Shown here one piece after another: positions 1-64,000 of a stretch of DNA of 64,000 bases; position 1 is the stretch's first letter; the number at the start of each line of letters is the position of its first letter. Source of the DNA: Achromobacter sp. MYb9 (GTDB lineage: Bacteria; Pseudomonadota; Gammaproteobacteria; Burkholderiales; Burkholderiaceae_B). The stretch covers positions 558,001-622,000 of the forward strand of contig NZ_PCOQ01000001.1 in the NCBI RefSeq assembly GCF_002975275.1. Reading direction: 5' to 3'. A model generated the notes under the pieces. That model made no database searches. It was not told the DNA's origin and saw only the letters and a program-made list of their open reading frames with translations. The translations under genes were made by a program, and so were the position numbers.

Positions 1-195
1 CCAGGACACGTTGCTTCCGGTCAGGGCCGAACCGGCTTGCGCCAGATAAGGAAACGGAACACAGATGCCGATGTCGCAGTGGCTCGCGGCATCCGCGGCG
101 CGCAGCTCGGTCAGCAACGCGGCGTTCTCGGCCAGGTTGCCGTGCATCTTCCAGTTGCCCAACACGAGGCGGGCGCGGTTTTCGACTGAAGTCAT
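1..195 (-). CDS. tpiA: triosephosphate isomerase, N-terminal part (gene runs off the window)
   Basis: The first 65 codons are present, with an ATG start at 193-195. The translation contains the family N-terminal motif LVLGNWKMHGN; its Asn and Lys are the conserved active-site residues at the end of beta strand 1. The enzyme interconverts dihydroxyacetone phosphate and glyceraldehyde 3-phosphate in cytosolic glycolysis and gluconeogenesis. The C-terminal three quarters lie outside the window. It follows the quinone oxidoreductase gene on the same strand after about 130 bases, an order common in Burkholderiales. Confidence 0.95.
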   Translation of the reverse strand, partial: MTSVENRARLVLGNWKMHGNLAENAALLTELRAADAASHCDIGICVPFPYLAQAGSALTGSNVSW

Positions 196-251
196 GGCGC
201 AATTGTCAGAGAGGGTGAGTCCCGGGGCATGACACGACCGCCCACGGGCCT

Positions 252-271
252 GCCTGGAAAAAATTCCAGGC
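252..271. repeat. perfect inverted repeat between qor and tpiA
   Basis: Two 8-base arms (GCCTGGAA and TTCCAGGC) flank a four-A spacer in the 130-base gap between the quinone oxidoreductase and tpiA genes. No T-run follows the stem on the minus strand, so it is not a clear terminator. It could be a processing hairpin or a protein site; no function is assigned. Confidence 0.4.
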
Positions 272-325
272 GAAACCCGAGATTGTATCCTGTTGCGCGG
301 CGATACGCCGAACGCCGCGCGTTTC

Positions 326-1303
326 TTACATTGTCAGGATGATTTTGCCGATATTTTCGCCGCCTTCCATCATGGCGTGCGCCTTGGAGGCCTCGGCCAG
401 GGGGAACGTGGCGTGTACGATCGGCTTGATGGCCCCTTTTTCCAGCAAGGGCCATGCGTGTTCGCGCAGGGCGCGCGCGATGGCGCCCTTGAAATCAACC
501 GACCGGGGACGCAGGGTGGACCCCGTGATGGTCAGGCGACGGCGCATGACCTGGGACGTGTCCACATCGGCGCGCGCGCCGCCCAGTTGGGCGATGATCA
601 CGATGCGGCCGTCATCCGCCAGGCATTGCATGTCGCGGGCGATATAGTCGCCTGCCACCATGTCCAGAATGACGTCCACGCCGCGCCCGCTGGTGGCGTC
701 CATGACTTCCTTCACGAAGTCCTGCGTCTTGTAGTTGATGCCCTTTTCGGCGCCCAGCGCTTCGACGGCGCGGGCGCGGTCGTCGCTGCCGACCGTCGCG
801 TAGACCCTGTTGCCCATCGCGCGGGCCAGCTGGATGGCCGTGGTGCCGATGCCGCTGGCGCCGCCATGCACCAGCAGGATTTCGCCGTCGGACAGGCGGC
901 CGCGGTCGAAGACGTTGCTCCAGACGGTGAAATACGTTTCCGGCAAGCCGGCCGCTTCGATGTCGGACAGGCCTTTGGGGATGGGCAAGCATTGCGCCAC
1001 CGGCGCGACGCAGTATTCGGCGTAACCCCCGCCCGCCACCAGGGCGCAGACCTTGTCGCCTACGGCAAAGCCGCTGCCAGCCAGGTCGCCACCCACGATT
1101 TCACCGGCCACTTCCAGACCCGGCAGGTCGGAGGCGCCACGCGGAGGGGCGTAGTTGCCCTTGCGCTGGAATACGTCGGGGCGGTTGATGCCCGCAGCGC
1201 TGACTTTGATCAAAACTTCACCCGCGCCGGCTTCGGGCGTGGAGCGTTCTACGGGGACCAGGACCTCGGGGCCGCCGGGGCGGGAGATTTCTACAGCGTG
1301 CAT
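326..1303 (-). CDS. qor: NAD(P)H:quinone oxidoreductase, zinc-independent MDR family
   Basis: The 325-residue protein belongs to the medium-chain dehydrogenase/reductase superfamily, quinone oxidoreductase branch (PIG3/TP53I3-like). It has an N-terminal GroES-like domain (about 1-125) and a Rossmann domain with the nucleotide-binding stretch HGGASGIGTTAIQLA near residues 146-160. Cysteine ligands for catalytic or structural zinc are absent, as expected for this branch. It probably reduces quinones with NADPH in the cytosol. The start is set at ATG 1303 because an AAAGGAGG site sits just upstream; in-frame extensions run back into the tRNA-Ser gene. It lies upstream of tpiA on the same strand. 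Confidence 0.9.
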   Translation of the reverse strand: MHAVEISRPGGPEVLVPVERSTPEAGAGEVLIKVSAAGINRPDVFQRKGNYAPPRGASDLPGLEVAGEIVGGDLAGSGFAVGDKVCALVAGGGYAEYCVAPVAQCLPIPKGLSDIEAAGLPETYFTVWSNVFDRGRLSDGEILLVHGGASGIGTTAIQLARAMGNRVYATVGSDDRARAVEALGAEKGINYKTQDFVKEVMDATSGRGVDVILDMVAGDYIARDMQCLADDGRIVIIAQLGGARADVDTSQVMRRRLTITGSTLRPRSVDFKGAIARALREHAWPLLEKGAIKPIVHATFPLAEASKAHAMMEGGENIGKIILTM

Positions 1304-1454
1304 CGCGTGCCTCCTTTGCAGCAAATGGATTATTATTGCGCCCTTTACGGCATATCGCGTTGCCGTTCGGGCAGAATGTTTGCCTGACGGCCGAATCGCC
1401 GTGCTGCGCGCGCAAGTCGACCCGACGCGCTCGCAAGACACATCAGCAGACCCC

Positions 1455-1542
1455 GGAAGCGTGGCAGAGTGGTCGATTGCACCGGTCTTGAAAACCGGCA
1501 ACGGGCAACCGTTCGTGAGTTCGAATCTCACCGCTTCCGCCA
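1455..1542 (+). tRNA. tRNA-Ser (anticodon TGA)
   Basis: This is an 88-base class II tRNA with encoded CCA. The seven-pair acceptor stem is GGAAGCG/CGCTTCC, the anticodon stem CCGGT/ACCGG encloses the loop CTTGAAA with anticodon TGA at 1489-1491, and there is a long variable arm and a TTCGAAT T-loop. It reads UCA and related serine codons. The gene stands alone between qor (minus) and the sigma factor gene (plus). Confidence 0.97.
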
Positions 1543-1723
1543 AATACCCTTGGCAATCGCAAGGCCCCGGCCGCCCCGCGCATGTAGCGGGCACGCCGCG
1601 CGCGCCGACGCCCCGCCCTTTTCCCCCTCTGCATCCACGACGACGCCCCCTCTCGCTCGCCTGCGGCCGTCCGGGCCGGGCCGAGGGTGATCCCTGCTAT
1701 TTGCCGGCCGCCTTTTTCTATAT

Positions 1724-1742
1724 ACTGAATGATACTTATTCC
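1724..1742 (+). promoter_or_regulatory. candidate Fur box upstream of the FecI-type sigma gene
   Basis: The AT-rich stretch with TGAATGATACTTATTCC, 23-41 bases before the sigma factor start, resembles the 19-bp Fur consensus built from GATAAT hexamers, and stands out from GC-rich surroundings. Fur control of fecI-type sigma genes is well established. The match is imperfect and judged by eye. Confidence 0.5.
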
Positions 1743-1764
1743 TATTTTTTAAGATCTTCAGTTC

Positions 1765-2280
1765 ATGGGAAAGCACTCCGCCCATTCCGCCCTGGCTTCC
1801 CTATACGTGAACTATCGCCCTTGGCTGGTGGATCGCCTGCGGTTTCGGCTGCGCAACCAGGCGGACGCTGAAGATCTGGCGTCCGACACGTTTCTGCAGG
1901 CCGCCGTCAGCCGCGAGCCCGTGGCCTCGATTGTCGAACCCAAGGCGTACCTCTCCACCATCGCCCGCCGGCTGCTGTTCCATTTCTGGCGCCGCCGCGA
2001 ACTGGAACAGGCGTATCTGCAATGGCTGGCCCTGCATGCCGACGACATGGCGCCGTCGCCCGAAGCCGTCGCGCTGGGCGTGGAAATGCTGATGCGGGTG
2101 GATGCGGTGCTGCATGGCCTGCCGCCCGCGGCGCGCGCCGTGTTTCTCTATAGCCAATTGGACGGATTGAGCTACGACGAAATCGGCCGGCGCATGGGCT
2201 TGTCGGCGCGAACCGTGCAGCGGCACATGGCGATGGCGCTTGAACGTTGCCTGCGCGTGCGCCGCGAGGGGCACGCATGA
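1765..2280 (+). CDS. fecI: FecI-type ECF RNA polymerase sigma factor
   Basis: The 171-residue protein has ECF sigma region 2 at about residues 10-80 (with DAEDLASDTFLQA and a YLSTIARRLLFHFWRRRE helix) and region 4 at about 115-165 (LPPAARAVFLYSQLDGLSYDEI, then the DNA-binding helix SARTVQRHMAMALERCL). It directs RNA polymerase to iron-uptake promoters, here probably that of the adjacent TonB-dependent receptor. The FecR-type gene overlaps its stop by ATGA, so the two are translationally coupled. A Fur-like site precedes it. The symbol is by family; the exact orthologue is not known. Confidence 0.9.
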   Translation: MGKHSAHSALASLYVNYRPWLVDRLRFRLRNQADAEDLASDTFLQAAVSREPVASIVEPKAYLSTIARRLLFHFWRRRELEQAYLQWLALHADDMAPSPEAVALGVEMLMRVDAVLHGLPPAARAVFLYSQLDGLSYDEIGRRMGLSARTVQRHMAMALERCLRVRREGHA

Positions 2281-3233
2281 CGCCCGAGATCGATCGCCAG
2301 GCCGTGCAATGGATGCTGCGCCTGACCGCCGGGGACGCCGATGCGGCCGAACAGCTTCGGTTCCAGCAATGGCGGCAGGCGGACCCCGCGCATGCCCAAG
2401 CCTGGACCACCCTGCAGGAAAGCGTGGCGGGGCCGCTTCAAGCGCTGCGCGCGCTGGGCGCGACCCAAACGCCGGATTCCGCCGGCGCGGCGTTGCGCGG
2501 CATGCTGGTCCGGGGCCCGTCACGGCGCCTGTTCCTGGGCAAGACCCTGGCGTTGACGGGCGTTGCCGTGGGCGCTAGCTGGTTGGGTGCGCAGCAATGG
2601 CAACAGCGCGGCGACCTGGTCACCGGCACCGCCGAACGCCGCACGCTTGCGCTGGACGACGGCAGCCAGTTGCAGCTGAATGCGGACAGCCGGATCCGGC
2701 TGGAATTCACCAGCGCGGTGCGGCGGGTTCGATTACTGCACGGCGCGTTGATCGCCGCGGTGGCGCCGGATGAAGCCCGCCCGTTCGGGGTCAGCACGGA
2801 CGACGGCACGGCGTGGGCGCTGGGCACCCGCTACATGGTGCAGAAGGAAAGCGACCATAGCGTGGCGGCCGTGCTTGAGCATACGGTGCGGGTACGCACG
2901 CGCAACGGCGCGACGGAGCAACTGGCGCAGGGGCAGGCGGCAGCCTATGGCGCCGCTGGCATCCGCCGGCTGGAAGGCACCCCTGCCAACGCACTGGCGG
3001 CCTGGGAGGCGGGCCGGATCGACGTGCTGGACGCGTCACTGGAAGAAGTCGCCTCGGCGTTGCGCCCCTACATGCGGGCCACGCTGCACGTGTCCGACGC
3101 GGCGGGCCGGCTGCGGGTGCAGGGCGTGTTCTCGCTGGATCGGCCCGATGAAGCCTGGGCCGCGCTGGCGGCGACCTTGCCGCTGCGCATCGATCATTAC
3201 GGCGGCTTGCTGATGTGGGTGGACCGGGCCTGA
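2277..3233 (+). CDS. fecR: FecR-type anti-sigma regulator, inner membrane
   Basis: The 318-residue protein has an N-terminal cytoplasmic anti-sigma domain (1-80, DUF4880-like with EQLRFQQWRQADPAHAQAW), one membrane segment at about 85-104, a central FecR domain, and a C-terminal region (about 250-315) that in this family contacts the receptor signalling domain. The membrane segment is preceded by SRRLFLGK at 82-89, a twin-arginine-like motif; Tat-dependent export of FecR proteins is known. It holds or activates the sigma factor according to receptor occupancy. The start is the ATG overlapping the sigma stop; upstream alternatives lie inside the sigma gene. Confidence 0.88.
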   Translation: MTPEIDRQAVQWMLRLTAGDADAAEQLRFQQWRQADPAHAQAWTTLQESVAGPLQALRALGATQTPDSAGAALRGMLVRGPSRRLFLGKTLALTGVAVGASWLGAQQWQQRGDLVTGTAERRTLALDDGSQLQLNADSRIRLEFTSAVRRVRLLHGALIAAVAPDEARPFGVSTDDGTAWALGTRYMVQKESDHSVAAVLEHTVRVRTRNGATEQLAQGQAAAYGAAGIRRLEGTPANALAAWEAGRIDVLDASLEEVASALRPYMRATLHVSDAAGRLRVQGVFSLDRPDEAWAALAATLPLRIDHYGGLLMWVDRA

Positions 3234-3335
3234 GGCCCGCGCCGCGCGGTTTTTACAATTTTGTTGTCCGGTTTTTGGGCGCCGATACACCTCTGGGTAG
3301 GAATTCGAGAAATCAGCAACCCGGAGTTGTACGTC

Positions 3336-5723
3336 ATGCATCCTTTGTATCGGGCCGGCCTAGCGGTCGCCGTCGCCGTGGTTTCCCCTGCCGCCCTCGC
3401 GCAATCGGCGCCCACCAGCCAGCAATACGAGATTCCCGCCGGGCCGCTGGCGGTCGCCCTGAACCGCATCGCGGCGCAGAACAACCGCGTGCTGTCGGTG
3501 GATCCGGCCATGGTGCGCAATATCAACGCGCCGGCGCTTAGCGGCAGCTACACGTTGAACGACGCGCTTGGCCGCGTCACGGCGGGATCCGGCCTGGAGG
3601 CCGTCACCCTGCCCGGCGGCGCGCTGACCGTGCGCCGCGCGCCCCAGTCGGCCGTGACGACGCTGGCGCCGATCAACGTCACCGCCAACGCGGAAACCGC
3701 GTGGAGTCCCGTGTCCGGCTACGTGGCCAAGCGCAGCGCCACGGGCACCAAGACCGACACGGCGATCCTGGAAACGCCGCAGTCGATTTCCGTGGTCACC
3801 GCCGACCGCATCAGCGCCATAGGCGCCACCACGCTAAGGGATGCCCTGGGCTATACGCCTGGCGTGGCGATCACGACGTACGGCGCCGACTCCCGGTACG
3901 ACTGGATCGCGATCCGTGGCTTTGACGCTTACTCGCCGGGCTTCTACCTGGATGGCATGCCACTGCGCAACAACGGCAACTGGGGAATCTGGCAGACCGA
4001 GAACTACGGCGCCGAACGGATCGAGATCCTGCGCGGGCCCTCTTCCGTGCTGTACGGGCAGACCGGCCCCGGCGGCCTGGTCAACGTCGTCAGCAAGCGG
4101 CCGACCGAGGAGCCTCTGCATGAATTGCAGGCGCAGTTGGGCGACCACGCGCGGCGCCAGCTGGCAGGCGACTTCTCCGGCCCGGTTGATGAAGACGGCA
4201 AATGGCTCTACCGCATCACCGCGATGGGGCTGGATTCCGAGATGCCGGAACACGGCATCTCGAACGACCGCCTGTACATCGCACCGTCGCTGACATGGCG
4301 GCCGTCAGCGGATACGTCATTGACGCTGCTGTCACAGTATGGCCGCAAGGACGGCGGCACCTACACCCGGGCGCGCCCCGCGGCAGGATCTTTGGTGCGC
4401 ACGCCTGCCGGCACGCATATCCCCAGTGACCTTTTCGTGGGTGAACCCGACTACGACTCGTTTGACCAGACACAATGGATGGTCGGCTATCTGTTCGAAC
4501 ATCGCGTCAATGACGCCGTGACCCTGCGCCAGAACGCGCGCTACGGCAAGCTGCGGGTCGACTACGCGGCGGTGCAGTCGCTGGGGTATCTGCCCGTCAA
4601 CGACAACCCGTCGGATCCGGCCAATTACCAAACCTTGCGCCGCAGCGTATCCGGCAGCAAGGAGAACATTTCCAGCTTCACCATCGACAACCAGGCGCAG
4701 ACGGATCTGCGCTTCGGCGATTGGCAGCATCGGCTGCTGCTGGGCGTGGATTACCAGCGCACGGCCATCGACCAGGTCAGTTTCAATGGCGGCTACGCGC
4801 CGCCGCTCTCCATCTACGATCCCGTCTATGGCCGCGGCGGCATCGAACGGCCCCGGCCCTGGATGGATGCCGACATCACCGTGGCGCAAACCGGTGTGTA
4901 CCTGCAAGACCAGATCAAGTGGAACGACCGATGGGTGCTGACCTTGGGCGGCCGGTACGACGATGTGTCAGGCAAGATGCGCAACCGCCAGGACGGCACC
5001 GCCACGCGCTTTCCCGACCATCAGTTCACCGGCCGCGCCGGCCTGGTCTACGTGGATCCGGCAGGCTGGGCGCCGTACCTGAGCTATTCGGAATCGTTTT
5101 CTCCCACCGTCACCATCGACCCGGTCAGCGGCACGCCCTTCAAGCCGGAAACCGGCAAGCAATACGAAGCCGGCGTGCGCTATCAACCGGTCGGACGCTC
5201 GGACAGCTACAGCGCCGCGATCTTCGAGCTGCGCCGCAAGAACTACATCACCTACGACAGCCAATCGATGCCCAGCCAGAAGGGCGAAGTGCTGGTGCGC
5301 GGGTTGGAGCTTGAGGCCGCCTTCCAGCCGCTACCGCGTTTGAATGTCGTCGCGGCCTATACCTGGACGCCGAAGGCCGATGTGGTCGAAAGCAGCAACC
5401 CCGCAGAGGTCGGCAAGCAGGCGACCGCCGTGCCCAAGCATCGCGCGTCGCTCTGGCTGGACTACCGGTTCGAATCCGCCGTCAAGGTCGGCATCGGCGC
5501 CCGCTACACCGGGTCGAATTTCGGCGATGGCGAAGCCGCGCCGGTCAAGGTGCCGTCGTTCCTGCTGTTCGACGCGATGATCGGCTACCAGATCAAGAAC
5601 TGGACCCTGGCGCTGAACGCCCGCAACCTGACCAACAAGACCTACATCGCCAACTGCGGCTATGGCAACTGCTACTACGGCGACCAGCGTACCGTCGTGG
5701 GCACGGCGACGTATCGCTGGTAA
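3336..5723 (+). CDS. TonB-dependent siderophore receptor with signalling (STN) domain
   Basis: The 795-residue outer-membrane receptor has a signal peptide (1-22, cleavage after ALA), an STN signalling domain at about 28-100 (YEIPAGPLAVALNRIAAQNN), a likely TonB box near INVTA (113-117), a plug domain beginning with ETPQSISVVTADRI (146-159), and a 22-strand barrel ending in aromatic Trp. The ending with paired cysteines (NCGYGNCYYGD) fits the siderophore-receptor subfamily near FhuA/FoxA/FpvA. Together with the FecI and FecR proteins it forms a cell-surface signalling unit in which ligand binding triggers its own transcription. No siderophore biosynthesis gene is nearby, so a xenosiderophore is likely; the ligand cannot be read from the sequence. 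Confidence 0.93.
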   Translation: MHPLYRAGLAVAVAVVSPAALAQSAPTSQQYEIPAGPLAVALNRIAAQNNRVLSVDPAMVRNINAPALSGSYTLNDALGRVTAGSGLEAVTLPGGALTVRRAPQSAVTTLAPINVTANAETAWSPVSGYVAKRSATGTKTDTAILETPQSISVVTADRISAIGATTLRDALGYTPGVAITTYGADSRYDWIAIRGFDAYSPGFYLDGMPLRNNGNWGIWQTENYGAERIEILRGPSSVLYGQTGPGGLVNVVSKRPTEEPLHELQAQLGDHARRQLAGDFSGPVDEDGKWLYRITAMGLDSEMPEHGISNDRLYIAPSLTWRPSADTSLTLLSQYGRKDGGTYTRARPAAGSLVRTPAGTHIPSDLFVGEPDYDSFDQTQWMVGYLFEHRVNDAVTLRQNARYGKLRVDYAAVQSLGYLPVNDNPSDPANYQTLRRSVSGSKENISSFTIDNQAQTDLRFGDWQHRLLLGVDYQRTAIDQVSFNGGYAPPLSIYDPVYGRGGIERPRPWMDADITVAQTGVYLQDQIKWNDRWVLTLGGRYDDVSGKMRNRQDGTATRFPDHQFTGRAGLVYVDPAGWAPYLSYSESFSPTVTIDPVSGTPFKPETGKQYEAGVRYQPVGRSDSYSAAIFELRRKNYITYDSQSMPSQKGEVLVRGLELEAAFQPLPRLNVVAAYTWTPKADVVESSNPAEVGKQATAVPKHRASLWLDYRFESAVKVGIGARYTGSNFGDGEAAPVKVPSFLLFDAMIGYQIKNWTLALNARNLTNKTYIANCGYGNCYYGDQRTVVGTATYRW

Positions 5724-5891
5724 AGGCCCGGCGGGGCGCCGGCCCGGGTTTCGGGGCCAGCGCTTGATCAGCGTCAGACGCCCTCCCGCGCGCGCCTTCC
5801 AGGCCGTGCGGGGCGGGCGTAGTATGAGGCTGTTGTTTTCGCCCGCGTGGCGGCCATGACCGCGCCGCCCTCTCCATCCCAGGAGGTTGCC

Positions 5892-6329
5892 ATGTACAAG
5901 CACATTCTCATCCCCATCGACGGATCCAGCCTGGCCAACACCGGCCTGGAACAAGGGTTGGACCTGGCCCGCGCGCTAGGGGCCAGCGTCACCGTGGTGA
6001 CGGCCTATGGCAGCTTCCAAATGCCTTCAATGGAAACCGTGCAGCTGGAAGGCGTGCGCAAAACGTATGAACACCAGGCCAAGGAATTGGCCGGCTCGTA
6101 CCTGACCGAAGCCGCCGCCCGCGCCAAGGCCCTGGGCGTGCCGTGCACGACTGAAATGCGCGAAAGCGACACGCCGTATCAGGTCATTATCGACATCGCC
6201 TTGACGCAAGGCTGCGATCTGATCGCGATGACTTCGCATGGCCGCAGCGGCATGGCCGCGCTGCTGCTGGGCAGCCAGACGCAAAAGGTGCTGGCGCACT
6301 CCACGGTGCCGGTGCTGGTGTACCGCTAA
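5892..6329 (+). CDS. UspA-type universal stress protein
   Basis: A single 145-residue Usp domain starts with YKHILIPIDGS and carries the nucleotide-binding signature HGRSGMAALLLGS followed by PVLVYR at the end. ATP-binding members of this family modulate stress survival in the cytosol; the target is unknown. The start follows a strong AGGAGG site; upstream in-frame codons are ignored. The gene is monocistronic, between the receptor gene and the oppositely oriented lyase gene. Confidence 0.9.
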   Translation: MYKHILIPIDGSSLANTGLEQGLDLARALGASVTVVTAYGSFQMPSMETVQLEGVRKTYEHQAKELAGSYLTEAAARAKALGVPCTTEMRESDTPYQVIIDIALTQGCDLIAMTSHGRSGMAALLLGSQTQKVLAHSTVPVLVYR

Positions 6330-6343
6330 CGCGCGGCGCGGCG

Positions 6344-7282
6344 TTACGCGGCGGCCGCCACGGCCGCCGCGCCGTGGAACGTCTTGGGGATGCCTGCCGC
6401 GGCCACGCCGCTGCGCAAGGTCTCTTGCGGCAAGGCGTCGGCCAGCAAGGCGCGCGCGGCCAACAACCGGGTAAGGTCCACGCCGGTCCGGTAGCCCATG
6501 CTTTCCAGCATGAACACCAGGTCTTCGGTGACGATGTTGCCCGAGGCGCCCGGGGCAAACGGGCAACCTCCCAGCCCGCCCAGGCAGGAATCGAAACTGC
6601 GGATGCCTTCGTTCAGGCCGGCCAGCGCGTTCGCCAGGCCCAGGCCCATGGTGTCGTGCAGGTGCAGCTTGGTCAGCAGGCTGCCCACGGCGTCCTGCGT
6701 GGCGCGCACCACGTCGCTCACCTGCGCGGGGTGCGCATAGCCCACCGTGTCGGCCAGCGCGATTTCATCGACGCCAGTGCGCGCCACCGCCGCGGCCACC
6801 GACGCCACCCGCCGCACGGCGACATCGCCTTCCATCGAACAACCGAACGCCGTGGCCACCGCCGCATCGATGCGCATGGGGCGCGGCTGCGATCGCACCC
6901 AGTCCACAATGGACGCCATCATCTCCACTTGCGCGTCGGTGCCCTTGCCCACGTTGGCGTGGCTGTGCGTGTCGCTGACCGAAATCGGAAACGACAGCAC
7001 GTGCGCGCCCGCCTCGTAGGCGGCAATGGCGCCCTTCAGGTTGCAGGCCAGCGCACACACGGTCAGGCCGTCTATCTGCAGGACGTCGGGCAGGATGGCG
7101 CCCGTATCCGCCATCTGCGGCACCAGCCGCGGCGATACGAAGCTGCCCACCTCGATCTCGCGCAAGCCCGCCTGCGCTAGCTGGCGGATCCAGCGCAGCT
7201 TGTCGGCCGCCCGCATCATGCCCTTGGCCATTTGCAGCCCGTCGCGCGGGCCCACCTCGCAAAGCCTGACTTCCTGATTCAT
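6344..7282 (-). CDS. hydroxymethylglutaryl-CoA lyase family protein
   Basis: The 312-residue TIM-barrel protein (HMGL-like/DRE-TIM family) shows CEVGPRDGLQ at 8-17 with catalytic Arg13 and metal-binding Asp14, the HLHD metal motif at 207-210, and GLGGCPFAPGASGN containing the HMG-CoA lyase signature cysteine (Cys240). The family cleaves HMG-CoA to acetyl-CoA and acetoacetate; related 3-hydroxyacyl-CoA substrates are possible. It is last in an operon after a Bug receptor and a class III CoA-transferase, suggesting that an imported dicarboxylate-like acid is activated to a CoA thioester and cleaved here. Confidence 0.85.
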   Translation of the reverse strand: MNQEVRLCEVGPRDGLQMAKGMMRAADKLRWIRQLAQAGLREIEVGSFVSPRLVPQMADTGAILPDVLQIDGLTVCALACNLKGAIAAYEAGAHVLSFPISVSDTHSHANVGKGTDAQVEMMASIVDWVRSQPRPMRIDAAVATAFGCSMEGDVAVRRVASVAAAVARTGVDEIALADTVGYAHPAQVSDVVRATQDAVGSLLTKLHLHDTMGLGLANALAGLNEGIRSFDSCLGGLGGCPFAPGASGNIVTEDLVFMLESMGYRTGVDLTRLLAARALLADALPQETLRSGVAAAGIPKTFHGAAAVAAAA

Positions 7283-7320
7283 ATGCCCTCCCTGTCGTGT
7301 ACGCCGGCCTGTGCCCCGGA

Positions 7321-8280
7321 CTATTGCTGCACCACAATGCCCGCGCTCTTGATCGTCTGCTGCGCCCGGCCGATGTCCGACTGGATCAGCGCGGCGAACT
7401 GGGCGCTGGAGACTGGGTCTGTTTCCAGCCCCTGCGACGCCAGCGCCTCCTGCACGTCTTTGCGCGCCAGCAGCTTGTTGAAATCGGTGTTCAGCCGCGC
7501 CACGATGTCGGCCGGCGTCTTGGCCGGCGCCAGCACACCGTAGTAGGTCACCACGCTGAAATCCTTGTAGCCAAGCTCGGCCACGGTCGGCACGTCCGGC
7601 AAGGCGGGATTGCGCTTGGGCGACGTCACGGCAAGCGCACGCACCTTGCCCGCCTTGATGAGCGACGCCGCCGACGAGATCGACGACCCGGCAAACTGCA
7701 GATGCCCGCCCATCAGGTCGGCCAGGGCGGGAGCCGACCCCTTGTACGGCACGTGCTGCATCTTGAAACCGGCCTCGTGCTGCAGCATTTCCATGGCGAT
7801 GTGCACGCCCCCGCCGGTGCCCGACGTGCCGTAGGAAATCTTGTTCGGTTCCTTCTTGGCGGCCTCGATCACTTCGGGCAGGGTCTTGTAGGGCGACGCC
7901 TCCGCCACCAGCAGCACCATCGGCGTGGTGGCCACCAGCGCCACGGGCACCAGGTCCTTGACCGGGTCGTAGGCCACCTTCATCAGCAGCGGAATCAAGG
8001 TGACGTTGTCGGATTGGCCGATCACCAGGTCATACCCTTGCGCGGGCGCGCGCGCTGCTTCGGCCAGGCCCAGCGCCGTGCCGGCGCCAGGCTTGTTCTC
8101 TGGCACCACCGCCCAGCCGTTCAGCTCATGCAGCTTGTTGCTCATCAGCCGGCCGATGTAGTCGGTGCCCCCGCCCGGGGTGGACGGGATGATGATGCGG
8201 ATGGGCTTGTTGGGATAGTCCTGCGCGTGCACCGTGCAGGCGGCGGCCAACGCGGCCATCGCAATCATTTTTCGAATCAT
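7321..8280 (-). CDS. Bug-family (TctC-like) periplasmic solute-binding protein
   Basis: The 319-residue protein has a cleavable signal peptide (about 1-19, ending in HAQ) and the Bug fold start YPNKPIRIIIPSTPGGGTD. The family binds carboxylates and other small acids for tripartite tricarboxylate transporters (TctABC) or for sensing. It lies between the CoA-transferase and HMG-CoA lyase genes on the same strand, so its ligand is probably the substrate of that pathway. No permease genes are adjacent; the nearest TctA/TctB genes lie at 14.6-16.6 kb. Confidence 0.9.
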   Translation of the reverse strand: MIRKMIAMAALAAACTVHAQDYPNKPIRIIIPSTPGGGTDYIGRLMSNKLHELNGWAVVPENKPGAGTALGLAEAARAPAQGYDLVIGQSDNVTLIPLLMKVAYDPVKDLVPVALVATTPMVLLVAEASPYKTLPEVIEAAKKEPNKISYGTSGTGGGVHIAMEMLQHEAGFKMQHVPYKGSAPALADLMGGHLQFAGSSISSAASLIKAGKVRALAVTSPKRNPALPDVPTVAELGYKDFSVVTYYGVLAPAKTPADIVARLNTDFNKLLARKDVQEALASQGLETDPVSSAQFAALIQSDIGRAQQTIKSAGIVVQQ

Positions 8281-8351
8281 GGGGTCTCCTCTTTGATGAA
8301 TGTCTTGGCGGTCTGACGCCGCCTCGACAGGGCGTTGGCGCTACGGCCGGG

Positions 8352-9560
8352 TCATGCGATGACTCCCGCCGCGCGCAGCGCATCGATCCGCGCCGCATCC
8401 AGGCCCAGGCCTTGCAGAATGGCGTGGGTCTGGCCGCCTTGCACCGGCGGATCGCAACGCTTGCCGGCCTTGCGCCCGTCGAACTCGATGGGTAGCGCGG
8501 CCGTGGATATTTCGCTGCCGTCGGGCAGCAGGGTCTTGAGCAGCGCGCCCCCGGCGTTCAGGTGCGCGTCGTCCAGCAGATCGTGTGGCTGGCGGATCGG
8601 TCCATAAGAAAGGTTGGCGTCCTCCAGCGCCTGGCACAGCGCATCGGTCTTCCAGGTTTTCAGGATCTCGGCCACGCCGGGCACCAGCCAGGACCTTGCG
8701 GCCTCGCGGTCGACGGCGGTGGCCAGGCGCGGGTCGGCGGCCCATTCCGGCGGCAGGAATTTCTGCGCGAAATTTCGCCACTGCGCGTCGCCCACCACCG
8801 CGACGAACACGCGGCCGTCCGCCGTTTCGAATACGTCGTACACGCCCCATGGCGGTTTGCGCTCCGCGCCCATGGGCTTGGGCGCCGTGCCGGTCAATTG
8901 GTATTGCGCGATGAACTGCGCCACCAGCAGCAGGTTGTTCTCGAACAGGCCCGAGCGCACATGACGGCCGCGGCCGGTGGCATGGCGGTCGTGCAGCGCG
9001 GCCAGCGCGCCCACCACGCCGAAGGTGCCGCCCAGGATGTCGTTGACCGATGCCGCCACGCGCTGCGGCGTGTCGGCGCCGCCATTGATGTAGGCCAGTC
9101 CGCCCATCATCTGTACAACTTCATCCAGCGCCGTGCGATGTTTGTACGGGCCTGACAGAAACCCCTTCAGCGACACATAGATCAGCCCCGGGTTGTCGGC
9201 AGACAAGGATTCATAGTCCAGCCCGTACTGGGCCAGGCTGCCGTCGCGAAAGTTCTCCACCACCATGTCGCTCCGCAGGGCCAGCTGGCGCACCACGTCC
9301 TGCCCTTCAGGCGACTTCAGGTCGATCGCCAGGCTTTGCTTGTTGCGGTTGAACACGGGGAAATAACCGCTGCCCGACCCTTTCAGGCGGCGCGTGCGGT
9401 CGCCATCGATGGGTTCCACCTTGATCACGTCGGCACCCAGATCCGCCAGCGACAGGCCGGCGGCCGGCCCCATGATCATGTGGGACAGTTCCAGGACCTT
9501 GATGCCCCGCAAGGGCAATTCGGAACTCTCCATGAAGGGTGAAGCCGGTGCTGCGCTCAT
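8352..9560 (-). CDS. class III (CaiB/BaiF) CoA-transferase
   Basis: The 402-residue protein shows the family N-terminus LRGIKVLELSHMIMGPAAG, then LADLGADVIKVEP, NRNKQSLAIDLK and ADNPGLIYVSLKGF. These enzymes move CoA between carboxylic acids through an acyl-enzyme on an aspartate. At the equivalent place (VRSGLFENNL) I read Glu207 rather than Asp, which is unusual but needs alignment. ATG 9560 was chosen because GAGAGGAAA lies just upstream. It would activate an acid for the downstream HMG-CoA lyase-like enzyme. Confidence 0.85.
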   Translation of the reverse strand: MSAAPASPFMESSELPLRGIKVLELSHMIMGPAAGLSLADLGADVIKVEPIDGDRTRRLKGSGSGYFPVFNRNKQSLAIDLKSPEGQDVVRQLALRSDMVVENFRDGSLAQYGLDYESLSADNPGLIYVSLKGFLSGPYKHRTALDEVVQMMGGLAYINGGADTPQRVAASVNDILGGTFGVVGALAALHDRHATGRGRHVRSGLFENNLLLVAQFIAQYQLTGTAPKPMGAERKPPWGVYDVFETADGRVFVAVVGDAQWRNFAQKFLPPEWAADPRLATAVDREAARSWLVPGVAEILKTWKTDALCQALEDANLSYGPIRQPHDLLDDAHLNAGGALLKTLLPDGSEISTAALPIEFDGRKAGKRCDPPVQGGQTHAILQGLGLDAARIDALRAAGVIA

Positions 9561-9723
9561 CAACGTTTCCTCTCGCGTGCCGGATGGTCGGATGCAGGTC
9601 GGCAACGTCGGAAAACCGCCTTGCCGCCCCGCGGATGCGCCCATCATCGCGGGCCAGCGGGCAGAGCGGGTAGCGGTCTTTCAGCATGGGGGCATTCTCG
9701 TTTCGGAACGTCCGGGTTTGCCC

Positions 9724-10650
9724 CTAGCTCTCGCCCGCCGGCAGCACGCCCAAGTGGGCCAGCAAGGCGCGCGCGGCGGGCGACAAGGCATCCGGATCCC
9801 GCACTGCAATACAGATCGGCGTGCTGGACCACGGGCCGGTCAACGGCACGAAACGGATGTCCAGGTGCGACAGGCGCGCCTTCAGGTACTGGGGCACCAC
9901 CGCCACGCCCATGCCGCGCGCGACCAGCATGCAGATGGTTTCGTGCGAACTCACGCGTGCACTGATGCGACGCGTCAGGCCCGCGTCTTTGGCCGCCTGC
10001 TCGAAGACGCTGCTGATGCCGTTGTCGCGGTTCAGCTCGATCTGTTCGAAAGGCAGCAGTTGGGCGTAATCCAATGCGTCGCGGTCCGCCAGCAGGTGCT
10101 GGCCCGGCACCACGGCGGCCAGCTCGCAATGACCGCAGGCGAACACCTGCAAGCCGTCATGACCGAAGTCCGATCCCGCCGCCACGTCGGCATGTCCGTC
10201 CAGCACGGCGCGGAACGCCGCTTGCGTCGTGTCTTCTTCCAGCGAGATGTCGATTTGTGGATACGCCCGGCGAAACGACTGGATCTGGGCAGGCAGGTCG
10301 CCCGACAAGGCGGCCACGCTGACGGCCAGCCGAATGTGCCCGCGCACGCCGGTCGCAAAGCCCGCCATCTCGCGATGCATGCGGTCCATGTCCTGCAGCA
10401 GCCGGCGTGCGTGGGTCGCCAGTGCATTGCCCGCCGGCGTGGGCTGCACGCCCTTGACGCCTCGCTCCAGCAGCGGCACGCCAAAGGCGTCTTCCATTTC
10501 CGACATGCGCTTGCTGACGGCGGACGGCACGATGTTCTCGCGGGCGGCGGCGCGCGCCAGACTCCCCTCCTCCAGCGCCGACAAGAACAATCGGAGCGAA
10601 ACGGGGTCGATGTCGCGGGCGGCGGGAGATGCGGGCAGGACGGGCTTCAT
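9724..10650 (-). CDS. LysR-family transcriptional regulator
   Basis: The 308-residue protein has a winged-helix domain at about 15-75 (LRLFLSALEEGSLARAAARE, then SAVSKRMSEMEDAFGVPLLER) and a periplasmic-binding-protein-like effector domain. It is upstream of, and on the same strand as, the CoA-transferase, Bug and lyase genes, with a 163-base gap that could hold the operator of the operon. The inducer is probably the acid or its CoA ester (inference). Confidence 0.9.
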   Translation of the reverse strand: MKPVLPASPAARDIDPVSLRLFLSALEEGSLARAAARENIVPSAVSKRMSEMEDAFGVPLLERGVKGVQPTPAGNALATHARRLLQDMDRMHREMAGFATGVRGHIRLAVSVAALSGDLPAQIQSFRRAYPQIDISLEEDTTQAAFRAVLDGHADVAAGSDFGHDGLQVFACGHCELAAVVPGQHLLADRDALDYAQLLPFEQIELNRDNGISSVFEQAAKDAGLTRRISARVSSHETICMLVARGMGVAVVPQYLKARLSHLDIRFVPLTGPWSSTPICIAVRDPDALSPAARALLAHLGVLPAGES

Positions 10651-10771
10651 GGCACGAAGTGTCCTGCTTTGCCTGCCGCCGCAGGGATCGGGGTTTTCCC
10701 GCAGACAGGACCTGGGTATGATCCGCAGTCCGGCCGCGCTACGCGGCCTTCGTTTCGCGGATCACGCTTTC

Positions 10772-11857
10772 ATGCAATGCCCACGCTGTAACTGGCAGAA
10801 CCCGGCCTCCAATACCCTTTGCTTCAGTTGCCAAGCACCGTTGCCAGTTAAAACGGCTGCGGCCACGCCCGCGCCCACGCAGGCGCGCGCCAAACGGGCC
10901 GCCCCGGCGCAGGACGCGCCCGTGTTCCCCAGCATCTGGGTCCGGCTTGGCGCAACCGTCATCGACGGCCTGTTCATGGTGGCGGGGATCCTCACCCTGA
11001 TCTGGGCGGCCTCGCTGACCTATGAAGGGTTGACCGGCCAGCCCCACCCCGTGCTGCTGTCGGTATTGGCGGGGCTGATCGGCTGGCTGCTGCCCGCCTT
11101 CATGGACGCCTGGGCAAACGGGTCCCCCGGCAAACGCCTGCTGAAGTTGCGCGTCGTGAACCGAAAGGCCCAAGCGCCCGGTCTGCTGCGGTCGATATGG
11201 CGCCACACGCTGAAGTACACGCTCAACCTTGCGCTGCCGGGCCTGTTCCACCACATCCAGCAAGCCATCTTCGGTGAACGGTCGATGCACAACGCCCTGG
11301 CCGGCACGCACGTCGTCGCCAGCCGGGCGCATCCGCGCGCGGTTCAGTCGGCGGTCGCCAAGACGCCCGCGGTCACCGGCACAGGAAAATTCCTGTTCTT
11401 CGTGTTCGGCGTGCTGGCGCTGGTGCTGGGTGGCGTGGTGATCGGCGTCGGCGTGATGAGCCAGGGCGATGGCGACAATCCCTTGCACGCGGACGTCCGC
11501 CGGTTCGACCTCGTGTCGGACCCCATCCGCATGCTGGTCGAGAACCACTACCGCAGCAAGAAGGCCTTCCCCGCAACGATGGCCGACATCGGCATGACCC
11601 AGGAATCGCTACAGAACAGCGGATTCTCCAAGCTGGAGTTCAATCCCGTCAACGGCGTGATGCGGCTGACGATCGCTGGCGAGCCTCGCACTGACGGGTT
11701 CCCCACGCTGGCCGGCAAACACTTGATGTACCTGCCGGAACTGCGCGCGGAAAAGAAAGGCGGCGGCATCCGCCGCTGGCAATGCGGCAGCGACGACATC
11801 GCCCGCGCCGATCGTCCCTACAGCTGCCGCCACGACACCGGCGCCTTTGTGCGCTAG
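10772..11857 (+). CDS. zinc-ribbon / RDD membrane protein with pilin-like C-terminal domain
   Basis: The 361-residue protein combines four parts. Residues 3-20 form a zinc ribbon (C-x2-C-x10-C-x2-C). Residues about 54-185 are an RDD membrane domain with the characteristic Arg58 and Asp65, several hydrophobic segments and a GSPGKRLLKLRVV loop. Residues 207-230 form another membrane helix. Residues about 240-352 resemble a type IV pilin or pseudopilin globular domain ending W-x-C (336-338) and a final Cys352. RDD domains are linked to ion or sodium transport and pilin-like domains to assembly. I know no function for the combination. The TPR gene starts 24 bases downstream, so the two probably form an operon. 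Confidence 0.75.
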   Translation: MQCPRCNWQNPASNTLCFSCQAPLPVKTAAATPAPTQARAKRAAPAQDAPVFPSIWVRLGATVIDGLFMVAGILTLIWAASLTYEGLTGQPHPVLLSVLAGLIGWLLPAFMDAWANGSPGKRLLKLRVVNRKAQAPGLLRSIWRHTLKYTLNLALPGLFHHIQQAIFGERSMHNALAGTHVVASRAHPRAVQSAVAKTPAVTGTGKFLFFVFGVLALVLGGVVIGVGVMSQGDGDNPLHADVRRFDLVSDPIRMLVENHYRSKKAFPATMADIGMTQESLQNSGFSKLEFNPVNGVMRLTIAGEPRTDGFPTLAGKHLMYLPELRAEKKGGGIRRWQCGSDDIARADRPYSCRHDTGAFVR

Positions 11858-11881
11858 CCCCTTGAATACGGAACGCCTTGC

Positions 11882-13417
11882 ATGTCGAGTCTGATCGAAG
11901 CCATCCACCGCGCCGATGACGGCCATGACCACGCGCAGATGCTTGCCTTGTGCGAACGAGGCGTGCGCGAACAGCCCGGTTCCGCCGAAATGTGGGCCCT
12001 GCGCGCCCGCTATCACGACAAGCGCGGCGCCCACGCGCTGCGCGATGCCGACCTGGCCCGGTCGCTGGCATTGGACCCGCAGTGCAGCGACGCCCTGTGC
12101 GTACGCGCCACCGCGCTCTATGACGCGGGCGAACAGCAGGAGGCCTGGCGCATCGTGCGCGAAGGCCGTCAGCGCGCGCCCTCGCACTTCGGCTTGATGA
12201 TGTCCGAAGCCTATCTGCTGATCAACGACCGCCGCCTGGATGCCGCCATCGAATGCTGGACCCGCGCCTCGCAATTGCGGCCGTCCGCCGCGGCGCCGCA
12301 TTGCTATATCGGTTCCAACCTGCATAACGCTGGCCGCTACCAGGACGCGCTGCCCTACCATCAGCGCGCCGTCGCGCTGGCGCCCAATAACGGTGGGTTC
12401 CTGTACGACGCGGGCAACAACTACCGCCGCCTGGGCGACCTGAAGAACGCTATCGCGATGTTCGACCGCGCCCGCGCGATCCTGGGCGAGGAAAACGCCA
12501 TCCAGCACAACCGGGCCTCGTGCCTGCAAGCGCTGGAGCGCCATGAAGACGCGGTAGAGGAATGGACCAGCCTGCTGCGCCGCGAGCCCGATTGGGATTG
12601 GCCGCTGGAAGGCAAGGCGCGGTCCCTGCACCGGCTGGGCCGCGCGGACGAAGCCGCGCCGCTGTGGCGGCATCTGGACGCGCTGTCGGACTCCGGCTGG
12701 GAAGGCCGCAAGGAACAGGCCCGCGAATTCGTGCGCAGCGGCGACCCCGAACTGGCCGAAAAGGCCTTGCAAGGGCTGGACCCGATGGAAAGCGGCGACG
12801 CCCAATTGCTGTTCGTGGCGGGCAACGCCCAGCGTGACCAGCGCAACTGGGAGCAAGCGTTGGCCTATTACCTGCGCGGCTACGAGATCGCGCCCGACAA
12901 CGATTTCCTGCCCGGCAACGCCGCCGACATGCTGACCCGCCTGGAACGTTACGACGAAGCCCTGCCTCTGTCGGAAGTAGCGATTTCCCTGGACCCCGAC
13001 TGGCTGAAATGGCGCCGGGTCCGCATCGACGCCCTGACGAACCTGGGCCGCGGCGCCGAAGCCGTGGCCGATGCCGATCGCGCTCTTGTGAAGTGGCCGG
13101 ACAGCGGCCCGCTGCACGCCGAACGCATCAACGCGTTGAATGCGGCCAAGCAGTATGAAGCAGCCCTGGCCGCGTGCGACCGCCTGGTCGGGCTGGATCC
13201 CGACTACCGCAGTTGGGCCCTCTTTTCACGGGGAGAAATCTACGGCCACTTGAAGCGCCATGCCGAATCGGCCATGGCTTTCCGCCAGGCCGCCGCCTCG
13301 TACCAGCAGAACGGCAAAGCCAATTACCAGGACCTGTCGCTGCGCCGGGCCCAGGCCGCGGAAGAGGCCGCTGCCTCGCCGCGCGGGTTCCTGGGCCGCT
13401 TGTTCGGCCGGAAATAG
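11882..13417 (+). CDS. tetratricopeptide-repeat protein
   Basis: The 511-residue, apparently cytosolic protein consists of tandem TPR-like helical pairs with the expected small/aromatic spacing (for example ALPYHQRAVALAPNNGGFLY and ALAYYLRGYEIAPDNDFLPG). No signal peptide or catalytic domain is visible. The C-terminus is a short basic tail (RGFLGRLFGRK) that could touch membrane or protein. It probably serves as a scaffold for the RDD/pilin-like protein encoded just upstream; the partner is inferred only from adjacency. Confidence 0.8.
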   Translation: MSSLIEAIHRADDGHDHAQMLALCERGVREQPGSAEMWALRARYHDKRGAHALRDADLARSLALDPQCSDALCVRATALYDAGEQQEAWRIVREGRQRAPSHFGLMMSEAYLLINDRRLDAAIECWTRASQLRPSAAAPHCYIGSNLHNAGRYQDALPYHQRAVALAPNNGGFLYDAGNNYRRLGDLKNAIAMFDRARAILGEENAIQHNRASCLQALERHEDAVEEWTSLLRREPDWDWPLEGKARSLHRLGRADEAAPLWRHLDALSDSGWEGRKEQAREFVRSGDPELAEKALQGLDPMESGDAQLLFVAGNAQRDQRNWEQALAYYLRGYEIAPDNDFLPGNAADMLTRLERYDEALPLSEVAISLDPDWLKWRRVRIDALTNLGRGAEAVADADRALVKWPDSGPLHAERINALNAAKQYEAALAACDRLVGLDPDYRSWALFSRGEIYGHLKRHAESAMAFRQAAASYQQNGKANYQDLSLRRAQAAEEAAASPRGFLGRLFGRK

Positions 13418-13525
13418 GCGTTAAGCGGGGGCGTGCTTACCCGGATTTTCCCGGGGCGGGCCAATGCCCCTGCGCCCAAGATGGTATAGTCACGCCCGCT
13501 GCCGGCCCTGCATGGGCCGCGCAAC

Positions 13526-13837
13526 GCCCGAGTGGTGAAATTGGTAGACACAAGGGACTTAAACTAATTTGAGCCCTTTGGAGGAAACTCCAAAGGTGTA
13601 GCCCGTCAAATTCGGCGAACGCCCTGGACCTGTTCCGAGCCAACGCCGAGCCAAGCCCCGGTTGAAAAACCGGGGAAGGTGTAGAGAGCAGACGGCGGGC
13701 ACCTAAGGCCGCAAGGCTATGGTGAAGGCGTGCTCCAGACCACGAACAGCGTTTTCGCGCTGGCGGCGAAAGCCGAAGTGGTAAGAAAATCCCTCGGCCG
13801 CAAGGCCGTACCGGTTCGATTCCGGTCTCGGGCACCA
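13526..13837 (+). tRNA. tRNA-Leu (anticodon TAA), gene interrupted by a group I intron
   Basis: Two exons, 13526-13560 and 13786-13837, join to an 87-base leucine tRNA with encoded CCA. The acceptor stem GCCCGAG/CTCGGGC, D-arm GGTGAAATTGGTAGACAC, anticodon stem AGGGA/TCCCT and T-arm are complete. The anticodon loop CTTAAAA exists only after removal of the 225-base intervening sequence, which sits after the first anticodon base (U34), the same place as in cyanobacterial and plastid tRNA-Leu(UAA) genes. The 5' exon ends in U and the intron in G, as group I splicing requires. A TATAGT -10-like hexamer lies at 13485-13490. Confidence 0.96.
13561..13785 (+). ncRNA. group I self-splicing intron (IC3 type) in tRNA-Leu(UAA)
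   Basis: The intron is 225 bases and has no reading frame. Visible elements in order: the internal guide GAGCCCTTT (13571-13579) pairs with the 5' exon end, placing a U-G pair at the splice site; P2 is a nine-pair stem with GAAA loop (13575-13596); P element TCAAATTCGGCGAA (13606-13619); Q element AACGCCGAGCCAAGC (13642-13656); P6a is an eight-pair stem with GAAA loop (13656-13675); R element from 13676 with P7 5' strand GAGCA (13686-13690); P8 with GCAA loop; P7 3' strand TGCTC (13731-13735); P9 stems; terminal G 13785. The P, Q and R blocks closely match the Azoarcus tRNA-Ile intron as I recall it. Confidence 0.94.
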
Positions 13838-13882
13838 CTATTCTTGCCGTTAAAAGGCCTTGGCCTTTCACCCTCCCCCATC

Positions 13883-14497
13883 TTGACCGCTCCCGCCGCT
13901 CCTGCCCCCTTTATCGTCCTGGACGCCTGCGTGCTGATGTCCGGCATCCTGCGCCGGCTATTGCTGCGCCTGGCCGAGGCTGGCGTGTTCATTCCGGTCT
14001 GGACGGAGCGCATCGGCGAGGAGTGGCGCCGCAACGCCTCGCGCATCTGGGACATTCCGCCGGAAGTGCTGGCCGAGTTCTGGGCCGACATGAACGCCCG
14101 CTTTCCCCAGGCCAACGAAGCCGACACGCAGGTCTATGAAGCGTCGCTGCGCTACAGCGACCCGAAAGACTTCCATGTGATTGCCGCGGGCTTGGCCCGG
14201 CGCGCGCGCTGCGGCCTGCAACAGCCGCCCGTCGTGCAGATCGCCACCTGGAACCTGAAGGATTTCAATCGGTCGGAATTGCGCCGTCAGGGGCTGGATG
14301 TGTACAACCCGGACCGCATGCTGCTGCAATGGTGGCAAGGCAACGCCGAGCGCATGCGCGAAGCCATCGCCCAGATCCCCGCCGACTACGTCGCGCTGGG
14401 CCGCGAGCCCGAGCCGCTGTCCACGACCTTGCATCGTGAACGCCTGTATGGCTTTAAAAGCCTGGTGGCGCGCGACACGGACAAAAAAGCGGGCTGA
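13883..14497 (+). CDS. PIN-domain protein (putative endoribonuclease), no antitoxin nearby
   Basis: The predicted 204-residue protein begins with the PIN motif PFIVLDACVLMSG (first acidic residue Asp14) and later has SDPKDFHVIAAG and the ATWNLKDFN block with further acidic residues, as in PIN_3 proteins. PIN domains are Mg-dependent single-strand RNases, often VapC toxins. No short antitoxin gene adjoins it. The only start outside the tRNA that keeps the first motif is TTG 13883, so the start is uncertain; the first ATG lies after the catalytic Asp. It lies 45 bases after the intron-containing tRNA-Leu and may be co-transcribed with it. Confidence 0.7.
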   Translation: MTAPAAPAPFIVLDACVLMSGILRRLLLRLAEAGVFIPVWTERIGEEWRRNASRIWDIPPEVLAEFWADMNARFPQANEADTQVYEASLRYSDPKDFHVIAAGLARRARCGLQQPPVVQIATWNLKDFNRSELRRQGLDVYNPDRMLLQWWQGNAERMREAIAQIPADYVALGREPEPLSTTLHRERLYGFKSLVARDTDKKAG

Positions 14498-14595
14498 AAA
14501 AAAGAGGGCTGAAGAAGCGGGCTGAAAAGCGCGCAAAAAAAGGGCCTGGCCGGCTTGCACCGCACCAGACCCGGAGCCAAGCTTGTTCCCCGCGG

Positions 14596-16101
14596 TCAGC
14601 CGACCTCGACGAACGTTTCTTCGCGCTTCTTGCGCAGCGCCGGCAGCATCACCAGTACCAGCAGAATGGCGGCCAGCGCCAGCAACGTGGCGGATAGCGG
14701 GCGCGTGACGAAGGTGCTGAATTCCCCTCGCGACAACAACAGCGCCCGGCGGAAGTTCTCTTCCATCATCGGACCCAGGACCAGGCCCAGCAACAGTGGC
14801 GCACCCTCGCAGCCCAACTTGCTCCAGACATACCCAATGACGCCGAAGATAGCGAACATGAAGATGTCGAACACGTTGTAGTTAAGTGAATACACCCCGA
14901 TTGTGCAGAACACCAAAATCGCCGGGAACAGCATGCGGTAGGGAACGCGCAGCAACTTCACCCAGATGCCGATCAGCGGCAGGTTCAAAATCACCAGCAT
15001 CAGGTTGCCGATCCACATCGACGCAATCAAGCCCCAGAACAGCTCGGGGTGGCTCGTCATCACTTGCGGGCCAGGCTGGATGTTGTGGATCGTCATCGCG
15101 CCCACCATCAAGGCCATGACGGCATTGCCCGGGATACCCAGCGTCAGCAGCGGGATGAAAGAGGTTTGCGCGCCCGCGTTGTTGGCGGATTCCGGGCCCG
15201 CCAGGCCGGCCGGATGCCCCTTGCCGAAACGCTCGGGTTGCTTCGACAGCTTCTTCTCAAGCGTGTACGAGGCGAACGCCGACAGCACGGAACCGCCGCC
15301 CGGCAAGATGCCCAGCGCCGAACCCAGGGCGGTGCCCCGGACGATGGCGGGCGCCGCTTCGCGGAATTCCTGCCGGCTGGGGTACAGGGAACCTACCTTG
15401 TCGGTAATCTCGACCCGGTTCTCTTTTTGCTCCAGGTTTGCCATGATTTCAGACAGCCCGAAAACGCCCATCGCGACGATGGCGAAGTCGATACCGTCCT
15501 GCAATTCCGGGATGCTGAAATCGTAGCGGGCAACGCCCGAATTGACGTCGGTGCCGACCATGCCCAGCAGCAGCCCCAGCAAGATCATGCAGATGGCCTT
15601 GGGCAGCGACCCCGAAGCCAGCACGACAGCGCCGATCAGGCCCAGGGCCATCAACGAAAAGTACTCGGCGGGTCCGAACGCAAACGCGACTTCCGCCAGC
15701 GGCGGCGCGAACGCTGCGATCAACACGGTGGCGACGCTGCCCGCGAAGAATGACCCGATGGCGGCAAGCGACAAGGCCGCGCCGGCCCGGCCGTTGCGCG
15801 CCATCTGGTGACCATCCAGCACCGTCACCACAGCGGACGTTTCGCCCGGCAGGTTCACCAGAATGGCCGTCGTCGAGCCTCCGTACTGGGTGCCGTAATA
15901 AATGCCCGCCAGCATGATCAAGCCGGCCGTGGGCGGCAGCACATACGTGATGGGAAGCAGCATCGCGATGGTGGGCACCGGGCCCAGGCCCGGCAACACA
16001 CCAACCAGCGTGCCCAGCAGGCAGCCCAGGAATGCATAGCTGAGGTTTTCCGGCGTGAACGCCACGGAGAAACCCAGCATCAGGTTTTGCAGTAGTTCCA
16101 T
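14596..16101 (-). CDS. tctA: TctA-family tripartite tricarboxylate transporter large permease
   Basis: The 501-residue polytopic inner-membrane protein has about a dozen hydrophobic helices and the TctA motifs GTLVGVLPGLGPVPTIAMLL, GIYYGTQYGGSTTAILVNLP and the second-half repeat ALGILPGGGSVLSAFASYTL. It moves a carboxylate with sodium or protons once the ligand is delivered by a TctC/Bug receptor. It follows tctB by nine bases. No tctC gene is adjacent. The symbol is by family. Confidence 0.92.
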   Translation of the reverse strand: MELLQNLMLGFSVAFTPENLSYAFLGCLLGTLVGVLPGLGPVPTIAMLLPITYVLPPTAGLIMLAGIYYGTQYGGSTTAILVNLPGETSAVVTVLDGHQMARNGRAGAALSLAAIGSFFAGSVATVLIAAFAPPLAEVAFAFGPAEYFSLMALGLIGAVVLASGSLPKAICMILLGLLLGMVGTDVNSGVARYDFSIPELQDGIDFAIVAMGVFGLSEIMANLEQKENRVEITDKVGSLYPSRQEFREAAPAIVRGTALGSALGILPGGGSVLSAFASYTLEKKLSKQPERFGKGHPAGLAGPESANNAGAQTSFIPLLTLGIPGNAVMALMVGAMTIHNIQPGPQVMTSHPELFWGLIASMWIGNLMLVILNLPLIGIWVKLLRVPYRMLFPAILVFCTIGVYSLNYNVFDIFMFAIFGVIGYVWSKLGCEGAPLLLGLVLGPMMEENFRRALLLSRGEFSTFVTRPLSATLLALAAILLVLVMLPALRKKREETFVEVG

Positions 16102-16110
16102 TGCGGTCTC

Positions 16111-16569
16111 CTAGTTGGCGAATGCGCTGGGCCACAGGGGAAAAATCAGGCCCAGGCCGCGTATGAACGCAAGGTAGGAGAACGCCACGAGGAACAGGCC
16201 GTTGGCAACGGCGACTTTCCAGTTGAATTCGTGGCTGGCGAGACTGCTGATGAGCACCAGCAGGAAAACTGAAAGGTAAAGCCCCAGGTGTTGAAGCGCG
16301 AAACCGTACAACACCACTGACCCCACCACCAGGAAGAGGATGCGGAAATCGTAACGGCTGATGGTGGTTGTCTGGGCGTTCTTTGCCAGTGCGCTGATCA
16401 GCACGACCGCGCCCATCAGCGCCAGCACGATGCCCAGCCAGAACGGGAAATATCCCGGTCCCATGCGGGCCGCGCTTCCCATGGAATATTCGGTGGCCTG
16501 CGCGGAAAAGGCCCCTCCTAAAGCAATAAACATGGCTCCGGACCAAAAGTCCTGTCTGTTTCTAATCAA
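16111..16569 (-). CDS. tctB: TctB-family tripartite tricarboxylate transporter small permease
   Basis: The 152-residue protein has four predicted membrane helices and the TctB-like start FWSGAMFIALGGAFS with MGPGYFPFWLGIVLALMGAV. It partners TctA in the inner membrane. It is the first gene of a two-gene operon with tctA; the promoter must lie in the 470-base gap upstream. Confidence 0.88.
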   Translation of the reverse strand: MIRNRQDFWSGAMFIALGGAFSAQATEYSMGSAARMGPGYFPFWLGIVLALMGAVVLISALAKNAQTTTISRYDFRILFLVVGSVVLYGFALQHLGLYLSVFLLVLISSLASHEFNWKVAVANGLFLVAFSYLAFIRGLGLIFPLWPSAFAN

Positions 16570-17041
16570 GCTGCGGTCTCCCTAGTCTGACGCGCCGAAC
16601 AATCACTGGAAACAACGGCGCGTGCTTATAGCGACGCCTTTCCGCGCTGAACGAATGACAGGCGGAAAAGCGAAGTGGGAGATGCTAAATCGCATGACGA
16701 CATATCGAATATCCGGAAGAACCATAACTTTTTTCGGGATATCCCTAAGCCAAATAGTGGACAGTTTTTTCTCGATTGGCCGCGATGTCGGCTTTCAAAT
16801 ACCCTTCAACTTCCTTTCAACGCAGGCACCATGCGGATGTTCGCGATGGCAAAAAAAGTTCCAGGGGTGGCGCAGAAATTTTTCTGCCGCGCATGCGCCA
16901 CACAAATTTTTTTCGACGACAGCCAACGGAAACGGGCAGCCCAAAGTGAAAACGCCCGCAAGATGCGGGCGTTCGGGATCAAGGTACGGTTGCGGTCAAG
17001 TCGGCATCAAGCCTCTGCTGCCGATGCCGCTGGCGCGGCCG
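16570..17041. other. 472-base intergenic region upstream of tctB
   Basis: No convincing gene is present. It holds the ilvA-side terminator (16945-16973) and presumably the tctBA promoter on the minus strand. Part of it (about 16720-16800) is much more AT-rich than the neighbours, and there is an inverted repeat GCAGAAA-TT-TTTCTGC at 16872-16887 that could be an operator. Short open frames here have no family features. Confidence 0.6.
16945..16973 (-). terminator. Rho-independent terminator after the threonine ammonia-lyase gene
   Basis: Read on the minus strand, a nine-pair stem AACGCCCGC/GCGGGCGTT with a five-base loop is followed by TTTTC. It lies about 70 bases after the lyase stop codon. 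Confidence 0.8.
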
Positions 17042-18259
17042 TCAATGGTCGTGGTTGCTGGCCGCGAAGCCCGCAGCGTTCAGGATGTCGATCACTTCCA
17101 GGATGTGCTCCGGCCCGCGCGTCTGCAAGACGAAGTCCACCTCGACGTTGCGCACCGGCAATGACGTGAAGGCACGCTGGTGATGCACTTCGGTGATGTT
17201 GGCCTGCGCATCGGCGATCAACTTGGTGGCGTGGGCCAATGCGCCCGGCAGGTCGCGCAAGTCCACGCGGATGCGGGCCAGGCGCCCGGCGCGCACCATG
17301 CCGCGTTCGATCAGTTCGCCCAGCATCAGCGGATCGATGTTGCCGCCCGTCAGCACCAGTCCGATGCGCTTGCCCTTGAAGCGGTCGCTGCCCGCCTCCT
17401 GCGCGCGCAGCAGCGCGGCCAGGCCAGCCGCGCCCGCGCCTTCCACCACGGTCTTCTCGATTTCCAGCAGCACGACGATGGCGTGCTCGATATCGCTTTC
17501 ACTGACCAGTTCGATCTGATCGACCAACCGGCTGACGATCGGCTGGGTCAGCGCGCCCGGCGACTTCACGGCGATGCCTTCGGCAATGGTGTACAGACCC
17601 TGCGGCATGGATACGCCCTTGACGGCGGCGTACATCGACGGAAAGCGTTCGGTCTGCACGCCCACGATCTCGATACCGGGCTTCAAGGCCTTGGCGGCCG
17701 TGGCGACGCCCGAGATCAGGCCACCACCGCCGATGGCGATCACCAGCGTGTCCAATTGGGGCTGGTCTTCCAACATTTCCAGCGCAACCGTGCCTTGTCC
17801 CGAAATGACGGCTTCATCGTCATAGGGGTGGATCATGATCAGGCCGCGCGCTTGCGCCAGCTCGTAGCCATGGGCCTTGGCATCGTCGAAGGTATCGCCA
17901 GCCAGCACGACCTCGGCGCCAAAGCGCCGGGTGTTGGCCACTTTGACCGTGGGGGTGAAACGCGGCATCACGATCACGGCCGGCACGCCCATGCGCTGCG
18001 CATGGTAGGCCACGCCCTGGGCATGGTTGCCGGCCGACACGGCGATCACGCCCTTGGCACGCTCGTCATCCGACAGGGTCAGCATGCGGTTCAACGCGCC
18101 GCGTTCCTTGAACGACGCGGTGAATTGCAGGTTCTCGAACTTCAGCCAGATCTCGGCGCCGAAGATGTCGGACAGCGTGCGCGACAGGGTAAAGGGGGTC
18201 TTCAGCACCTGGCCGCGCAAGTTTTCGCGGGCGGTCTGGATAGAGGCGATATCGATCAC
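17042..18259 (-). CDS. ilvA: threonine ammonia-lyase (PLP-dependent) with one ACT domain
   Basis: The 405-residue fold-type II PLP enzyme converts threonine to 2-oxobutyrate and ammonia, the first step towards isoleucine. The PLP lysine is Lys51 in FTASFKERGA, the phosphate loop is IAIGGGGLISG, and NHAQGVAYHAQ is also present. The C-terminus (about 330-400) is a single ACT domain, so the protein is shorter than the roughly 510-residue two-ACT IlvA of enteric bacteria and closer to TdcB-like forms. Biosynthetic versus catabolic role cannot be decided from sequence alone. It lies 15 bases after a lipoprotein gene. Confidence 0.88.
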   Translation of the reverse strand: MIDIASIQTARENLRGQVLKTPFTLSRTLSDIFGAEIWLKFENLQFTASFKERGALNRMLTLSDDERAKGVIAVSAGNHAQGVAYHAQRMGVPAVIVMPRFTPTVKVANTRRFGAEVVLAGDTFDDAKAHGYELAQARGLIMIHPYDDEAVISGQGTVALEMLEDQPQLDTLVIAIGGGGLISGVATAAKALKPGIEIVGVQTERFPSMYAAVKGVSMPQGLYTIAEGIAVKSPGALTQPIVSRLVDQIELVSESDIEHAIVVLLEIEKTVVEGAGAAGLAALLRAQEAGSDRFKGKRIGLVLTGGNIDPLMLGELIERGMVRAGRLARIRVDLRDLPGALAHATKLIADAQANITEVHHQRAFTSLPVRNVEVDFVLQTRGPEHILEVIDILNAAGFAASNHDH

Positions 18260-18274
18260 GATGGGTAGATCCTG

Positions 18275-19000
18275 TTAGCGCACGGGCAGGAAATTGAATA
18301 GCAGCAGGCCCTGCGCGTAGTTGATTCCGATGCGCCGCGAATTCTCGCCCAGCAAGTTGGCGATCAAGTCCAGCCGGCCGATGATGGCGCCGAACTCGCG
18401 CTCGAAGCTCAGGTTCGTGGCGTTGGGGGACATTTCATTGGCCAGCAATAGCAGCTCGCCTTGATTGTTGCGGCGCGATGCCAGCAACCAGGCGGCGGCC
18501 TCGACATTCCGTGCGGCATTGTAGACGCGCTGGCCGTCCAGCGCGTCGGTGGCGTACAGCCGGGTCTTGCCGTTGTGGGCCGCGATGATGGTGTCGGCCA
18601 TGCCGTAGATGAAGGCGCCGACGCGGTCGCCGGTGTAGTTGGGGTCAAGGGAGACGGCCAGGATCTGGATGTCGCGCAGGCCGGCAAGATCGCCGGGCGG
18701 AATGCGGACTTCAATCGCGTGCTTGACCCGGTTGACGGCCTCTTTCTGGTCCGCCACGCCGGTCTTGCGCCATTCGCGGGGATTGCGGCGGTAGAGCTTG
18801 TCCAGCAGCGAATACAGGCTGGACAGGTTGTCGCGTACTTCCAGTGTGACGGTACGGTTGAAGTCGGTCTGGCCGAATTGATCGGCGGACATGCCTTCGC
18901 TGTTGGGTCCGCGCTGGCCCGGCCCCGGACCGCTCATGCAGCCGGCCAGCAGCACGGTAAGCAGCACCGCGGCGGTGGCGCCCCCCGGCCCTCCCGTCAT
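18275..19000 (-). CDS. predicted lipoprotein of unknown function
   Basis: The 241-residue protein has a lipoprotein signal peptide ending in the lipobox LLAGC, with Cys21 as the first mature residue. The mature part is mixed alpha/beta with FGQTDFNRTVTLEVRDNLSS and a helical end GINYAQGLLLFNFLPVR. I do not recognise a characterised family. ATG 19000 gives the lipobox at the right distance; longer in-frame starts give an implausible N-terminus. It precedes ilvA on the same strand and may be co-transcribed with it. Confidence 0.8.
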   Translation of the reverse strand: MTGGPGGATAAVLLTVLLAGCMSGPGPGQRGPNSEGMSADQFGQTDFNRTVTLEVRDNLSSLYSLLDKLYRRNPREWRKTGVADQKEAVNRVKHAIEVRIPPGDLAGLRDIQILAVSLDPNYTGDRVGAFIYGMADTIIAAHNGKTRLYATDALDGQRVYNAARNVEAAAWLLASRRNNQGELLLLANEMSPNATNLSFEREFGAIIGRLDLIANLLGENSRRIGINYAQGLLLFNFLPVR

Positions 19001-19130
19001 ACTAGGCTCATCCGATTCCCCCTTTCTCGCGCAAGACTTTACAGCAAGGTCGGCGAAGTTGGGAGACGTCGGCGGGTTGAAGTCGCAAGAAGATGAATCA
19101 GCGGCGGGCCCGGATTTTTGTGTGGTGCAA

Positions 19131-19157
19131 TAAAAAAACGGCGCCTTGCGGCGCCGT
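19131..19157 (-). terminator. Rho-independent terminator after pnp
   Basis: On the minus strand an eight-pair stem ACGGCGCC/GGCGCCGT with a four-base loop is followed by seven T residues, 25 bases after the pnp stop. Confidence 0.9.
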
Positions 19158-19181
19158 TCTTCGTTCAATCAGCCTGCCAGC

Positions 19182-21344
19182 TTATTCAGCTTGCGGTTCC
19201 GACTGAGGGGCGGCTTCCGGCGCGGCAGCGGGCTGCTGCGCTTCGATGCCACCGATTGCCTTGATGGACAGGCGCAGGCGGCCCTTGTCGTCGGCCTCGA
19301 TGACCTTGACGCGGACTTGCTGGCCGACCTTCAGCACATCGTTGATGTTCGCGATGCGATAGTTGGCGATTTCCGAGATGTGCAGCAGGCCATCACGGCC
19401 CGGCAGCACTTGCACGATGGCGCCGAAGTCCAGCAGGCGCAGGACCGAGCCTTCGTAGATCTGGCCCACTTCGACGTCAGCCGTCAGTTCGACGATGCGG
19501 CGCTGGGCTTCTTTGGCCTGCCCTTCGTCGACGCTGGCGATCACGATCGTGCCGTCGTCGGAGATGTCGATCTGCGTGCCGGTTTCTTCGGTCAGCGCGC
19601 GGATGGTGGCGCCGCCCTTGCCGATCACGTCACGGATCTTCTCGGGGTTGATCTTGATGGTCAGCATGCGCGGAGCGAAAGCCGAGAGCTCGCCGCGCGA
19701 ACCGTCCAGCGCTTCCTTCATCTTGGTCAGGATGTGCAGGCGGCCTTCGCGGGCTTGCGCCAGCGCCACTTGCATGATTTCCTTCGTGATGCCCTGGATC
19801 TTGATGTCCATCTGCAGTGCGGTGACGCCGTTTTCGGTGCCCGCGACCTTGAAGTCCATGTCGCCCAGGTGATCTTCGTCACCCAGAATGTCGGTCAGCA
19901 CGGCGAACTTGCCGCCGTCCAGGATCAGGCCCATGGCCACACCGGCCACGTGATCCTTGACCGGCACGCCGGCGTCCATCATGGCCAGCGAGCCGCCGCA
20001 GACCGAAGCCATCGACGACGAGCCGTTGGACTCGGTGATTTCCGACACGATGCGGATCGTGTACTGGAAGTCTTCCGGTGCCGGCAGCAGCGGGATCAGC
20101 GAGCGCTTGGCCAGACGGCCGTGGCCGATTTCGCGGCGCTTGGGCACACCGATGCGGCCCGTTTCGCCGGTGGCGAACGGAGGCATGTTGTAGTGCATCA
20201 TGAAGCGGTCGCGGTATTCACCCATGAGCGCGTCGATGATCTGTTCGTCTTGCTTGGTGCCCAGCGTGGCAACGACCAGCGCTTGCGTTTCACCACGGGT
20301 GAACAGCGCGCTGCCGTGTGCGCGGGGCAGCACGCCCAGACGCACGCTGATGGGGCGCACGGTGCGGGTGTCGCGACCGTCGATACGCGGTTCGCCGTTC
20401 AGGATCTGACCGCGAACGATGGCCGATTCCAGCGAGAACATGATGTTGTCGACGGTCACGGCGTCGGGCACGGACTCGCCCTTTTCAGCAGCGGCGGCAG
20501 CCAGCTTGGCCGACACCTCGGCCGACACTTCGCGCAGCTTGGCGGTGCGGGCCTGCTTTTCGCGGATCTGGTAGGCGGCGTTCAGGCCGTCCTGGGCAGC
20601 CGAGGTCACGGCGGCGATCAGGGCTTCGTCCTTGGCGGGCGCTTGCCAATCCCAGTCGGGCTTGCCAGCGTCCTTCACCAGTTCGTGAATGGCGTTGATG
20701 ACAGCCTGCATTTGCTCGTGGCCGAAGACCACGCCGCCCAGCATGATTTCTTCGGACAGCTGTTGGGCTTCCGATTCAACCATCAGCACGGCGTTTTCGG
20801 TACCGGCAACCACCAGGTCCAGCTTCGACGACTTCAGTTGCGAAGCGGTCGGGTTCAGGGCGTACTGGCCGTCGATGTAGCCCACGCGCGCGGCGCCGAT
20901 CGGGCCGTTGAACGGGATACCCGAAATGGCCAGCGCGGCCGAAGCGCCGATCATGGCGGCGATGTCGGGATCAATCTCGGGATTGACCGACAGCGTGTGG
21001 ATGACCACCTGGACTTCGTTGTAGAAGTCTTCGGGGAACAGCGGACGCAGCGGACGGTCGATCAGGCGCGAGGTCAGCGTTTCCTTTTCGGACGGCTTGC
21101 CTTCACGCTTGAAGAACCCACCCGGAATACGGCCGGCAGCGTAGGTCTTCTCGATGTAGTCGACGGTCAGCGGGAAAAACGTTTGACCCGGCTTGGCCTT
21201 CTTGGAAGCCACGACAGTGGCCAGGACGACGGTGTCCTCGATCGACACCACAACGGCGCCGGAGGCCTGGCGAGCGATTTCGCCAGTTTCCAGGACGACC
21301 GTATGCTGGCCGTATTGGAACGATTTTGTCACTTTGTTGAACAT
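19182..21344 (-). CDS. pnp: polyribonucleotide nucleotidyltransferase (PNPase)
   Basis: The 720-residue protein has two RNase PH-like domains (about 1-230 and 310-540), a KH domain with [17 protein letters not shown] near 555-575, and a C-terminal S1 domain (about 620-690). It degrades RNA phosphorolytically from the 3' end, alone or in the degradosome. Length and domain order match the family. It follows rpsO on the same strand with a structured spacer, as in many proteobacteria, where PNPase autoregulates through RNase III cleavage of that leader. Confidence 0.98.
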
Positions 21345-21363
21345 GACGATTATTCCTTACAAA

Positions 21364-21409
21364 TGAAAAACCGTGGCCGTCGCGACAATACGTCGCACCG
21401 ACCACGGTT
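21364..21409 (-). promoter_or_regulatory. structured rpsO-pnp spacer: attenuator-like hairpin
   Basis: On the minus strand AACCGTGG and CCACGGTT form the outer eight pairs of a long hairpin with an inner GCGAC/GTCGC stem, followed by TTTTTC. It would terminate part of the rpsO transcripts and place a long double-stranded region just before pnp, the position where E. coli has its terminator and RNase III site. The regulatory role is inferred from position. Confidence 0.65.
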
Positions 21410-21438
21410 ATTGCGTCATGGGGAGCCAGCCCCGTCGA

Positions 21439-21708
21439 TCACTTACGCAGACCGAGTTTTTCGATCAGAGCGCGGTACGAATCGGGATTGCGGCCCTTGA
21501 GATAGTCGAGCAGCTTGCGGCGACGGCTGACCATACGCAGCAGACCGCGGCGCGAGTGATGGTCCTTCATGTGTTCTTTGAAGTGACCAGTCAGTTCGTT
21601 GATACGGGCGGTGAGCAGAGCCACCTGAACTTCGGGGGAGCCGGTATCGCCTTGAGCGCGTTGGAACTGCGCAACGATATCGGATTTCTTGATGTCAGCT
21701 ACAGACAT
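21439..21708 (-). CDS. rpsO: 30S ribosomal protein S15
   Basis: The 89-residue protein matches the S15 family in length and sequence, with [40 protein letters not shown] and the terminal IEKLGLRK. It binds the central domain of 16S rRNA early in small-subunit assembly. It is first in the rpsO-pnp unit; a TATAAT hexamer about 200 bases upstream suggests a long leader where S15 autoregulation could act. Confidence 0.98.
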
Positions 21709-21908
21709 TGATGACCTCTTCGGACATGCGACAGGGCCGAGGTGCCCTGACGTGGTTTGGAAAAAATTTGCGTAAATCCCGGCGATAAGCGTTTTTGCTT
21801 TCTCACTGCTGCTTCAATAGCTGCGAAGTGCCCCTTTGGAGCCCCCCTGCAGCCGGACTGCCGGCGCAAAGCATCTTGCAAAATCAATACACTTGATAAA
21901 GCTCGATG

Positions 21909-21914
21909 ATTATA
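21909..21914 (-). promoter_or_regulatory. candidate -10 element of the rpsO promoter
   Basis: A perfect TATAAT lies on the minus strand in an AT-rich island; no strong -35 hexamer is seen 17 bases upstream. Transcription from here would give a 5' leader of about 190-195 bases before rpsO, the only annotated feature in the 21709-22005 gap. The position fits an S15-controlled leader. Confidence 0.5.
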
Positions 21915-22005
21915 GCTGATTCGCTAGAATTACCCCAGAGACGGTTTCGGCCCCGCCGGCAGAGGCCGGCGGCCGCCCCGTGCGGCGCCCCTGAGGAGCA
22001 AATAT

Positions 22006-22524
22006 ATGTCTAAATATTACAACACAACCCGTATCGCCCTCGCCTCGCTGGCGCTGGCCGGGCTTGCCGCATGCGCCAACCTGGCCCAGGTGCCGCCCGG
22101 CACCCCCTACGCCGAGGTCCTGACGCAATTCGGCCAGCCCAACTTTGAATGCCCGCAGGCGGGCGGCGGGCGCCGTGTGATCTGGACGCAACAGCCCATG
22201 GGCCAGTACGCCTGGGGCACCAATGTCGGCACCGACGGCCGCGTGGGACAAGTGCTGCCCCTGCTGACCGACGCCCATTTCAAAGTGCTGGAGACCGGCG
22301 ACTGGGGCCCCGACCGCGTGCGCTGCGAATTCGGCCCGCCCGCCCGCATCGAAGAAACCGGCCTGGGCGAGAAACGCGAAGTCGTGTGGTCGTACCGCTA
22401 CAAGGAAAACGGCGTCTGGAATTCGCTGATGTACGTTTACATGAGCCGCGACGGCAGCAAGCTGACGCACTTCCACCCCGGCCCCGACCCCATGTACGAC
22501 GACGAAAAATTCATGTGGCGCTGA
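22006..22524 (+). CDS. outer-membrane lipoprotein, BamE/SmpA-like in layout
   Basis: The 172-residue protein has a lipoprotein signal peptide with lipobox LAAC (Cys23). The mature part begins with a PGTPYAEVLTQFGQPNFECP helix-turn typical of BamE/OmlA-like repeats and has a second similar unit with CEFGPPARIEETGLGEKREV and VWSYRYKENGVWNSLMYVYM. The two halves look like a tandem of the same small domain. The precise role is unknown; envelope assembly or stability is a guess from the fold. It is monocistronic, with a GAGGAG ribosome-binding site. Confidence 0.8.
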   Translation: MSKYYNTTRIALASLALAGLAACANLAQVPPGTPYAEVLTQFGQPNFECPQAGGGRRVIWTQQPMGQYAWGTNVGTDGRVGQVLPLLTDAHFKVLETGDWGPDRVRCEFGPPARIEETGLGEKREVVWSYRYKENGVWNSLMYVYMSRDGSKLTHFHPGPDPMYDDEKFMWR

Positions 22525-22540
22525 CGCTGCCCCCAAAAAC

Positions 22541-22570
22541 ACAAAACCCGCCGTTCCCGGCGGGTTTTGT
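22541..22570. terminator. bidirectional terminator between the lipoprotein gene and pssA
   Basis: A 13-pair stem (ACAAAACCCGCCG with CGGCGGGTTTTGT) with loop TTCC, bearing A/T-rich ends on both sides, lies between the converging lipoprotein (plus) and pssA (minus) genes. Confidence 0.88.
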
Positions 22571-22587
22571 CTTGTAGGGCCACGCAA

Positions 22588-23361
22588 TCAGGAAGACTGG
22601 CTCCGGCGTTCTTGCGTCAGGCGGCGCGCCTTGTTCCAGCGCCAGCCCCACATGACCCAGCCCGACAGGCCATACAGCACGAACAGGCCGAATAGCACCA
22701 CCGGGGGATCGCTGGACACGAACACGAACACGGCCACCACCAGCAAGATGCCCCAGAACGGCACGCTGCGGCCCAGGGCGAAGCTCTTGCCGCTGAAAAA
22801 CGGCGCGTTGGACACCATCGTGATGCCGGCGTACATGGTCAGCGTGAACGCCACCCAGGCCATCAGGCTGTCATGGATGGGCAGCTTGTTATCCACGGCA
22901 AGCCAGACGAAACCCGCCACCAGCGCGGCCGCGGCCGGGCTGGGCAAGCCCTGGAAATAGCGTTTGTCGACGACAGCGATGTTGGTATTGAAGCGCGCCA
23001 GGCGCAGCGCGGCCCCGGCCACGTAGACGAAGGCGGCAAGCCAGCCCCAACGGCCCAGGTCGTTCAGGATCCACTCGTACATGACCAGCGCGGGCGCCAC
23101 GCCGAACGACGTCATGTCCGACAGCGAGTCGTATTGTTCGCCGAAGGCCGACTGCGTATTGGTCAGCCGGGCGACGCGGCCGTCCATGCCGTCCAGCACC
23201 ATGGCCACGAAAATGGCGATGGCGGCGACTTCGAAGCGATCGTTCATGGCCTGCACCACGGCATAGAACCCCGCGAACAGTGCCGCGGTGGTGAATGCGT
23301 TGGGAAGCAGGTAGATGCTTCGGTGGCGGTTCTCGGAATCGCGCATGGAAAAATTTGGCAT
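22588..23361 (-). CDS. pssA: CDP-diacylglycerol--serine O-phosphatidyltransferase
   Basis: The 257-residue inner-membrane enzyme has about eight hydrophobic segments and the complete CDP-alcohol phosphotransferase signature in DGRVARLTNTQSAF-G-EQYDSLSD (DG-x2-AR-x8-G-x3-D-x3-D). It makes phosphatidylserine, the precursor of phosphatidylethanolamine, and is the membrane-type PssA rather than the phospholipase-D-like E. coli enzyme. It lies downstream of ilvC on the same strand, as in other Burkholderiales, but a strong terminator separates them, so it probably has its own promoter. Confidence 0.94.
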   Translation of the reverse strand: MPNFSMRDSENRHRSIYLLPNAFTTAALFAGFYAVVQAMNDRFEVAAIAIFVAMVLDGMDGRVARLTNTQSAFGEQYDSLSDMTSFGVAPALVMYEWILNDLGRWGWLAAFVYVAGAALRLARFNTNIAVVDKRYFQGLPSPAAAALVAGFVWLAVDNKLPIHDSLMAWVAFTLTMYAGITMVSNAPFFSGKSFALGRSVPFWGILLVVAVFVFVSSDPPVVLFGLFVLYGLSGWVMWGWRWNKARRLTQERRSQSS

Positions 23362-23454
23362 GGTCTCAATAACTTACAACGGACGGTGAAAGGTTAACCC
23401 ATCTGGCCCCGCTTGCGGGCTACAGCAAGCCGCATGCCTGAGCAATAAGCCAAG

Positions 23455-23488
23455 AAAAAGCGGCATGCCTTCGCAGGCATGCCGCTTT
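23455..23488 (-). terminator. Rho-independent terminator after ilvC
   Basis: A perfect 14-pair stem AAAGCGGCATGCCT/AGGCATGCCGCTTT with loop TCGC or GCGA is followed on the minus strand by TTTTTC, about 40 bases after the ilvC stop. Confidence 0.92.
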
Positions 23489-23527
23489 GAACGCTTACGC
23501 GCGGGGAAACCCGCGCCTGGGCATCGA

Positions 23528-24580
<1,053 letters not shown>

Positions 24581-24620
24581 TTAATTCAGATGTAGGGTGT
24601 GGCGTGGCCTGGAAGGCCGG

Positions 24621-25112
24621 TCAAATCTTCAAAATCCGTTCACCGCGTCCGATGCCGGACACGCCGGTGCGTACGGTTTCAAGGATGGCACTGCGGTCCA
24701 GGGCTTCCAGGAAGGCCTGTACTTTTTCCTGCACCCCGGTCAATTCGATGGTGTAGGACTTGTCGGTCACGTCGATGATGCGGCCGCGGAAGATGTCCGC
24801 CATGCGCTTCATCTCTTCGCGTTCCTTGCCGACGGCGCGCACCTTCACGAGCATCAGCTCGCGCTCGATGTGGGCGCCTTCGGTCAAGTCCACCACCTTG
24901 ACGACATCCACCAGGCGGTTCAGGTGCTTGGTGATCTGTTCGATGACCTCGTCGGAACCGGTGGTCACGATGGTCATGCGCGACAGCGTGGCGTCCTCGG
25001 TGGGCGCCACGGTCAGGGTCTCGATGTTGTAGCCCCGCGCGGAAAACAGCCCCACCACGCGCGACAGCGCGCCGGGTTCGTTTTCGAGGAGGACGGAAAT
25101 CACGTGCTTCAT
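24621..25112 (-). CDS. ilvH: acetolactate synthase small (regulatory) subunit
   Basis: The 163-residue protein starts with an ACT domain (KHVISVLLENEPGALSRVVG, about 2-75) that binds valine for feedback inhibition, and ends with the typical ALS_ss_C domain (EELDRSAILE-like end). It partners IlvI. ATG 25112 follows GGAGGCCACC, ten bases after the ilvI stop, so translation is coupled. Confidence 0.97.
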   Translation of the reverse strand: MKHVISVLLENEPGALSRVVGLFSARGYNIETLTVAPTEDATLSRMTIVTTGSDEVIEQITKHLNRLVDVVKVVDLTEGAHIERELMLVKVRAVGKEREEMKRMADIFRGRIIDVTDKSYTIELTGVQEKVQAFLEALDRSAILETVRTGVSGIGRGERILKI

Positions 25113-25122
25113 GGTGGCCTCC

Positions 25123-26838
25123 TTACAGGTCTTCAGAGCCAAGCAGCATTTCGGTCAGCCCACGGCCGGCCTTGACCATCGGCCACACGTTTTCGGTGCG
25201 GTCGGTGATGAAGTCCAAAAAGACCAGGCGTTCCTTGTGCTTGCCAAAGGCTTCGCGCAGCGCAGGTTCGACATCCGCCGGACGCTCGATACGCAGACCC
25301 ACGTGGCCATAGGCCTCGGCCACCTTGACGAAGTCGGGCAGCGAATCCATGTAGGACTCGGAATAGCGCGAGCCGTAATCGATCTGCTGCCATTGCCGGA
25401 CCATGCCCAGAAAGCGGTTGTTCAGGCAGACGATCTTGGGCGTCAGGCGGTATTGATGGCAGGTCGACAGTTCCTGGATGTTCATCTGGATCGACGCTTC
25501 GCCGGTGATGACGGCGACGTCGTGCCCAGGGTTGGCCATCTGCACGCCCATCGCGTACGGCAGCCCCACACCCATGGTGCCCAGGCCGCCGGAGTTGATC
25601 CAGCGGCGCGGCTTGTCGAACTTGTAATACTGGGCCGCCCACATCTGGTGCTGGCCCACGTCGGACGTGACGAAGGCGTCGCCGCCCGTCACTTCCCAGA
25701 GCTTTTCCACCACGTATTGCGGCTTGATGACTTCGTCCGAGTTGGCGAACTTCAGGCATTCCTTGCCGCGCCAGGTCTCGACCTGGTCCCACCACTTGGC
25801 GATGGGAGCCGGCTTGTGCTCGGCGGAGGCGATCTCGTATTGGGCGCTGAGGTCGGCCAGCACGTCCTTGACGTTACCGACGATCGGGACGTCCACGCGC
25901 ACGCGCTTGGAGATCGACGACGGATCGATATCGATATGGATGATCTTGCGGGCGTTCTGCGCGAAGTGCTTGGGATTGCCGATCACGCGGTCATCGAAAC
26001 GGGCCCCGATGGCCAGCAGCACGTCGCAGTGCTGCATCGCCATATTGGCTTCGTACGTGCCGTGCATGCCGGGCATGCCCACGAACTGGCCGCTGCTGGC
26101 CGGGTAACCGCCCAGACCCATCAGGGTGCTGGTGCACGGCGCGCCCAGCTGCGACACAAGCTTGTTGAGCTCGGGCGCGGCGTTCGACAGGATGACCCCG
26201 CCGCCCGTGTAGATCATCGGCCGCTCGGCGGCCAGCAGCATCTGCACGGCTTTCTTGATTTGCCCCTGGTGGCCCTTGTTGACGGGCGCGTAGGAACGCA
26301 TCGAGATCTCGCCCTTGGGCGGCGTGTACTTGCACTGCGCGACGGTGATGTCCTTGGGGATATCGACCAGCACCGGGCCGGGACGGCCCGTGCGCGCGAT
26401 GTAGAACGCGCGGCGCATGGTTTCGGCCAGGTCCTTGACGTCGCGCACCAGGAAGTTGTGCTTGACGCAGGGACGCGTGATGCCGACGGTGTCGCATTCC
26501 TGGAACGCATCTTCGCCGATGGCCGCAGTGGGCACTTGCCCGCTGATGATGACCATGGGGATGGAATCCATATAGGCGGTGGCAATGCCGGTGACGGCAT
26601 TGGTCACGCCCGGGCCGCTGGTCACCAGGCAGACGCCAACCTTTTGCGACGAGCGCGAATAGGCATCGGCGGCGTGCACGGCAGCTTGCTCGTGACGAAC
26701 CAGGATATGCTGAAATTTGTCTTGCTTGAAGATCGCGTCGTAGATGTAAAGCACTGCGCCGCCGGGATAGCCGAAAACGTGTTCCACGCCCTCATCGGCC
26801 AGGCAGCGCACGACGATATCGGCGCCATTCATTTCCAT
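25123..26838 (-). CDS. ilvI: acetolactate synthase large (catalytic) subunit
   Basis: The 571-residue thiamine-diphosphate enzyme condenses pyruvate with pyruvate or 2-oxobutyrate. The N-terminal catalytic glutamate region is ADEGVEHVFGYPGGAVLYIY. The central FAD-binding domain and the C-terminal ThDP/Mg motif follow (TGEASIQMNIQELSTCHQY, then CLNNRFLG). The usual GDG of that motif reads GEA here; I recall Glu at this place in other betaproteobacteria. ATG 26838 follows AAAGGAAA. It is first of the ilvI-ilvH-ilvC operon. Confidence 0.96.
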   Translation of the reverse strand: MEMNGADIVVRCLADEGVEHVFGYPGGAVLYIYDAIFKQDKFQHILVRHEQAAVHAADAYSRSSQKVGVCLVTSGPGVTNAVTGIATAYMDSIPMVIISGQVPTAAIGEDAFQECDTVGITRPCVKHNFLVRDVKDLAETMRRAFYIARTGRPGPVLVDIPKDITVAQCKYTPPKGEISMRSYAPVNKGHQGQIKKAVQMLLAAERPMIYTGGGVILSNAAPELNKLVSQLGAPCTSTLMGLGGYPASSGQFVGMPGMHGTYEANMAMQHCDVLLAIGARFDDRVIGNPKHFAQNARKIIHIDIDPSSISKRVRVDVPIVGNVKDVLADLSAQYEIASAEHKPAPIAKWWDQVETWRGKECLKFANSDEVIKPQYVVEKLWEVTGGDAFVTSDVGQHQMWAAQYYKFDKPRRWINSGGLGTMGVGLPYAMGVQMANPGHDVAVITGEASIQMNIQELSTCHQYRLTPKIVCLNNRFLGMVRQWQQIDYGSRYSESYMDSLPDFVKVAEAYGHVGLRIERPADVEPALREAFGKHKERLVFLDFITDRTENVWPMVKAGRGLTEMLLGSEDL

Positions 26839-26912
26839 GTTGTATTTCCTTTCAGTACCGGCCCTGCAACCCTGACTGCTGCTCGCCCGGATACGGCGGC
26901 AACGGAACCCAT
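26829..26912 (-). other. short Val/Ala-rich reading frame overlapping the ilvI start (possible leader peptide)
   Basis: An ATG at 26912 opens 27 codons, five for Val and six for Ala, plus one Leu, and stops with TGA ten bases inside ilvI. Ilv operons often use Val/Leu/Ile-rich leader peptides, but here no good ribosome-binding site precedes it and the overlap leaves no room for a classical attenuator. It may be chance in GC-rich DNA. Confidence 0.25.
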
Positions 26913-27320
26913 ACCGGCTACGACAACATGATCCGGCGCTTAGCGGCTCACGGAGCCACGCCACCCGGACACCCTGCCGACCCGGCACACGCTCGACAGA
27001 ACGCAGTGCAAACGCCCCTTGGGGACGCTGGAGGTCGAAATGGAAGCTTCGGCAACACACGCTTGTGGCGCGGCCAACAGCAGGTATCACTGCGGCAGGA
27101 TGGCTGGGAGGTGACCCTGACCATCCGCCTCAACGCGCCGGTATCGGATAGGCAGACCGGCGCAAGAGATGGAATTTACCGCGTTGCGTCAAAGGTAGCA
27201 AATCGATGTTTCGGGACCGTTGCACGCGCGATGCAGGGAAAGTCCGGTGCCCATCCGGCCCCAAAAAATCCACGGGCGTCTCTATACTTGTTCCGTTGCC
27301 TAGAACCCAGCCGCCGCCCC
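26913..27320. other. intergenic region between the divergent ilvI and FUSC-family genes
   Basis: About 400 bases without a supported gene separate the two divergent transcripts, so both promoters must lie here. I see no T-box, no clear attenuator and no strong sigma-70 hexamers. An in-frame extension of the FUSC-family frame runs through the region but lacks a family match. Confidence 0.5.
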
Positions 27321-29546
27321 ATGGATTTGCGCATTGCCAGCATTCGCCGCTTCCTCTACAGCCACTACTTCTTCGGAGGCGTGCGCCAGGGGGTCGGCAT
27401 GCTGCTGCCTGTCCTGGTGCTGGGCGGCATCTTCGGCAACTACACCACGGGGCTGGTGGCGACCTTCGGCGCGCAATGCCTGGCGATCATCGATCAACCC
27501 GGCGGGCCGCAACGCCACCGCACCAACGAGATGCTGGGCGGCGCCGCGCTGGGCACGCTGACCGTCATCATCACGGGACTGGCATCGACGCACCCGGTGA
27601 TGATCTGGCTGGTCGTCATCGCGCAATGCTTCGTCTATTCGATGTTCACCGTATTCGGCAAGCGCGGCGGGCTGATCGGCTTTGCCGGCCTGCTGCTGAT
27701 GACCCTGACCATGCATTCGCCGCTGGAGCCGCACGAGGTGCTGGCGCACGCCGTGGCCACGCTGGGCGGTGCCCTGTTCTATGTGGTGTTCAGCCTGGGC
27801 TTTTCGCGCCTGTTCTGGCTGCGCGAGGAACAGCAGGCGATGTCGGTGGCGCTGTTCGCCACGGGCGATTACGTCGCCGCCCGCGCCGCCTTCTACGACG
27901 AGACGGCCGACCTGGACGAGGCCTATCGCACCCTGATCCAACGCCAATCCGTCATGACGGAAAAGCACCAGGCCGCCCGCGACATGGTGCTGCGCGCCCT
28001 GCCGCGCGGCAAGGGCGCGGGCGACCGCCAGCGCGTGATGATCTGGAACATGTTCGTCGACATGCTTCAGTTGCTGGACACGCTGGTCGCCACGCACACC
28101 GACTACGCCGCGCTGCGCCGCACGCTGGCCGGCAACGATTGCCTGATGTTCATGCGCGACGCGCTGGTGAAGATGTCGCTGGAGTTGAATCGCATTGCGC
28201 TGGACGTGTCGCGCGGCCGCCAGGTGCAGTACCGCAGCAGCGCCAAGGCGGAACTGCGCGCCATCGAATATGAAATCGAACAGCTTAAGCAGCAGGGCCT
28301 GGGCGAACGCGAACCCGAAATGCTGGCGCTGATCATCCAGGTGCTGCGCCGCCTGCGCAATTCGGCCCGGATCGTCGACCGGCTGGCCGACCACACGGCG
28401 GCTTCGCCGGATGCCAAGCCGACCGACGTGCTGCGCATCAACAAGTCGTTGACCCGATTCATCTCGCGCCAGGAATTCCGCTTTGGACTGCTGACCAGCA
28501 ACCTGCGCCTGGATTCGCCGCATTTCCGCTATGCGCTTCGGGTGACGGCTGCCGCCGCCATCGCGATGACGCTGGCCAGCCGCTGGCTGTCGCCCGCCTT
28601 CTCGGCGCACAACTACTGGATCATGCTGACCATCGTCATCATCATGAAGCCCGGTTTCGCGCTGACGCGGCAGCGCAACGGCTGGCGGCTGATGGGCACC
28701 CTGATCGGCTGCATCTGCGCACTGCTGCTGTTCAACGTGACCGACCGGCCGGGAGTCCTGTTCGCCGTGCTGCTGGGCGCCTGCATCATGGGCAACAGCC
28801 TGGTGCAGCTGAACTACATGGCCAGCGCCATCTTCAACACGCTTTTCGTGGTGCTGGTCTTCCACTTCGTATCGCCGGGCACGGTGTCGATGTCCGTGAT
28901 TGGCGAACGCGCCATCGACACGCTGCTGGGTTGCACGCTGGCGCTGGTTTGCAGCTATATCCTGCCGTGGTGGGAAGCGCGCTACCTGAGGCCGCTGGCC
29001 GCCGCCGCCACGCGCGCCAACCGCGAGTACCTGCTGGCCGGGCTGCGCTATGCCGACGCCATGCAGGCGCACGGCGCCCCGGCAGGCGGGGCCGCCGCCG
29101 AAACGCCAGCGGTGATCGACGCGGACCTGGCCTGGCGCCTGGCGCGCAAGAACGTGCACATCGCGTTCAGCAATTTCGCCGAAGCCTTCTACCGGATGAT
29201 GAGCGAACCGAAATCGCATCAGGTCAGCGTGCCCGAGCTAAACAACCTGCTGATCCAGAACCACGTGCTGGCCTCGCAGATCACCGCCGCGATTCCCATC
29301 CTGGCCGCGCTGCCAAAAACACCCGAGGCGGTGCAGTTGGCGATGAACGGCATGGTCGACCTGCTGGATGAACGCCGCCCCGAGATCGCCGCGCCCCTGC
29401 CGACGCAGTTCGACACGGAAGGCGAACAGGCCGCGCTGGCCTACCCCGTCAAGCAGATGCTGAAGGCGTCCCACATGATCCGGCAAGAGTTGCGGGCCCT
29501 GGCCGACCCGGCGCATGCGCCACCGATGGCGGCCATGGCGTCTTGA
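27321..29546 (+). CDS. FUSC-family inner-membrane transporter-like protein (YccS-like)
   Basis: The 741-residue protein has two sets of about six hydrophobic helices (roughly 20-165 and 400-550) separated and followed by cytoplasmic helical regions, the layout of FUSC/YccS/AaeB proteins. Typical stretches are HNYWIMLTIVIIMKPGFALT and QRNGWRLMGTLIGCICALLL. The family is linked to efflux of aromatic carboxylic acids (AaeB) and fusaric acid resistance; the substrate here is unknown. The first 131 codons of the longer open frame were excluded because the family N-terminus begins at MDLRIASIRRFLYSHYFFGG. It is monocistronic and ends in a terminator. Confidence 0.85.
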   Translation: MDLRIASIRRFLYSHYFFGGVRQGVGMLLPVLVLGGIFGNYTTGLVATFGAQCLAIIDQPGGPQRHRTNEMLGGAALGTLTVIITGLASTHPVMIWLVVIAQCFVYSMFTVFGKRGGLIGFAGLLLMTLTMHSPLEPHEVLAHAVATLGGALFYVVFSLGFSRLFWLREEQQAMSVALFATGDYVAARAAFYDETADLDEAYRTLIQRQSVMTEKHQAARDMVLRALPRGKGAGDRQRVMIWNMFVDMLQLLDTLVATHTDYAALRRTLAGNDCLMFMRDALVKMSLELNRIALDVSRGRQVQYRSSAKAELRAIEYEIEQLKQQGLGEREPEMLALIIQVLRRLRNSARIVDRLADHTAASPDAKPTDVLRINKSLTRFISRQEFRFGLLTSNLRLDSPHFRYALRVTAAAAIAMTLASRWLSPAFSAHNYWIMLTIVIIMKPGFALTRQRNGWRLMGTLIGCICALLLFNVTDRPGVLFAVLLGACIMGNSLVQLNYMASAIFNTLFVVLVFHFVSPGTVSMSVIGERAIDTLLGCTLALVCSYILPWWEARYLRPLAAAATRANREYLLAGLRYADAMQAHGAPAGGAAAETPAVIDADLAWRLARKNVHIAFSNFAEAFYRMMSEPKSHQVSVPELNNLLIQNHVLASQITAAIPILAALPKTPEAVQLAMNGMVDLLDERRPEIAAPLPTQFDTEGEQAALAYPVKQMLKASHMIRQELRALADPAHAPPMAAMAS

Positions 29547-29567
29547 TCGAGACGGTGATCACGCAAT

Positions 29568-29599
29568 AAAAAAACCGGCCTGGAAACAGGCCGGTTTTT
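29568..29599. terminator. bidirectional terminator between the FUSC-family gene and yaaA
   Basis: AAAACCGGCCTG and CAGGCCGGTTTT form a 12-pair stem with GAAA loop and A/T runs on both sides, between converging genes. Confidence 0.92.
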
Positions 29600-29624
29600 G
29601 CTTCGCGCGGCGATCCGCCCCGGA

Positions 29625-30398
29625 TCAGGCCAGCTTGCGCCGGAACACCAGTTTGTCGTCCGACGACGCCGACGCGTCATAGGCGTAGCCTTCCAGGTCG
29701 AAACCATGCAGGCCTTCGGGCTTGGTGACCTTGTGCTGGATCGCGTAGCGCGCCATCAGGCCACGCGCGCGCTTGGCGTGGAAGCTGATGATCTTCCAGG
29801 CGTCGTTCTTCCAGTCCTGGAACACGCACTGCACCACCCGGGCCTTCAGCGTTTTCAGGTCGACCGACTTGAAATACTCTTCAGACGCCAGGTTGACGAT
29901 CACCGGCGATTTCTTGCCTTCCTGGCGCTCATTCAGGTAGCCCGCGATGGTCGATCCCCAGTACTCGTACAGGTTTTTGCCTTTGGGCGTTTGCAGCCGC
30001 GTGCCCATTTCCAGGCGGTACGGCTGCATCAGGTCCAGCGGACGCAACACGCCGTACAGGCCGCTCAGGATGGCCACGTGCTCTTGTGCCCAATCCAGCT
30101 GCTTGGCCGACAGGGTCGACGCGTCCAGTCCTTCGTACACGTCGCCATTGAAGGCCAGCACGGCCTGACGCGAATTGGTCTGTGTGAAGGTGCGCTTCCA
30201 GTGGGCGTAGCGCTGCGCGTTCAGCTCGGACAGGGCCGGGCTCAGGCTCATCAGTTCGGCAATGTCGTCCGCGGACTTGGTCTTCAGCACCTTGATCAGG
30301 CCGGCGGCCTGGTCCACGAACAGCGGCTGGGTGTGCGTCTCGATATGCAGCGGCGAGTCGTAGTCCAGCTTCTTGGCGGGGGAAAGCAGAAACAGCAT
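29625..30398 (-). CDS. yaaA: YaaA-family peroxide stress protein
   Basis: The 257-residue DUF328/UPF0246 protein begins with MLFLLSPAKKLDYDSP and has the conserved VLSGLYGVLRPLDLMQPYRLEMGTRL-type core and ASEEYFKSVD. In E. coli YaaA limits free iron and protects against hydrogen peroxide, and the fold binds DNA. The start was chosen at the conserved MLFLLSPAKK. It lies 13 bases after the hydroxybutyrate dehydrogenase gene on the same strand, probably an operon. Confidence 0.92.
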   Translation of the reverse strand: MLFLLSPAKKLDYDSPLHIETHTQPLFVDQAAGLIKVLKTKSADDIAELMSLSPALSELNAQRYAHWKRTFTQTNSRQAVLAFNGDVYEGLDASTLSAKQLDWAQEHVAILSGLYGVLRPLDLMQPYRLEMGTRLQTPKGKNLYEYWGSTIAGYLNERQEGKKSPVIVNLASEEYFKSVDLKTLKARVVQCVFQDWKNDAWKIISFHAKRARGLMARYAIQHKVTKPEGLHGFDLEGYAYDASASSDDKLVFRRKLA

Positions 30399-30411
30399 TC
30401 GGGTTCCTTTA

Positions 30412-31194
30412 TTAACGCGCCGTCCAGCCGCCATCGACCGAGACGGACGTTCCAGTGATTTGCGCCGCGGCGTCCGACGCCAGGAACACGGCGGTGCCGC
30501 CCAGTTGTTCGGGCGTCACGAATTGCAGCGAAGGCTGCTTTTCGCTGAGCAGTTCGCGGGCAGCGGTTTCCTGGTCGACGCCGTTCTTTTCAGCCAGCGC
30601 GGTGATCTGCTTTTCCACCAGCGGGGTGCGCACCCAACCCGGGCAAATGGAATTGGCGGTGATGCCCTGGCCGGCGGTTTCCAGCGCCGTGACCTTGGTG
30701 AAGCCGACCACGCCGTGCTTGGCGGCCACATAGGCCGACTTGTTGGCGGAGGCCACCAGCCCGTGCGCCGAGGCGATGTTGATGATGCGGCCAAAGCCCT
30801 GCTTCTTCATGTGCGGCAAGGCGGCCGCGGTGCCATGGAACACGGCCGACAGGTTCAACGCCAGAATGGCATCCCACTTTTCGGCGGGAAAATCCTCGAT
30901 CAGCGCGGTGTGCTGGATGCCTGCGTTATTGACCAGGATGTCGATGCGGCCCAGCTGGCGGACCGTGTTCTCGACCAGTCCCCGCACCGCGTCGCCCTTG
31001 GACAGGTCGGCGCCGTCGTAGATGACCTTTACGCCATGCTTGTCGGCCAAGCCGGCGCGCACTTTTTCGATCTCGGCGGCGTCGCCGAAACCATTCAGGA
31101 CGATATCGGCCCCTTGCTGGGCGAAGGCCGTGGCGATACCCAGACCGATGCCGCTGGTGGAACCGGTGACAAGGGCGACTTTTCCTTTGAGCAT
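30412..31194 (-). CDS. bdhA: 3-hydroxybutyrate dehydrogenase (short-chain dehydrogenase)
   Basis: The 260-residue SDR has the NAD-binding motif VTGSTSGIGLGIA near 9-21, NNAGIQH, and the catalytic Ser-Tyr-Lys set in NIASAHGLVASANKSAYVAAK. The ending SVSVDGGWTAR and the IQHTALIEDFPAEKWD stretch match D-3-hydroxybutyrate dehydrogenases, which interconvert 3-hydroxybutyrate and acetoacetate in polyhydroxybutyrate and ketone-body use. A strong AGGAG site precedes the ATG. Confidence 0.9.
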   Translation of the reverse strand: MLKGKVALVTGSTSGIGLGIATAFAQQGADIVLNGFGDAAEIEKVRAGLADKHGVKVIYDGADLSKGDAVRGLVENTVRQLGRIDILVNNAGIQHTALIEDFPAEKWDAILALNLSAVFHGTAAALPHMKKQGFGRIINIASAHGLVASANKSAYVAAKHGVVGFTKVTALETAGQGITANSICPGWVRTPLVEKQITALAEKNGVDQETAARELLSEKQPSLQFVTPEQLGGTAVFLASDAAAQITGTSVSVDGGWTAR

Positions 31195-31297
31195 GACATT
31201 CTCCTGTGATCTGGCTTAGCGCGAGATGCGAAAACGGGGTTCAAGTGTAGCTGCCCGGCATGACGGCAATCATGCCATGCCCCCACACCCGGCGGGG

Positions 31298-32515
31298 TCA
31301 AGCTGCGGGGGGCGGGTTGCGGGGCTCGGCTGGCGCTTGCCCGTCGATGGCGACGGGCTCGGCGGTGGGCAGGTCGGCCATGCCGCCCCGGCTTTCCGGC
31401 ACGCGCTCCAGCAGCTTGATCAGCACCGGCACCACGCCCATCGACACCGCCACCACCACCGCCAGCACGTCGCGCTGCTCCAGGTTCATCAGATGGTTGT
31501 CCCAGGCCTCGTTGAAAATGGCGAAGCTGAATTCCCCGCCCTGCGCCAGCACCATGGCAAACAGCAGGCGGTGATAGCGCGGCAGACCCAGAAAACGCGC
31601 AAAGCCGTACAAGACCAGCGCCTTGATCGCCAGCAAGGCCGCCACGCCGGCGATGATGAGCTTCCAGTGGACCGCCACCACCGCCAGATTGATGGACATC
31701 CCGATGGCCAGGAAGAACAGCCCCAGCAGCAGGCCCTTGAACGGGTCGATGGCCTTTTCCAGGTCGTGCCGGTAACGCGATTCCGCCATCAGCACCCCCA
31801 CCAGAAAACCGCCCAGACCGGCGGACAGCCCCGCGTAGTCGAACAGCTGCGCCGCCCCCACCACCATCAGCAGCGCCGCCGCCGTGAACAGTTCGTTCAG
31901 TTCCGCTTTGGCGGCCCAGCCCAGCAGCCGCAGCCGATAGGCCACCGCCACCACCGCCACGGCGACCAGCGCTTCCTTGAACGACGGCGCCGACGTGCCG
32001 TCGGCTCCCAGCAGGCCGGCGGCCACCAGCATCGGAATCGCCGCCATGTCCTGGAACAGCAGGACGCCCAGCGCCGACCGGCCCAGCGGCGTGCGGGTCA
32101 GTGCGCGTTCGTCCAGCAGCCGCAGCGCCACCGCCGTCGACGACAACGCCAGCGACAGCCCGCACAGCACCGCCGCCTGCCACTCCATGCCCGCCAGGTG
32201 CCGTAGCGCCGCGCCAAACACCAGCCCCAGCAGCAGGCCGCACGCCAGCATCTGGAAGGATCCCAGCACGAAGACCTCGTTGCGCATCGCCCAGAGCCGC
32301 TTGGGCGACAGCTCCAGCCCGATGATGAACAGCATCATCACCACGCCCCACTGGGACACGTTGATCATGGTGTCCACATTGGTCACCAGCTTCAGGCAGG
32401 ACGGCCCGATCAGCACGCCCGCGATCAGGTAGCCGGGGATGGCGCCCAGCCCAAGCCGCTGGGTGATCGGCACGCACAGGACGGCGGCAAGCAAGAGAAT
32501 AAGGATCAGATCCAT
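31298..32515 (-). CDS. CPA2-family cation:proton antiporter (KefB/RosB-like), membrane part only
   Basis: The 405-residue protein is built of about 12 hydrophobic helices with the CPA2 motifs GAIPGYLIAGVLIGP, LFIIGLELSPKRLW and AGLSAGLGGFLVGVLMAESR. Family members exchange potassium or sodium for protons. The C-terminal RCK/TrkA domain of KefB/KefC is missing: only about 40 hydrophilic residues follow the last helix, ending in a Pro-rich tail. It may be gated differently or be a RosB-type or GerN-type exchanger. Confidence 0.85.
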   Translation of the reverse strand: MDLILILLLAAVLCVPITQRLGLGAIPGYLIAGVLIGPSCLKLVTNVDTMINVSQWGVVMMLFIIGLELSPKRLWAMRNEVFVLGSFQMLACGLLLGLVFGAALRHLAGMEWQAAVLCGLSLALSSTAVALRLLDERALTRTPLGRSALGVLLFQDMAAIPMLVAAGLLGADGTSAPSFKEALVAVAVVAVAYRLRLLGWAAKAELNELFTAAALLMVVGAAQLFDYAGLSAGLGGFLVGVLMAESRYRHDLEKAIDPFKGLLLGLFFLAIGMSINLAVVAVHWKLIIAGVAALLAIKALVLYGFARFLGLPRYHRLLFAMVLAQGGEFSFAIFNEAWDNHLMNLEQRDVLAVVVAVSMGVVPVLIKLLERVPESRGGMADLPTAEPVAIDGQAPAEPRNPPPAA

Positions 32516-32643
32516 GTAGGGAAGAGGTTGCCTGGTGGGTGCGGGCCAAGGATCGAGATGCCCGCGTTGGGGGGAATTCTGGACAAAGATTGCCGGCGCC
32601 GGAAGCCCGGGGTAAGCCGCCGTAGAGATTTTTTTCCACCCCC

Positions 32644-32673
32644 TTTACACACAAGAAAAAAATCCTGTAGAAT
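32644..32673 (+). promoter_or_regulatory. sigma-70-type promoter of the tRNA-Ser(CGA) gene
   Basis: TTTACA (32644-32649) and TAGAAT (32668-32673) are separated by 18 bases, directly followed by a GC-rich discriminator. The mature tRNA starts about 135 bases downstream, leaving a long 5' leader; the stretch from 32516 has no gene. Confidence 0.65.
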
Positions 32674-32811
32674 TGCGGGCTTCGCTGCTCCGACAACGAA
32701 GATCCTTCCGACCAGGGATCTTGGAGTGAGAAACCCGCCCTACTGCTTTAAGTCGTCTAGTTAAACGGCAAGAGCGAAGGCAGGAATTTCACCGTTACGG
32801 AACCCAGCAAC

Positions 32812-32903
<92 letters not shown>

Positions 32904-32915
32904 TATTCAAGAACG

Positions 32916-32944
32916 AAGCCCCTGAGAAATCAGGGGCTTTTTTC
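32916..32944 (+). terminator. Rho-independent terminator after tRNA-Ser(CGA)
   Basis: AAGCCCCTGA and TCAGGGGCTT form ten pairs around GAAA, followed by a T-rich run, 14 bases after the tRNA. Confidence 0.93.
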
Positions 32945-33036
32945 TTTTCGGCACATTAAGCCCGGGTAGGGGTAGCGGGCACTGATCCCCCCGACGCAAC
33001 GCTGAAGTGGCGCCTGCCAGCAGGCGCCACTCCGTA

Positions 33037-34650
33037 TCAGTATGCCGCGATCTGCTTCACGGGCGCGGCCAATCGCGCGTCTTGCGTGCGTGGCCCCACC
33101 GCATGCCCCGCCCCCGGCAGCTTGAACGCGCTGACCGCCCGCATCAGGTCGGCGGCCTGATCCTGCATGGAACCCGCGGCGGCCGCGGCCTCTTCCACCA
33201 GCGCGGCGTTCTGCTGCGTGACTTCGTCCATTTGGGACACGGCCCGATTGACCTGTTCGATGCCGTCGGCCTGCTCGGCGGACGCCGCCGCGATTTCGCC
33301 CATGATGTCCGTCACACGCTGCACCGAGCTGACGATTTCCTGCATCGTCGACCCCGCGCGTTCGGCGCTGACCGAGCCCTGGCTGATCTTCTGCACGGTG
33401 TCTTCGATCAGCGTCTTGATTTCCTTGGCGGCCTGCGCGCTGCGCTGCGCCAGGGTGCGGACCTCGGCGGCCACCACCGCGAAGCCCTTGCCCTGCTCGC
33501 CCGCCCGCGCCGCCTCGACCGCGGCGTTCAGCGCCAGGATGTTGGTCTGGAACGCGATGCCGTCGATAACCGACACGATGTCGGCGATCTTGACCGAGCT
33601 GGACGAGATCGCGCTCATCGTGCTGACGACTTCGGACACGGTGGCGCCGCCGCGGGACGCGGTGTCGGACGCCGTGGCGGCCAGCTGGTTCGCCTGGCGC
33701 GCGCTGTCGGCGTTCTGCTTCACCGTGGACGACAACTGTTCCATGGATGCGGCGGTCTCTTCCAGCGATGCGGCCTGCTGCTCGGTGCGGGACGACAGGT
33801 CGGTGTTGCCGGCCGCGATCTCGCTAGACGCGGACGCCATGCTGTCCACGCCGGTCCGGATGCGGGCGATGGTGCCTGCCAGGTTGGCGTTCATGGATTC
33901 CAGCGCCTGCATCAGCTGCCCGATTTCGTCGCGCGACGTCACGGTGACCGTGCTGGTCAAGTCATTGGCGGCGACCGTGCGCGCCACGCGCACCGCTGCG
34001 GACAAGGGGCGGGTGATGCCACGGGTCAGCAAAACGGCCAGTAGCAACCCGCTGACGACGGCAAGGGAACCGATCGCGATCATCCAGAAATTCGCGGTGG
34101 CGTAGGCGCCCTGGATCTCCGCCGCGCGCGCGTCGATGTCGGCGCGCTGCAGCGTCGACAGCTTGGTGATCTGGTCGATGAACTGGCGCGTGGCCGGCAG
34201 GAATTCCTGGGTGAATACTTTGTCGGCCGAGGTCAGGTCGCCCTCCTGCTTGGCTTTGAAGATTGCGTCGCGCGTGCGCAGGTAGTCCGCCCGGGATTTG
34301 CGGATACCGTCCCATAACTGCTTTTCTTCGCTGGTTTCGATCAACGGTTCGATCTGCTGCTGCAACGCCGAAGAATTACGGGAAGACGCGGCGGCTTCTT
34401 CGGTGAAAAAGCCGGCCAGGCTGGCGTCAGCGCTTTTGGCGATGGCGGTGGTCCGGGTGACCCCGGTCTGGATGTTGCGGGCCCAATCGCTGATCAGGCG
34501 CTCTTTGATCAGCGAGCGCTGGGTGACGGTCTCGACCGATTCGTTGATGTTGCCCAAACTGACCAACCCCACGATGCACATGACGATGATCAGGGCCAGC
34601 AACACGGAAAAGCCGCTCGCCAGACGGGTTCCAAGCTTCATATTTTTCAT
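33037..34650 (-). CDS. methyl-accepting chemotaxis protein
   Basis: The 537-residue chemoreceptor has a first membrane helix (about 11-33), a periplasmic four-helix-bundle ligand domain (about 34-186), a second membrane helix (187-209), a HAMP domain, and a cytoplasmic signalling domain with the hairpin tip [20 protein letters not shown]. It reports to CheA/CheW; the ligand is unknown. It lacks the NWETF-type pentapeptide tail for CheR/CheB docking and ends in KQIAAY. ATG 34650 follows GGAGG; in-frame upstream extension is excluded. No other chemotaxis gene is nearby. Confidence 0.92.
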
Positions 34651-35001
34651 ACTGCCTCCAGCATCCAGCCAGGCGCTGGGATGCGGGGTTCGGCAGTTGC
34701 CGGGCGCCGGCCAAAGGCCGCCTCCCCTGCAAGCCAGACGCCCGCAAGCCCCTGGATGATCCGCCCCCAAAATATTGGTGTTCGATGTGTCGAGAAAATG
34801 CCGCCGGAGAAGTCGGAATCGAGGATTCTCGCAACGGTCCAGCACATGCTAGCAGCCGGAATTTGGCGGGCATCGAGCGAACTGGAGACCTTTTTGACAG
34901 AAGCTCCCGCGTTTGCGTAACCGTCGCAAAGCAGCCATGGACGAACCGCCCCGGGGCCGCCGCAGGCAAAAAAAAGCGGCCTGATCGGCCGCCCTGGCAC
35001 G
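34651..35001. other. 350-base intergenic region upstream of the chemoreceptor
   Basis: No gene is supported. It carries the terminator of the flavin reductase operon (34968-34992) and should hold the chemoreceptor promoter. I could not find a convincing flagellar sigma-28 promoter. Confidence 0.5.
34968..34992 (-). terminator. terminator of the transporter-nitrilase-flavin reductase operon
   Basis: On the minus strand GCGGCC and GGCCGC pair around a five-base loop and are followed by eight T residues, just after the flavin reductase stop. Confidence 0.85.
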
Positions 35002-35619
35002 TCAATCGGCGACGGTTGGCCGCGCCAGCTGGAACAGATCCGTGCTGCGGGCATACCACCCGCTGCCGTGCATGCGCGCCACCAGGCCCATCTCGGCGGT
35101 TTTCACGTAACCGCGCTCGGCGTCCTGCACAAAGGCGTCATCCACATGCGCGCCCAGCACCCGGCCGATGACCACGACCTGATGCGGCCCGGTCACGATC
35201 GTTGCCTGGCTGACGCATTCCAGCGACACCGGGCTGCCCTGGATCAGGGGCGGCCGCACATGCGCGGCCGGCAGCGCCGTCAGCCCGGCCTTGGCCAACT
35301 CGTCCACGCCGGGCGGATAGTCCGCGCAGGTCTGGTTCATCTGCTGCATCATCGACTCCGGCACCAGGTTCACCACGAACTCGCCGTTTTCGATGATGTT
35401 GGCGCTGGTGTCCTTGAGCTCGCCATTGGCGCGGCGCATCAGGCCGATGGCAACCGTGGGCGGTTCATGCCCCATGACGTTGAAGAAGCTGAACGGCGCC
35501 GCGTTCACGCAACCCTCGGCCGATATCGTGGTGACCCACGCGATCGGGCGGGGCGTGACGGTCGAGGTCAGAAGCTTATAGACCGTCTGCGAGGGCAAGG
35601 CGCTGAAATCGAAATGCAT
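35002..35619 (-). CDS. flavin reductase-like (DIM6/NTAB) FMN-binding protein
   Basis: The 205-residue protein belongs to the flavin reductase domain family, with YKLLTSTVTPRPIAWVTTIS and VNAAPFSFFNVMGHEPPTVA near the N-terminus. These split-barrel proteins bind FMN; many supply reduced flavin to monooxygenases. It is the third gene of an operon, three bases after the nitrilase gene. No monooxygenase is present, so its partner is unclear. Confidence 0.85.
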   Translation of the reverse strand: MHFDFSALPSQTVYKLLTSTVTPRPIAWVTTISAEGCVNAAPFSFFNVMGHEPPTVAIGLMRRANGELKDTSANIIENGEFVVNLVPESMMQQMNQTCADYPPGVDELAKAGLTALPAAHVRPPLIQGSPVSLECVSQATIVTGPHQVVVIGRVLGAHVDDAFVQDAERGYVKTAEMGLVARMHGSGWYARSTDLFQLARPTVAD

Positions 35620-35622
35620 GAC

Positions 35623-36582
35623 TCAGAGCTCCTGCTGGCCGATCGCGCCCTGGGCGGATACCGCCCGTTTTTCGCGGGTGTCGACGTGCAGCTGGAACAC
35701 GTCCGGCCGCGCGTAATGGCCGGACACGTCGAAGTCGTACTTGCCGCGCAGGATCTGATTGGGGTTGATGTCGGCGTACAGGATCGTTTCGGCGGAAAAG
35801 TCCGGGCCGGCCAGCACTTCGCCCAAGGGGTCGATGATGGCGCTGCCGCCGCGCATCAGCACGGTATCCGGGCTGTCGCCCAGGGCGCATTCGAAGTCTT
35901 CCGGATAGGCGTCGCGGCGCAGGTGCTGGCAGGCGGTCAGCACATAACAGCGGCCTTCCAGGGCGATGTGGCGCATGCTGGGGATCCAGCTGTCGCGGTC
36001 ATCCGCCGTGGGCGCGCAATACAGCGCCACGCCCTGGCTGTACATGTACATGCGCAGCATGGGCATGTAGTTTTCCCAGCAGATAACGGCGCCGATCTTG
36101 CCGTAGGGCGTGTCGAAGACGGGCATCGTCGACCCATCGCCAAAGCCCCAGATCAGCCGTTCGCCCGCGGTCGGCATCAGTTTGCGGTGCTTGCCGGCAA
36201 GCCCTTCCTGCCCGTTGAAATACAGCACGGTGCAATACAGCGTGCCGCCGTCGGCCTCGATGCAGCCCATCACGACGAAGGTACCGGTGTCGGCGGCGGC
36301 CTGGGCCACGACCGCCACTTCTTCGCCGTCCAGGCGGATGGCTTGCTGGTGATAGCTGGCAAAGGCGTCGCGGCCTTCGGCCTTGCGCATGCCGATGGGC
36401 GCGCCGAAGGAATTGCCCTTGGGGTAGCCGCCCAGGAAGGCTTCGGGAAACACCAGCACCCGGGCGCCCTGCTCCGCCGCCTGGCGGATCAGGGAGGCCG
36501 CCTTATGGGCGCAAGCCAGGCTGTCGGTCGGGATGGACGCCGCCTGAATGACGGCGGCCTTGAAGCTCGATTGCACGGACAT
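35623..36582 (-). CDS. nitrilase (carbon-nitrogen hydrolase)
   Basis: The 319-residue protein has the catalytic triad of the nitrilase superfamily: Glu47 in LVFPEAFLGGYPKG, Lys134 in KHRKLMPTAGER, and Cys168 in GAVICWENYMPMLR. The CWENYMP form is typical of true nitrilases (branch 1), which convert nitriles to acids and ammonia without an amide intermediate. ATG 36582 follows GAGGAG. It lies 16 bases after the transporter gene in a three-gene operon, so an imported nitrile or a compound yielding a nitrile is likely. Confidence 0.9.
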   Translation of the reverse strand: MSVQSSFKAAVIQAASIPTDSLACAHKAASLIRQAAEQGARVLVFPEAFLGGYPKGNSFGAPIGMRKAEGRDAFASYHQQAIRLDGEEVAVVAQAAADTGTFVVMGCIEADGGTLYCTVLYFNGQEGLAGKHRKLMPTAGERLIWGFGDGSTMPVFDTPYGKIGAVICWENYMPMLRMYMYSQGVALYCAPTADDRDSWIPSMRHIALEGRCYVLTACQHLRRDAYPEDFECALGDSPDTVLMRGGSAIIDPLGEVLAGPDFSAETILYADINPNQILRGKYDFDVSGHYARPDVFQLHVDTREKRAVSAQGAIGQQEL

Positions 36583-36598
36583 GTTTCTCCTCGCTCTT

Positions 36599-38251
36599 TT
36601 AATGGTTGGGATCTTCGTCGATGGCCTGGGCGCGGGTGTTCGGCAGGAACAGGCTGCCAATGACGCCCACCACGACCATCACGGCCACCGGATACATCAG
36701 GCCACCGAAGATATTGCCGCTGGCCTGCGCCAGATAGGTTGCGGTGAACGGCACGATCCCGCCGAAGATACCGGCGCCGATGTGGTACGGGAAGGATAGC
36801 GCGGTATAGCGGATGCGGGCCGGGAACAGTTCGACCAGATAGGACGCGACCGGTCCGTAGACCATCGCGACGACGGCCGTCATCAACACCAGGATCAGGA
36901 TGATCGTGGCGCGGTCGACCCGTGCGGGGTCGGCGCGGTCCGGGTAACCGGCGGCCGTCAGCGCGCGGGCGTAGCCGGCGCGGTCGAAGCCGTTGACGGT
37001 GACGCCGCCCACGCTCATGGCGATGTCCTGGCCGGGCAGCGGGGCCGCGTATTCGAAGTTGATACCCTTGCCGACCAGGAATTTCTTGGCCTGCACGCAT
37101 ACTTTCTTATGATCGGCATGGCTGCCGATCATGGCGGCCTGCAAGCCGAAGTCGCAGGCGCCGCCGCTCGTGTCGGCGTGCACGCGCACCGGCGTGCTTT
37201 GCATGGCCTGGGCCAGCGCTGGGTTGCCGGCCCTCAGCAGCACGTCGAACATGGAGTGATAGCCGATGGCGGCGATGAACAGGCCCGCCATCATGATCCA
37301 TTTGCGGCCGATGCGATCGGACAGCCAGCCGAACAGCACGAAGGTCGGGGCGCCGATGATGAAGCCGATCAAGATCAACGTGTAGACGCTGGTCTGGTCG
37401 ATCTGCACCGCCTGCTGCAGGAAGATCATCACGTAGAACTGCCCCGTGAAGTAGGTCGCGCCCTGGCCGGCGGTCACGCCGATCAGCGCCAGCAGCACCA
37501 GCCGCAGGCTGGACCATTGGCCAAACGTTTCCTTGATCGGGTTCTTCGACAGGCGGTTCTGCTGCTTCATGCGCGTGAAGACGGGCGATTCATGCAGCTT
37601 GGCGCGCACATAGATCGAAATGGCCAGCATCACGATCGACAGGATGAACGGCAGGCGCCAGCCCCATTGCCGGAAATCCTCGGCGCTCATGGCCGCCTGG
37701 GTGCACAGGATGACGATCAGCGACAGGATCAGGCCGGCCGACGAGGTGATCTGGATCCAGCCGGTCAAGAGGCCGCGGCGCTTGGGCTCGCAGTGCTCGG
37801 CCACGTAGATCACGGCGCCGCCGTATTCGCCGCCCACCGCCAGCCCCTGGATGACGCGCAGCGTCAGCAACAGAATCCACGACAGGTGGCCCGCCGATTC
37901 ATAGGTGGGCAGGCAGCCGATCAACACCGTGGCGCCCCCCATCATCACGACCGTGATCAGGAAGGTGTACTTGCGGCCCCATTTGTCGCCCAGGTAGCCG
38001 AACATCACCGCGCCCAGCGGACGGATGATGAAGCCCACGGCCAGCGCGCCCAATGCGGCAAGCAGCGCCACCGTGGGGTTGTCCTGCGGAAACAGCACCT
38101 GGCTCATGAAGACGGCCAGGGTCCCGTAGATGAAAAAGTCATACCACTCGAACAGCGTGCCCAGCGTCGAGGCCACCACCACCTGGCGTTCCTCTTTCCT
38201 GCTGAGCGTCGGCCCGGCGTCTATCCGCTGCATTGCGACGTTAGCTTCCAT
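36599..38251 (-). CDS. MFS transporter of the metabolite:H+ symporter (MHS) family
   Basis: The 550-residue protein has 12 predicted helices and the MHS motifs ASTLGTLFEWYDFFIYGTLA, RPLGAVMFGYLGDKWGRKY and GGEYGGAVIYVAEH. Relatives carry shikimate, citrate, proline/betaine or 2-oxoglutarate. A hydrophilic insert of roughly 100 residues lies in the second half of the transporter (with ACDFGLQAAMIGSH and CVQAKKFLVGKG), making it longer than the usual 430-440. It is first of the operon with nitrilase and flavin reductase, and is divergent from an IclR regulator. Confidence 0.88.
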   Translation of the reverse strand: MEANVAMQRIDAGPTLSRKEERQVVVASTLGTLFEWYDFFIYGTLAVFMSQVLFPQDNPTVALLAALGALAVGFIIRPLGAVMFGYLGDKWGRKYTFLITVVMMGGATVLIGCLPTYESAGHLSWILLLTLRVIQGLAVGGEYGGAVIYVAEHCEPKRRGLLTGWIQITSSAGLILSLIVILCTQAAMSAEDFRQWGWRLPFILSIVMLAISIYVRAKLHESPVFTRMKQQNRLSKNPIKETFGQWSSLRLVLLALIGVTAGQGATYFTGQFYVMIFLQQAVQIDQTSVYTLILIGFIIGAPTFVLFGWLSDRIGRKWIMMAGLFIAAIGYHSMFDVLLRAGNPALAQAMQSTPVRVHADTSGGACDFGLQAAMIGSHADHKKVCVQAKKFLVGKGINFEYAAPLPGQDIAMSVGGVTVNGFDRAGYARALTAAGYPDRADPARVDRATIILILVLMTAVVAMVYGPVASYLVELFPARIRYTALSFPYHIGAGIFGGIVPFTATYLAQASGNIFGGLMYPVAVMVVVGVIGSLFLPNTRAQAIDEDPNH

Positions 38252-38423
38252 GCTTGCATTCCCCAGTCGTTTTTAATTGATACTGCTGTACGCATTAACT
38301 ATTATCAAACTTGAATCGAGGCGCGACATAGCTGGGGGAAACCCGGAAAACCTGTCCCCGCCACCGGCCGGAACAGGGCCGGGCCGCTGCTACACTGCCG
38401 CCAAAGACACCGTGGAGACAGTG

Positions 38424-39272
38424 ATGGCAAGGCCCGCCGGCAAGGTTGAAAAGAACGCGGAACAGGCGCCGACCGCCGCGCGCCGCGGCATCCAGTCGAT
38501 TGAAGTGGGGTTCCGGATCCTGGACGTGATCCGCAAGACGGGCCGCCCGATGCCCTTGAAGGAAATCGCCGACGCCTGTGAACTGACCGTGCCGAACGTG
38601 CACTATTACCTGGTCAGTTTCCAGAAAGTGGGCGTGGTGCAGCAGCATGCGGACACCGGGCACTATGGCCTGGGACCCTATGCCTTGCGGCTGGGGCTGG
38701 CGGCCCTGGAACAATTCGACGTGTTCACCACGGCGCGGCCCATCATGGCCGAGGTGGCCGCCGTCACGGGGCACACCGTGTTCCTGGGGGTGTGGGGCAA
38801 CAAGGGGCCCACGATCGTCTACCGGGTGGAAGGCAGCCGCAGCCGCCCGTTGCTGGAACTACGCGTGGGCAGCGTGATGCCCTTGCTGTCGTCCGCCCTG
38901 GGCCGCAACTTCCTGGCCCATCTGCCGGATGCCCTGACCCGGGACCTGCTAGAGCAGGAGCTGGCCTCGGCGGTGCCGGAAAGCCATGGCGGCGCGCCCG
39001 GCAATTCCTATACGGCCAAAGATGTGCAGGCCATCCGCGACGAGGTCCGGAAGCACCACATCAGCCGCTGTCGTCACGCGCTGTTGCCGCACTTCACCTC
39101 CCTGTCGGCGCCCATCTTCGACATGCTGGGCGAAATGACCGCCGCCATCACCTTGATGGGGCCGGTGGGCGCGATCGATGATGAACTGGAATCCGGCACT
39201 GCGCGCCTGCTGCGCGAGAAAGCCCGCTCGATCTCGGCAATGGCGGGCTGGGTGGACCCGGACGCGCGCTAA
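38424..39272 (+). CDS. IclR-family transcriptional regulator
   Basis: The 282-residue protein has a winged-helix domain at about 20-90 (SIEVGFRILDVIRKTGRPMP, LKEIADACELTVPNVHYYLV) and the IclR effector-binding domain after it. It is divergent from the MFS transporter gene with a 170-base gap, which should contain its operator, so it very probably controls the transporter-nitrilase-flavin reductase operon. ATG 38424 was chosen at GGAGACAGTG; the longer open frame begins in the promoter region. Confidence 0.9.
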   Translation: MARPAGKVEKNAEQAPTAARRGIQSIEVGFRILDVIRKTGRPMPLKEIADACELTVPNVHYYLVSFQKVGVVQQHADTGHYGLGPYALRLGLAALEQFDVFTTARPIMAEVAAVTGHTVFLGVWGNKGPTIVYRVEGSRSRPLLELRVGSVMPLLSSALGRNFLAHLPDALTRDLLEQELASAVPESHGGAPGNSYTAKDVQAIRDEVRKHHISRCRHALLPHFTSLSAPIFDMLGEMTAAITLMGPVGAIDDELESGTARLLREKARSISAMAGWVDPDAR

Positions 39273-39297
39273 GCCGCGTCGCGGGCCGTTCGCCGCG

Positions 39298-40284
39298 TCA
39301 GCTTTCGACGACGATCTTCGCGTCTTTGATCGTCTTCGCGTATTTCTGCTGTTCCTGGGTCATGAAGTCGGCAAAGCGCTGCACGTTGCCGCCGCCGTCT
39401 TCCGCGCCCACCTGCGCCAGCTTTTCCTGCACGTCCGGCATGGCCAGCACGCGGTCGATGTCGCGGTTCATGCGCTGGACCATGGCGCCGGGCATCTTGC
39501 CTGGCCCCACCATGCCGAACCAGATGCTGGCTTCGAACCCCGGATAGCCCTGCTCGGCCACCGTCGGCACGTCCGGCTGGCTCTTGGAACGCTGCTGCAA
39601 GGTCTGCGCCAGCGCGATCACCTTGCCCGATTGCAGCAACGGCGTCGCGGTCGTCATGCCTTCAAAGCAATACTGCACGTGGCCACCCATCAGATCGTTC
39701 ATTAGCGGAGCCGATCCCTTGTACGGAACGTGCAGCACGTCGATGCCGGCGCGCGCCTTGAATATTTCCAGCGCCAGGTGCTGGGCCGATCCCGCGCCGG
39801 CCGAGCCGAACACGATCTTGCCCGGCTGCGCGCGGCACAGCTTGACCAGGTCGGGCAATGTCTTGGCCGGCTGCGACGCGCCGCCGATCAGGATGGTGGG
39901 CGTCTTGCCCACCAGCGCGATGGGCGAAAAATCGCGGTCCACGGAATAAGCCAGTTTCGGCTGCAGCCCCGGCGCGATGCCGTGGCTATTCACGTGTGCC
40001 ATCAAGAGGGTGTTGCCATCATTGGGTTGCCGCGCCACCTGCTCGGCGGCGATGATGCCGGCCGCGCCCGCGCGGTTTTCCACGATGACGGGGATGTTCC
40101 ACAACACGCCCAGCTTCTGCCCCAGCAAGCGGGCCAGCACATCGGTGCCCCCGCCCGCCGGAAAGCCGACCACGATCTTCACGGGGCCGGACGGCAAGTC
40201 CGGCTGTTGCGCCCGGGCCGCGGCGGGCAGGACGAGGCCCACCCCCAGCGCCGCGGCGCCGGTCATGAATTGCCTGCGTTGCAT
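39298..40284 (-). CDS. Bug-family (TctC-like) solute-binding protein with Tat-like signal
   Basis: The 328-residue protein has an N-terminal export signal with twin arginine (MQRRQFMTGAAALGVG, cleavage near ARAQ) and the Bug start GPVKIVVGFPAGGGTDVLAR. It should bind a carboxylate-like ligand in the periplasm. It lies 73 bases downstream of the enolase-superfamily gene on the same strand, so its ligand is probably the substrate of that enzyme, perhaps a sugar acid. A GGAG site precedes ATG 40284. Confidence 0.88.
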   Translation of the reverse strand: MQRRQFMTGAAALGVGLVLPAAARAQQPDLPSGPVKIVVGFPAGGGTDVLARLLGQKLGVLWNIPVIVENRAGAAGIIAAEQVARQPNDGNTLLMAHVNSHGIAPGLQPKLAYSVDRDFSPIALVGKTPTILIGGASQPAKTLPDLVKLCRAQPGKIVFGSAGAGSAQHLALEIFKARAGIDVLHVPYKGSAPLMNDLMGGHVQYCFEGMTTATPLLQSGKVIALAQTLQQRSKSQPDVPTVAEQGYPGFEASIWFGMVGPGKMPGAMVQRMNRDIDRVLAMPDVQEKLAQVGAEDGGGNVQRFADFMTQEQQKYAKTIKDAKIVVES

Positions 40285-40357
40285 TCTTGTCTCCTCGCGC
40301 CGGTCCCGTAGGCCGGCGGCTGGTTTTAGCAAAGCACTGCCTGCTTGCGGTGCGGCC

Positions 40358-41485
40358 TCAACGGCCGACCCGGACCCACTTCCCGAACCGTTCTACCATG
40401 CGCTCGTCGAACCCGAAGCCCAGGCCGGGCTCCTGGTGCAACACCACGCGCCCTTGCTTGTGCGTCAACTGACGATCAACCAGTTTGCGGAAGTTCAGCA
40501 CCTGGTCGTCCCAGAAGAATTCGACGTAGCGCGCGTTCGGCGTGGCCGCGACAAGCGGCGCATGCACGTCGTGGAACCAGTGCGGGCAGACGACCACGCC
40601 ATAGCTGGCGGCGGTAGCCGCGATGCGCTTCCATTCTGTGATGCCGCCGCACACGGCGGCGTCCGTCTGCAGGATGCCGGCCGCTCCCTTGTCCAGCAGC
40701 TCCTTGTGATACCAGCGGCCATAGCCAATTTCGGCGGTCGCGATCGGCAGGTGCGTCAGGCGCGCCAGCTTGGCATGGCTGTCGATGTCGTCCGGGCTGA
40801 AGGGCTCTTCGATGAAATAGGGCTCGTACTGTTCGAAGCGGCGGATGTACTGCATGGCCTGGGTCACGTCCTGCCAGGCGTTGTTGCAGTCCATCATCAA
40901 TTCGACGTCCGGACCCACGGCCTCGCGCGCAGCCTTCAGCCGCGCTTCTTCCTCGCGCGGCGACAGGCGGCCAGTCTTCATCTTGACGGCACGAAAGCCC
41001 TTGTCCACATAGCTGGCCATTTCTTCGCCCAGATGCTGCGGCGTCTTTCCGTCCAGGTAGTAGCCGCCGCTGGCGTAGGCGGGCACGGTTTCAAGTTCCA
41101 TCGCGCCCAGGAATTTGTGCAGCGGCAGGCCGGCGGTCTTGGCGTTCAAGTCCCACAACGCGATGTCCAGCGCGCTCAGTGCGCGCATCACGGTGCCCTG
41201 GCGGCCTTGCAGCAGCGCCTCCTGGTACATGGATTGCCACAGGCCTTCAACGGCATGCGAATCCTTGCCCAGCAGCACGGGCCCCAGCAGGCTTTGCACC
41301 GCTGCCTCGAAGATGGCGCCGCCGGCGCTGCCCACATAGCAAAAGCCGATGCCTTCCACGCCATCGGTGGAACGCACCTTGACCAGGCCATAGTGCCGCG
41401 TCGAGACGGTGCGGTTCGAGAACGAGGTGACTTTGTCCAACGGCACCGCGGCGGCGCATACGTCGATGGATTCAATGATGGGCAC
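40358..41485 (-). CDS. enolase-superfamily (mandelate racemase/muconate-lactonizing) enzyme
   Basis: The 375-residue protein has the capping domain plus barrel of the family. Visible catalytic positions are K-x-K (Lys168 and Lys170 in RAVKMKTGRL), the metal ligands Asp199 (LMMDCNNAW), Glu226/227 and Glu252 (TAEIGYGRW), Asp275, and His302 in VVCPHWFHDVHAP. This pattern fits the mandelate racemase subgroup, which includes many acid-sugar dehydratases; the substrate is not readable. The start is GTG 41485 because AAGGAG lies seven bases upstream. It is divergent from a LysR gene. Confidence 0.88.
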   Translation of the reverse strand: MPIIESIDVCAAAVPLDKVTSFSNRTVSTRHYGLVKVRSTDGVEGIGFCYVGSAGGAIFEAAVQSLLGPVLLGKDSHAVEGLWQSMYQEALLQGRQGTVMRALSALDIALWDLNAKTAGLPLHKFLGAMELETVPAYASGGYYLDGKTPQHLGEEMASYVDKGFRAVKMKTGRLSPREEEARLKAAREAVGPDVELMMDCNNAWQDVTQAMQYIRRFEQYEPYFIEEPFSPDDIDSHAKLARLTHLPIATAEIGYGRWYHKELLDKGAAGILQTDAAVCGGITEWKRIAATAASYGVVVCPHWFHDVHAPLVAATPNARYVEFFWDDQVLNFRKLVDRQLTHKQGRVVLHQEPGLGFGFDERMVERFGKWVRVGR

Positions 41486-41609
41486 GGCAGGCTCCTTGAG
41501 AAAGGGAAATTCCGATAGGCGGCGCCAACGCGGTCTTGCGCAGGCTGAATGCTCTGGACGTATTCTTCCCTTCGCCAAAGAAAACAACAATTATCGTCAC
41601 GCATCTTTA

Positions 41610-41623
41610 GAATACGGATATTC
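41610..41623. promoter_or_regulatory. inverted repeat, candidate LysR operator
   Basis: GAATA-CGGA-TATTC, 25 bases before the LysR start and in the gap between the divergent LysR and enolase-superfamily genes, has the T-N11-A dyad form of LysR boxes. Assigned by position and symmetry only. Confidence 0.4.
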
Positions 41624-41647
41624 CATCTTCCCAAAAGGCTTGCCGCC

Positions 41648-42532
41648 GTGGATTCGCGCTTCCTGCAAACCTATGTGCACGTGGTGGAACTGGGCTCCAT
41701 CGCCCAGGCCGCGCGGCACCAGGGCCTGACGCCCGCCACGGTGCAGCAGCGGCTGCGGGCGCTGGAAGCCGACGTGGGCAGCGCACTGATCGCCCGCTCC
41801 GGGCGCACCGTCAAACCCACACCGGCCGGTCTTCGCATCCTGGAGCGTGCGCGCCAGATCTTGCGCGACGTGCGCGACCTGCGCTCGGCCGCCAGCGACA
41901 CCGAGCTGCCCGCCGGCCCTTTGCGGCTGGGCGCCACGCCCACCGCGCTGACCGGCATCATGCCGCCCATACTGCGGACCTGGGTCGCTCGCCATCCGCA
42001 TATCGAGATCTATATCGAGCCCGCTCCCACCACCCTGCTGTACGGCAAGGTGCTGTCGGGCGAACTGGACGGCGCGCTGCTGGTGCACCCGCTGTTTCCG
42101 TTGCCCAAGACCTGCGCGTGGCGCGATCTCCGGCACGAACCCCTGGTGCTGGTCACCCCTGCCGACATGACGGTGCGCGATCCGCTGGCGGTGATCGCGC
42201 GCGAACCCTACATCTGCTATGACCGCAGCGTGGTCGGCGGCAAGATGGCGGACGACTATCTGCGGGCGCGCAACCTGCGGCCGCACGTGCGCTTCGAGCT
42301 TGATGGAATCGATTCCATCGCCAAGCTGGTTTCGGAGGGATTGGGGGTGGCGTTGCTGCCCGACTGGGCCGCCTCCGACACGCCGCCCGCGCGGGTCAAA
42401 CGCTGGCCGTTGCCCGCGCCGTGCCCGGTGCGCACCGTGGGCGCGATCTGGCTGCGCGCGGGCGTGCGGTCGGAATTGATGCGGGCGTTCGTGGAACTGA
42501 CCGAGTCGCAACTCGGCCTGTCCCCGCCCTAG
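41648..42532 (+). CDS. LysR-family transcriptional regulator
   Basis: The 294-residue protein has a helix-turn-helix at about 1-60 (FLQTYVHVVELGSIAQAARH, VQQRLRALEADVGSALIARS) and a substrate-binding-like effector domain. The most likely start is GTG 41648. It is divergent from the enolase-superfamily gene and convergent with the amidohydrolase gene, and probably controls the former operon. Confidence 0.88.
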   Translation: MDSRFLQTYVHVVELGSIAQAARHQGLTPATVQQRLRALEADVGSALIARSGRTVKPTPAGLRILERARQILRDVRDLRSAASDTELPAGPLRLGATPTALTGIMPPILRTWVARHPHIEIYIEPAPTTLLYGKVLSGELDGALLVHPLFPLPKTCAWRDLRHEPLVLVTPADMTVRDPLAVIAREPYICYDRSVVGGKMADDYLRARNLRPHVRFELDGIDSIAKLVSEGLGVALLPDWAASDTPPARVKRWPLPAPCPVRTVGAIWLRAGVRSELMRAFVELTESQLGLSPP

Positions 42533-42544
42533 CGCCCTGGCACC

Positions 42545-43783
42545 TCAGGCGATGGCATCCAGGCCGTTGCGTGCGACGATGGCGCCGCCCGCCACGACCA
42601 GGCGGCGGGGCTTGCGGGTCACCACGGCTTCGGCCACGCAACTGGCGTCCACCAGGACCAAGTCGGCGCGCGCGCCAGGGGTCAAGCCGTAATCGGCGAA
42701 CCCACAGGCACGGGCAGCCGCCCCGGAGACGCAATCGAACGCCCATTCGACCTCGTCGTCGCGCCGCAGGTCGTTGCGCAGGCCGATCATCATGGCGCGC
42801 GCCAGCATGTCGGGGCTGCCATAGGGCGTCCAGGTATCGCGGATGCCGTCATTCCCGCCGAAGATCGTCACGCCGGCCTCGCGGCAGGCGCGCACGGCCG
42901 GCACGGGCCGCGATGGCGGCGCGGTGGTCAGTACGGCCGTGTCCAACGCGGCCAGGCGCCGCAGCAAGCCGTCCAGCCGCTTGGCGTCGATCCCGCCCAG
43001 ACAGAAAGCATGGCTGATGACCACCTTGCCTTGCATGCCCAGTGCGGCCACGCGGTCCAGAATCAGGTCCAAGGTGAACGCGCCCAACTCGCCGGGTTCG
43101 TGCAGATGGATATCCACCGGCTTGCCATGTTTGTCCGCCAGGCCGAACAACACGTCCAGGGATTTCGCGGGATCGCGGTCGATGGCCGAGGGGTCCAGCC
43201 CGCCCAGCACGTCGGCGCCCTGCGCCAACGCCTGATCCAGCAATTCGGCGGTGCCTGGCCGTATCAGCAAGCCCGACTGCGGAAACGCCACGGTCTGGAT
43301 GTCGACACGGCCGGCCAGTTCCTCGCGGATGGCATGCACGCCGTCCAGATGGCGCAAGCCGGCGTCGGTGTCCACATCGACGTGGCTGCGGATTCGGGTG
43401 GTGCCTTCACGCAGGAAGGCCAACGCCAGCGCGCGCGCGTGGCTGCCCGCGTCGTGGCCGGTGCTGGCCCGCCAGGCGCGCTCGTTGTCGATGCGGTCCG
43501 TCAGCGCGGACCCGACCTCGTTCACGTACCAGGGCGATTCCCAGTTCGTCTTGTCCAGGTGGGTGTGCCCTTCGATCAAGCCAGGCAGCAGCAAGGCGCC
43601 ACCGCCGTCTTCCACCAAAGTATCGGCCGCCGCAGCACCGGCTGCCGCAGCATCGGCTGCCGCGGCACCAGCCGCCGCAGCATCGACGCCGGGGCCAATC
43701 CGGACGATGCGGCCCGCCCGCACCAGCACGTCCACCGCATCGTCGCGCGAGACGCGGACATTCTTCAATAACAGGTCGGTCAT
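42545..43783 (-). CDS. cytosine-deaminase-like amidohydrolase with Ala-rich repeat
   Basis: The 412-residue metal-dependent hydrolase has EGHTHLDKTN (metal His73 and His75), the HLHEPGEL block (about 240), SHAFCLGG, and the late aspartate in FGGNDGIRDTW. This matches the cytosine deaminase/AtzC branch, whose members deaminate or hydrolyse heterocyclic amines. The substrate is unknown. Residues 34-53 are a five-residue Ala4-Gly/Asp repeat encoded by four 15-base units, in a surface stretch of the beta-sandwich domain. Its neighbours give no substrate clue. Confidence 0.82.
   Translation of the reverse strand: MTDLLLKNVRVSRDDAVDVLVRAGRIVRIGPGVDAAAAGAAAADAAAAGAAAADTLVEDGGGALLLPGLIEGHTHLDKTNWESPWYVNEVGSALTDRIDNERAWRASTGHDAGSHARALALAFLREGTTRIRSHVDVDTDAGLRHLDGVHAIREELAGRVDIQTVAFPQSGLLIRPGTAELLDQALAQGADVLGGLDPSAIDRDPAKSLDVLFGLADKHGKPVDIHLHEPGELGAFTLDLILDRVAALGMQGKVVISHAFCLGGIDAKRLDGLLRRLAALDTAVLTTAPPSRPVPAVRACREAGVTIFGGNDGIRDTWTPYGSPDMLARAMMIGLRNDLRRDDEVEWAFDCVSGAAARACGFADYGLTPGARADLVLVDASCVAEAVVTRKPRRLVVAGGAIVARNGLDAIA
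43626..43685. repeat. four tandem 15-bp units inside the amidohydrolase gene
   Basis: Units at 43626, 43641, 43656 and 43671 share the form GC(C/T)GCCGC(A/G)GCA(C/T)C(G/A). They are in frame, each adding four Ala and one Gly or Asp, so copy-number change would not break the gene. Confidence 0.85.
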
Positions 43784-43846
43784 GGCATGTTCCGCACAAG
43801 CGCAAGCAGCCGGCCCGAACGGCCGGCTAGGACACCCCCTTGGGCA

Positions 43847-44044
43847 TCAGGCTTGCGGGGGTTCGATCCAGAAGAAGCGTTCGCCCTGGCGAACCATATC
43901 GGCCACGCCTTCGGCGCCAATACGGTAGTCGGTGCCCATGAGGGAAGCGCCGCCGTCTTCGTGGATGTGGATGACGGCCAGCGGATCATTCGCCATGGTG
44001 TACCAGTAGTAGCCAGGCTTGAGGTCATGCAGGTCTGTATTCAT
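43847..44044 (-). CDS. small conserved-looking hypothetical protein
   Basis: The 65-residue acidic protein (LKPGYYWYTMANDPLAVIHI, ending GERFFWIEPPQA) has no signal peptide or membrane segment and looks like a compact beta-rich domain. ATG 44044 was chosen over an upstream in-frame ATG because the latter adds an unlikely extension. I do not recognise the family. It lies upstream of the amidohydrolase gene on the same strand with a 63-base gap. Confidence 0.6.
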   Translation of the reverse strand: MNTDLHDLKPGYYWYTMANDPLAVIHIHEDGGASLMGTDYRIGAEGVADMVRQGERFFWIEPPQA

Positions 44045-44233
44045 GCCTTGAGTATACAAATAACGACGCCGGTACAAAAAGACAACACTCATACAAACCG
44101 TGCCTGACATCGCGAAGACGACAGGTCATACTTGCCCGCACCTAGATAAAAATAGCTGGTGCACGAGTCACACATCGATTGGACGCACTGCCGAAAATGG
44201 TCGGGGGTTAATCGATAGGAGAATAGCGAGCGC

Positions 44234-44731
44234 ATGAAAAGGCAGCCACTTCAATTCAGCGAACCGCTTAAACAGGCCGTGTTGGACGGCTCCAAAGTGC
44301 AGAGCCGCCGCATTTTGAAGCCGCAGCCGACTAAACCCACGACCGTCTGGTACGCCGATGCCGAAGACTCCGGCAGGTGGGTGGCCATGGGTCCGAACCG
44401 AGATAATCCCGCCGAGTTGCGCAAAACGTCCAGCTGGGTGCGATGTCCCTACGGAAAATCCGGCGAGAGCATCATATTGACGGATGAAGCCGGCCAGCCG
44501 TTCGCCAGCGCGGTGATCGTGGGCGTGCGCATACAGCGTTTGCAAAACCTGACCGAAGCCGACGCGCGTGCCGAAGGCACGCAAGCGCTGTATGAGTCAT
44601 CGGCGTTGCTACCGGGCGTACCGCTTCAAACGGCGTTCGCGCTGACGTGGTGTGAACGCTACGGTTCGCATGCCTGGGCGGCGAATCCGTGGGTCTGGGT
44701 CGTGGAATTCCGGCGCCAGCAGGCCGAATAA
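44234..44731 (+). CDS. ASCH-domain-like protein, phage-type
   Basis: The 165-residue protein starts with PLQFSEPLKQAVLDGSKVQSRR, has WVRCPYGKSGESIILTDE, and ends with CERYGSHAWAANPWVWVVEF. This layout matches small ASCH/PUA-fold proteins common in phages and prophages, whose proposed role is RNA or modified-nucleotide binding. There are no other phage genes around. A TAGGAGAATA site precedes the start. It is followed by 290 bases without a supported gene (44732-45021). Confidence 0.65.
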   Translation: MKRQPLQFSEPLKQAVLDGSKVQSRRILKPQPTKPTTVWYADAEDSGRWVAMGPNRDNPAELRKTSSWVRCPYGKSGESIILTDEAGQPFASAVIVGVRIQRLQNLTEADARAEGTQALYESSALLPGVPLQTAFALTWCERYGSHAWAANPWVWVVEFRRQQAE

Positions 44732-45021
44732 GCGCGGCGCCCCTCCGCCCGCGCCTGGCGGGCCATGCCGGGTTGGTGACGGCGTGTAACTCGCTACCCG
44801 GACTTCATCTCATTCCACTTGATTTCAATCCATTTCAAGTGCGGGTTTACCAGGGCGGGCGCACCACGCCGCAGTGCAGCACCTGCCTGGATTCATACAG
44901 GGCAGCAGTTGCGGATTGTCGCTATTGAGGGAGGCTCGCTTACGAAAAGCGTGCCGGAAAGCCCGAAAATAGGGCCGTCGAATACTCAACTTTGCTGCGT
45001 CATGCAGCAGGCAGGTGCAAC

Positions 45022-45366
45022 ATGAAAAAATGGCTTATCGCAAGTGTTGGTGCCGCGGGTCTGCTGATCTCCAGCGTCGCACTGGCCCGTGTGGATGTGG
45101 GCATTTCCATCGGCATCCCCGGGGTGGTCTATCCGGCGCCGGTGTATGTCGCACCCGCCCCGGTCTATGTGGCCCCGCCACCGCCCGTCTATTACCGTCC
45201 GGCGCCGGTGTATGTCGCCCCGCCGGTGGTATACCCCGCCCCGGTCTATTATCGCGGCGGCCCCTACTGGCGCGGCGGCCCGCCGCAACGTTACTACGGC
45301 GGCAACGGCCATTACCGTGGACATGGACACGGACATGGGCACGACCGCGGCGATTGGCGCCGTTGA
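45022..45366 (+). CDS. small exported Pro/Tyr-rich repeat protein with His-Gly tail
   Basis: The 114-residue protein has a signal peptide (1-23, ending SVALA) and a mature part made of PVYVAPAP / PVYYRPAP repeats, then GGPYWRGGPP and a His-Gly-rich tail (HGHGHGHDRGDW). No membrane helix follows the signal. It is a low-complexity envelope or periplasmic protein; metal binding by the His tail is a guess. It is monocistronic, followed by a terminator. Confidence 0.8.
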   Translation: MKKWLIASVGAAGLLISSVALARVDVGISIGIPGVVYPAPVYVAPAPVYVAPPPPVYYRPAPVYVAPPVVYPAPVYYRGGPYWRGGPPQRYYGGNGHYRGHGHGHGHDRGDWRR

Positions 45367-45373
45367 AAAAGGC

Positions 45374-45402
45374 AAAGGCCACTCGAATGAGTGGCCTTTT
45401 TT
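45374..45402 (+). terminator. Rho-independent terminator after the Pro/Tyr-rich exported protein
   Basis: AAAGGCCACTC and GAGTGGCCTTT form 11 pairs around GAAT, followed by TTTT. Confidence 0.93.
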
Positions 45403-45665
45403 GTCGCCCGGCGGTCCCAACATAAAAAGGACTCCCTGGGGAGCAAACATACGAAGCATCCGAGGCCTGGGGCCATGATGCCGTTCCGTCAGGGCATTGT
45501 CCGGTGCCCTCGCTGGAACCCAGTCAGGCTGCGGGAGCCTGTACCGGTTTGCCAACCAGGACGGCCGGCTTCTGCACTGCCACATTGGCCTTGTTGGCCT
45601 CTTGCGACGATTCCTGAACAAGATCAATCCATCTGCGGGGCGCGCTTGACGCCCGCCACCAACCA
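45403..45665. other. intergenic stretch with no supported feature
   Basis: The stretch lies between the exported-protein terminator and the stop of a small minus-strand gene. Reading frames present lack start signals and family features, and I see no repeat or RNA structure to report. Confidence 0.4.
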
Positions 45666-45914
45666 TTATGCGGACGCATGAGCAAACTCCGGTTCACCAT
45701 TGAAACGCACGCCATTGATTTCTTGGAACAGTTGGCGGCTTTCCTGTTCTGCTTCGTGCAAGTCCGAGAACGGCGCCTGTCCGGGCACTGTCCAGCATTT
45801 TTCCGGTGCGGTACCGCCGACTCGGCGTGTCCATATCTGCACGCGGTAGCCCTGCTCTTCTTCATGAGCGACAGAGCATCTCACACGAAAATCTCCAATC
45901 TTTCTTGAAGTCAT
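45666..45914 (-). CDS. small hypothetical protein
   Basis: The 82-residue protein (TSRKIGDFRVRCSVAHEEEQ, QIWTRRVGGTAP, ending EPEFAHASA) is hydrophilic with no signal or membrane helix. ATG 45914 is supported by AAGGAGTTGTCC directly before it. I do not recognise it. The 230 bases upstream are AT-rich and probably hold its promoter. Confidence 0.6.
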   Translation of the reverse strand: MTSRKIGDFRVRCSVAHEEEQGYRVQIWTRRVGGTAPEKCWTVPGQAPFSDLHEAEQESRQLFQEINGVRFNGEPEFAHASA

Positions 45915-46077
45915 GGACAACTCCTTGTTTTATATGTGAATGAAGCGTGTAGAACGCGGGTGTATTGTGCCGTAACTATCCGGCCCTTTTATTAAAAATA
46001 CACAATTGCTCACATCAAAATCAAGCACACACGCGAGTGAGCATAATCAGGGAAAGCGACAGGAATATGTCGCATGA

Positions 46078-46112
46078 TAAAAAAAAACGGAGCCCGCAGG
46101 CTCCGTCTTTTT
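46078..46112. terminator. terminator after serS (works on both strands)
   Basis: ACGGAGCC and GGCTCCGT pair around CGCA; seven T residues follow on the minus strand after serS and CTTTTT on the plus strand. Confidence 0.88.
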
Positions 46113-46144
46113 ATCCTCCAAATGGAGGATAGGCGCGATACGCG

Positions 46145-47533
<1,389 letters not shown>

Positions 47534-48874
47534 TCACCGGTTCTTGGCGCGTTCCTGCGCGTCCAGCTCACGCAGGAATGCCAACTTTTGCTGGATTTTA
47601 GCCTCCAGGCCGCGATCGGTCGGCCGATAGAAGGAAGGCTTCAGTCCATCAGGGAAATATTGTTCGCCCGCGGCGTAGCCATGCGGCTCGTCGTGGGCAT
47701 AGCGGTAGGCCTTGCCGTGCCCCAGTTGCTTCATCAGCTTGGTGGGCGCGTTGCGCAGATGGATGGGCACCGGCGCGCTGCCGTGCTCCGCCGCAAACTG
47801 GCGTGCCTGATTGTAGGCGTTGTAGACGGCATTGGATTTGGCCGCGCAGGCCATGTAGACCACGGCTTGCGCCAGCGCCAGCTCGCCCTCGGGCGAACCC
47901 AGGCGTTCATAGATGTCGGCGCCATTGACCGCCAGGTCGGTGGCGCGCGGATCGGCCAGGCCGATATCTTCGACCGCCATGCGCACCAGCCGGCGCGACA
48001 GGTATTTGGGATCGGCGCCGCCGTCGATCATGCGGCAGAACCAGTAGAGGGCGGCGTCCGGGTTGGACCCGCGCACCGATTTATGCAGCGCGCTGATCTG
48101 GTCGTAGAAGGCGTCGCCGCCTTTGTCGAAGCGCCGCAGGTTCTGCGACAGCGAGATCTCCAGCCAGGCGGCGTCCACCGAGTCGCGGCCCGCCGACTGT
48201 GCCGATTCGGCCACGACTTCCACCGCGCTGATAAGACGACGGGCGTCGCCGTCGGCCCAGGCCGCCAGTTGTTCGCGCGCGTCGGCCTCCACACGGATGG
48301 CTTCGCCCTCTTCCAGCCCATCGTTCAACGCAGCGACCGCGCGGTCGACCAGTTGCTGCAGTTCTTCGGGCGAAAGCGATTGCAGCACGTACACCCGCGC
48401 CCGCGACAGCAAGGCCGAGTTGACCTCGAACGAGGGGTTCTCGGTGGTGGCGCCGATAAAAGTGAACAGCCCGCTTTCCACGTAGGGCAAAAAGGCGTCC
48501 TGCTGCGCCTTGTTGAAGCGGTGCACCTCGTCGACGAAGAGGATGGTGCGGCGGCCCTGGCCTTGCGCCACTTGCGCCACCGTGACGGCCTCGCGAATGT
48601 CCTTGACGCCGCCCAGCACGGCCGAAATGGCGATGAACTGCGCGTCGAAACCGTCGGCCATCAGGCGCGCCAGCGTGGTCTTGCCCACGCCCGGCGGCCC
48701 CCAGAAGATCATGGAGTGCGGACGGCCGGATTCGAAAGCGACACGCAGGGGCTTATCGGGGCCCAGCAGGTGCGATTGCCCGACGACGTCGGACAACGTG
48801 CGCGGGCGCAGGCGCTCGGCCAGGGGCACGTAAGGCCGATGGGCGGGATCGGCCGCGAAGAGATCGTTGCTCAT
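47534..48874 (-). CDS. rarA: replication-associated recombination ATPase RarA (MgsA)
   Basis: The 446-residue AAA+ protein has Walker A GPPGVGKTTLARLM, Walker B LFVDEVHRFNKAQQDAF, the sensor region GATTENPSFEVNSALLSRAR, and a C-terminal tetramerisation domain with RNAPTKLMKQLGHGKAYRY. It acts at stalled replication forks with the clamp loader and SSB. It precedes serS, as in E. coli. Confidence 0.96.
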   Translation of the reverse strand: MSNDLFAADPAHRPYVPLAERLRPRTLSDVVGQSHLLGPDKPLRVAFESGRPHSMIFWGPPGVGKTTLARLMADGFDAQFIAISAVLGGVKDIREAVTVAQVAQGQGRRTILFVDEVHRFNKAQQDAFLPYVESGLFTFIGATTENPSFEVNSALLSRARVYVLQSLSPEELQQLVDRAVAALNDGLEEGEAIRVEADAREQLAAWADGDARRLISAVEVVAESAQSAGRDSVDAAWLEISLSQNLRRFDKGGDAFYDQISALHKSVRGSNPDAALYWFCRMIDGGADPKYLSRRLVRMAVEDIGLADPRATDLAVNGADIYERLGSPEGELALAQAVVYMACAAKSNAVYNAYNQARQFAAEHGSAPVPIHLRNAPTKLMKQLGHGKAYRYAHDEPHGYAAGEQYFPDGLKPSFYRPTDRGLEAKIQQKLAFLRELDAQERAKNR

Positions 48875-48964
48875 TGGCAGCAGATGAGGGAAGACAGCAA
48901 GAAGTTCAAGTGGGTATTACACCATGACCGCCGCCGCGGGCCCGGCCCCGCGGCCCGCGGCCGT

Positions 48965-49756
48965 TCAGGACAATTCCGGCGGCGCGAAGCGGCGGTTGGC
49001 CAACACCGGCAGCACGCGGCGGGCATGCGCCAGGCGCTCGGGGTCGATGTCCGCGAACACCAGCGCCGGCGCCTCGCCCGCGCGCGCCGTCACGACGCCC
49101 AAGGGGTCCACCACCATGCTGCAACCGATATTGCGTTCGCCGCATTCGCCGGTAGCCGCCACATAGCAGGTGTTCTCCAGCGCGCGCGCCGTGACGAGGA
49201 CTTCCCAGTGCATTTCCTTCAGCGGGCCGCGTACCCAGGCGGCCGGCAACACCAGCAGGTCCGCGCCGTCCAGCGCCAGGCGGCGCGCCATTTCGGGAAA
49301 GCGCACGTCGTAGCAGGTCATCAGGCCCACGCGCAGGCCGCCGATTTCAAGCAAGGGCGGGATTTCAGTGCCAGGCGTGACGTTGGTGGACTCTTTCATG
49401 TTGAAAGCGTCGTACAGGTGCAGCTTGCGGTACTGCGACACGATTTCGCCGTCACGCAGCGTGACAAGCGTGTTCCAGACCCGCCCTTCTCCGGTGGGGA
49501 TGTGCACGCACATCATGGTCGACAGGGACGAACCCCGGCTTGCCGCAAGCAAACGGCTCATGAACGGACCATCGAGCGGTTGCGCGGCCTTCAACACGAT
49601 CTGCGGATCGGTGATGTCGCGAGCCAGGATGCCTTCGGGCAGCACCAGCAGATCGGCTCCGCCCGCGCGGGCGCGCTCCATCAGGTCGACGCAGACTTGG
49701 GCGTTCTCTTCCCAGACGCGGCTAACGGCGAACTGGCCCAAAGCAACTTTCAGCAT
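48965..49756 (-). CDS. nitrilase-superfamily amidase (Nit/YbeM-like)
   Basis: The 263-residue protein has Glu41 (LVLPEGIL), Lys111 (QYRKLHLYDAF) and Cys148 (VGLMTCYDVRFPEMAR), the catalytic set of the carbon-nitrogen hydrolases. The YRKLHLYDAFN and CYDVRFPE forms fit the Nit1/Nit2/YbeM amidase branch, which includes omega-amidase and deaminated-glutathione amidase. It is divergent from the D-amino-acid island, with 176 bases between, and is the first gene beyond rarA in the inserted segment. Confidence 0.88.
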   Translation of the reverse strand: MLKVALGQFAVSRVWEENAQVCVDLMERARAGGADLLVLPEGILARDITDPQIVLKAAQPLDGPFMSRLLAASRGSSLSTMMCVHIPTGEGRVWNTLVTLRDGEIVSQYRKLHLYDAFNMKESTNVTPGTEIPPLLEIGGLRVGLMTCYDVRFPEMARRLALDGADLLVLPAAWVRGPLKEMHWEVLVTARALENTCYVAATGECGERNIGCSMVVDPLGVVTARAGEAPALVFADIDPERLAHARRVLPVLANRRFAPPELS

Positions 49757-49932
49757 GGCTTTTCCTTGTGCGGATCAGTATTTTCCGGCTTGTGCCCGGC
49801 ATTTCCTATTGTCGCGCCAACTGGTCCGACGTGCCGACTACGGGTAACTCCTAGCTCCCGCTTGTAAATTTCTTTCACGATAATGAAAAAAATAGACTTT
49901 GACGTAAATATTTTCCATAACCGACGCCCGCC

Positions 49933-51201
49933 ATGACGAACTCCTCCTCCCCCGCAGCCTTGTTGGACGTGAACGGCAAAGGCCTGGGCGCGTTCCCCGA
50001 GTCCTGTACCACCGCCGACGTGGCGGCCCTGAACTGGAACCTGCTGGACGAAGACGTCAGCCTGCCGGTAGCGGTGCTGTACGAGGCCCGCGTCCGCCAC
50101 AACCTGCAGTGGATGCAGCAGTTCATGGAGGCCTACCACGTCAAGCTGGCGCCGCACGGCAAGACCACGATGAGCCCTGCCCTGTTCAAGCGCCAGATCG
50201 ACAACGGCGCCTGGGGCATCACGCTGGCGACCGCGCCGCAGGTGCTGGCCGCGTACCAGCACGGCATCCGCCGCGTGCTGATGGCCAACCAACTGGTTGG
50301 CCGCGCCAACATGGCCATCATCGCCCGCCTGCTGCAAGATCCCGCCTTTACCTATTTCTGCATTGTGGATTCCGCCGCCAATGCTGCCCAGTTGGGCCAG
50401 TTCTTCGGCGAGCAGGGCCTGACCTTGCCCGTGCTGATCGAACTGGGCCCCGCAGGCGGACGCACGGGCGTGCGCAATGACGCGCAGTTCCAAGCCGTGG
50501 TCGAGGAAATCGGCCGGTGGCCCGGCCTGGCGCTGGCCGGCATCGAAGTTTATGAAGGCGTGCTGCAGGAAGAAGGCGCCATTCGCGCCTTCCTTCGCCG
50601 CGCCACCGACGCCCTGCGCGCCCTGGCCACCGCCGGGCGCCTGCGCAAGAGCGGCCCCGCCGTGATTTCCGGCGCCGGCTCGGCCTGGTTCGACGTGGTG
50701 GCCGAAGAGTTCTCGCAGCTGGACATCGGCGCCCCGCTGGAAGTGGTGCTGCGCCCCGGCTGCTATCTGTCGCACGACGTAGGCGTCTACCGTTCGGCGG
50801 CGGAACGCATCAACGCCCACAACCCCGTGGCACGGAAGATGGAACCGGGCCTGTTGCCCGCCTTGCAGGTCTGGGCTTACGTGCAATCGCTGCCCGAACC
50901 CGGCCGCGCCATCATCGCCATGGGCAAGCGCGACGCGGCGTTCGACGCCGGCCTGCCCACGCCCGCCCTGCAATTCCGCCCCGGCCAGAACGCGCCCGCC
51001 GACGCGCCGCCAACATGGAAGCTGACCGCCATGATGGACCAGCACGCGTTCATGCAGATTGGCGAAGGCGACGACATCCAGGTCGGCGACATGATCGCTT
51101 TCGATATTTCCCACCCCTGCCTGACGTTCGACAAGTGGCGCCAGGTGTTGCTGGTGGACGAGCAGTACCGCGTCACCGACGTGGCCGAAACCTTCTTCTG
51201 A
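49933..51201 (+). CDS. D-serine dehydratase-like (DSD1 / fold-type III PLP) enzyme
   Basis: The 422-residue protein is an alanine-racemase-fold PLP enzyme with Schiff-base Lys77 in VKLAPHGKTTMSP and the C-terminal DISHPCLTFDKW motif (His394 and Cys396), the zinc-binding pair of eukaryotic-type D-serine dehydratases. Relatives deaminate D-serine, D-threonine or D-threo-3-hydroxyaspartate, forming an enamine that becomes a keto acid. It opens the island with the ABC transporter, deacylase and RidA genes. No good ribosome-binding site is seen before ATG 49933, so a later start is possible. Confidence 0.85.
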   Translation: MTNSSSPAALLDVNGKGLGAFPESCTTADVAALNWNLLDEDVSLPVAVLYEARVRHNLQWMQQFMEAYHVKLAPHGKTTMSPALFKRQIDNGAWGITLATAPQVLAAYQHGIRRVLMANQLVGRANMAIIARLLQDPAFTYFCIVDSAANAAQLGQFFGEQGLTLPVLIELGPAGGRTGVRNDAQFQAVVEEIGRWPGLALAGIEVYEGVLQEEGAIRAFLRRATDALRALATAGRLRKSGPAVISGAGSAWFDVVAEEFSQLDIGAPLEVVLRPGCYLSHDVGVYRSAAERINAHNPVARKMEPGLLPALQVWAYVQSLPEPGRAIIAMGKRDAAFDAGLPTPALQFRPGQNAPADAPPTWKLTAMMDQHAFMQIGEGDDIQVGDMIAFDISHPCLTFDKWRQVLLVDEQYRVTDVAETFF

Positions 51202-51314
51202 ACGTCCCCCGCCCGCCGCACCGCGCCAAGCCCGAGGGGGCGGTAAGACCCGGGATCCAGGCGCTTGACCGATACCCCGCGACAACCTGTTTTTGACCCT
51301 CTGGAGAGAGAATC

Positions 51315-52874
51315 ATGAACTTCCGACCCTCCCGGCGAGGCGGTAGGCTGACCAGCCTGCTCGCGGCCGGCGCAATTGGCTTGACCGCATTGTCGTCCCC
51401 CGCCCTCTGTGCCGCGCCCGTCAAGGGAGGCACGATATCCGTCGCCACCATCGGCGAGCCGCCGACGCTGGATCCGATGACCAGCACCGCCGATCTGGTG
51501 GGCATCCTGACGCAGCATTTCTTCGAAACGCTCTACACCTTCGACGCCAAGTGGAACCTGACTCCGCTGCTGGCCGACAAGATGCCGGACGTTACCCCCG
51601 ACGGCCTGATCTACACCATCCCGCTGCGCCAGGGCATCACGTTCCACGATGGTTCCAAGATGGACTCGTCGGACGTGCTGGCATCGCTTAAGCGCTGGAC
51701 CGAGACCGCCACGCGCGGCAAGGGCGCCGCCAAGGTGATCAGCAGCATCGAAGCGCCCGACGCCAACACCATCCGCATCACGCTCAAGCAGCCCTATGCG
51801 CCGCTGACCGCGCTGCTGGCCATGAACAACGCCGCGGCCGTCATCATGCCCAAAGGCAAGATTGCGCCGGTGCTGACCGAAATCGTCGGCACGGGGCCCT
51901 ACCAGTTGAAGGCCCGCGTGCCGGACCAGTACATCCAGCTGGTGCGTTTCGAAGGCTACAAGCAGCGCGAAGGCGAGCCCGACGGCTATGGCGGCGCGCG
52001 CAAGCAGTACCTGGACGAAATCCGCTTCGTGCCGGTCAGCAACGCCAATACCCGCTCGGAAGCCGCTGCCGCCGGCCAGTTCGACTATGTCGACTCGCTG
52101 CCGGTGGAAGCGCTGGACAAGCTCAAGGGCGGCCGTTCGGACCCGGTGATGCTGAAGCCCTTCGGCTGGCCGCGCCTGGTGCTCAATACCAAGCAAGGCA
52201 TCATGTCCAACCTGGCCGTGCGCCAGGCGGTGCAATTGGCGCTGAACGAAGAAGACATGCTGTTCGCCGCCTTTGGCAACAAGGACTTCTACAAGCTGAA
52301 CGGCGACCTGTATCCGGAAGGCTACCCGTGGGCCACGTCGCTGGGCGGCAAGGTCTACAACAAGGCCGACTCCGCCGCCGCCAAGAAACTCTTGGACAGC
52401 GCCAACATGGCCGACAAGAAGATCCGCATCCTGACCAGCCAGCAATACGAGTTTCATTACAAGATGGCGCTGGTGGCCGCGGAATACCTGAAGGCCGCCG
52501 GCTTCACGGTGGACATGCAGGTTGTGGATTGGGCCACCCTGACGCAACGCCGCCAGGACCCCGCCGTGTGGGACATCTTCATTACGCACAGCGTTTTCCT
52601 GCCGGAACCCGCGCTGATCGACTTCCCCTCCAAGGATGCGCCGGGCTGGTGGGACACGCCGCGCCGCGCACAGGTGATGGACGCCTTCAACCAGGCGCGC
52701 ACGCAGGAAGAGCGCATCAAGCGCTGGGCCGACGTGCAACAGGCCGTGTATGACGAGATTCCCTTCGTCAAGGTCGGTGACTTCAATGCCCAGGCTGCGC
52801 GTTCCCCGTCGCTGCAAGGCACCAAGCCCGCCCCGTGGCCGTTCTTCTGGAACGCCTGGAAGGCCCCCAAATAA
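51315..52874 (+). CDS. ABC transporter substrate-binding protein (DppA/OppA-like)
   Basis: The 519-residue family-5 periplasmic protein has a signal peptide (about 1-33, ending ALCA) and the family start GGTISVATIGEPPTLDPMTS, with YTIPLRQGITFHDGSKMDSSD and MLKPFGWPRLVLNTKQGIMS. It delivers ligand to the permeases encoded downstream. Opp/Dpp systems carry peptides; context (D-amino-acid deacylase) suggests N-acyl-D-amino acids or D-containing peptides. A TGGAGAGAGAATC site precedes the start. Confidence 0.92.
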   Translation: MNFRPSRRGGRLTSLLAAGAIGLTALSSPALCAAPVKGGTISVATIGEPPTLDPMTSTADLVGILTQHFFETLYTFDAKWNLTPLLADKMPDVTPDGLIYTIPLRQGITFHDGSKMDSSDVLASLKRWTETATRGKGAAKVISSIEAPDANTIRITLKQPYAPLTALLAMNNAAAVIMPKGKIAPVLTEIVGTGPYQLKARVPDQYIQLVRFEGYKQREGEPDGYGGARKQYLDEIRFVPVSNANTRSEAAAAGQFDYVDSLPVEALDKLKGGRSDPVMLKPFGWPRLVLNTKQGIMSNLAVRQAVQLALNEEDMLFAAFGNKDFYKLNGDLYPEGYPWATSLGGKVYNKADSAAAKKLLDSANMADKKIRILTSQQYEFHYKMALVAAEYLKAAGFTVDMQVVDWATLTQRRQDPAVWDIFITHSVFLPEPALIDFPSKDAPGWWDTPRRAQVMDAFNQARTQEERIKRWADVQQAVYDEIPFVKVGDFNAQAARSPSLQGTKPAPWPFFWNAWKAPK

Positions 52875-53017
52875 CGGCGCGCGGTACCTGGGATGAGGGA
52901 CAGCGCGGCAGGGCAAGGCAGGAACCCGCCTGCCTGCCGCGCAAAACCCATCATTGGACGGTGGTGCCGTGGTTGGCTCCACGCACCGTCCCGAATGACG
53001 TTTTTTAGGACATCATC

Positions 53018-53959
53018 GTGTTGCGTTATCTCTTAAACCGGCTGGTCGGGCTGGTGGCCGTGATGTTCATCGTCGCGACCATCGTGTTCGTCATCATCCG
53101 CGTCACGCCCGGCGATCCGGCGGCCGTGATGCTGGGGCCGCAGGCCAGCCAGCAGGACATCGCGGCGCTGCGCACGCAGTTGGGGCTGGACCAGCCGATG
53201 GCGATGCAGTACCTGTCGTGGCTGGGCAAGCTGGCGCAGGGCGACCTGGGCCAATCCATCTTCATGAACAAGCCCGTGCTGTCGGCGCTGGCGGACCGCG
53301 CCGAGCCCACGATCTTGCTCACCCTGATGTCGCTGCTGATCGCCAGCGCGATCGCGCTGCCCGTGGGCATCCTGTCCGCGGTCAAGCGCGGCACCACGCT
53401 GGACCAGTCAGTGCTGTCGTTCTCGATGTTCACCTCCAGCGTGCCCAGTTTCTGGTTGGGCCTGCTGCTGATGCAGATCTTCTCGGTGAAGCTGGGCTGG
53501 CTGCCGGTATCCGGTTATGGCGGCCCCGACGCATCGCTGGCCACGCGCCTGTCGCACCTGATCTTGCCCGCCGTGGTGCTGGGCCTGGTGAATTCCGCGC
53601 TGATCACCCGCTTCATCCGTGCCAGCATGCTGGACGTGCTGCGCGACGACTATGTGCGCACCGCGCGGGCCAAGGGCCTGCCGGAAAGCAAAGTCATCCT
53701 GAAGCACGCGGTGCGCAACGCGCTGATCCCCATCCTGACGGTGCTGGGCCTGACGACCGCCCTCCTGATCAGCGGCGCCGTCGTGACCGAGACCGTGTTC
53801 GGCCTGCCCGGCGTGGGCAGCCTGGTGGTGTCGGCGGTATTGCGCCGCGACTATCCCGTCATCCAGGGCGCGTTGCTGGTCATCGCGGCGATCTACGTCC
53901 TGATCAATCTACTCATCGACCTGCTGTACCTGGTGGTCGATCCTCGGGTCCGTTACTAA
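53018..53959 (+). CDS. ABC transporter permease (DppB-like)
   Basis: The 313-residue inner-membrane protein has six helices, the BPD_transp_1 EAA-like loop RTARAKGLPESKVILKHAVR, and the family start LLNRLVGLVAVMFIVATIVF. It is the first permease of the transporter. The gap of 143 bases after the substrate-binding protein gene contains no terminator I can find. Confidence 0.93.
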   Translation: MLRYLLNRLVGLVAVMFIVATIVFVIIRVTPGDPAAVMLGPQASQQDIAALRTQLGLDQPMAMQYLSWLGKLAQGDLGQSIFMNKPVLSALADRAEPTILLTLMSLLIASAIALPVGILSAVKRGTTLDQSVLSFSMFTSSVPSFWLGLLLMQIFSVKLGWLPVSGYGGPDASLATRLSHLILPAVVLGLVNSALITRFIRASMLDVLRDDYVRTARAKGLPESKVILKHAVRNALIPILTVLGLTTALLISGAVVTETVFGLPGVGSLVVSAVLRRDYPVIQGALLVIAAIYVLINLLIDLLYLVVDPRVRY

Positions 53960-54079
53960 TGATGCGCCCCACCCCCGAAGCGCCAGCGGCGCTTCCCCCT
54001 CAAGGGGGCGCCGCCTGCGGCCCGGCAAAGCCGGCTCCGCGCGGCCCCGATCCGATGCACCGCAAGTGGAGCAACTGAA

Positions 54080-54949
54080 ATGACAACCGGATCTACTATG
54101 AATTCCGGAACCGACCGCTGGCAGGTGCTGCGCCTGCTGGTGTCCCGCAAGACGGTTCTCGTCAGCCTGATCGTGATCATCGTGCTGGTGGCCGCCGCGC
54201 TGCTGGCGCCGTGGGTCAGCCCCTACGACCCATTCAAGCTGTCCATCATGAACCGGCTGAAGGCGCCGGGCGCCGCGCACTGGTTTGGCACCGACGACTT
54301 CGGGCGCGACGTGTTCAGCCGCGTCATCCACGGCGGCCGGCTGTCGCTGATGGTGGGCTTTTCCGTCGTGATCGTGTCCAGCGTGCTGGGCATTGCGCTG
54401 GGGCTGGTTGCCGGCTTCTTCCGGTCGGCCGACAAATTCGTATCGCGCCTGATCGACGCCATGATGGCGTTCCCCGACATCCTGCTGGCAATTTCGCTGG
54501 TGGCCGCGCTGGGGCCGTCGCTGATCAACGTGGTGATTGCGCTGGGCATCGTCTACACGCCGCGCCTGGCCCGCATCGTGCGCGCCTCGACGCTCGTGAT
54601 CCGCGAGCTGCCCTTCGTGGAAGCGGCCCGCGCGCTGGGCGTGCCCACCTGGCGCATCGTCACCGTGCACGTGCTGCGCAACCTGGTGTCGCCCATTCTG
54701 GTGCAAGGCACGTTCATCTTCGCCTACGCGATCCTGGCCGAAGCCGGGCTGTCGTTCCTGGGCGTGGGCGTGTCGCCAGACATCCCCACCTGGGGCACCA
54801 TGATCAACGCCGGCCAGCAGTACATGGGCTCGGCTGACTGGATCATGATCTTTCCCGGCATCGCCATCGTGCTGTCCGTGTTGTCGCTGCAACTGGTCGG
54901 CGACGGACTGCGCGACGTACTCGATCCGCGCCTGCGCAAGGAGCTGTAA
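54080..54949 (+). CDS. ABC transporter permease (DppC-like)
   Basis: The 289-residue permease has the OppC-type N-terminal helix and five further helices, with the [20 protein letters not shown] motif and the EAA loop [20 protein letters not shown]. It pairs with the DppB-like permease. The gene is two bases before the next, so coupling is likely. Confidence 0.93.
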
Positions 54950-54951
54950 TC

Positions 54952-55955
54952 ATGACGGCAAGCACCCGAGACGTCGTGCTGTCCGTGGAAGGGTTGAAAA
55001 CCTGGTTCCACAGCCGCGACGGCATCGCCAAATCCGTGGACGGCGTCACGTTCGACCTGGCCCGCGGCGAAACGCTGGCCATCGTGGGCGAATCCGGTTC
55101 CGGAAAGTCCGTGACCAGCCTGTCCATCATGGGCCTGCTGCCCAAGCCGGCCGGCCGCATCGAAGGCGGCAAGATCCTGTACCGCGACCGCCGGGGCACG
55201 CAGCACGACCTGGCCCGCGCCACGCCCGCCACCCTGCAGAAGATCCGCGGCGCTGAAATCGCCATGATCTTCCAGGAGCCGATGACCAGCCTGAATCCGC
55301 TGTACACGGTGGGCGACCAGATCGCCGAAGCGGTGCTGCAGCACGAAGGCGGGTCCCATGCCGCGGCGATCCGGCGCGCCCGCGAAATGCTGGAACGCGT
55401 GGAGATTCCCGCCGCCGACCGCCGCGTCAACGAATACCCGCACCAGATGTCCGGCGGCATGCGGCAACGCGTGATGATCGCGCTGGCGCTGGCCTGTAAT
55501 CCCGCCGTGCTGATCGCGGACGAGCCCACCACGGCGCTGGACGTCACCGTGCAGGCGCAGATCCTGGACCTGCTGCGCCGACTGCAGCAAGAGATGAACA
55601 TGAGCATCCTGTTCATCACGCACAACCTGGGCGTCGTGGCCGAAATCGCGCATCGCGTGGCGGTTATGTACGCCGGACGCGTGGTGGAAGACGCCGGCGT
55701 CTACGACCTGTTTGAAAAGCCCACGCACCCGTACACCCGCGGCCTGTTGTCCTGCCTGCCCACCGCCGCCCTGCTGGCCTCGGGCGAACGCCTGCGCGCC
55801 ATCCCGGGCAACGTACCCAGCGTGCTGTCGCTGCCGGCCGGCTGCACCTTCGCGCCGCGCTGCGAACTGGCCGCCGACGACTGCCGCTCCGCCGTGCCCG
55901 AACTGATCGCCGTGCAACCCGAACATCGCGCGCGCTGCATCAAGGTGAACCCGAT

Positions 55956-55959
<4 letters not shown>
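54952..55959 (+). CDS. ABC transporter ATP-binding protein (DppD-like)
   Basis: The 335-residue ATPase has Walker [13 protein letters not shown], signature motif [14 protein letters not shown], Walker [15 protein letters not shown], and the C-terminal oligopeptide-ABC extension with cysteines ([15 protein letters not shown]) typical of DppD, where an iron-sulfur cluster has been reported in relatives. It overlaps the next gene by ATGA. Confidence 0.94.
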
Positions 55960-56954
<995 letters not shown>

Positions 56955-56990
56955 CCTTCGCCCCGTCCAGATCTGATCCAGGAATCCCAC

Positions 56991-57863
56991 ATGAACATCA
57001 TCCGCGACATCGTCTTCCAGATACGCAGTCGGCGGGACGCACTGAGCGTGACTGAACGCAAGGTTGCGGACGCCATCCTGGACGACATCATGTGGGGCGC
57101 CAGCGCCACGGTCGACCAGCTGGCCACGAAGGCCGGCGTCAGTATCGCCACCATCTCGCGCTTTGCGCGCACGGTGGGCTGCGACGACACCCGCGACCTG
57201 AAGATGAAGCTGGCGCAGGCCAGCACGGTGGGCAGCCGCTTCCTGGACCCCAGCGCGCCCGCCGAGGAAAGCACGTTCTACGCCCGCATCTACGCCGACA
57301 TCGAAAGCACGCTGCGCGCGCACTTGCCCACCTTCACGGAACAGTTGTTCGAGCAGGCATCGGCCATCGTCGATGGCGCCCGCATGATCTACGTGTTCGG
57401 CATGGGCGGCGCGTCCGCCGTGCTGGCGCAGGAAGTGCAGTCACGCCTGGTGCGCCTGGGGTACCCCATCGCCGTCTACAGCGACGCCGTGCTGCTGCGC
57501 ATGGTGGCCGCCACGCTGGACGAGCGCGACGCCGTGCTGATCCTGTCGGCCTCCGGCCTTACCCCCGAAATCGTCGGCGCCGCCCGCATCGTCAAGCAAT
57601 ACCGCGCCCGCATCGTCGCCATCACGGACGCCACGTCCGAACTGGCCCAACTGGCCGACGTGGTGCTGCCGATTCGCACCGACGAAACCGATTTCATCTA
57701 CAAACCCTCGGCATCGCGCTACGCGATGATGCTGGCCATCGACCTGCTGTCGACCGAGCTGGCCATGTTGAACCAAGAGGAAAACCGCGAACGCCTGCGC
57801 CGCATCAAGCTGGCGCTGGACGAGCACCGCGGTGGCCCGAACCGTTTGCCGCTGGGCGATTGA
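56991..57863 (+). CDS. RpiR/MurR-family transcriptional regulator
   Basis: The 290-residue protein has an N-terminal HTH_6 domain (VTERKVADAILDDIMWGASA, TVDQLATKAGVSIATISRFA) and a C-terminal SIS domain (about 125-265, with YVFGMGGASAVLAQEVQSRL and LILSASGLTPEIVGAARIV). SIS domains in this family bind phosphosugars such as MurNAc-6-phosphate. It lies 36 bases after the transporter genes and 14 bases before the deacylase gene, so it is embedded in the operon it probably controls. Confidence 0.9.
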   Translation: MNIIRDIVFQIRSRRDALSVTERKVADAILDDIMWGASATVDQLATKAGVSIATISRFARTVGCDDTRDLKMKLAQASTVGSRFLDPSAPAEESTFYARIYADIESTLRAHLPTFTEQLFEQASAIVDGARMIYVFGMGGASAVLAQEVQSRLVRLGYPIAVYSDAVLLRMVAATLDERDAVLILSASGLTPEIVGAARIVKQYRARIVAITDATSELAQLADVVLPIRTDETDFIYKPSASRYAMMLAIDLLSTELAMLNQEENRERLRRIKLALDEHRGGPNRLPLGD

Positions 57864-57877
57864 ACCTGGAACCCAAG

Positions 57878-59371
57878 ATGTACGACACCCTCATTGGCAA
57901 CGTCCGTGTCCTGGACGGCACCGGCGGCGCCGAATACCGCGCCAGCGTGGCCCTGGCCGATGGCCGCATCGCCGCCATCGGCCCCCTGCCCGGCGCGCAG
58001 GCCCGCCACATCGTCGACGGCACGGACCTGGCGCTGGCCCCCGGCTTCATCGACGTGCACACGCATGACGACACCAACGTCATCCGCACGCCCGGCATGC
58101 TGCCCAAGCTGTCGCAGGGCGTGACCACCGTGGTGGTGGGCAATTGCGGCATCAGCGCATCGCCCGTGTCGCTGCCGGCGGAGCCTCCCGACCCCATGAA
58201 CCTGCTGGGCGGCCGCGAAGACTTCAGCTACCCCACTTTCGCCGACTACACCCGCGCCATCGAAACCGCGCGGCCGGCGGTCAACGTTGCCGCGCTGGTC
58301 GGCCACACCGCCTTGCGCAGCAACCACATGGACCGCCTGGACCGCGCCGCCACGCCGGCCGAAGTGCTGGCCATGCGCGAGCAGTTGCGCGATGCGCTGG
58401 CGCATGGCGCGATCGGGCTGAGCACCGGCCTGGCCTACGCGTCCGCCATCGAGGCCGACACGGACGAAGTCAAATTGCTGGCCGAAGCGCTGGACGAATT
58501 CGGCGCCCTGTACACGACGCACCTGCGTTCGGAGTTCGCGGCCATCCTGGAAGCCATGCAGGAGGCGTTCGACATCGCCTTGCACGCCCGCGTGCCGGTG
58601 GTGGTGTCGCACCTGAAATGCGCGGGCGCCGGCAACTGGGGCCGCACGAAGGAAGTGCTGTTCAGCCTTGAGAACGCGGGCCGCCTGCAGCATGTGGGGT
58701 GCGACTGTTATCCGTATTCGGCCAGCTCGTCCACGCTGGACTTGAAGCAGGTCACCGACGAATTCGACATCGACATCACGTGGTCCGTGCCGCACCCCGA
58801 GCAGGCGCGCCGCAAGTTGGCCGCCATTGCCGCCGACTGGGGCGTGACGCTGCTTGCGGCCGCGCGCCGCCTGCAACCGGCCGGCGCCGTGTATCACAAC
58901 ATGCATGAAGACGACGTGCGCCGCGTGCTGTCGCACCCGTTGACGATGGTGGGTTCGGACGGTCTGCCCAACGACCCGATGCCGCATCCACGGCTGTGGG
59001 GCGCGTTCCCCCGCGTGCTGGGCCATTACAGCCGCGATGTCGGGCTGTTCCCGCTGAGTCAGGCGGTGCACAAGATGACCGGCCTGTCCGCCGCCCGCTT
59101 CGGCCTGGCCGACCGTGGCCTGGTGCGCGAGGGCTATCACGCCGATCTGGTGCTGTTCAATCCGGACACCGTCATCGACCGCGCCACCTTCGCCGCGCCC
59201 GTCCAGACCGCAGCCGGCATCGAAGCCGTGTGGGTGAACGGCGCCTTGTCTTACCACCAGGGGCAGCCTACTGGCGACCGCGCCGGGCGCTGGCTGCCGC
59301 GCAACGGCGACCTCCGCGCGAGCTTCGCGGCGGCGTCTTCCCTTTCTCCGGCATCACCCCCATCCCAATAA
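57878..59371 (+). CDS. N-acyl-D-amino-acid deacylase
   Basis: The 497-residue amidohydrolase has the metal motif FIDVHTHDDTN (about residues 65-70), QGVTTVVVGNCGISASP, GAIGLSTGLAYA, VSHLKCAGAGNWG and the late aspartate in MVGSDGLPNDPMPHPRLWGA. These match D-aminoacylases, which remove acetyl or other acyl groups from N-acyl-D-amino acids in the cytosol. ATG 57878 was chosen after the regulator stop; the longer open frame overlaps the regulator. It sits between regulator and RidA genes. Confidence 0.92.
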   Translation: MYDTLIGNVRVLDGTGGAEYRASVALADGRIAAIGPLPGAQARHIVDGTDLALAPGFIDVHTHDDTNVIRTPGMLPKLSQGVTTVVVGNCGISASPVSLPAEPPDPMNLLGGREDFSYPTFADYTRAIETARPAVNVAALVGHTALRSNHMDRLDRAATPAEVLAMREQLRDALAHGAIGLSTGLAYASAIEADTDEVKLLAEALDEFGALYTTHLRSEFAAILEAMQEAFDIALHARVPVVVSHLKCAGAGNWGRTKEVLFSLENAGRLQHVGCDCYPYSASSSTLDLKQVTDEFDIDITWSVPHPEQARRKLAAIAADWGVTLLAAARRLQPAGAVYHNMHEDDVRRVLSHPLTMVGSDGLPNDPMPHPRLWGAFPRVLGHYSRDVGLFPLSQAVHKMTGLSAARFGLADRGLVREGYHADLVLFNPDTVIDRATFAAPVQTAAGIEAVWVNGALSYHQGQPTGDRAGRWLPRNGDLRASFAAASSLSPASPPSQ

Positions 59372-59381
59372 GGAGCCATCC

Positions 59382-59795
59382 ATGAGCAATGCCCCCACCC
59401 CCGACAAGAACGGCATCACCCGCTACGGCGTCGCTGGCGGTACCGGCCAGGGCGGTTCCCACATGCCGTTCGCGCGCGCCGTCGCCGCCGACGGCTGGCT
59501 GCACGTGTCCGGCCAGGTGCCAATGGAAAATGGCGAGGTGATCGAAGGCGGCACCGTCGCGCAATGCCACAAGGCCATCCAGCAACTGCTGGCCATCCTG
59601 AAGGAAGCGGGCTATGGCCCGGAACACGTCGTGCGCTGCGGCGTATGGCTGGACGACGCCCGCGACTTCCCGTCGTTCAACAAGGTGTTCAAGGAATACT
59701 TCGGCGAAAACCCGCCCGCCCGCGCCTGCGTGCAGTCCAGCCTGATGGTGGACGCCAAGGTCGAGATCGATTGCGTGGCGTACAAGCGTCCTTGA
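59382..59795 (+). CDS. RidA-family enamine/imine deaminase
   Basis: The 137-residue YjgF/YER057c/UK114 protein has LHVSGQVPMENGEVIEGG, AQCHKAIQQLLAILKEAG and the catalytic Arg region NPPARACVQSSLMVDAKVEI. It hydrolyses enamines such as 2-aminoacrylate to keto acids. Ten bases after the deacylase stop, it is last of the island, and fits as the partner that removes the intermediate made by the D-serine-dehydratase-like enzyme. Confidence 0.92.
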   Translation: MSNAPTPDKNGITRYGVAGGTGQGGSHMPFARAVAADGWLHVSGQVPMENGEVIEGGTVAQCHKAIQQLLAILKEAGYGPEHVVRCGVWLDDARDFPSFNKVFKEYFGENPPARACVQSSLMVDAKVEIDCVAYKRP

Positions 59796-59810
59796 TGGGG
59801 CCTTGCCAAG

Positions 59811-59840
59811 AAAATGGCCCGGTGATCATCGGGCCATTTT
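59811..59840. terminator. bidirectional terminator between the RidA gene and lolA
   Basis: AAAATGGCCCG and CGGGCCATTTT form an 11-pair stem around an eight-base loop, with T/A runs on both sides, between converging genes. Confidence 0.9.
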
Positions 59841-60467
59841 TTACATCTTCACCACATCGACGCCTTTGGGCGCCGTGAACTGGAATTCCTTGTCCGCCAA
59901 CGTGGGGTTGGGGGCGATCGCCGACAAATCGACGCGGGTGGTCTGGCCGAACGAATCCAGCAATTCCACGCGGACCGGCAGATTGTCCTTCATGCCGATA
60001 TCCACGCGCGAAAAACCCGCGTCGGCCGTGCGCGGCTTGGCGCGCAGCCACTCCACGCCGTCCTTGGACGGCAGCGCCGACACGTCGAACGATTGCTCGA
60101 GCGAACCGGAACCGAACAGGATGGCGGCGGGAGACGTGCCGATGGCGGCGTCCACCTTGCGCTCGGTTACCTGAGCCAGGTCGGGATCGAACTGGAACAC
60201 CGTGCGGCCGTCGGAGATGACGAGCTGCTCGTACGGCTTTTGCACCGCCCACTTGAACTTGCCCGGACGTTGGAACGAAAACACCCCGGTCTGCGCGGGC
60301 TGCGTGCGGCCCTGATTGTTCACCGTGTATTGCGAGAACGAGCCGGTAGCCGCCGTGACGGTCGAGACAAAGGCCTTCAATTGCTCTTGCGCGCTGGCGG
60401 CGAACGCCAGGGCGGGCGCCAGGCTCAAGGCGGTGGCGATGGCCAGGCGGCGAAACGTCTTCATCAT
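59841..60467 (-). CDS. lolA: outer-membrane lipoprotein carrier protein LolA
   Basis: The 208-residue periplasmic protein has a signal peptide (about 1-25, ending LAFA) and the LolA stretch [12 protein letters not shown] with [15 protein letters not shown]. It shuttles lipoproteins from LolCDE to LolB. The start ATG overlaps the ftsK stop (ATGA), so the genes are translationally coupled; a second adjacent ATG could also be used. Confidence 0.95.
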
Positions 60468-62857
60468 GCTTCCTCTCGGGCGGCAGCGGCGGCGGGGACC
60501 AGGATCTCCCGGTTGCCATTGGACTGCATCGCCGACACCATACCCGATTGCTCCATTTGCTCGAGTAACCGGGCCGCGCGGTTGTAACCAATGCGCAGAT
60601 GGCGCTGCACCAGCGAGATCGAGGCGCGGCGGTGCTTCAGCACCACTTCGCATGCCTGGTCGTACATCGGGTCGGACTCGGCGTCGCCGCCGATGCCGGT
60701 GACGCTGCTGGCACCTTCGCCGTTATCGCCCTCGAGCCCGCCTTCCAGCAGGCCTTCGATGTAATTCGGTTCGCCCTGCGCCTTCAGGCTTTCCACCACG
60801 CGGTGCACTTCATCGTCGCTGCAGAACGCGCCGTGCACGCGTACCGGCAGGCCAGTGCCCGGCGGCATGTAGAGCATGTCGCCCTGCCCCAGCAGGGTTT
60901 CAGCGCCCATTTGGTCGAGAATGGTGCGCGAGTCGATCTTGGACGACACCTGGAAGGCAATGCGCGTGGGGATGTTGGCCTTGATCAGGCCCGTAATGAC
61001 GTCCACGCTGGGACGCTGCGTGGCCAGTATCAGGTGGATGCCGGCGGCGCGCGCTTTCTGCGCCAGGCGGGCGATCAGTTCTTCGATCTTCTTGCCCACC
61101 ACCATCATCAAGTCGGCCAGTTCGTCGATGACCACCACGATGGTGGGCAGCGGCGACAGCGGCTCGGGCGCATCGGGCGTCAGCGAGAACGGGTTCGGGA
61201 TGGGTTCTTCGCGCTTGATGGCGTCGCGGATCTTGGTGTTGTAGCCCGCCAGGTTGCGCACCCCCATCTTGCTCATCAGGCGGTAGCGTTTTTCCATTTC
61301 GCCCACGCACCAGTTCAGCGCGTTGGACGCATGGCGCATGTCGGTGACGACGGGGGCCAGCAGGTGCGGGATGCCCTCGTAGACGCTCATTTCGAGCATC
61401 TTCGGGTCAATCAGGATCAAGCGGGTATGGGACGCGTCGGCCTTGTACAGCAAGGACAGGATCATGGCGTTGATCCCCACGGACTTGCCCGAACCGGTGG
61501 TGCCCGCCACCAGCAGGTGGGGCATCTTGGCCAGATCGGCCACGACCGGGTTGCCGGCGATGTCCTTGCCCAGCGCCATCGTCACGACCGAGTGGCTGGC
61601 GTGATAGGTCTGCGAGCCCAGGATTTCAGACAGGCGCACCATCTGGCGGCGCGGGTTGGGCAGTTCCAGGCCCATCAGGTTCTTGCCGGGAATGGTTTCC
61701 ACCACCCGGATGCTGACCAGGCTGAGCGCGCGCGCCAGGTCCTTGGCCAGGTTCACGATCTGGCTGCCTTTCACGCCGGTCGCCGGTTCGATCTCATAGC
61801 GCGTGATGACCGGGCCGGCCTGCGCCGCCACCACGGTGACGGACACGCCGAAGTCGGCCAGCTTCTTTTCGATCAGGCGCGACGTGAATTCGATGGTCTC
61901 GGCCGAGACGGTTTCCTGGTTCGTCAGCGGGGGATCCAGCAGGCTGATCGCCGGCAGGTCGCCTTCGGCGCCGCCCGAGGGCGCGAAGAACAGCGATTGC
62001 TGCTTTTCCTTTTCGACGCGTTCGGACTTGGGCACCACGGTAATCGCGGGTTCGATGCGTACCGGCTGCTCGTGCACCAGCTTTTCCTGCTTGGCCTCGA
62101 CCTGCTCGGTGCGCACGGCCTTGGCCACCTGGCCGACCTTGCGGTCTTCGCGGGCGGCGTAGGAATTACGGATGCGGCGGACAAGGCCTTCCATCCAGGA
62201 ACCCACGCGTTCCGCCACGGCCAGCCAAGAGAACGAGAAGAACAGGCTAAGGCCGATGGCCAGCATGACCAGGAAGGCCAGCGTGCTGCCGGTGAAGCCG
62301 ATGCTGCGGCTGATCAGGTCGGCCAGCGTGTGGCCAATGACGCCACCGGCGCCACTGGCATTTTCGGACGCACCAGGCAGATGCGTGCCGCGGCTGGCCA
62401 GGCGCAAGGCTTCCATGCCCAGCGAGCCCAGCAGCAGCAGGAAGAAGCCGATGCCCTCTTCCCAGTGGACACGGGGCAACACTTCCGGTTGTTTACTATT
62501 AGTTACCTTAAGCTGGCTGGCCAGACGGCGGTAGCCCGCGCGCACCCGGTGCAGCAGCAGGACGACCCACCACCAGGCCGAGAAGCCAAAGAGATAGAGC
62601 AGGATGTCCGCCAGATAGGCGCCCAGCCGTCCCCCGTGGTTGCGCACGACGTCGCCGGGCACGGAGTGCGACCAGCCAGGGTCGGATGCGCTCCAGGTGG
62701 CCAGCACCAGGGTGAGCCAGGCCGCCAGGGCGGCAAATAGGATCCAGCGGGCCTCGCGCAGCAACGCGGAAATACGCGTTTGTAGCGGCGAAGGCCCGTT
62801 GCGGGTGTTGCGCGAGGCGCGGGGAGAAGCAGTCGAGATACGCGGCATGCGGCTCAT
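60464..62857 (-). CDS. ftsK: DNA translocase FtsK
   Basis: The 797-residue protein has four or five N-terminal membrane helices (to about 215), a short linker, the motor domain with Walker [16 protein letters not shown] and Walker [16 protein letters not shown], and the C-terminal gamma winged-helix domain that reads KOPS sites ([20 protein letters not shown]). It links division to chromosome dimer resolution. The linker is much shorter than in E. coli. It is divergent from trxB by 33 bases, so the promoters overlap. Confidence 0.97.
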
Positions 62858-62878
62858 TATAATTGGGCGTTAACCTAA

Positions 62879-64000
<1,122 letters not shown>

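Follow-up and report, generated by a model that had tools for sequence, protein, structure and literature searches.

A group I intron in the tRNA-Leu(UAA) gene of Achromobacter sp. MYb9 and related introns in the replacement tRNAs of conjugative islands

Results

A split tRNA-Leu(UAA) gene

The window analysed here, a stretch of 64,000 nucleotides from contig NZ_PCOQ01000001.1 of Achromobacter sp. MYb9, carries at 13526-13837 on the forward strand a tRNA-Leu(UAA) gene that is predicted by ARAGORN, with introns allowed, to give a spliced product of 87 nt after removal of a 225-nt intron following U34 (Table 1). Default ARAGORN, run without introns, made no call at 13526-13837, and Rfam at the gathering cut-off across the window reported neither a tRNA nor an intron there, in keeping with the warning of the first-pass annotation that standard finders could miss or mis-call the gene. 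The same annotation had proposed a search with RF00028, the Rfam group I intron family, as a check: no match was found in the window at the gathering cut-off, in the 551 bases around the gene at E ≤ 1 or in the MYb9 genome at E ≤ 10, a lax limit at which the control is weak as well (8 of 14 known genomes match, two of them above the cut-off). RF00028, which is a detector and not a defining trait of group I introns, was dropped after giving no match, and our own covariance model of the intron core (R1) was used instead.

Table 1 Features of the split tRNA-Leu(UAA) gene and its neighbours in the window.
Feature	Coordinates	Strand	Basis or remark
TPR-repeat protein gene, upstream neighbour	11882-13417	+	
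tRNA-Leu(UAA) 5' exon, U34 as last base	13526-13560	+	ARAGORN, introns allowed
P1: 5'-exon GGGACUU against intron UUUGAGCCC; U13560 facing G13571	13554-13576	+	folds; guide 13568-13573
Group I intron, 225 nt, final base G	13561-13785	+	ARAGORN with introns; core covariation
P2 hairpin, GAAA loop	13576-13596	+	
P3 5' strand and J3/4 (GCCCGTCAAA)	13601-13610	+	covariation core
P4-P5	13612-13649	+	P4 5' strand 13612-13617, 3' strand ~13644-13649 from alignment
P6 hairpin	13656-13675	+	covariation core
P7 5' strand (GAGCA), then P3 3' strand (GACGGCGGGC from 13691)	13686-13700	+	
P8	13700-13724	+	covariation core
ORF overlapping the tRNA	13730-14497	+	weak PIN_3 match just under Pfam cut-off
P7 3' strand (TGCTC)	13731-13735	+	
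P9.0 and P9 region (ACCAC ... GTGGTAAG), GAAA loop within 13764-13775	13739-13785	+	outside pair count
tRNA-Leu(UAA) 3' exon including encoded CCA	13786-13837	+	ARAGORN, introns allowed

The predicted intron displays the traits of a group I intron, with a U before it, a U-G pair in P1, a terminal G and a P3-P8 core with the P3/P7 pseudoknot. GAAA loops are seen in P2 and P9, and the first-pass placement in subgroup IC3 is a tentative one. Local folding pairs the 5'-exon CUU with the guide GAG, which places U34 (13560) opposite G13571. In an alignment of 15 cores (14 genomic and one from a plasmid), 96.2% of the cells for the 37 chosen P3-P8 pairs show the pair formed, and 19 of the pairs vary on both sides; the structure was read from the same sequences, which favours the fit. 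None of 500 shuffles reached any of the five measures, and the fold of the pre-tRNA was better than that of all 100 shuffled sequences (z -4.73). The two P7 strands are GAGCA/TGCTC in introns of the Leu lineage, GACTT/AAGTC in a Ser intron and GACTC/GAGTC in one further intron (L033). The first-pass proposal of a group I intron at 34/35 of a tRNA-Leu(UAA) gene is confirmed at the sequence level for 13526-13837 by the ARAGORN call with introns, the U·G pair of P1, the terminal G and the covariation of the core.

The MYb9 genome (6.68 Mb in 59 contigs, completeness 100) gave 52 tRNA matches, 51 of which were assigned an anticodon by ARAGORN (L081 is without one). Its other leucine tRNA genes carry the anticodons CAA, TAG, CAG (two copies) and GAG; the split gene is the only one with UAA found in the 59 contigs, and a search of this genome for further pieces of tRNA-Leu(UAA) at E ≤ 0.001 returned none, apart from a match to the intact CAA gene. 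Decoding of UUA requires a UAA tRNA, and because the split gene is the sole UAA gene found, its splicing would be needed to read UUA codons. tRNA-Ile(GAU) and tRNA-Ala(UGC) are absent from the tRNA list, so that the assembly does lack some tRNA genes.

The downstream ORF that overlaps the tRNA probably has its true start 3' of the tRNA, and a PHROGs search with it gave no match; some PIN toxins cleave tRNA anticodon loops. The window also holds a tRNA-Ser(UGA) gene at 1455-1542, 12 kb from the split gene.

Distribution and phylogeny of the intron

The split gene is present in all seven genomes of the genus that were sampled (MYb9 and six others) and is a resident gene of its genus. In the family, 27 of 151 genomes hold 31 full-length matches, 17 in Leu(UAA) and 14 in Leu(CAA). 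The core covariance model, roughly calibrated and applied at E ≤ 1e-4, gave matches in 47 of the 300 order-level genomes and in 52 of the 274 class-level ones, each count including MYb9; many of the class-level matches are weaker ones (~25-45 bits). Hosts of the introns read, which are a subset of these matches, are Leu(UAA), Leu(CAA), Ser(UGA), Ile2(CAU), Arg(CCU) and other tRNAs. With the same Leu 34/35 site found in many genomes of the family, order and class, the earlier view of this site as a hallmark of cyanobacteria and plastids does not hold. For several distant introns ARAGORN gave labels (Phe, Stop, Thr and others) that are unreliable because boundaries shift, and the analysis relied on Leu, Ser and Ile2-like scaffolds.

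All 45 Leu(CAA) introns of an 89-intron tree fall into a single clade (100/99), which is nested among the Leu(UAA) introns. The branch uniting this clade with six of the seven introns from the window's genus has values of 89/96 and is not starred; the remaining intron of the genus, L010, is not resolved by the tree. Intron-bearing tRNAs match at 97-100% identity across different genera. Both the nesting and these matches bear out the suggestion of the first-pass annotation that the intron moved between tRNA genes or lineages.

The usual rule for group I introns is a U·G pair at the 5' splice site. The Leu(CAA) introns are preceded by C34, which pairs with the guide G as C-G (L020, L022-L030, L143-L146 and L187-L235); as this goes against the rule, splicing of these copies might, to judge from their sequences, be poor. 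They would also offer a natural C-G pair at a 5' splice site.

Two further observations concern other hosts. Ser(UGA) tRNAs with an intron after U34 adjoin an intact tRNA-Leu(UAA) at five loci (L032, L147, L149, L150 and L152). ARAGORN puts the intron between 33 and 34 in the Ile2-like tRNAs L110, L111, L113, L159, L177 and L179 and after 36 in others, i.e. at two sites in one loop.

Islands that split tRNA-Leu(CAA) and carry an intron-bearing copy

One scan of an 84,980-species collection gave 49 named loci that match the start of the intron-bearing Leu(CAA), from hosts including Bordetella, Pusillimonas, Variovorax, Polaromonas, Acidovorax, Comamonas, Cupriavidus, Caballeronia, Mycetohabitans and Candidatus Vallotia. 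ARAGORN detected a complete split tRNA in 47 of them, the remaining two lying at locus edges, and TrbI of a conjugation system was found on the 3' side in 17 of the 49. Twenty-five of these genomes were searched with the Diaphorobacter copy, and the counts that follow are from the matches listed. In eight (G712, G713, G715, G718, G719, G720, G723 and G734), a single contig holds a lone native 5' half, the intron-bearing tRNA and a lone native 3' half in this order, with the two halves 14-73 kb apart. The halves lie on different contigs in five genomes, and G716 has a 3' half alone among the matches listed. An intact intronless Leu(CAA) is retained beside the intron-bearing copy in four (G724-G727), and seven genomes (four Vallotia, two Mycetohabitans and Cupriavidus G735) are without Leu(CAA) halves among the matches listed.

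The junctions, of which eight left ones for Leu(CAA) and ten right ones were printed, read ...GACTCAAAA|ATAGG... on the left and ...CTC|AAAATCC... on the right. Both carry CTCAAAA, so the 7 bp they have in common are the anticodon loop, and in the island's own Leu(CAA) copy the intron interrupts this very CTCAAAA loop. The replacement tRNA is complete and lies ~200 bp from one island end. At the eight left junctions the native 5' half passes into island sequence; the target tRNA is not restored by attP. Compared by eye, the islands of Diaphorobacter, Variovorax and Pseudorhodoferax have the same left end for ~190 bp, and the native half of Diaphorobacter differs from those of the other two.

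The halves in Diaphorobacter aerolatus are 66.9 kb apart, and the 20 ORFs scanned include genes for TrbI, VirB8, TrbL, a TrbE-type protein, a T2SSE ATPase, a coupling protein and DUF3363 as well as catabolic genes; the gene of a tyrosine integrase stops 181 bp short of the 3' half. Halves of the target gene at the two ends and a tyrosine integrase near one of them are the signature of a tRNA-targeting island; both halves share a contig in the eight genomes named above, and the integrase was found in G712, G029 and G713. This layout, comprising the fold, the split halves, the replacement copy and its distance and the trb and integrase genes, is as read from the nucleotide sequences.

Four endosymbiont genomes of Candidatus Vallotia (1.1-1.2 Mb) have both Leu(CAA) and Leu(UAA) as intron-bearing genes, with no intronless copy among the matches listed. 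Their Leu(CAA) introns nest within the Leu(CAA) clade that contains the island copies, as expected if the islands were lost and the replacement kept.

A second island type was also seen at L183, L189, L218 and L186 (G103/G727), in which an intact intronless tRNA-Leu(CAA) adjoins a different integrase and an inverted intron-bearing copy lies 2-5 kb off; L183 has relaxase and cytosine methylase genes in addition, and G727 has an additional lone 3' half 22 kb distant. Pusillimonas caeni (L184) carries two intron-bearing tRNA-Leu(CAA) genes on the same strand; the 4.7 kb that separate them contain ATPase-like ORFs.

Controls on the layout

A native 5' half ends 192-258 bp upstream of the intron-bearing tRNA in 25 of the 46 testable named loci, the flank being too short in the other three of the 49, and 24 of these 25 halves run into CTCAAAA (the exception is L227). 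The same 5'-half test applied downstream gave 0/44, and a reversed probe gave 0/46. A search with the island-end (att) pattern, in which the intron is not required, found 11 sites in 268 family genomes, and the reversed pattern found none. Leu(CAA) with its intron follows ~200 bp further at nine of the 11; L261 is cut by a contig end and L266 is without it. A tRNA half precedes seven of the 11 sites and is absent before four, which are perhaps tandem or secondary sites.

An automatic half test was positive at 3 of 50 testable Leu(UAA) loci, at 4 of 29 testable Ile2-like loci and at 9 of 22 further Leu(CAA) loci, a set that overlaps the named loci; Ser(UGA) (0/6) and Arg(CCU) (0/5) gave no positives, and neither did the two controls. 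The test missed at least one case that was seen by eye (G735, L282). Given the low counts outside Leu(CAA), the layout is common only for this tRNA.

The same layout at Leu(UAA) and Ile2(CAU)

In G029, a Leu(UAA) 5' half (GGGACTTAAAA|TCTG) is followed by an intron-bearing Leu(UAA), which starts 203 bp after the start of the half, and a lone 3' half lies 45 kb away. The trb, TraG and DUF3363 genes of this element are 68-91% identical to those of the Leu(CAA) island, and its integrase, at 67%, ends 180 bp before the 3' half. Further Leu(UAA) 5' halves were found at L018, L286 and L090 (labelled Phe by ARAGORN) and, by eye, in G735.

An Ile2(CAU) case was found in G180, with a 5' half that starts 231 bp upstream, a 3' half 32 kb downstream and CTCATAA in common. 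None of nine Leu-island marker proteins matches this island, which carries restriction genes and genes that are presumably Zorya-like, a name given from their domains. One of its proteins is called an integrase by PHROGs (E 1.2e-31), with no Pfam family match. The Ile2-like loci L170, L174 and L178 have 5' halves as well. The intron lies after position 34 of the loop in both Leu types, after 36 in the Ile2 tRNA of G180 and, by eye, after 33 in L178.

The window gene has no tRNA half within 1.5 kb, nor was one found in the MYb9 genome at E ≤ 0.001, and none of the nine island marker proteins matches the window. An island origin of this gene is possible. Most Leu(UAA) and Ile2-like introns, the window's among them, are without a nearby half, so islands would be one home of these introns and not their sole home.

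Discussion

We think it fairly probable that the window gene is a working, self-splicing tRNA-Leu(UAA) gene and that the same intron lineage also serves islands, where it would mask the att site of the replacement tRNA in DNA. In the window precursor, the 225-nt intron would leave the anticodon loop by guanosine-started self-splicing, with the U34·G pair of P1 setting the 5' site and the terminal G marking the 3' site; such splicing presumably takes place in the cell. An island would integrate at the 7-bp crossover that is the anticodon loop of the tRNA, thereby breaking the gene, and would bring in, close to one of its ends, a whole tRNA of the same species as a replacement. The intron inside the 7-bp loop of the replacement would split a would-be att site, hiding it both from the integrase of the island and from related enzymes, and self-splicing would rebuild the loop in RNA. 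A replacement without the intron would in turn be exposed to the integrase, and for this reason masking, with self-removal from RNA, is taken as the most likely function of the intron and one that may have been selected. Resident introns such as that of the window may remain from lost islands. The broader proposition, that islands as a class use the ribozyme as an att-site mask against self-integration and rivals and that resident intron-bearing tRNAs, the window's included, are domesticated leftovers, is put forward tentatively, at somewhat less than even confidence.

A plainer account is that of an ordinary group I intron which entered Leu(UAA) by reverse splicing or gene conversion, was inherited and spread neutrally, was taken up within its tRNA by islands through chance and has no part in integration, group I introns and integrases both favouring anticodon loops. 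This would agree with the lack of a nearby tRNA half at the window gene and most other Leu(UAA) and Ile2-like intron loci, and with the CTT found before the intron in Leu(UAA) as well as in Ser(UGA), which would be expected of a guide able to enter several tRNAs. We nevertheless regard it as rather unlikely, given that in islands of three tRNA species the crossover loop of the replacement is where the intron sits, and that nine of the ten att sites with enough flank carry it although the pattern that found them did not require it. The resident gene itself might be decaying and no longer spliced, with UUA read by a second tRNA-Leu(UAA) hidden in an assembly gap; the 59 contigs, the two tRNAs absent from the list and a visibly decayed relative on a Cupriavidus plasmid would allow for this, but the exons combine into a full tRNA, 7/7 congeners conserve the intron core and its pairs covary across relatives, which renders such decay highly improbable.

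The replacement tRNA might instead serve mainly to defend the host or the island, for instance against anticodon nucleases or rival islands, the intron then guarding against rivals and not against the island itself. The restriction and Zorya-like genes of the Ile2 island point in this direction, as does the archaeal proposal that an intron gained in attB shields the host or the integrated element against later invaders (available text of PMC3293823). However, the eight fully mapped cases all have a split native gene and, among the matches listed, lack an intact intronless copy, so that a plain replacement would already be needed. We consider defence as the main role improbable, and it and masking are not mutually exclusive.

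The trb backbone of the Leu islands is one that we take to resemble the Tn4371 family. Like other trb-type conjugative islands, they have TrbI/F/L/E, a coupling protein and a tyrosine integrase; unlike those, they enter the anticodon loop and carry an intron-bearing tRNA beside one end. Group I introns in proteobacterial tRNAs are known from Azoarcus and Agrobacterium (tRNA-Ile/tRNA-Arg), and the core of the window intron presumably resembles that of the Azoarcus intron. The tRNA-Leu(UAA) intron of cyanobacteria is, we assume, also at 34/35, as is that of the window. The excerpt available of PMC4033280 describes cyanobacterial and plastid introns that share the tRNA, the insertion in the anticodon loop and the group I fold with the window gene, whereas the latter is betaproteobacterial and has relatives in several tRNA species and on mobile islands. 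Group I introns occur in Ile2 of Acidovorax and Burkholderia, and tRNAscan-SE 2.0 was not designed to detect them (accessible part of PMC8450103). The proteobacterial Ile2 and Arg introns are the same kind of ribozyme in anticodon loops and are likewise missed by tRNA finders; the accessible part of that paper mentions neither Leu nor islands, while the introns described here are tied to split native tRNA genes.

Islands collected by Islander share the tyrosine integrase, the crossover in the anticodon loop and the displaced tRNA fragment with those described here, and in them, according to the available part of PMC4383910, the tRNA fragment of attP restores the target, leaving one tRNA and one fragment; here, in contrast, both fragments persist and the putative replacement is a complete tRNA of its own with an intron. 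In archaea, an intron at 24/25 of tRNA-Thr recombined into the host gene through attP and was proposed to hinder further integration (Sugahara et al. 2012, available text of PMC3293823; echoed in the accessible part of PMC8371274). A mobile element thus supplies the intron in both cases, with a block to integration proposed in each, whereas here the intron is a group I ribozyme that lies in an additional, complete tRNA gene, and the hosts are bacteria. In the open-licence PMC literature, nothing was found that ties group I tRNA introns to integrative islands.

If masking is true, a group I intron would be a working island part: as a ribozyme it would keep the replacement tRNA gene out of reach of a DNA recombinase and afterwards excise itself from the RNA. 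This would explain why bacterial tRNA introns occupy anticodon loops and shift between tRNA species, and would bring the evolution of ribozymes, integration at tRNA genes and horizontal transfer together under a single scheme open to testing. Finders that expect one tRNA and one fragment, or that skip introns, would be expected to miss such islands and report missing tRNAs. The window gene alone is a modest addition, as a predicted group I intron in the sole tRNA-Leu(UAA) gene found in a genome outside the cyanobacteria.

Relatives in phage and plasmid collections

Twenty-one records of a phage collection match the query, none of them at 80% query coverage, and 1273 records of the plasmid collection (PLSDB) have a partial match covering at most 67% of the query, of which two were examined. 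In pCTX-M3 (NC_004464.2, L064:2389-2687), an enterobacterial resistance plasmid, a tRNA-Leu(UAA) that to the eye seems complete, and to be interrupted at the same site by a group I intron, lies near aac(3)-IId; its ARAGORN label is wrong, and PLSDB annotates nothing at this place. Plasmid p1 of Cupriavidus sp. KK10 (L065:1950-2250) carries the decayed relative, which consists of the start of tRNA-Leu(UAA) and the intron, with unrelated sequence in the 3' half of the intron.
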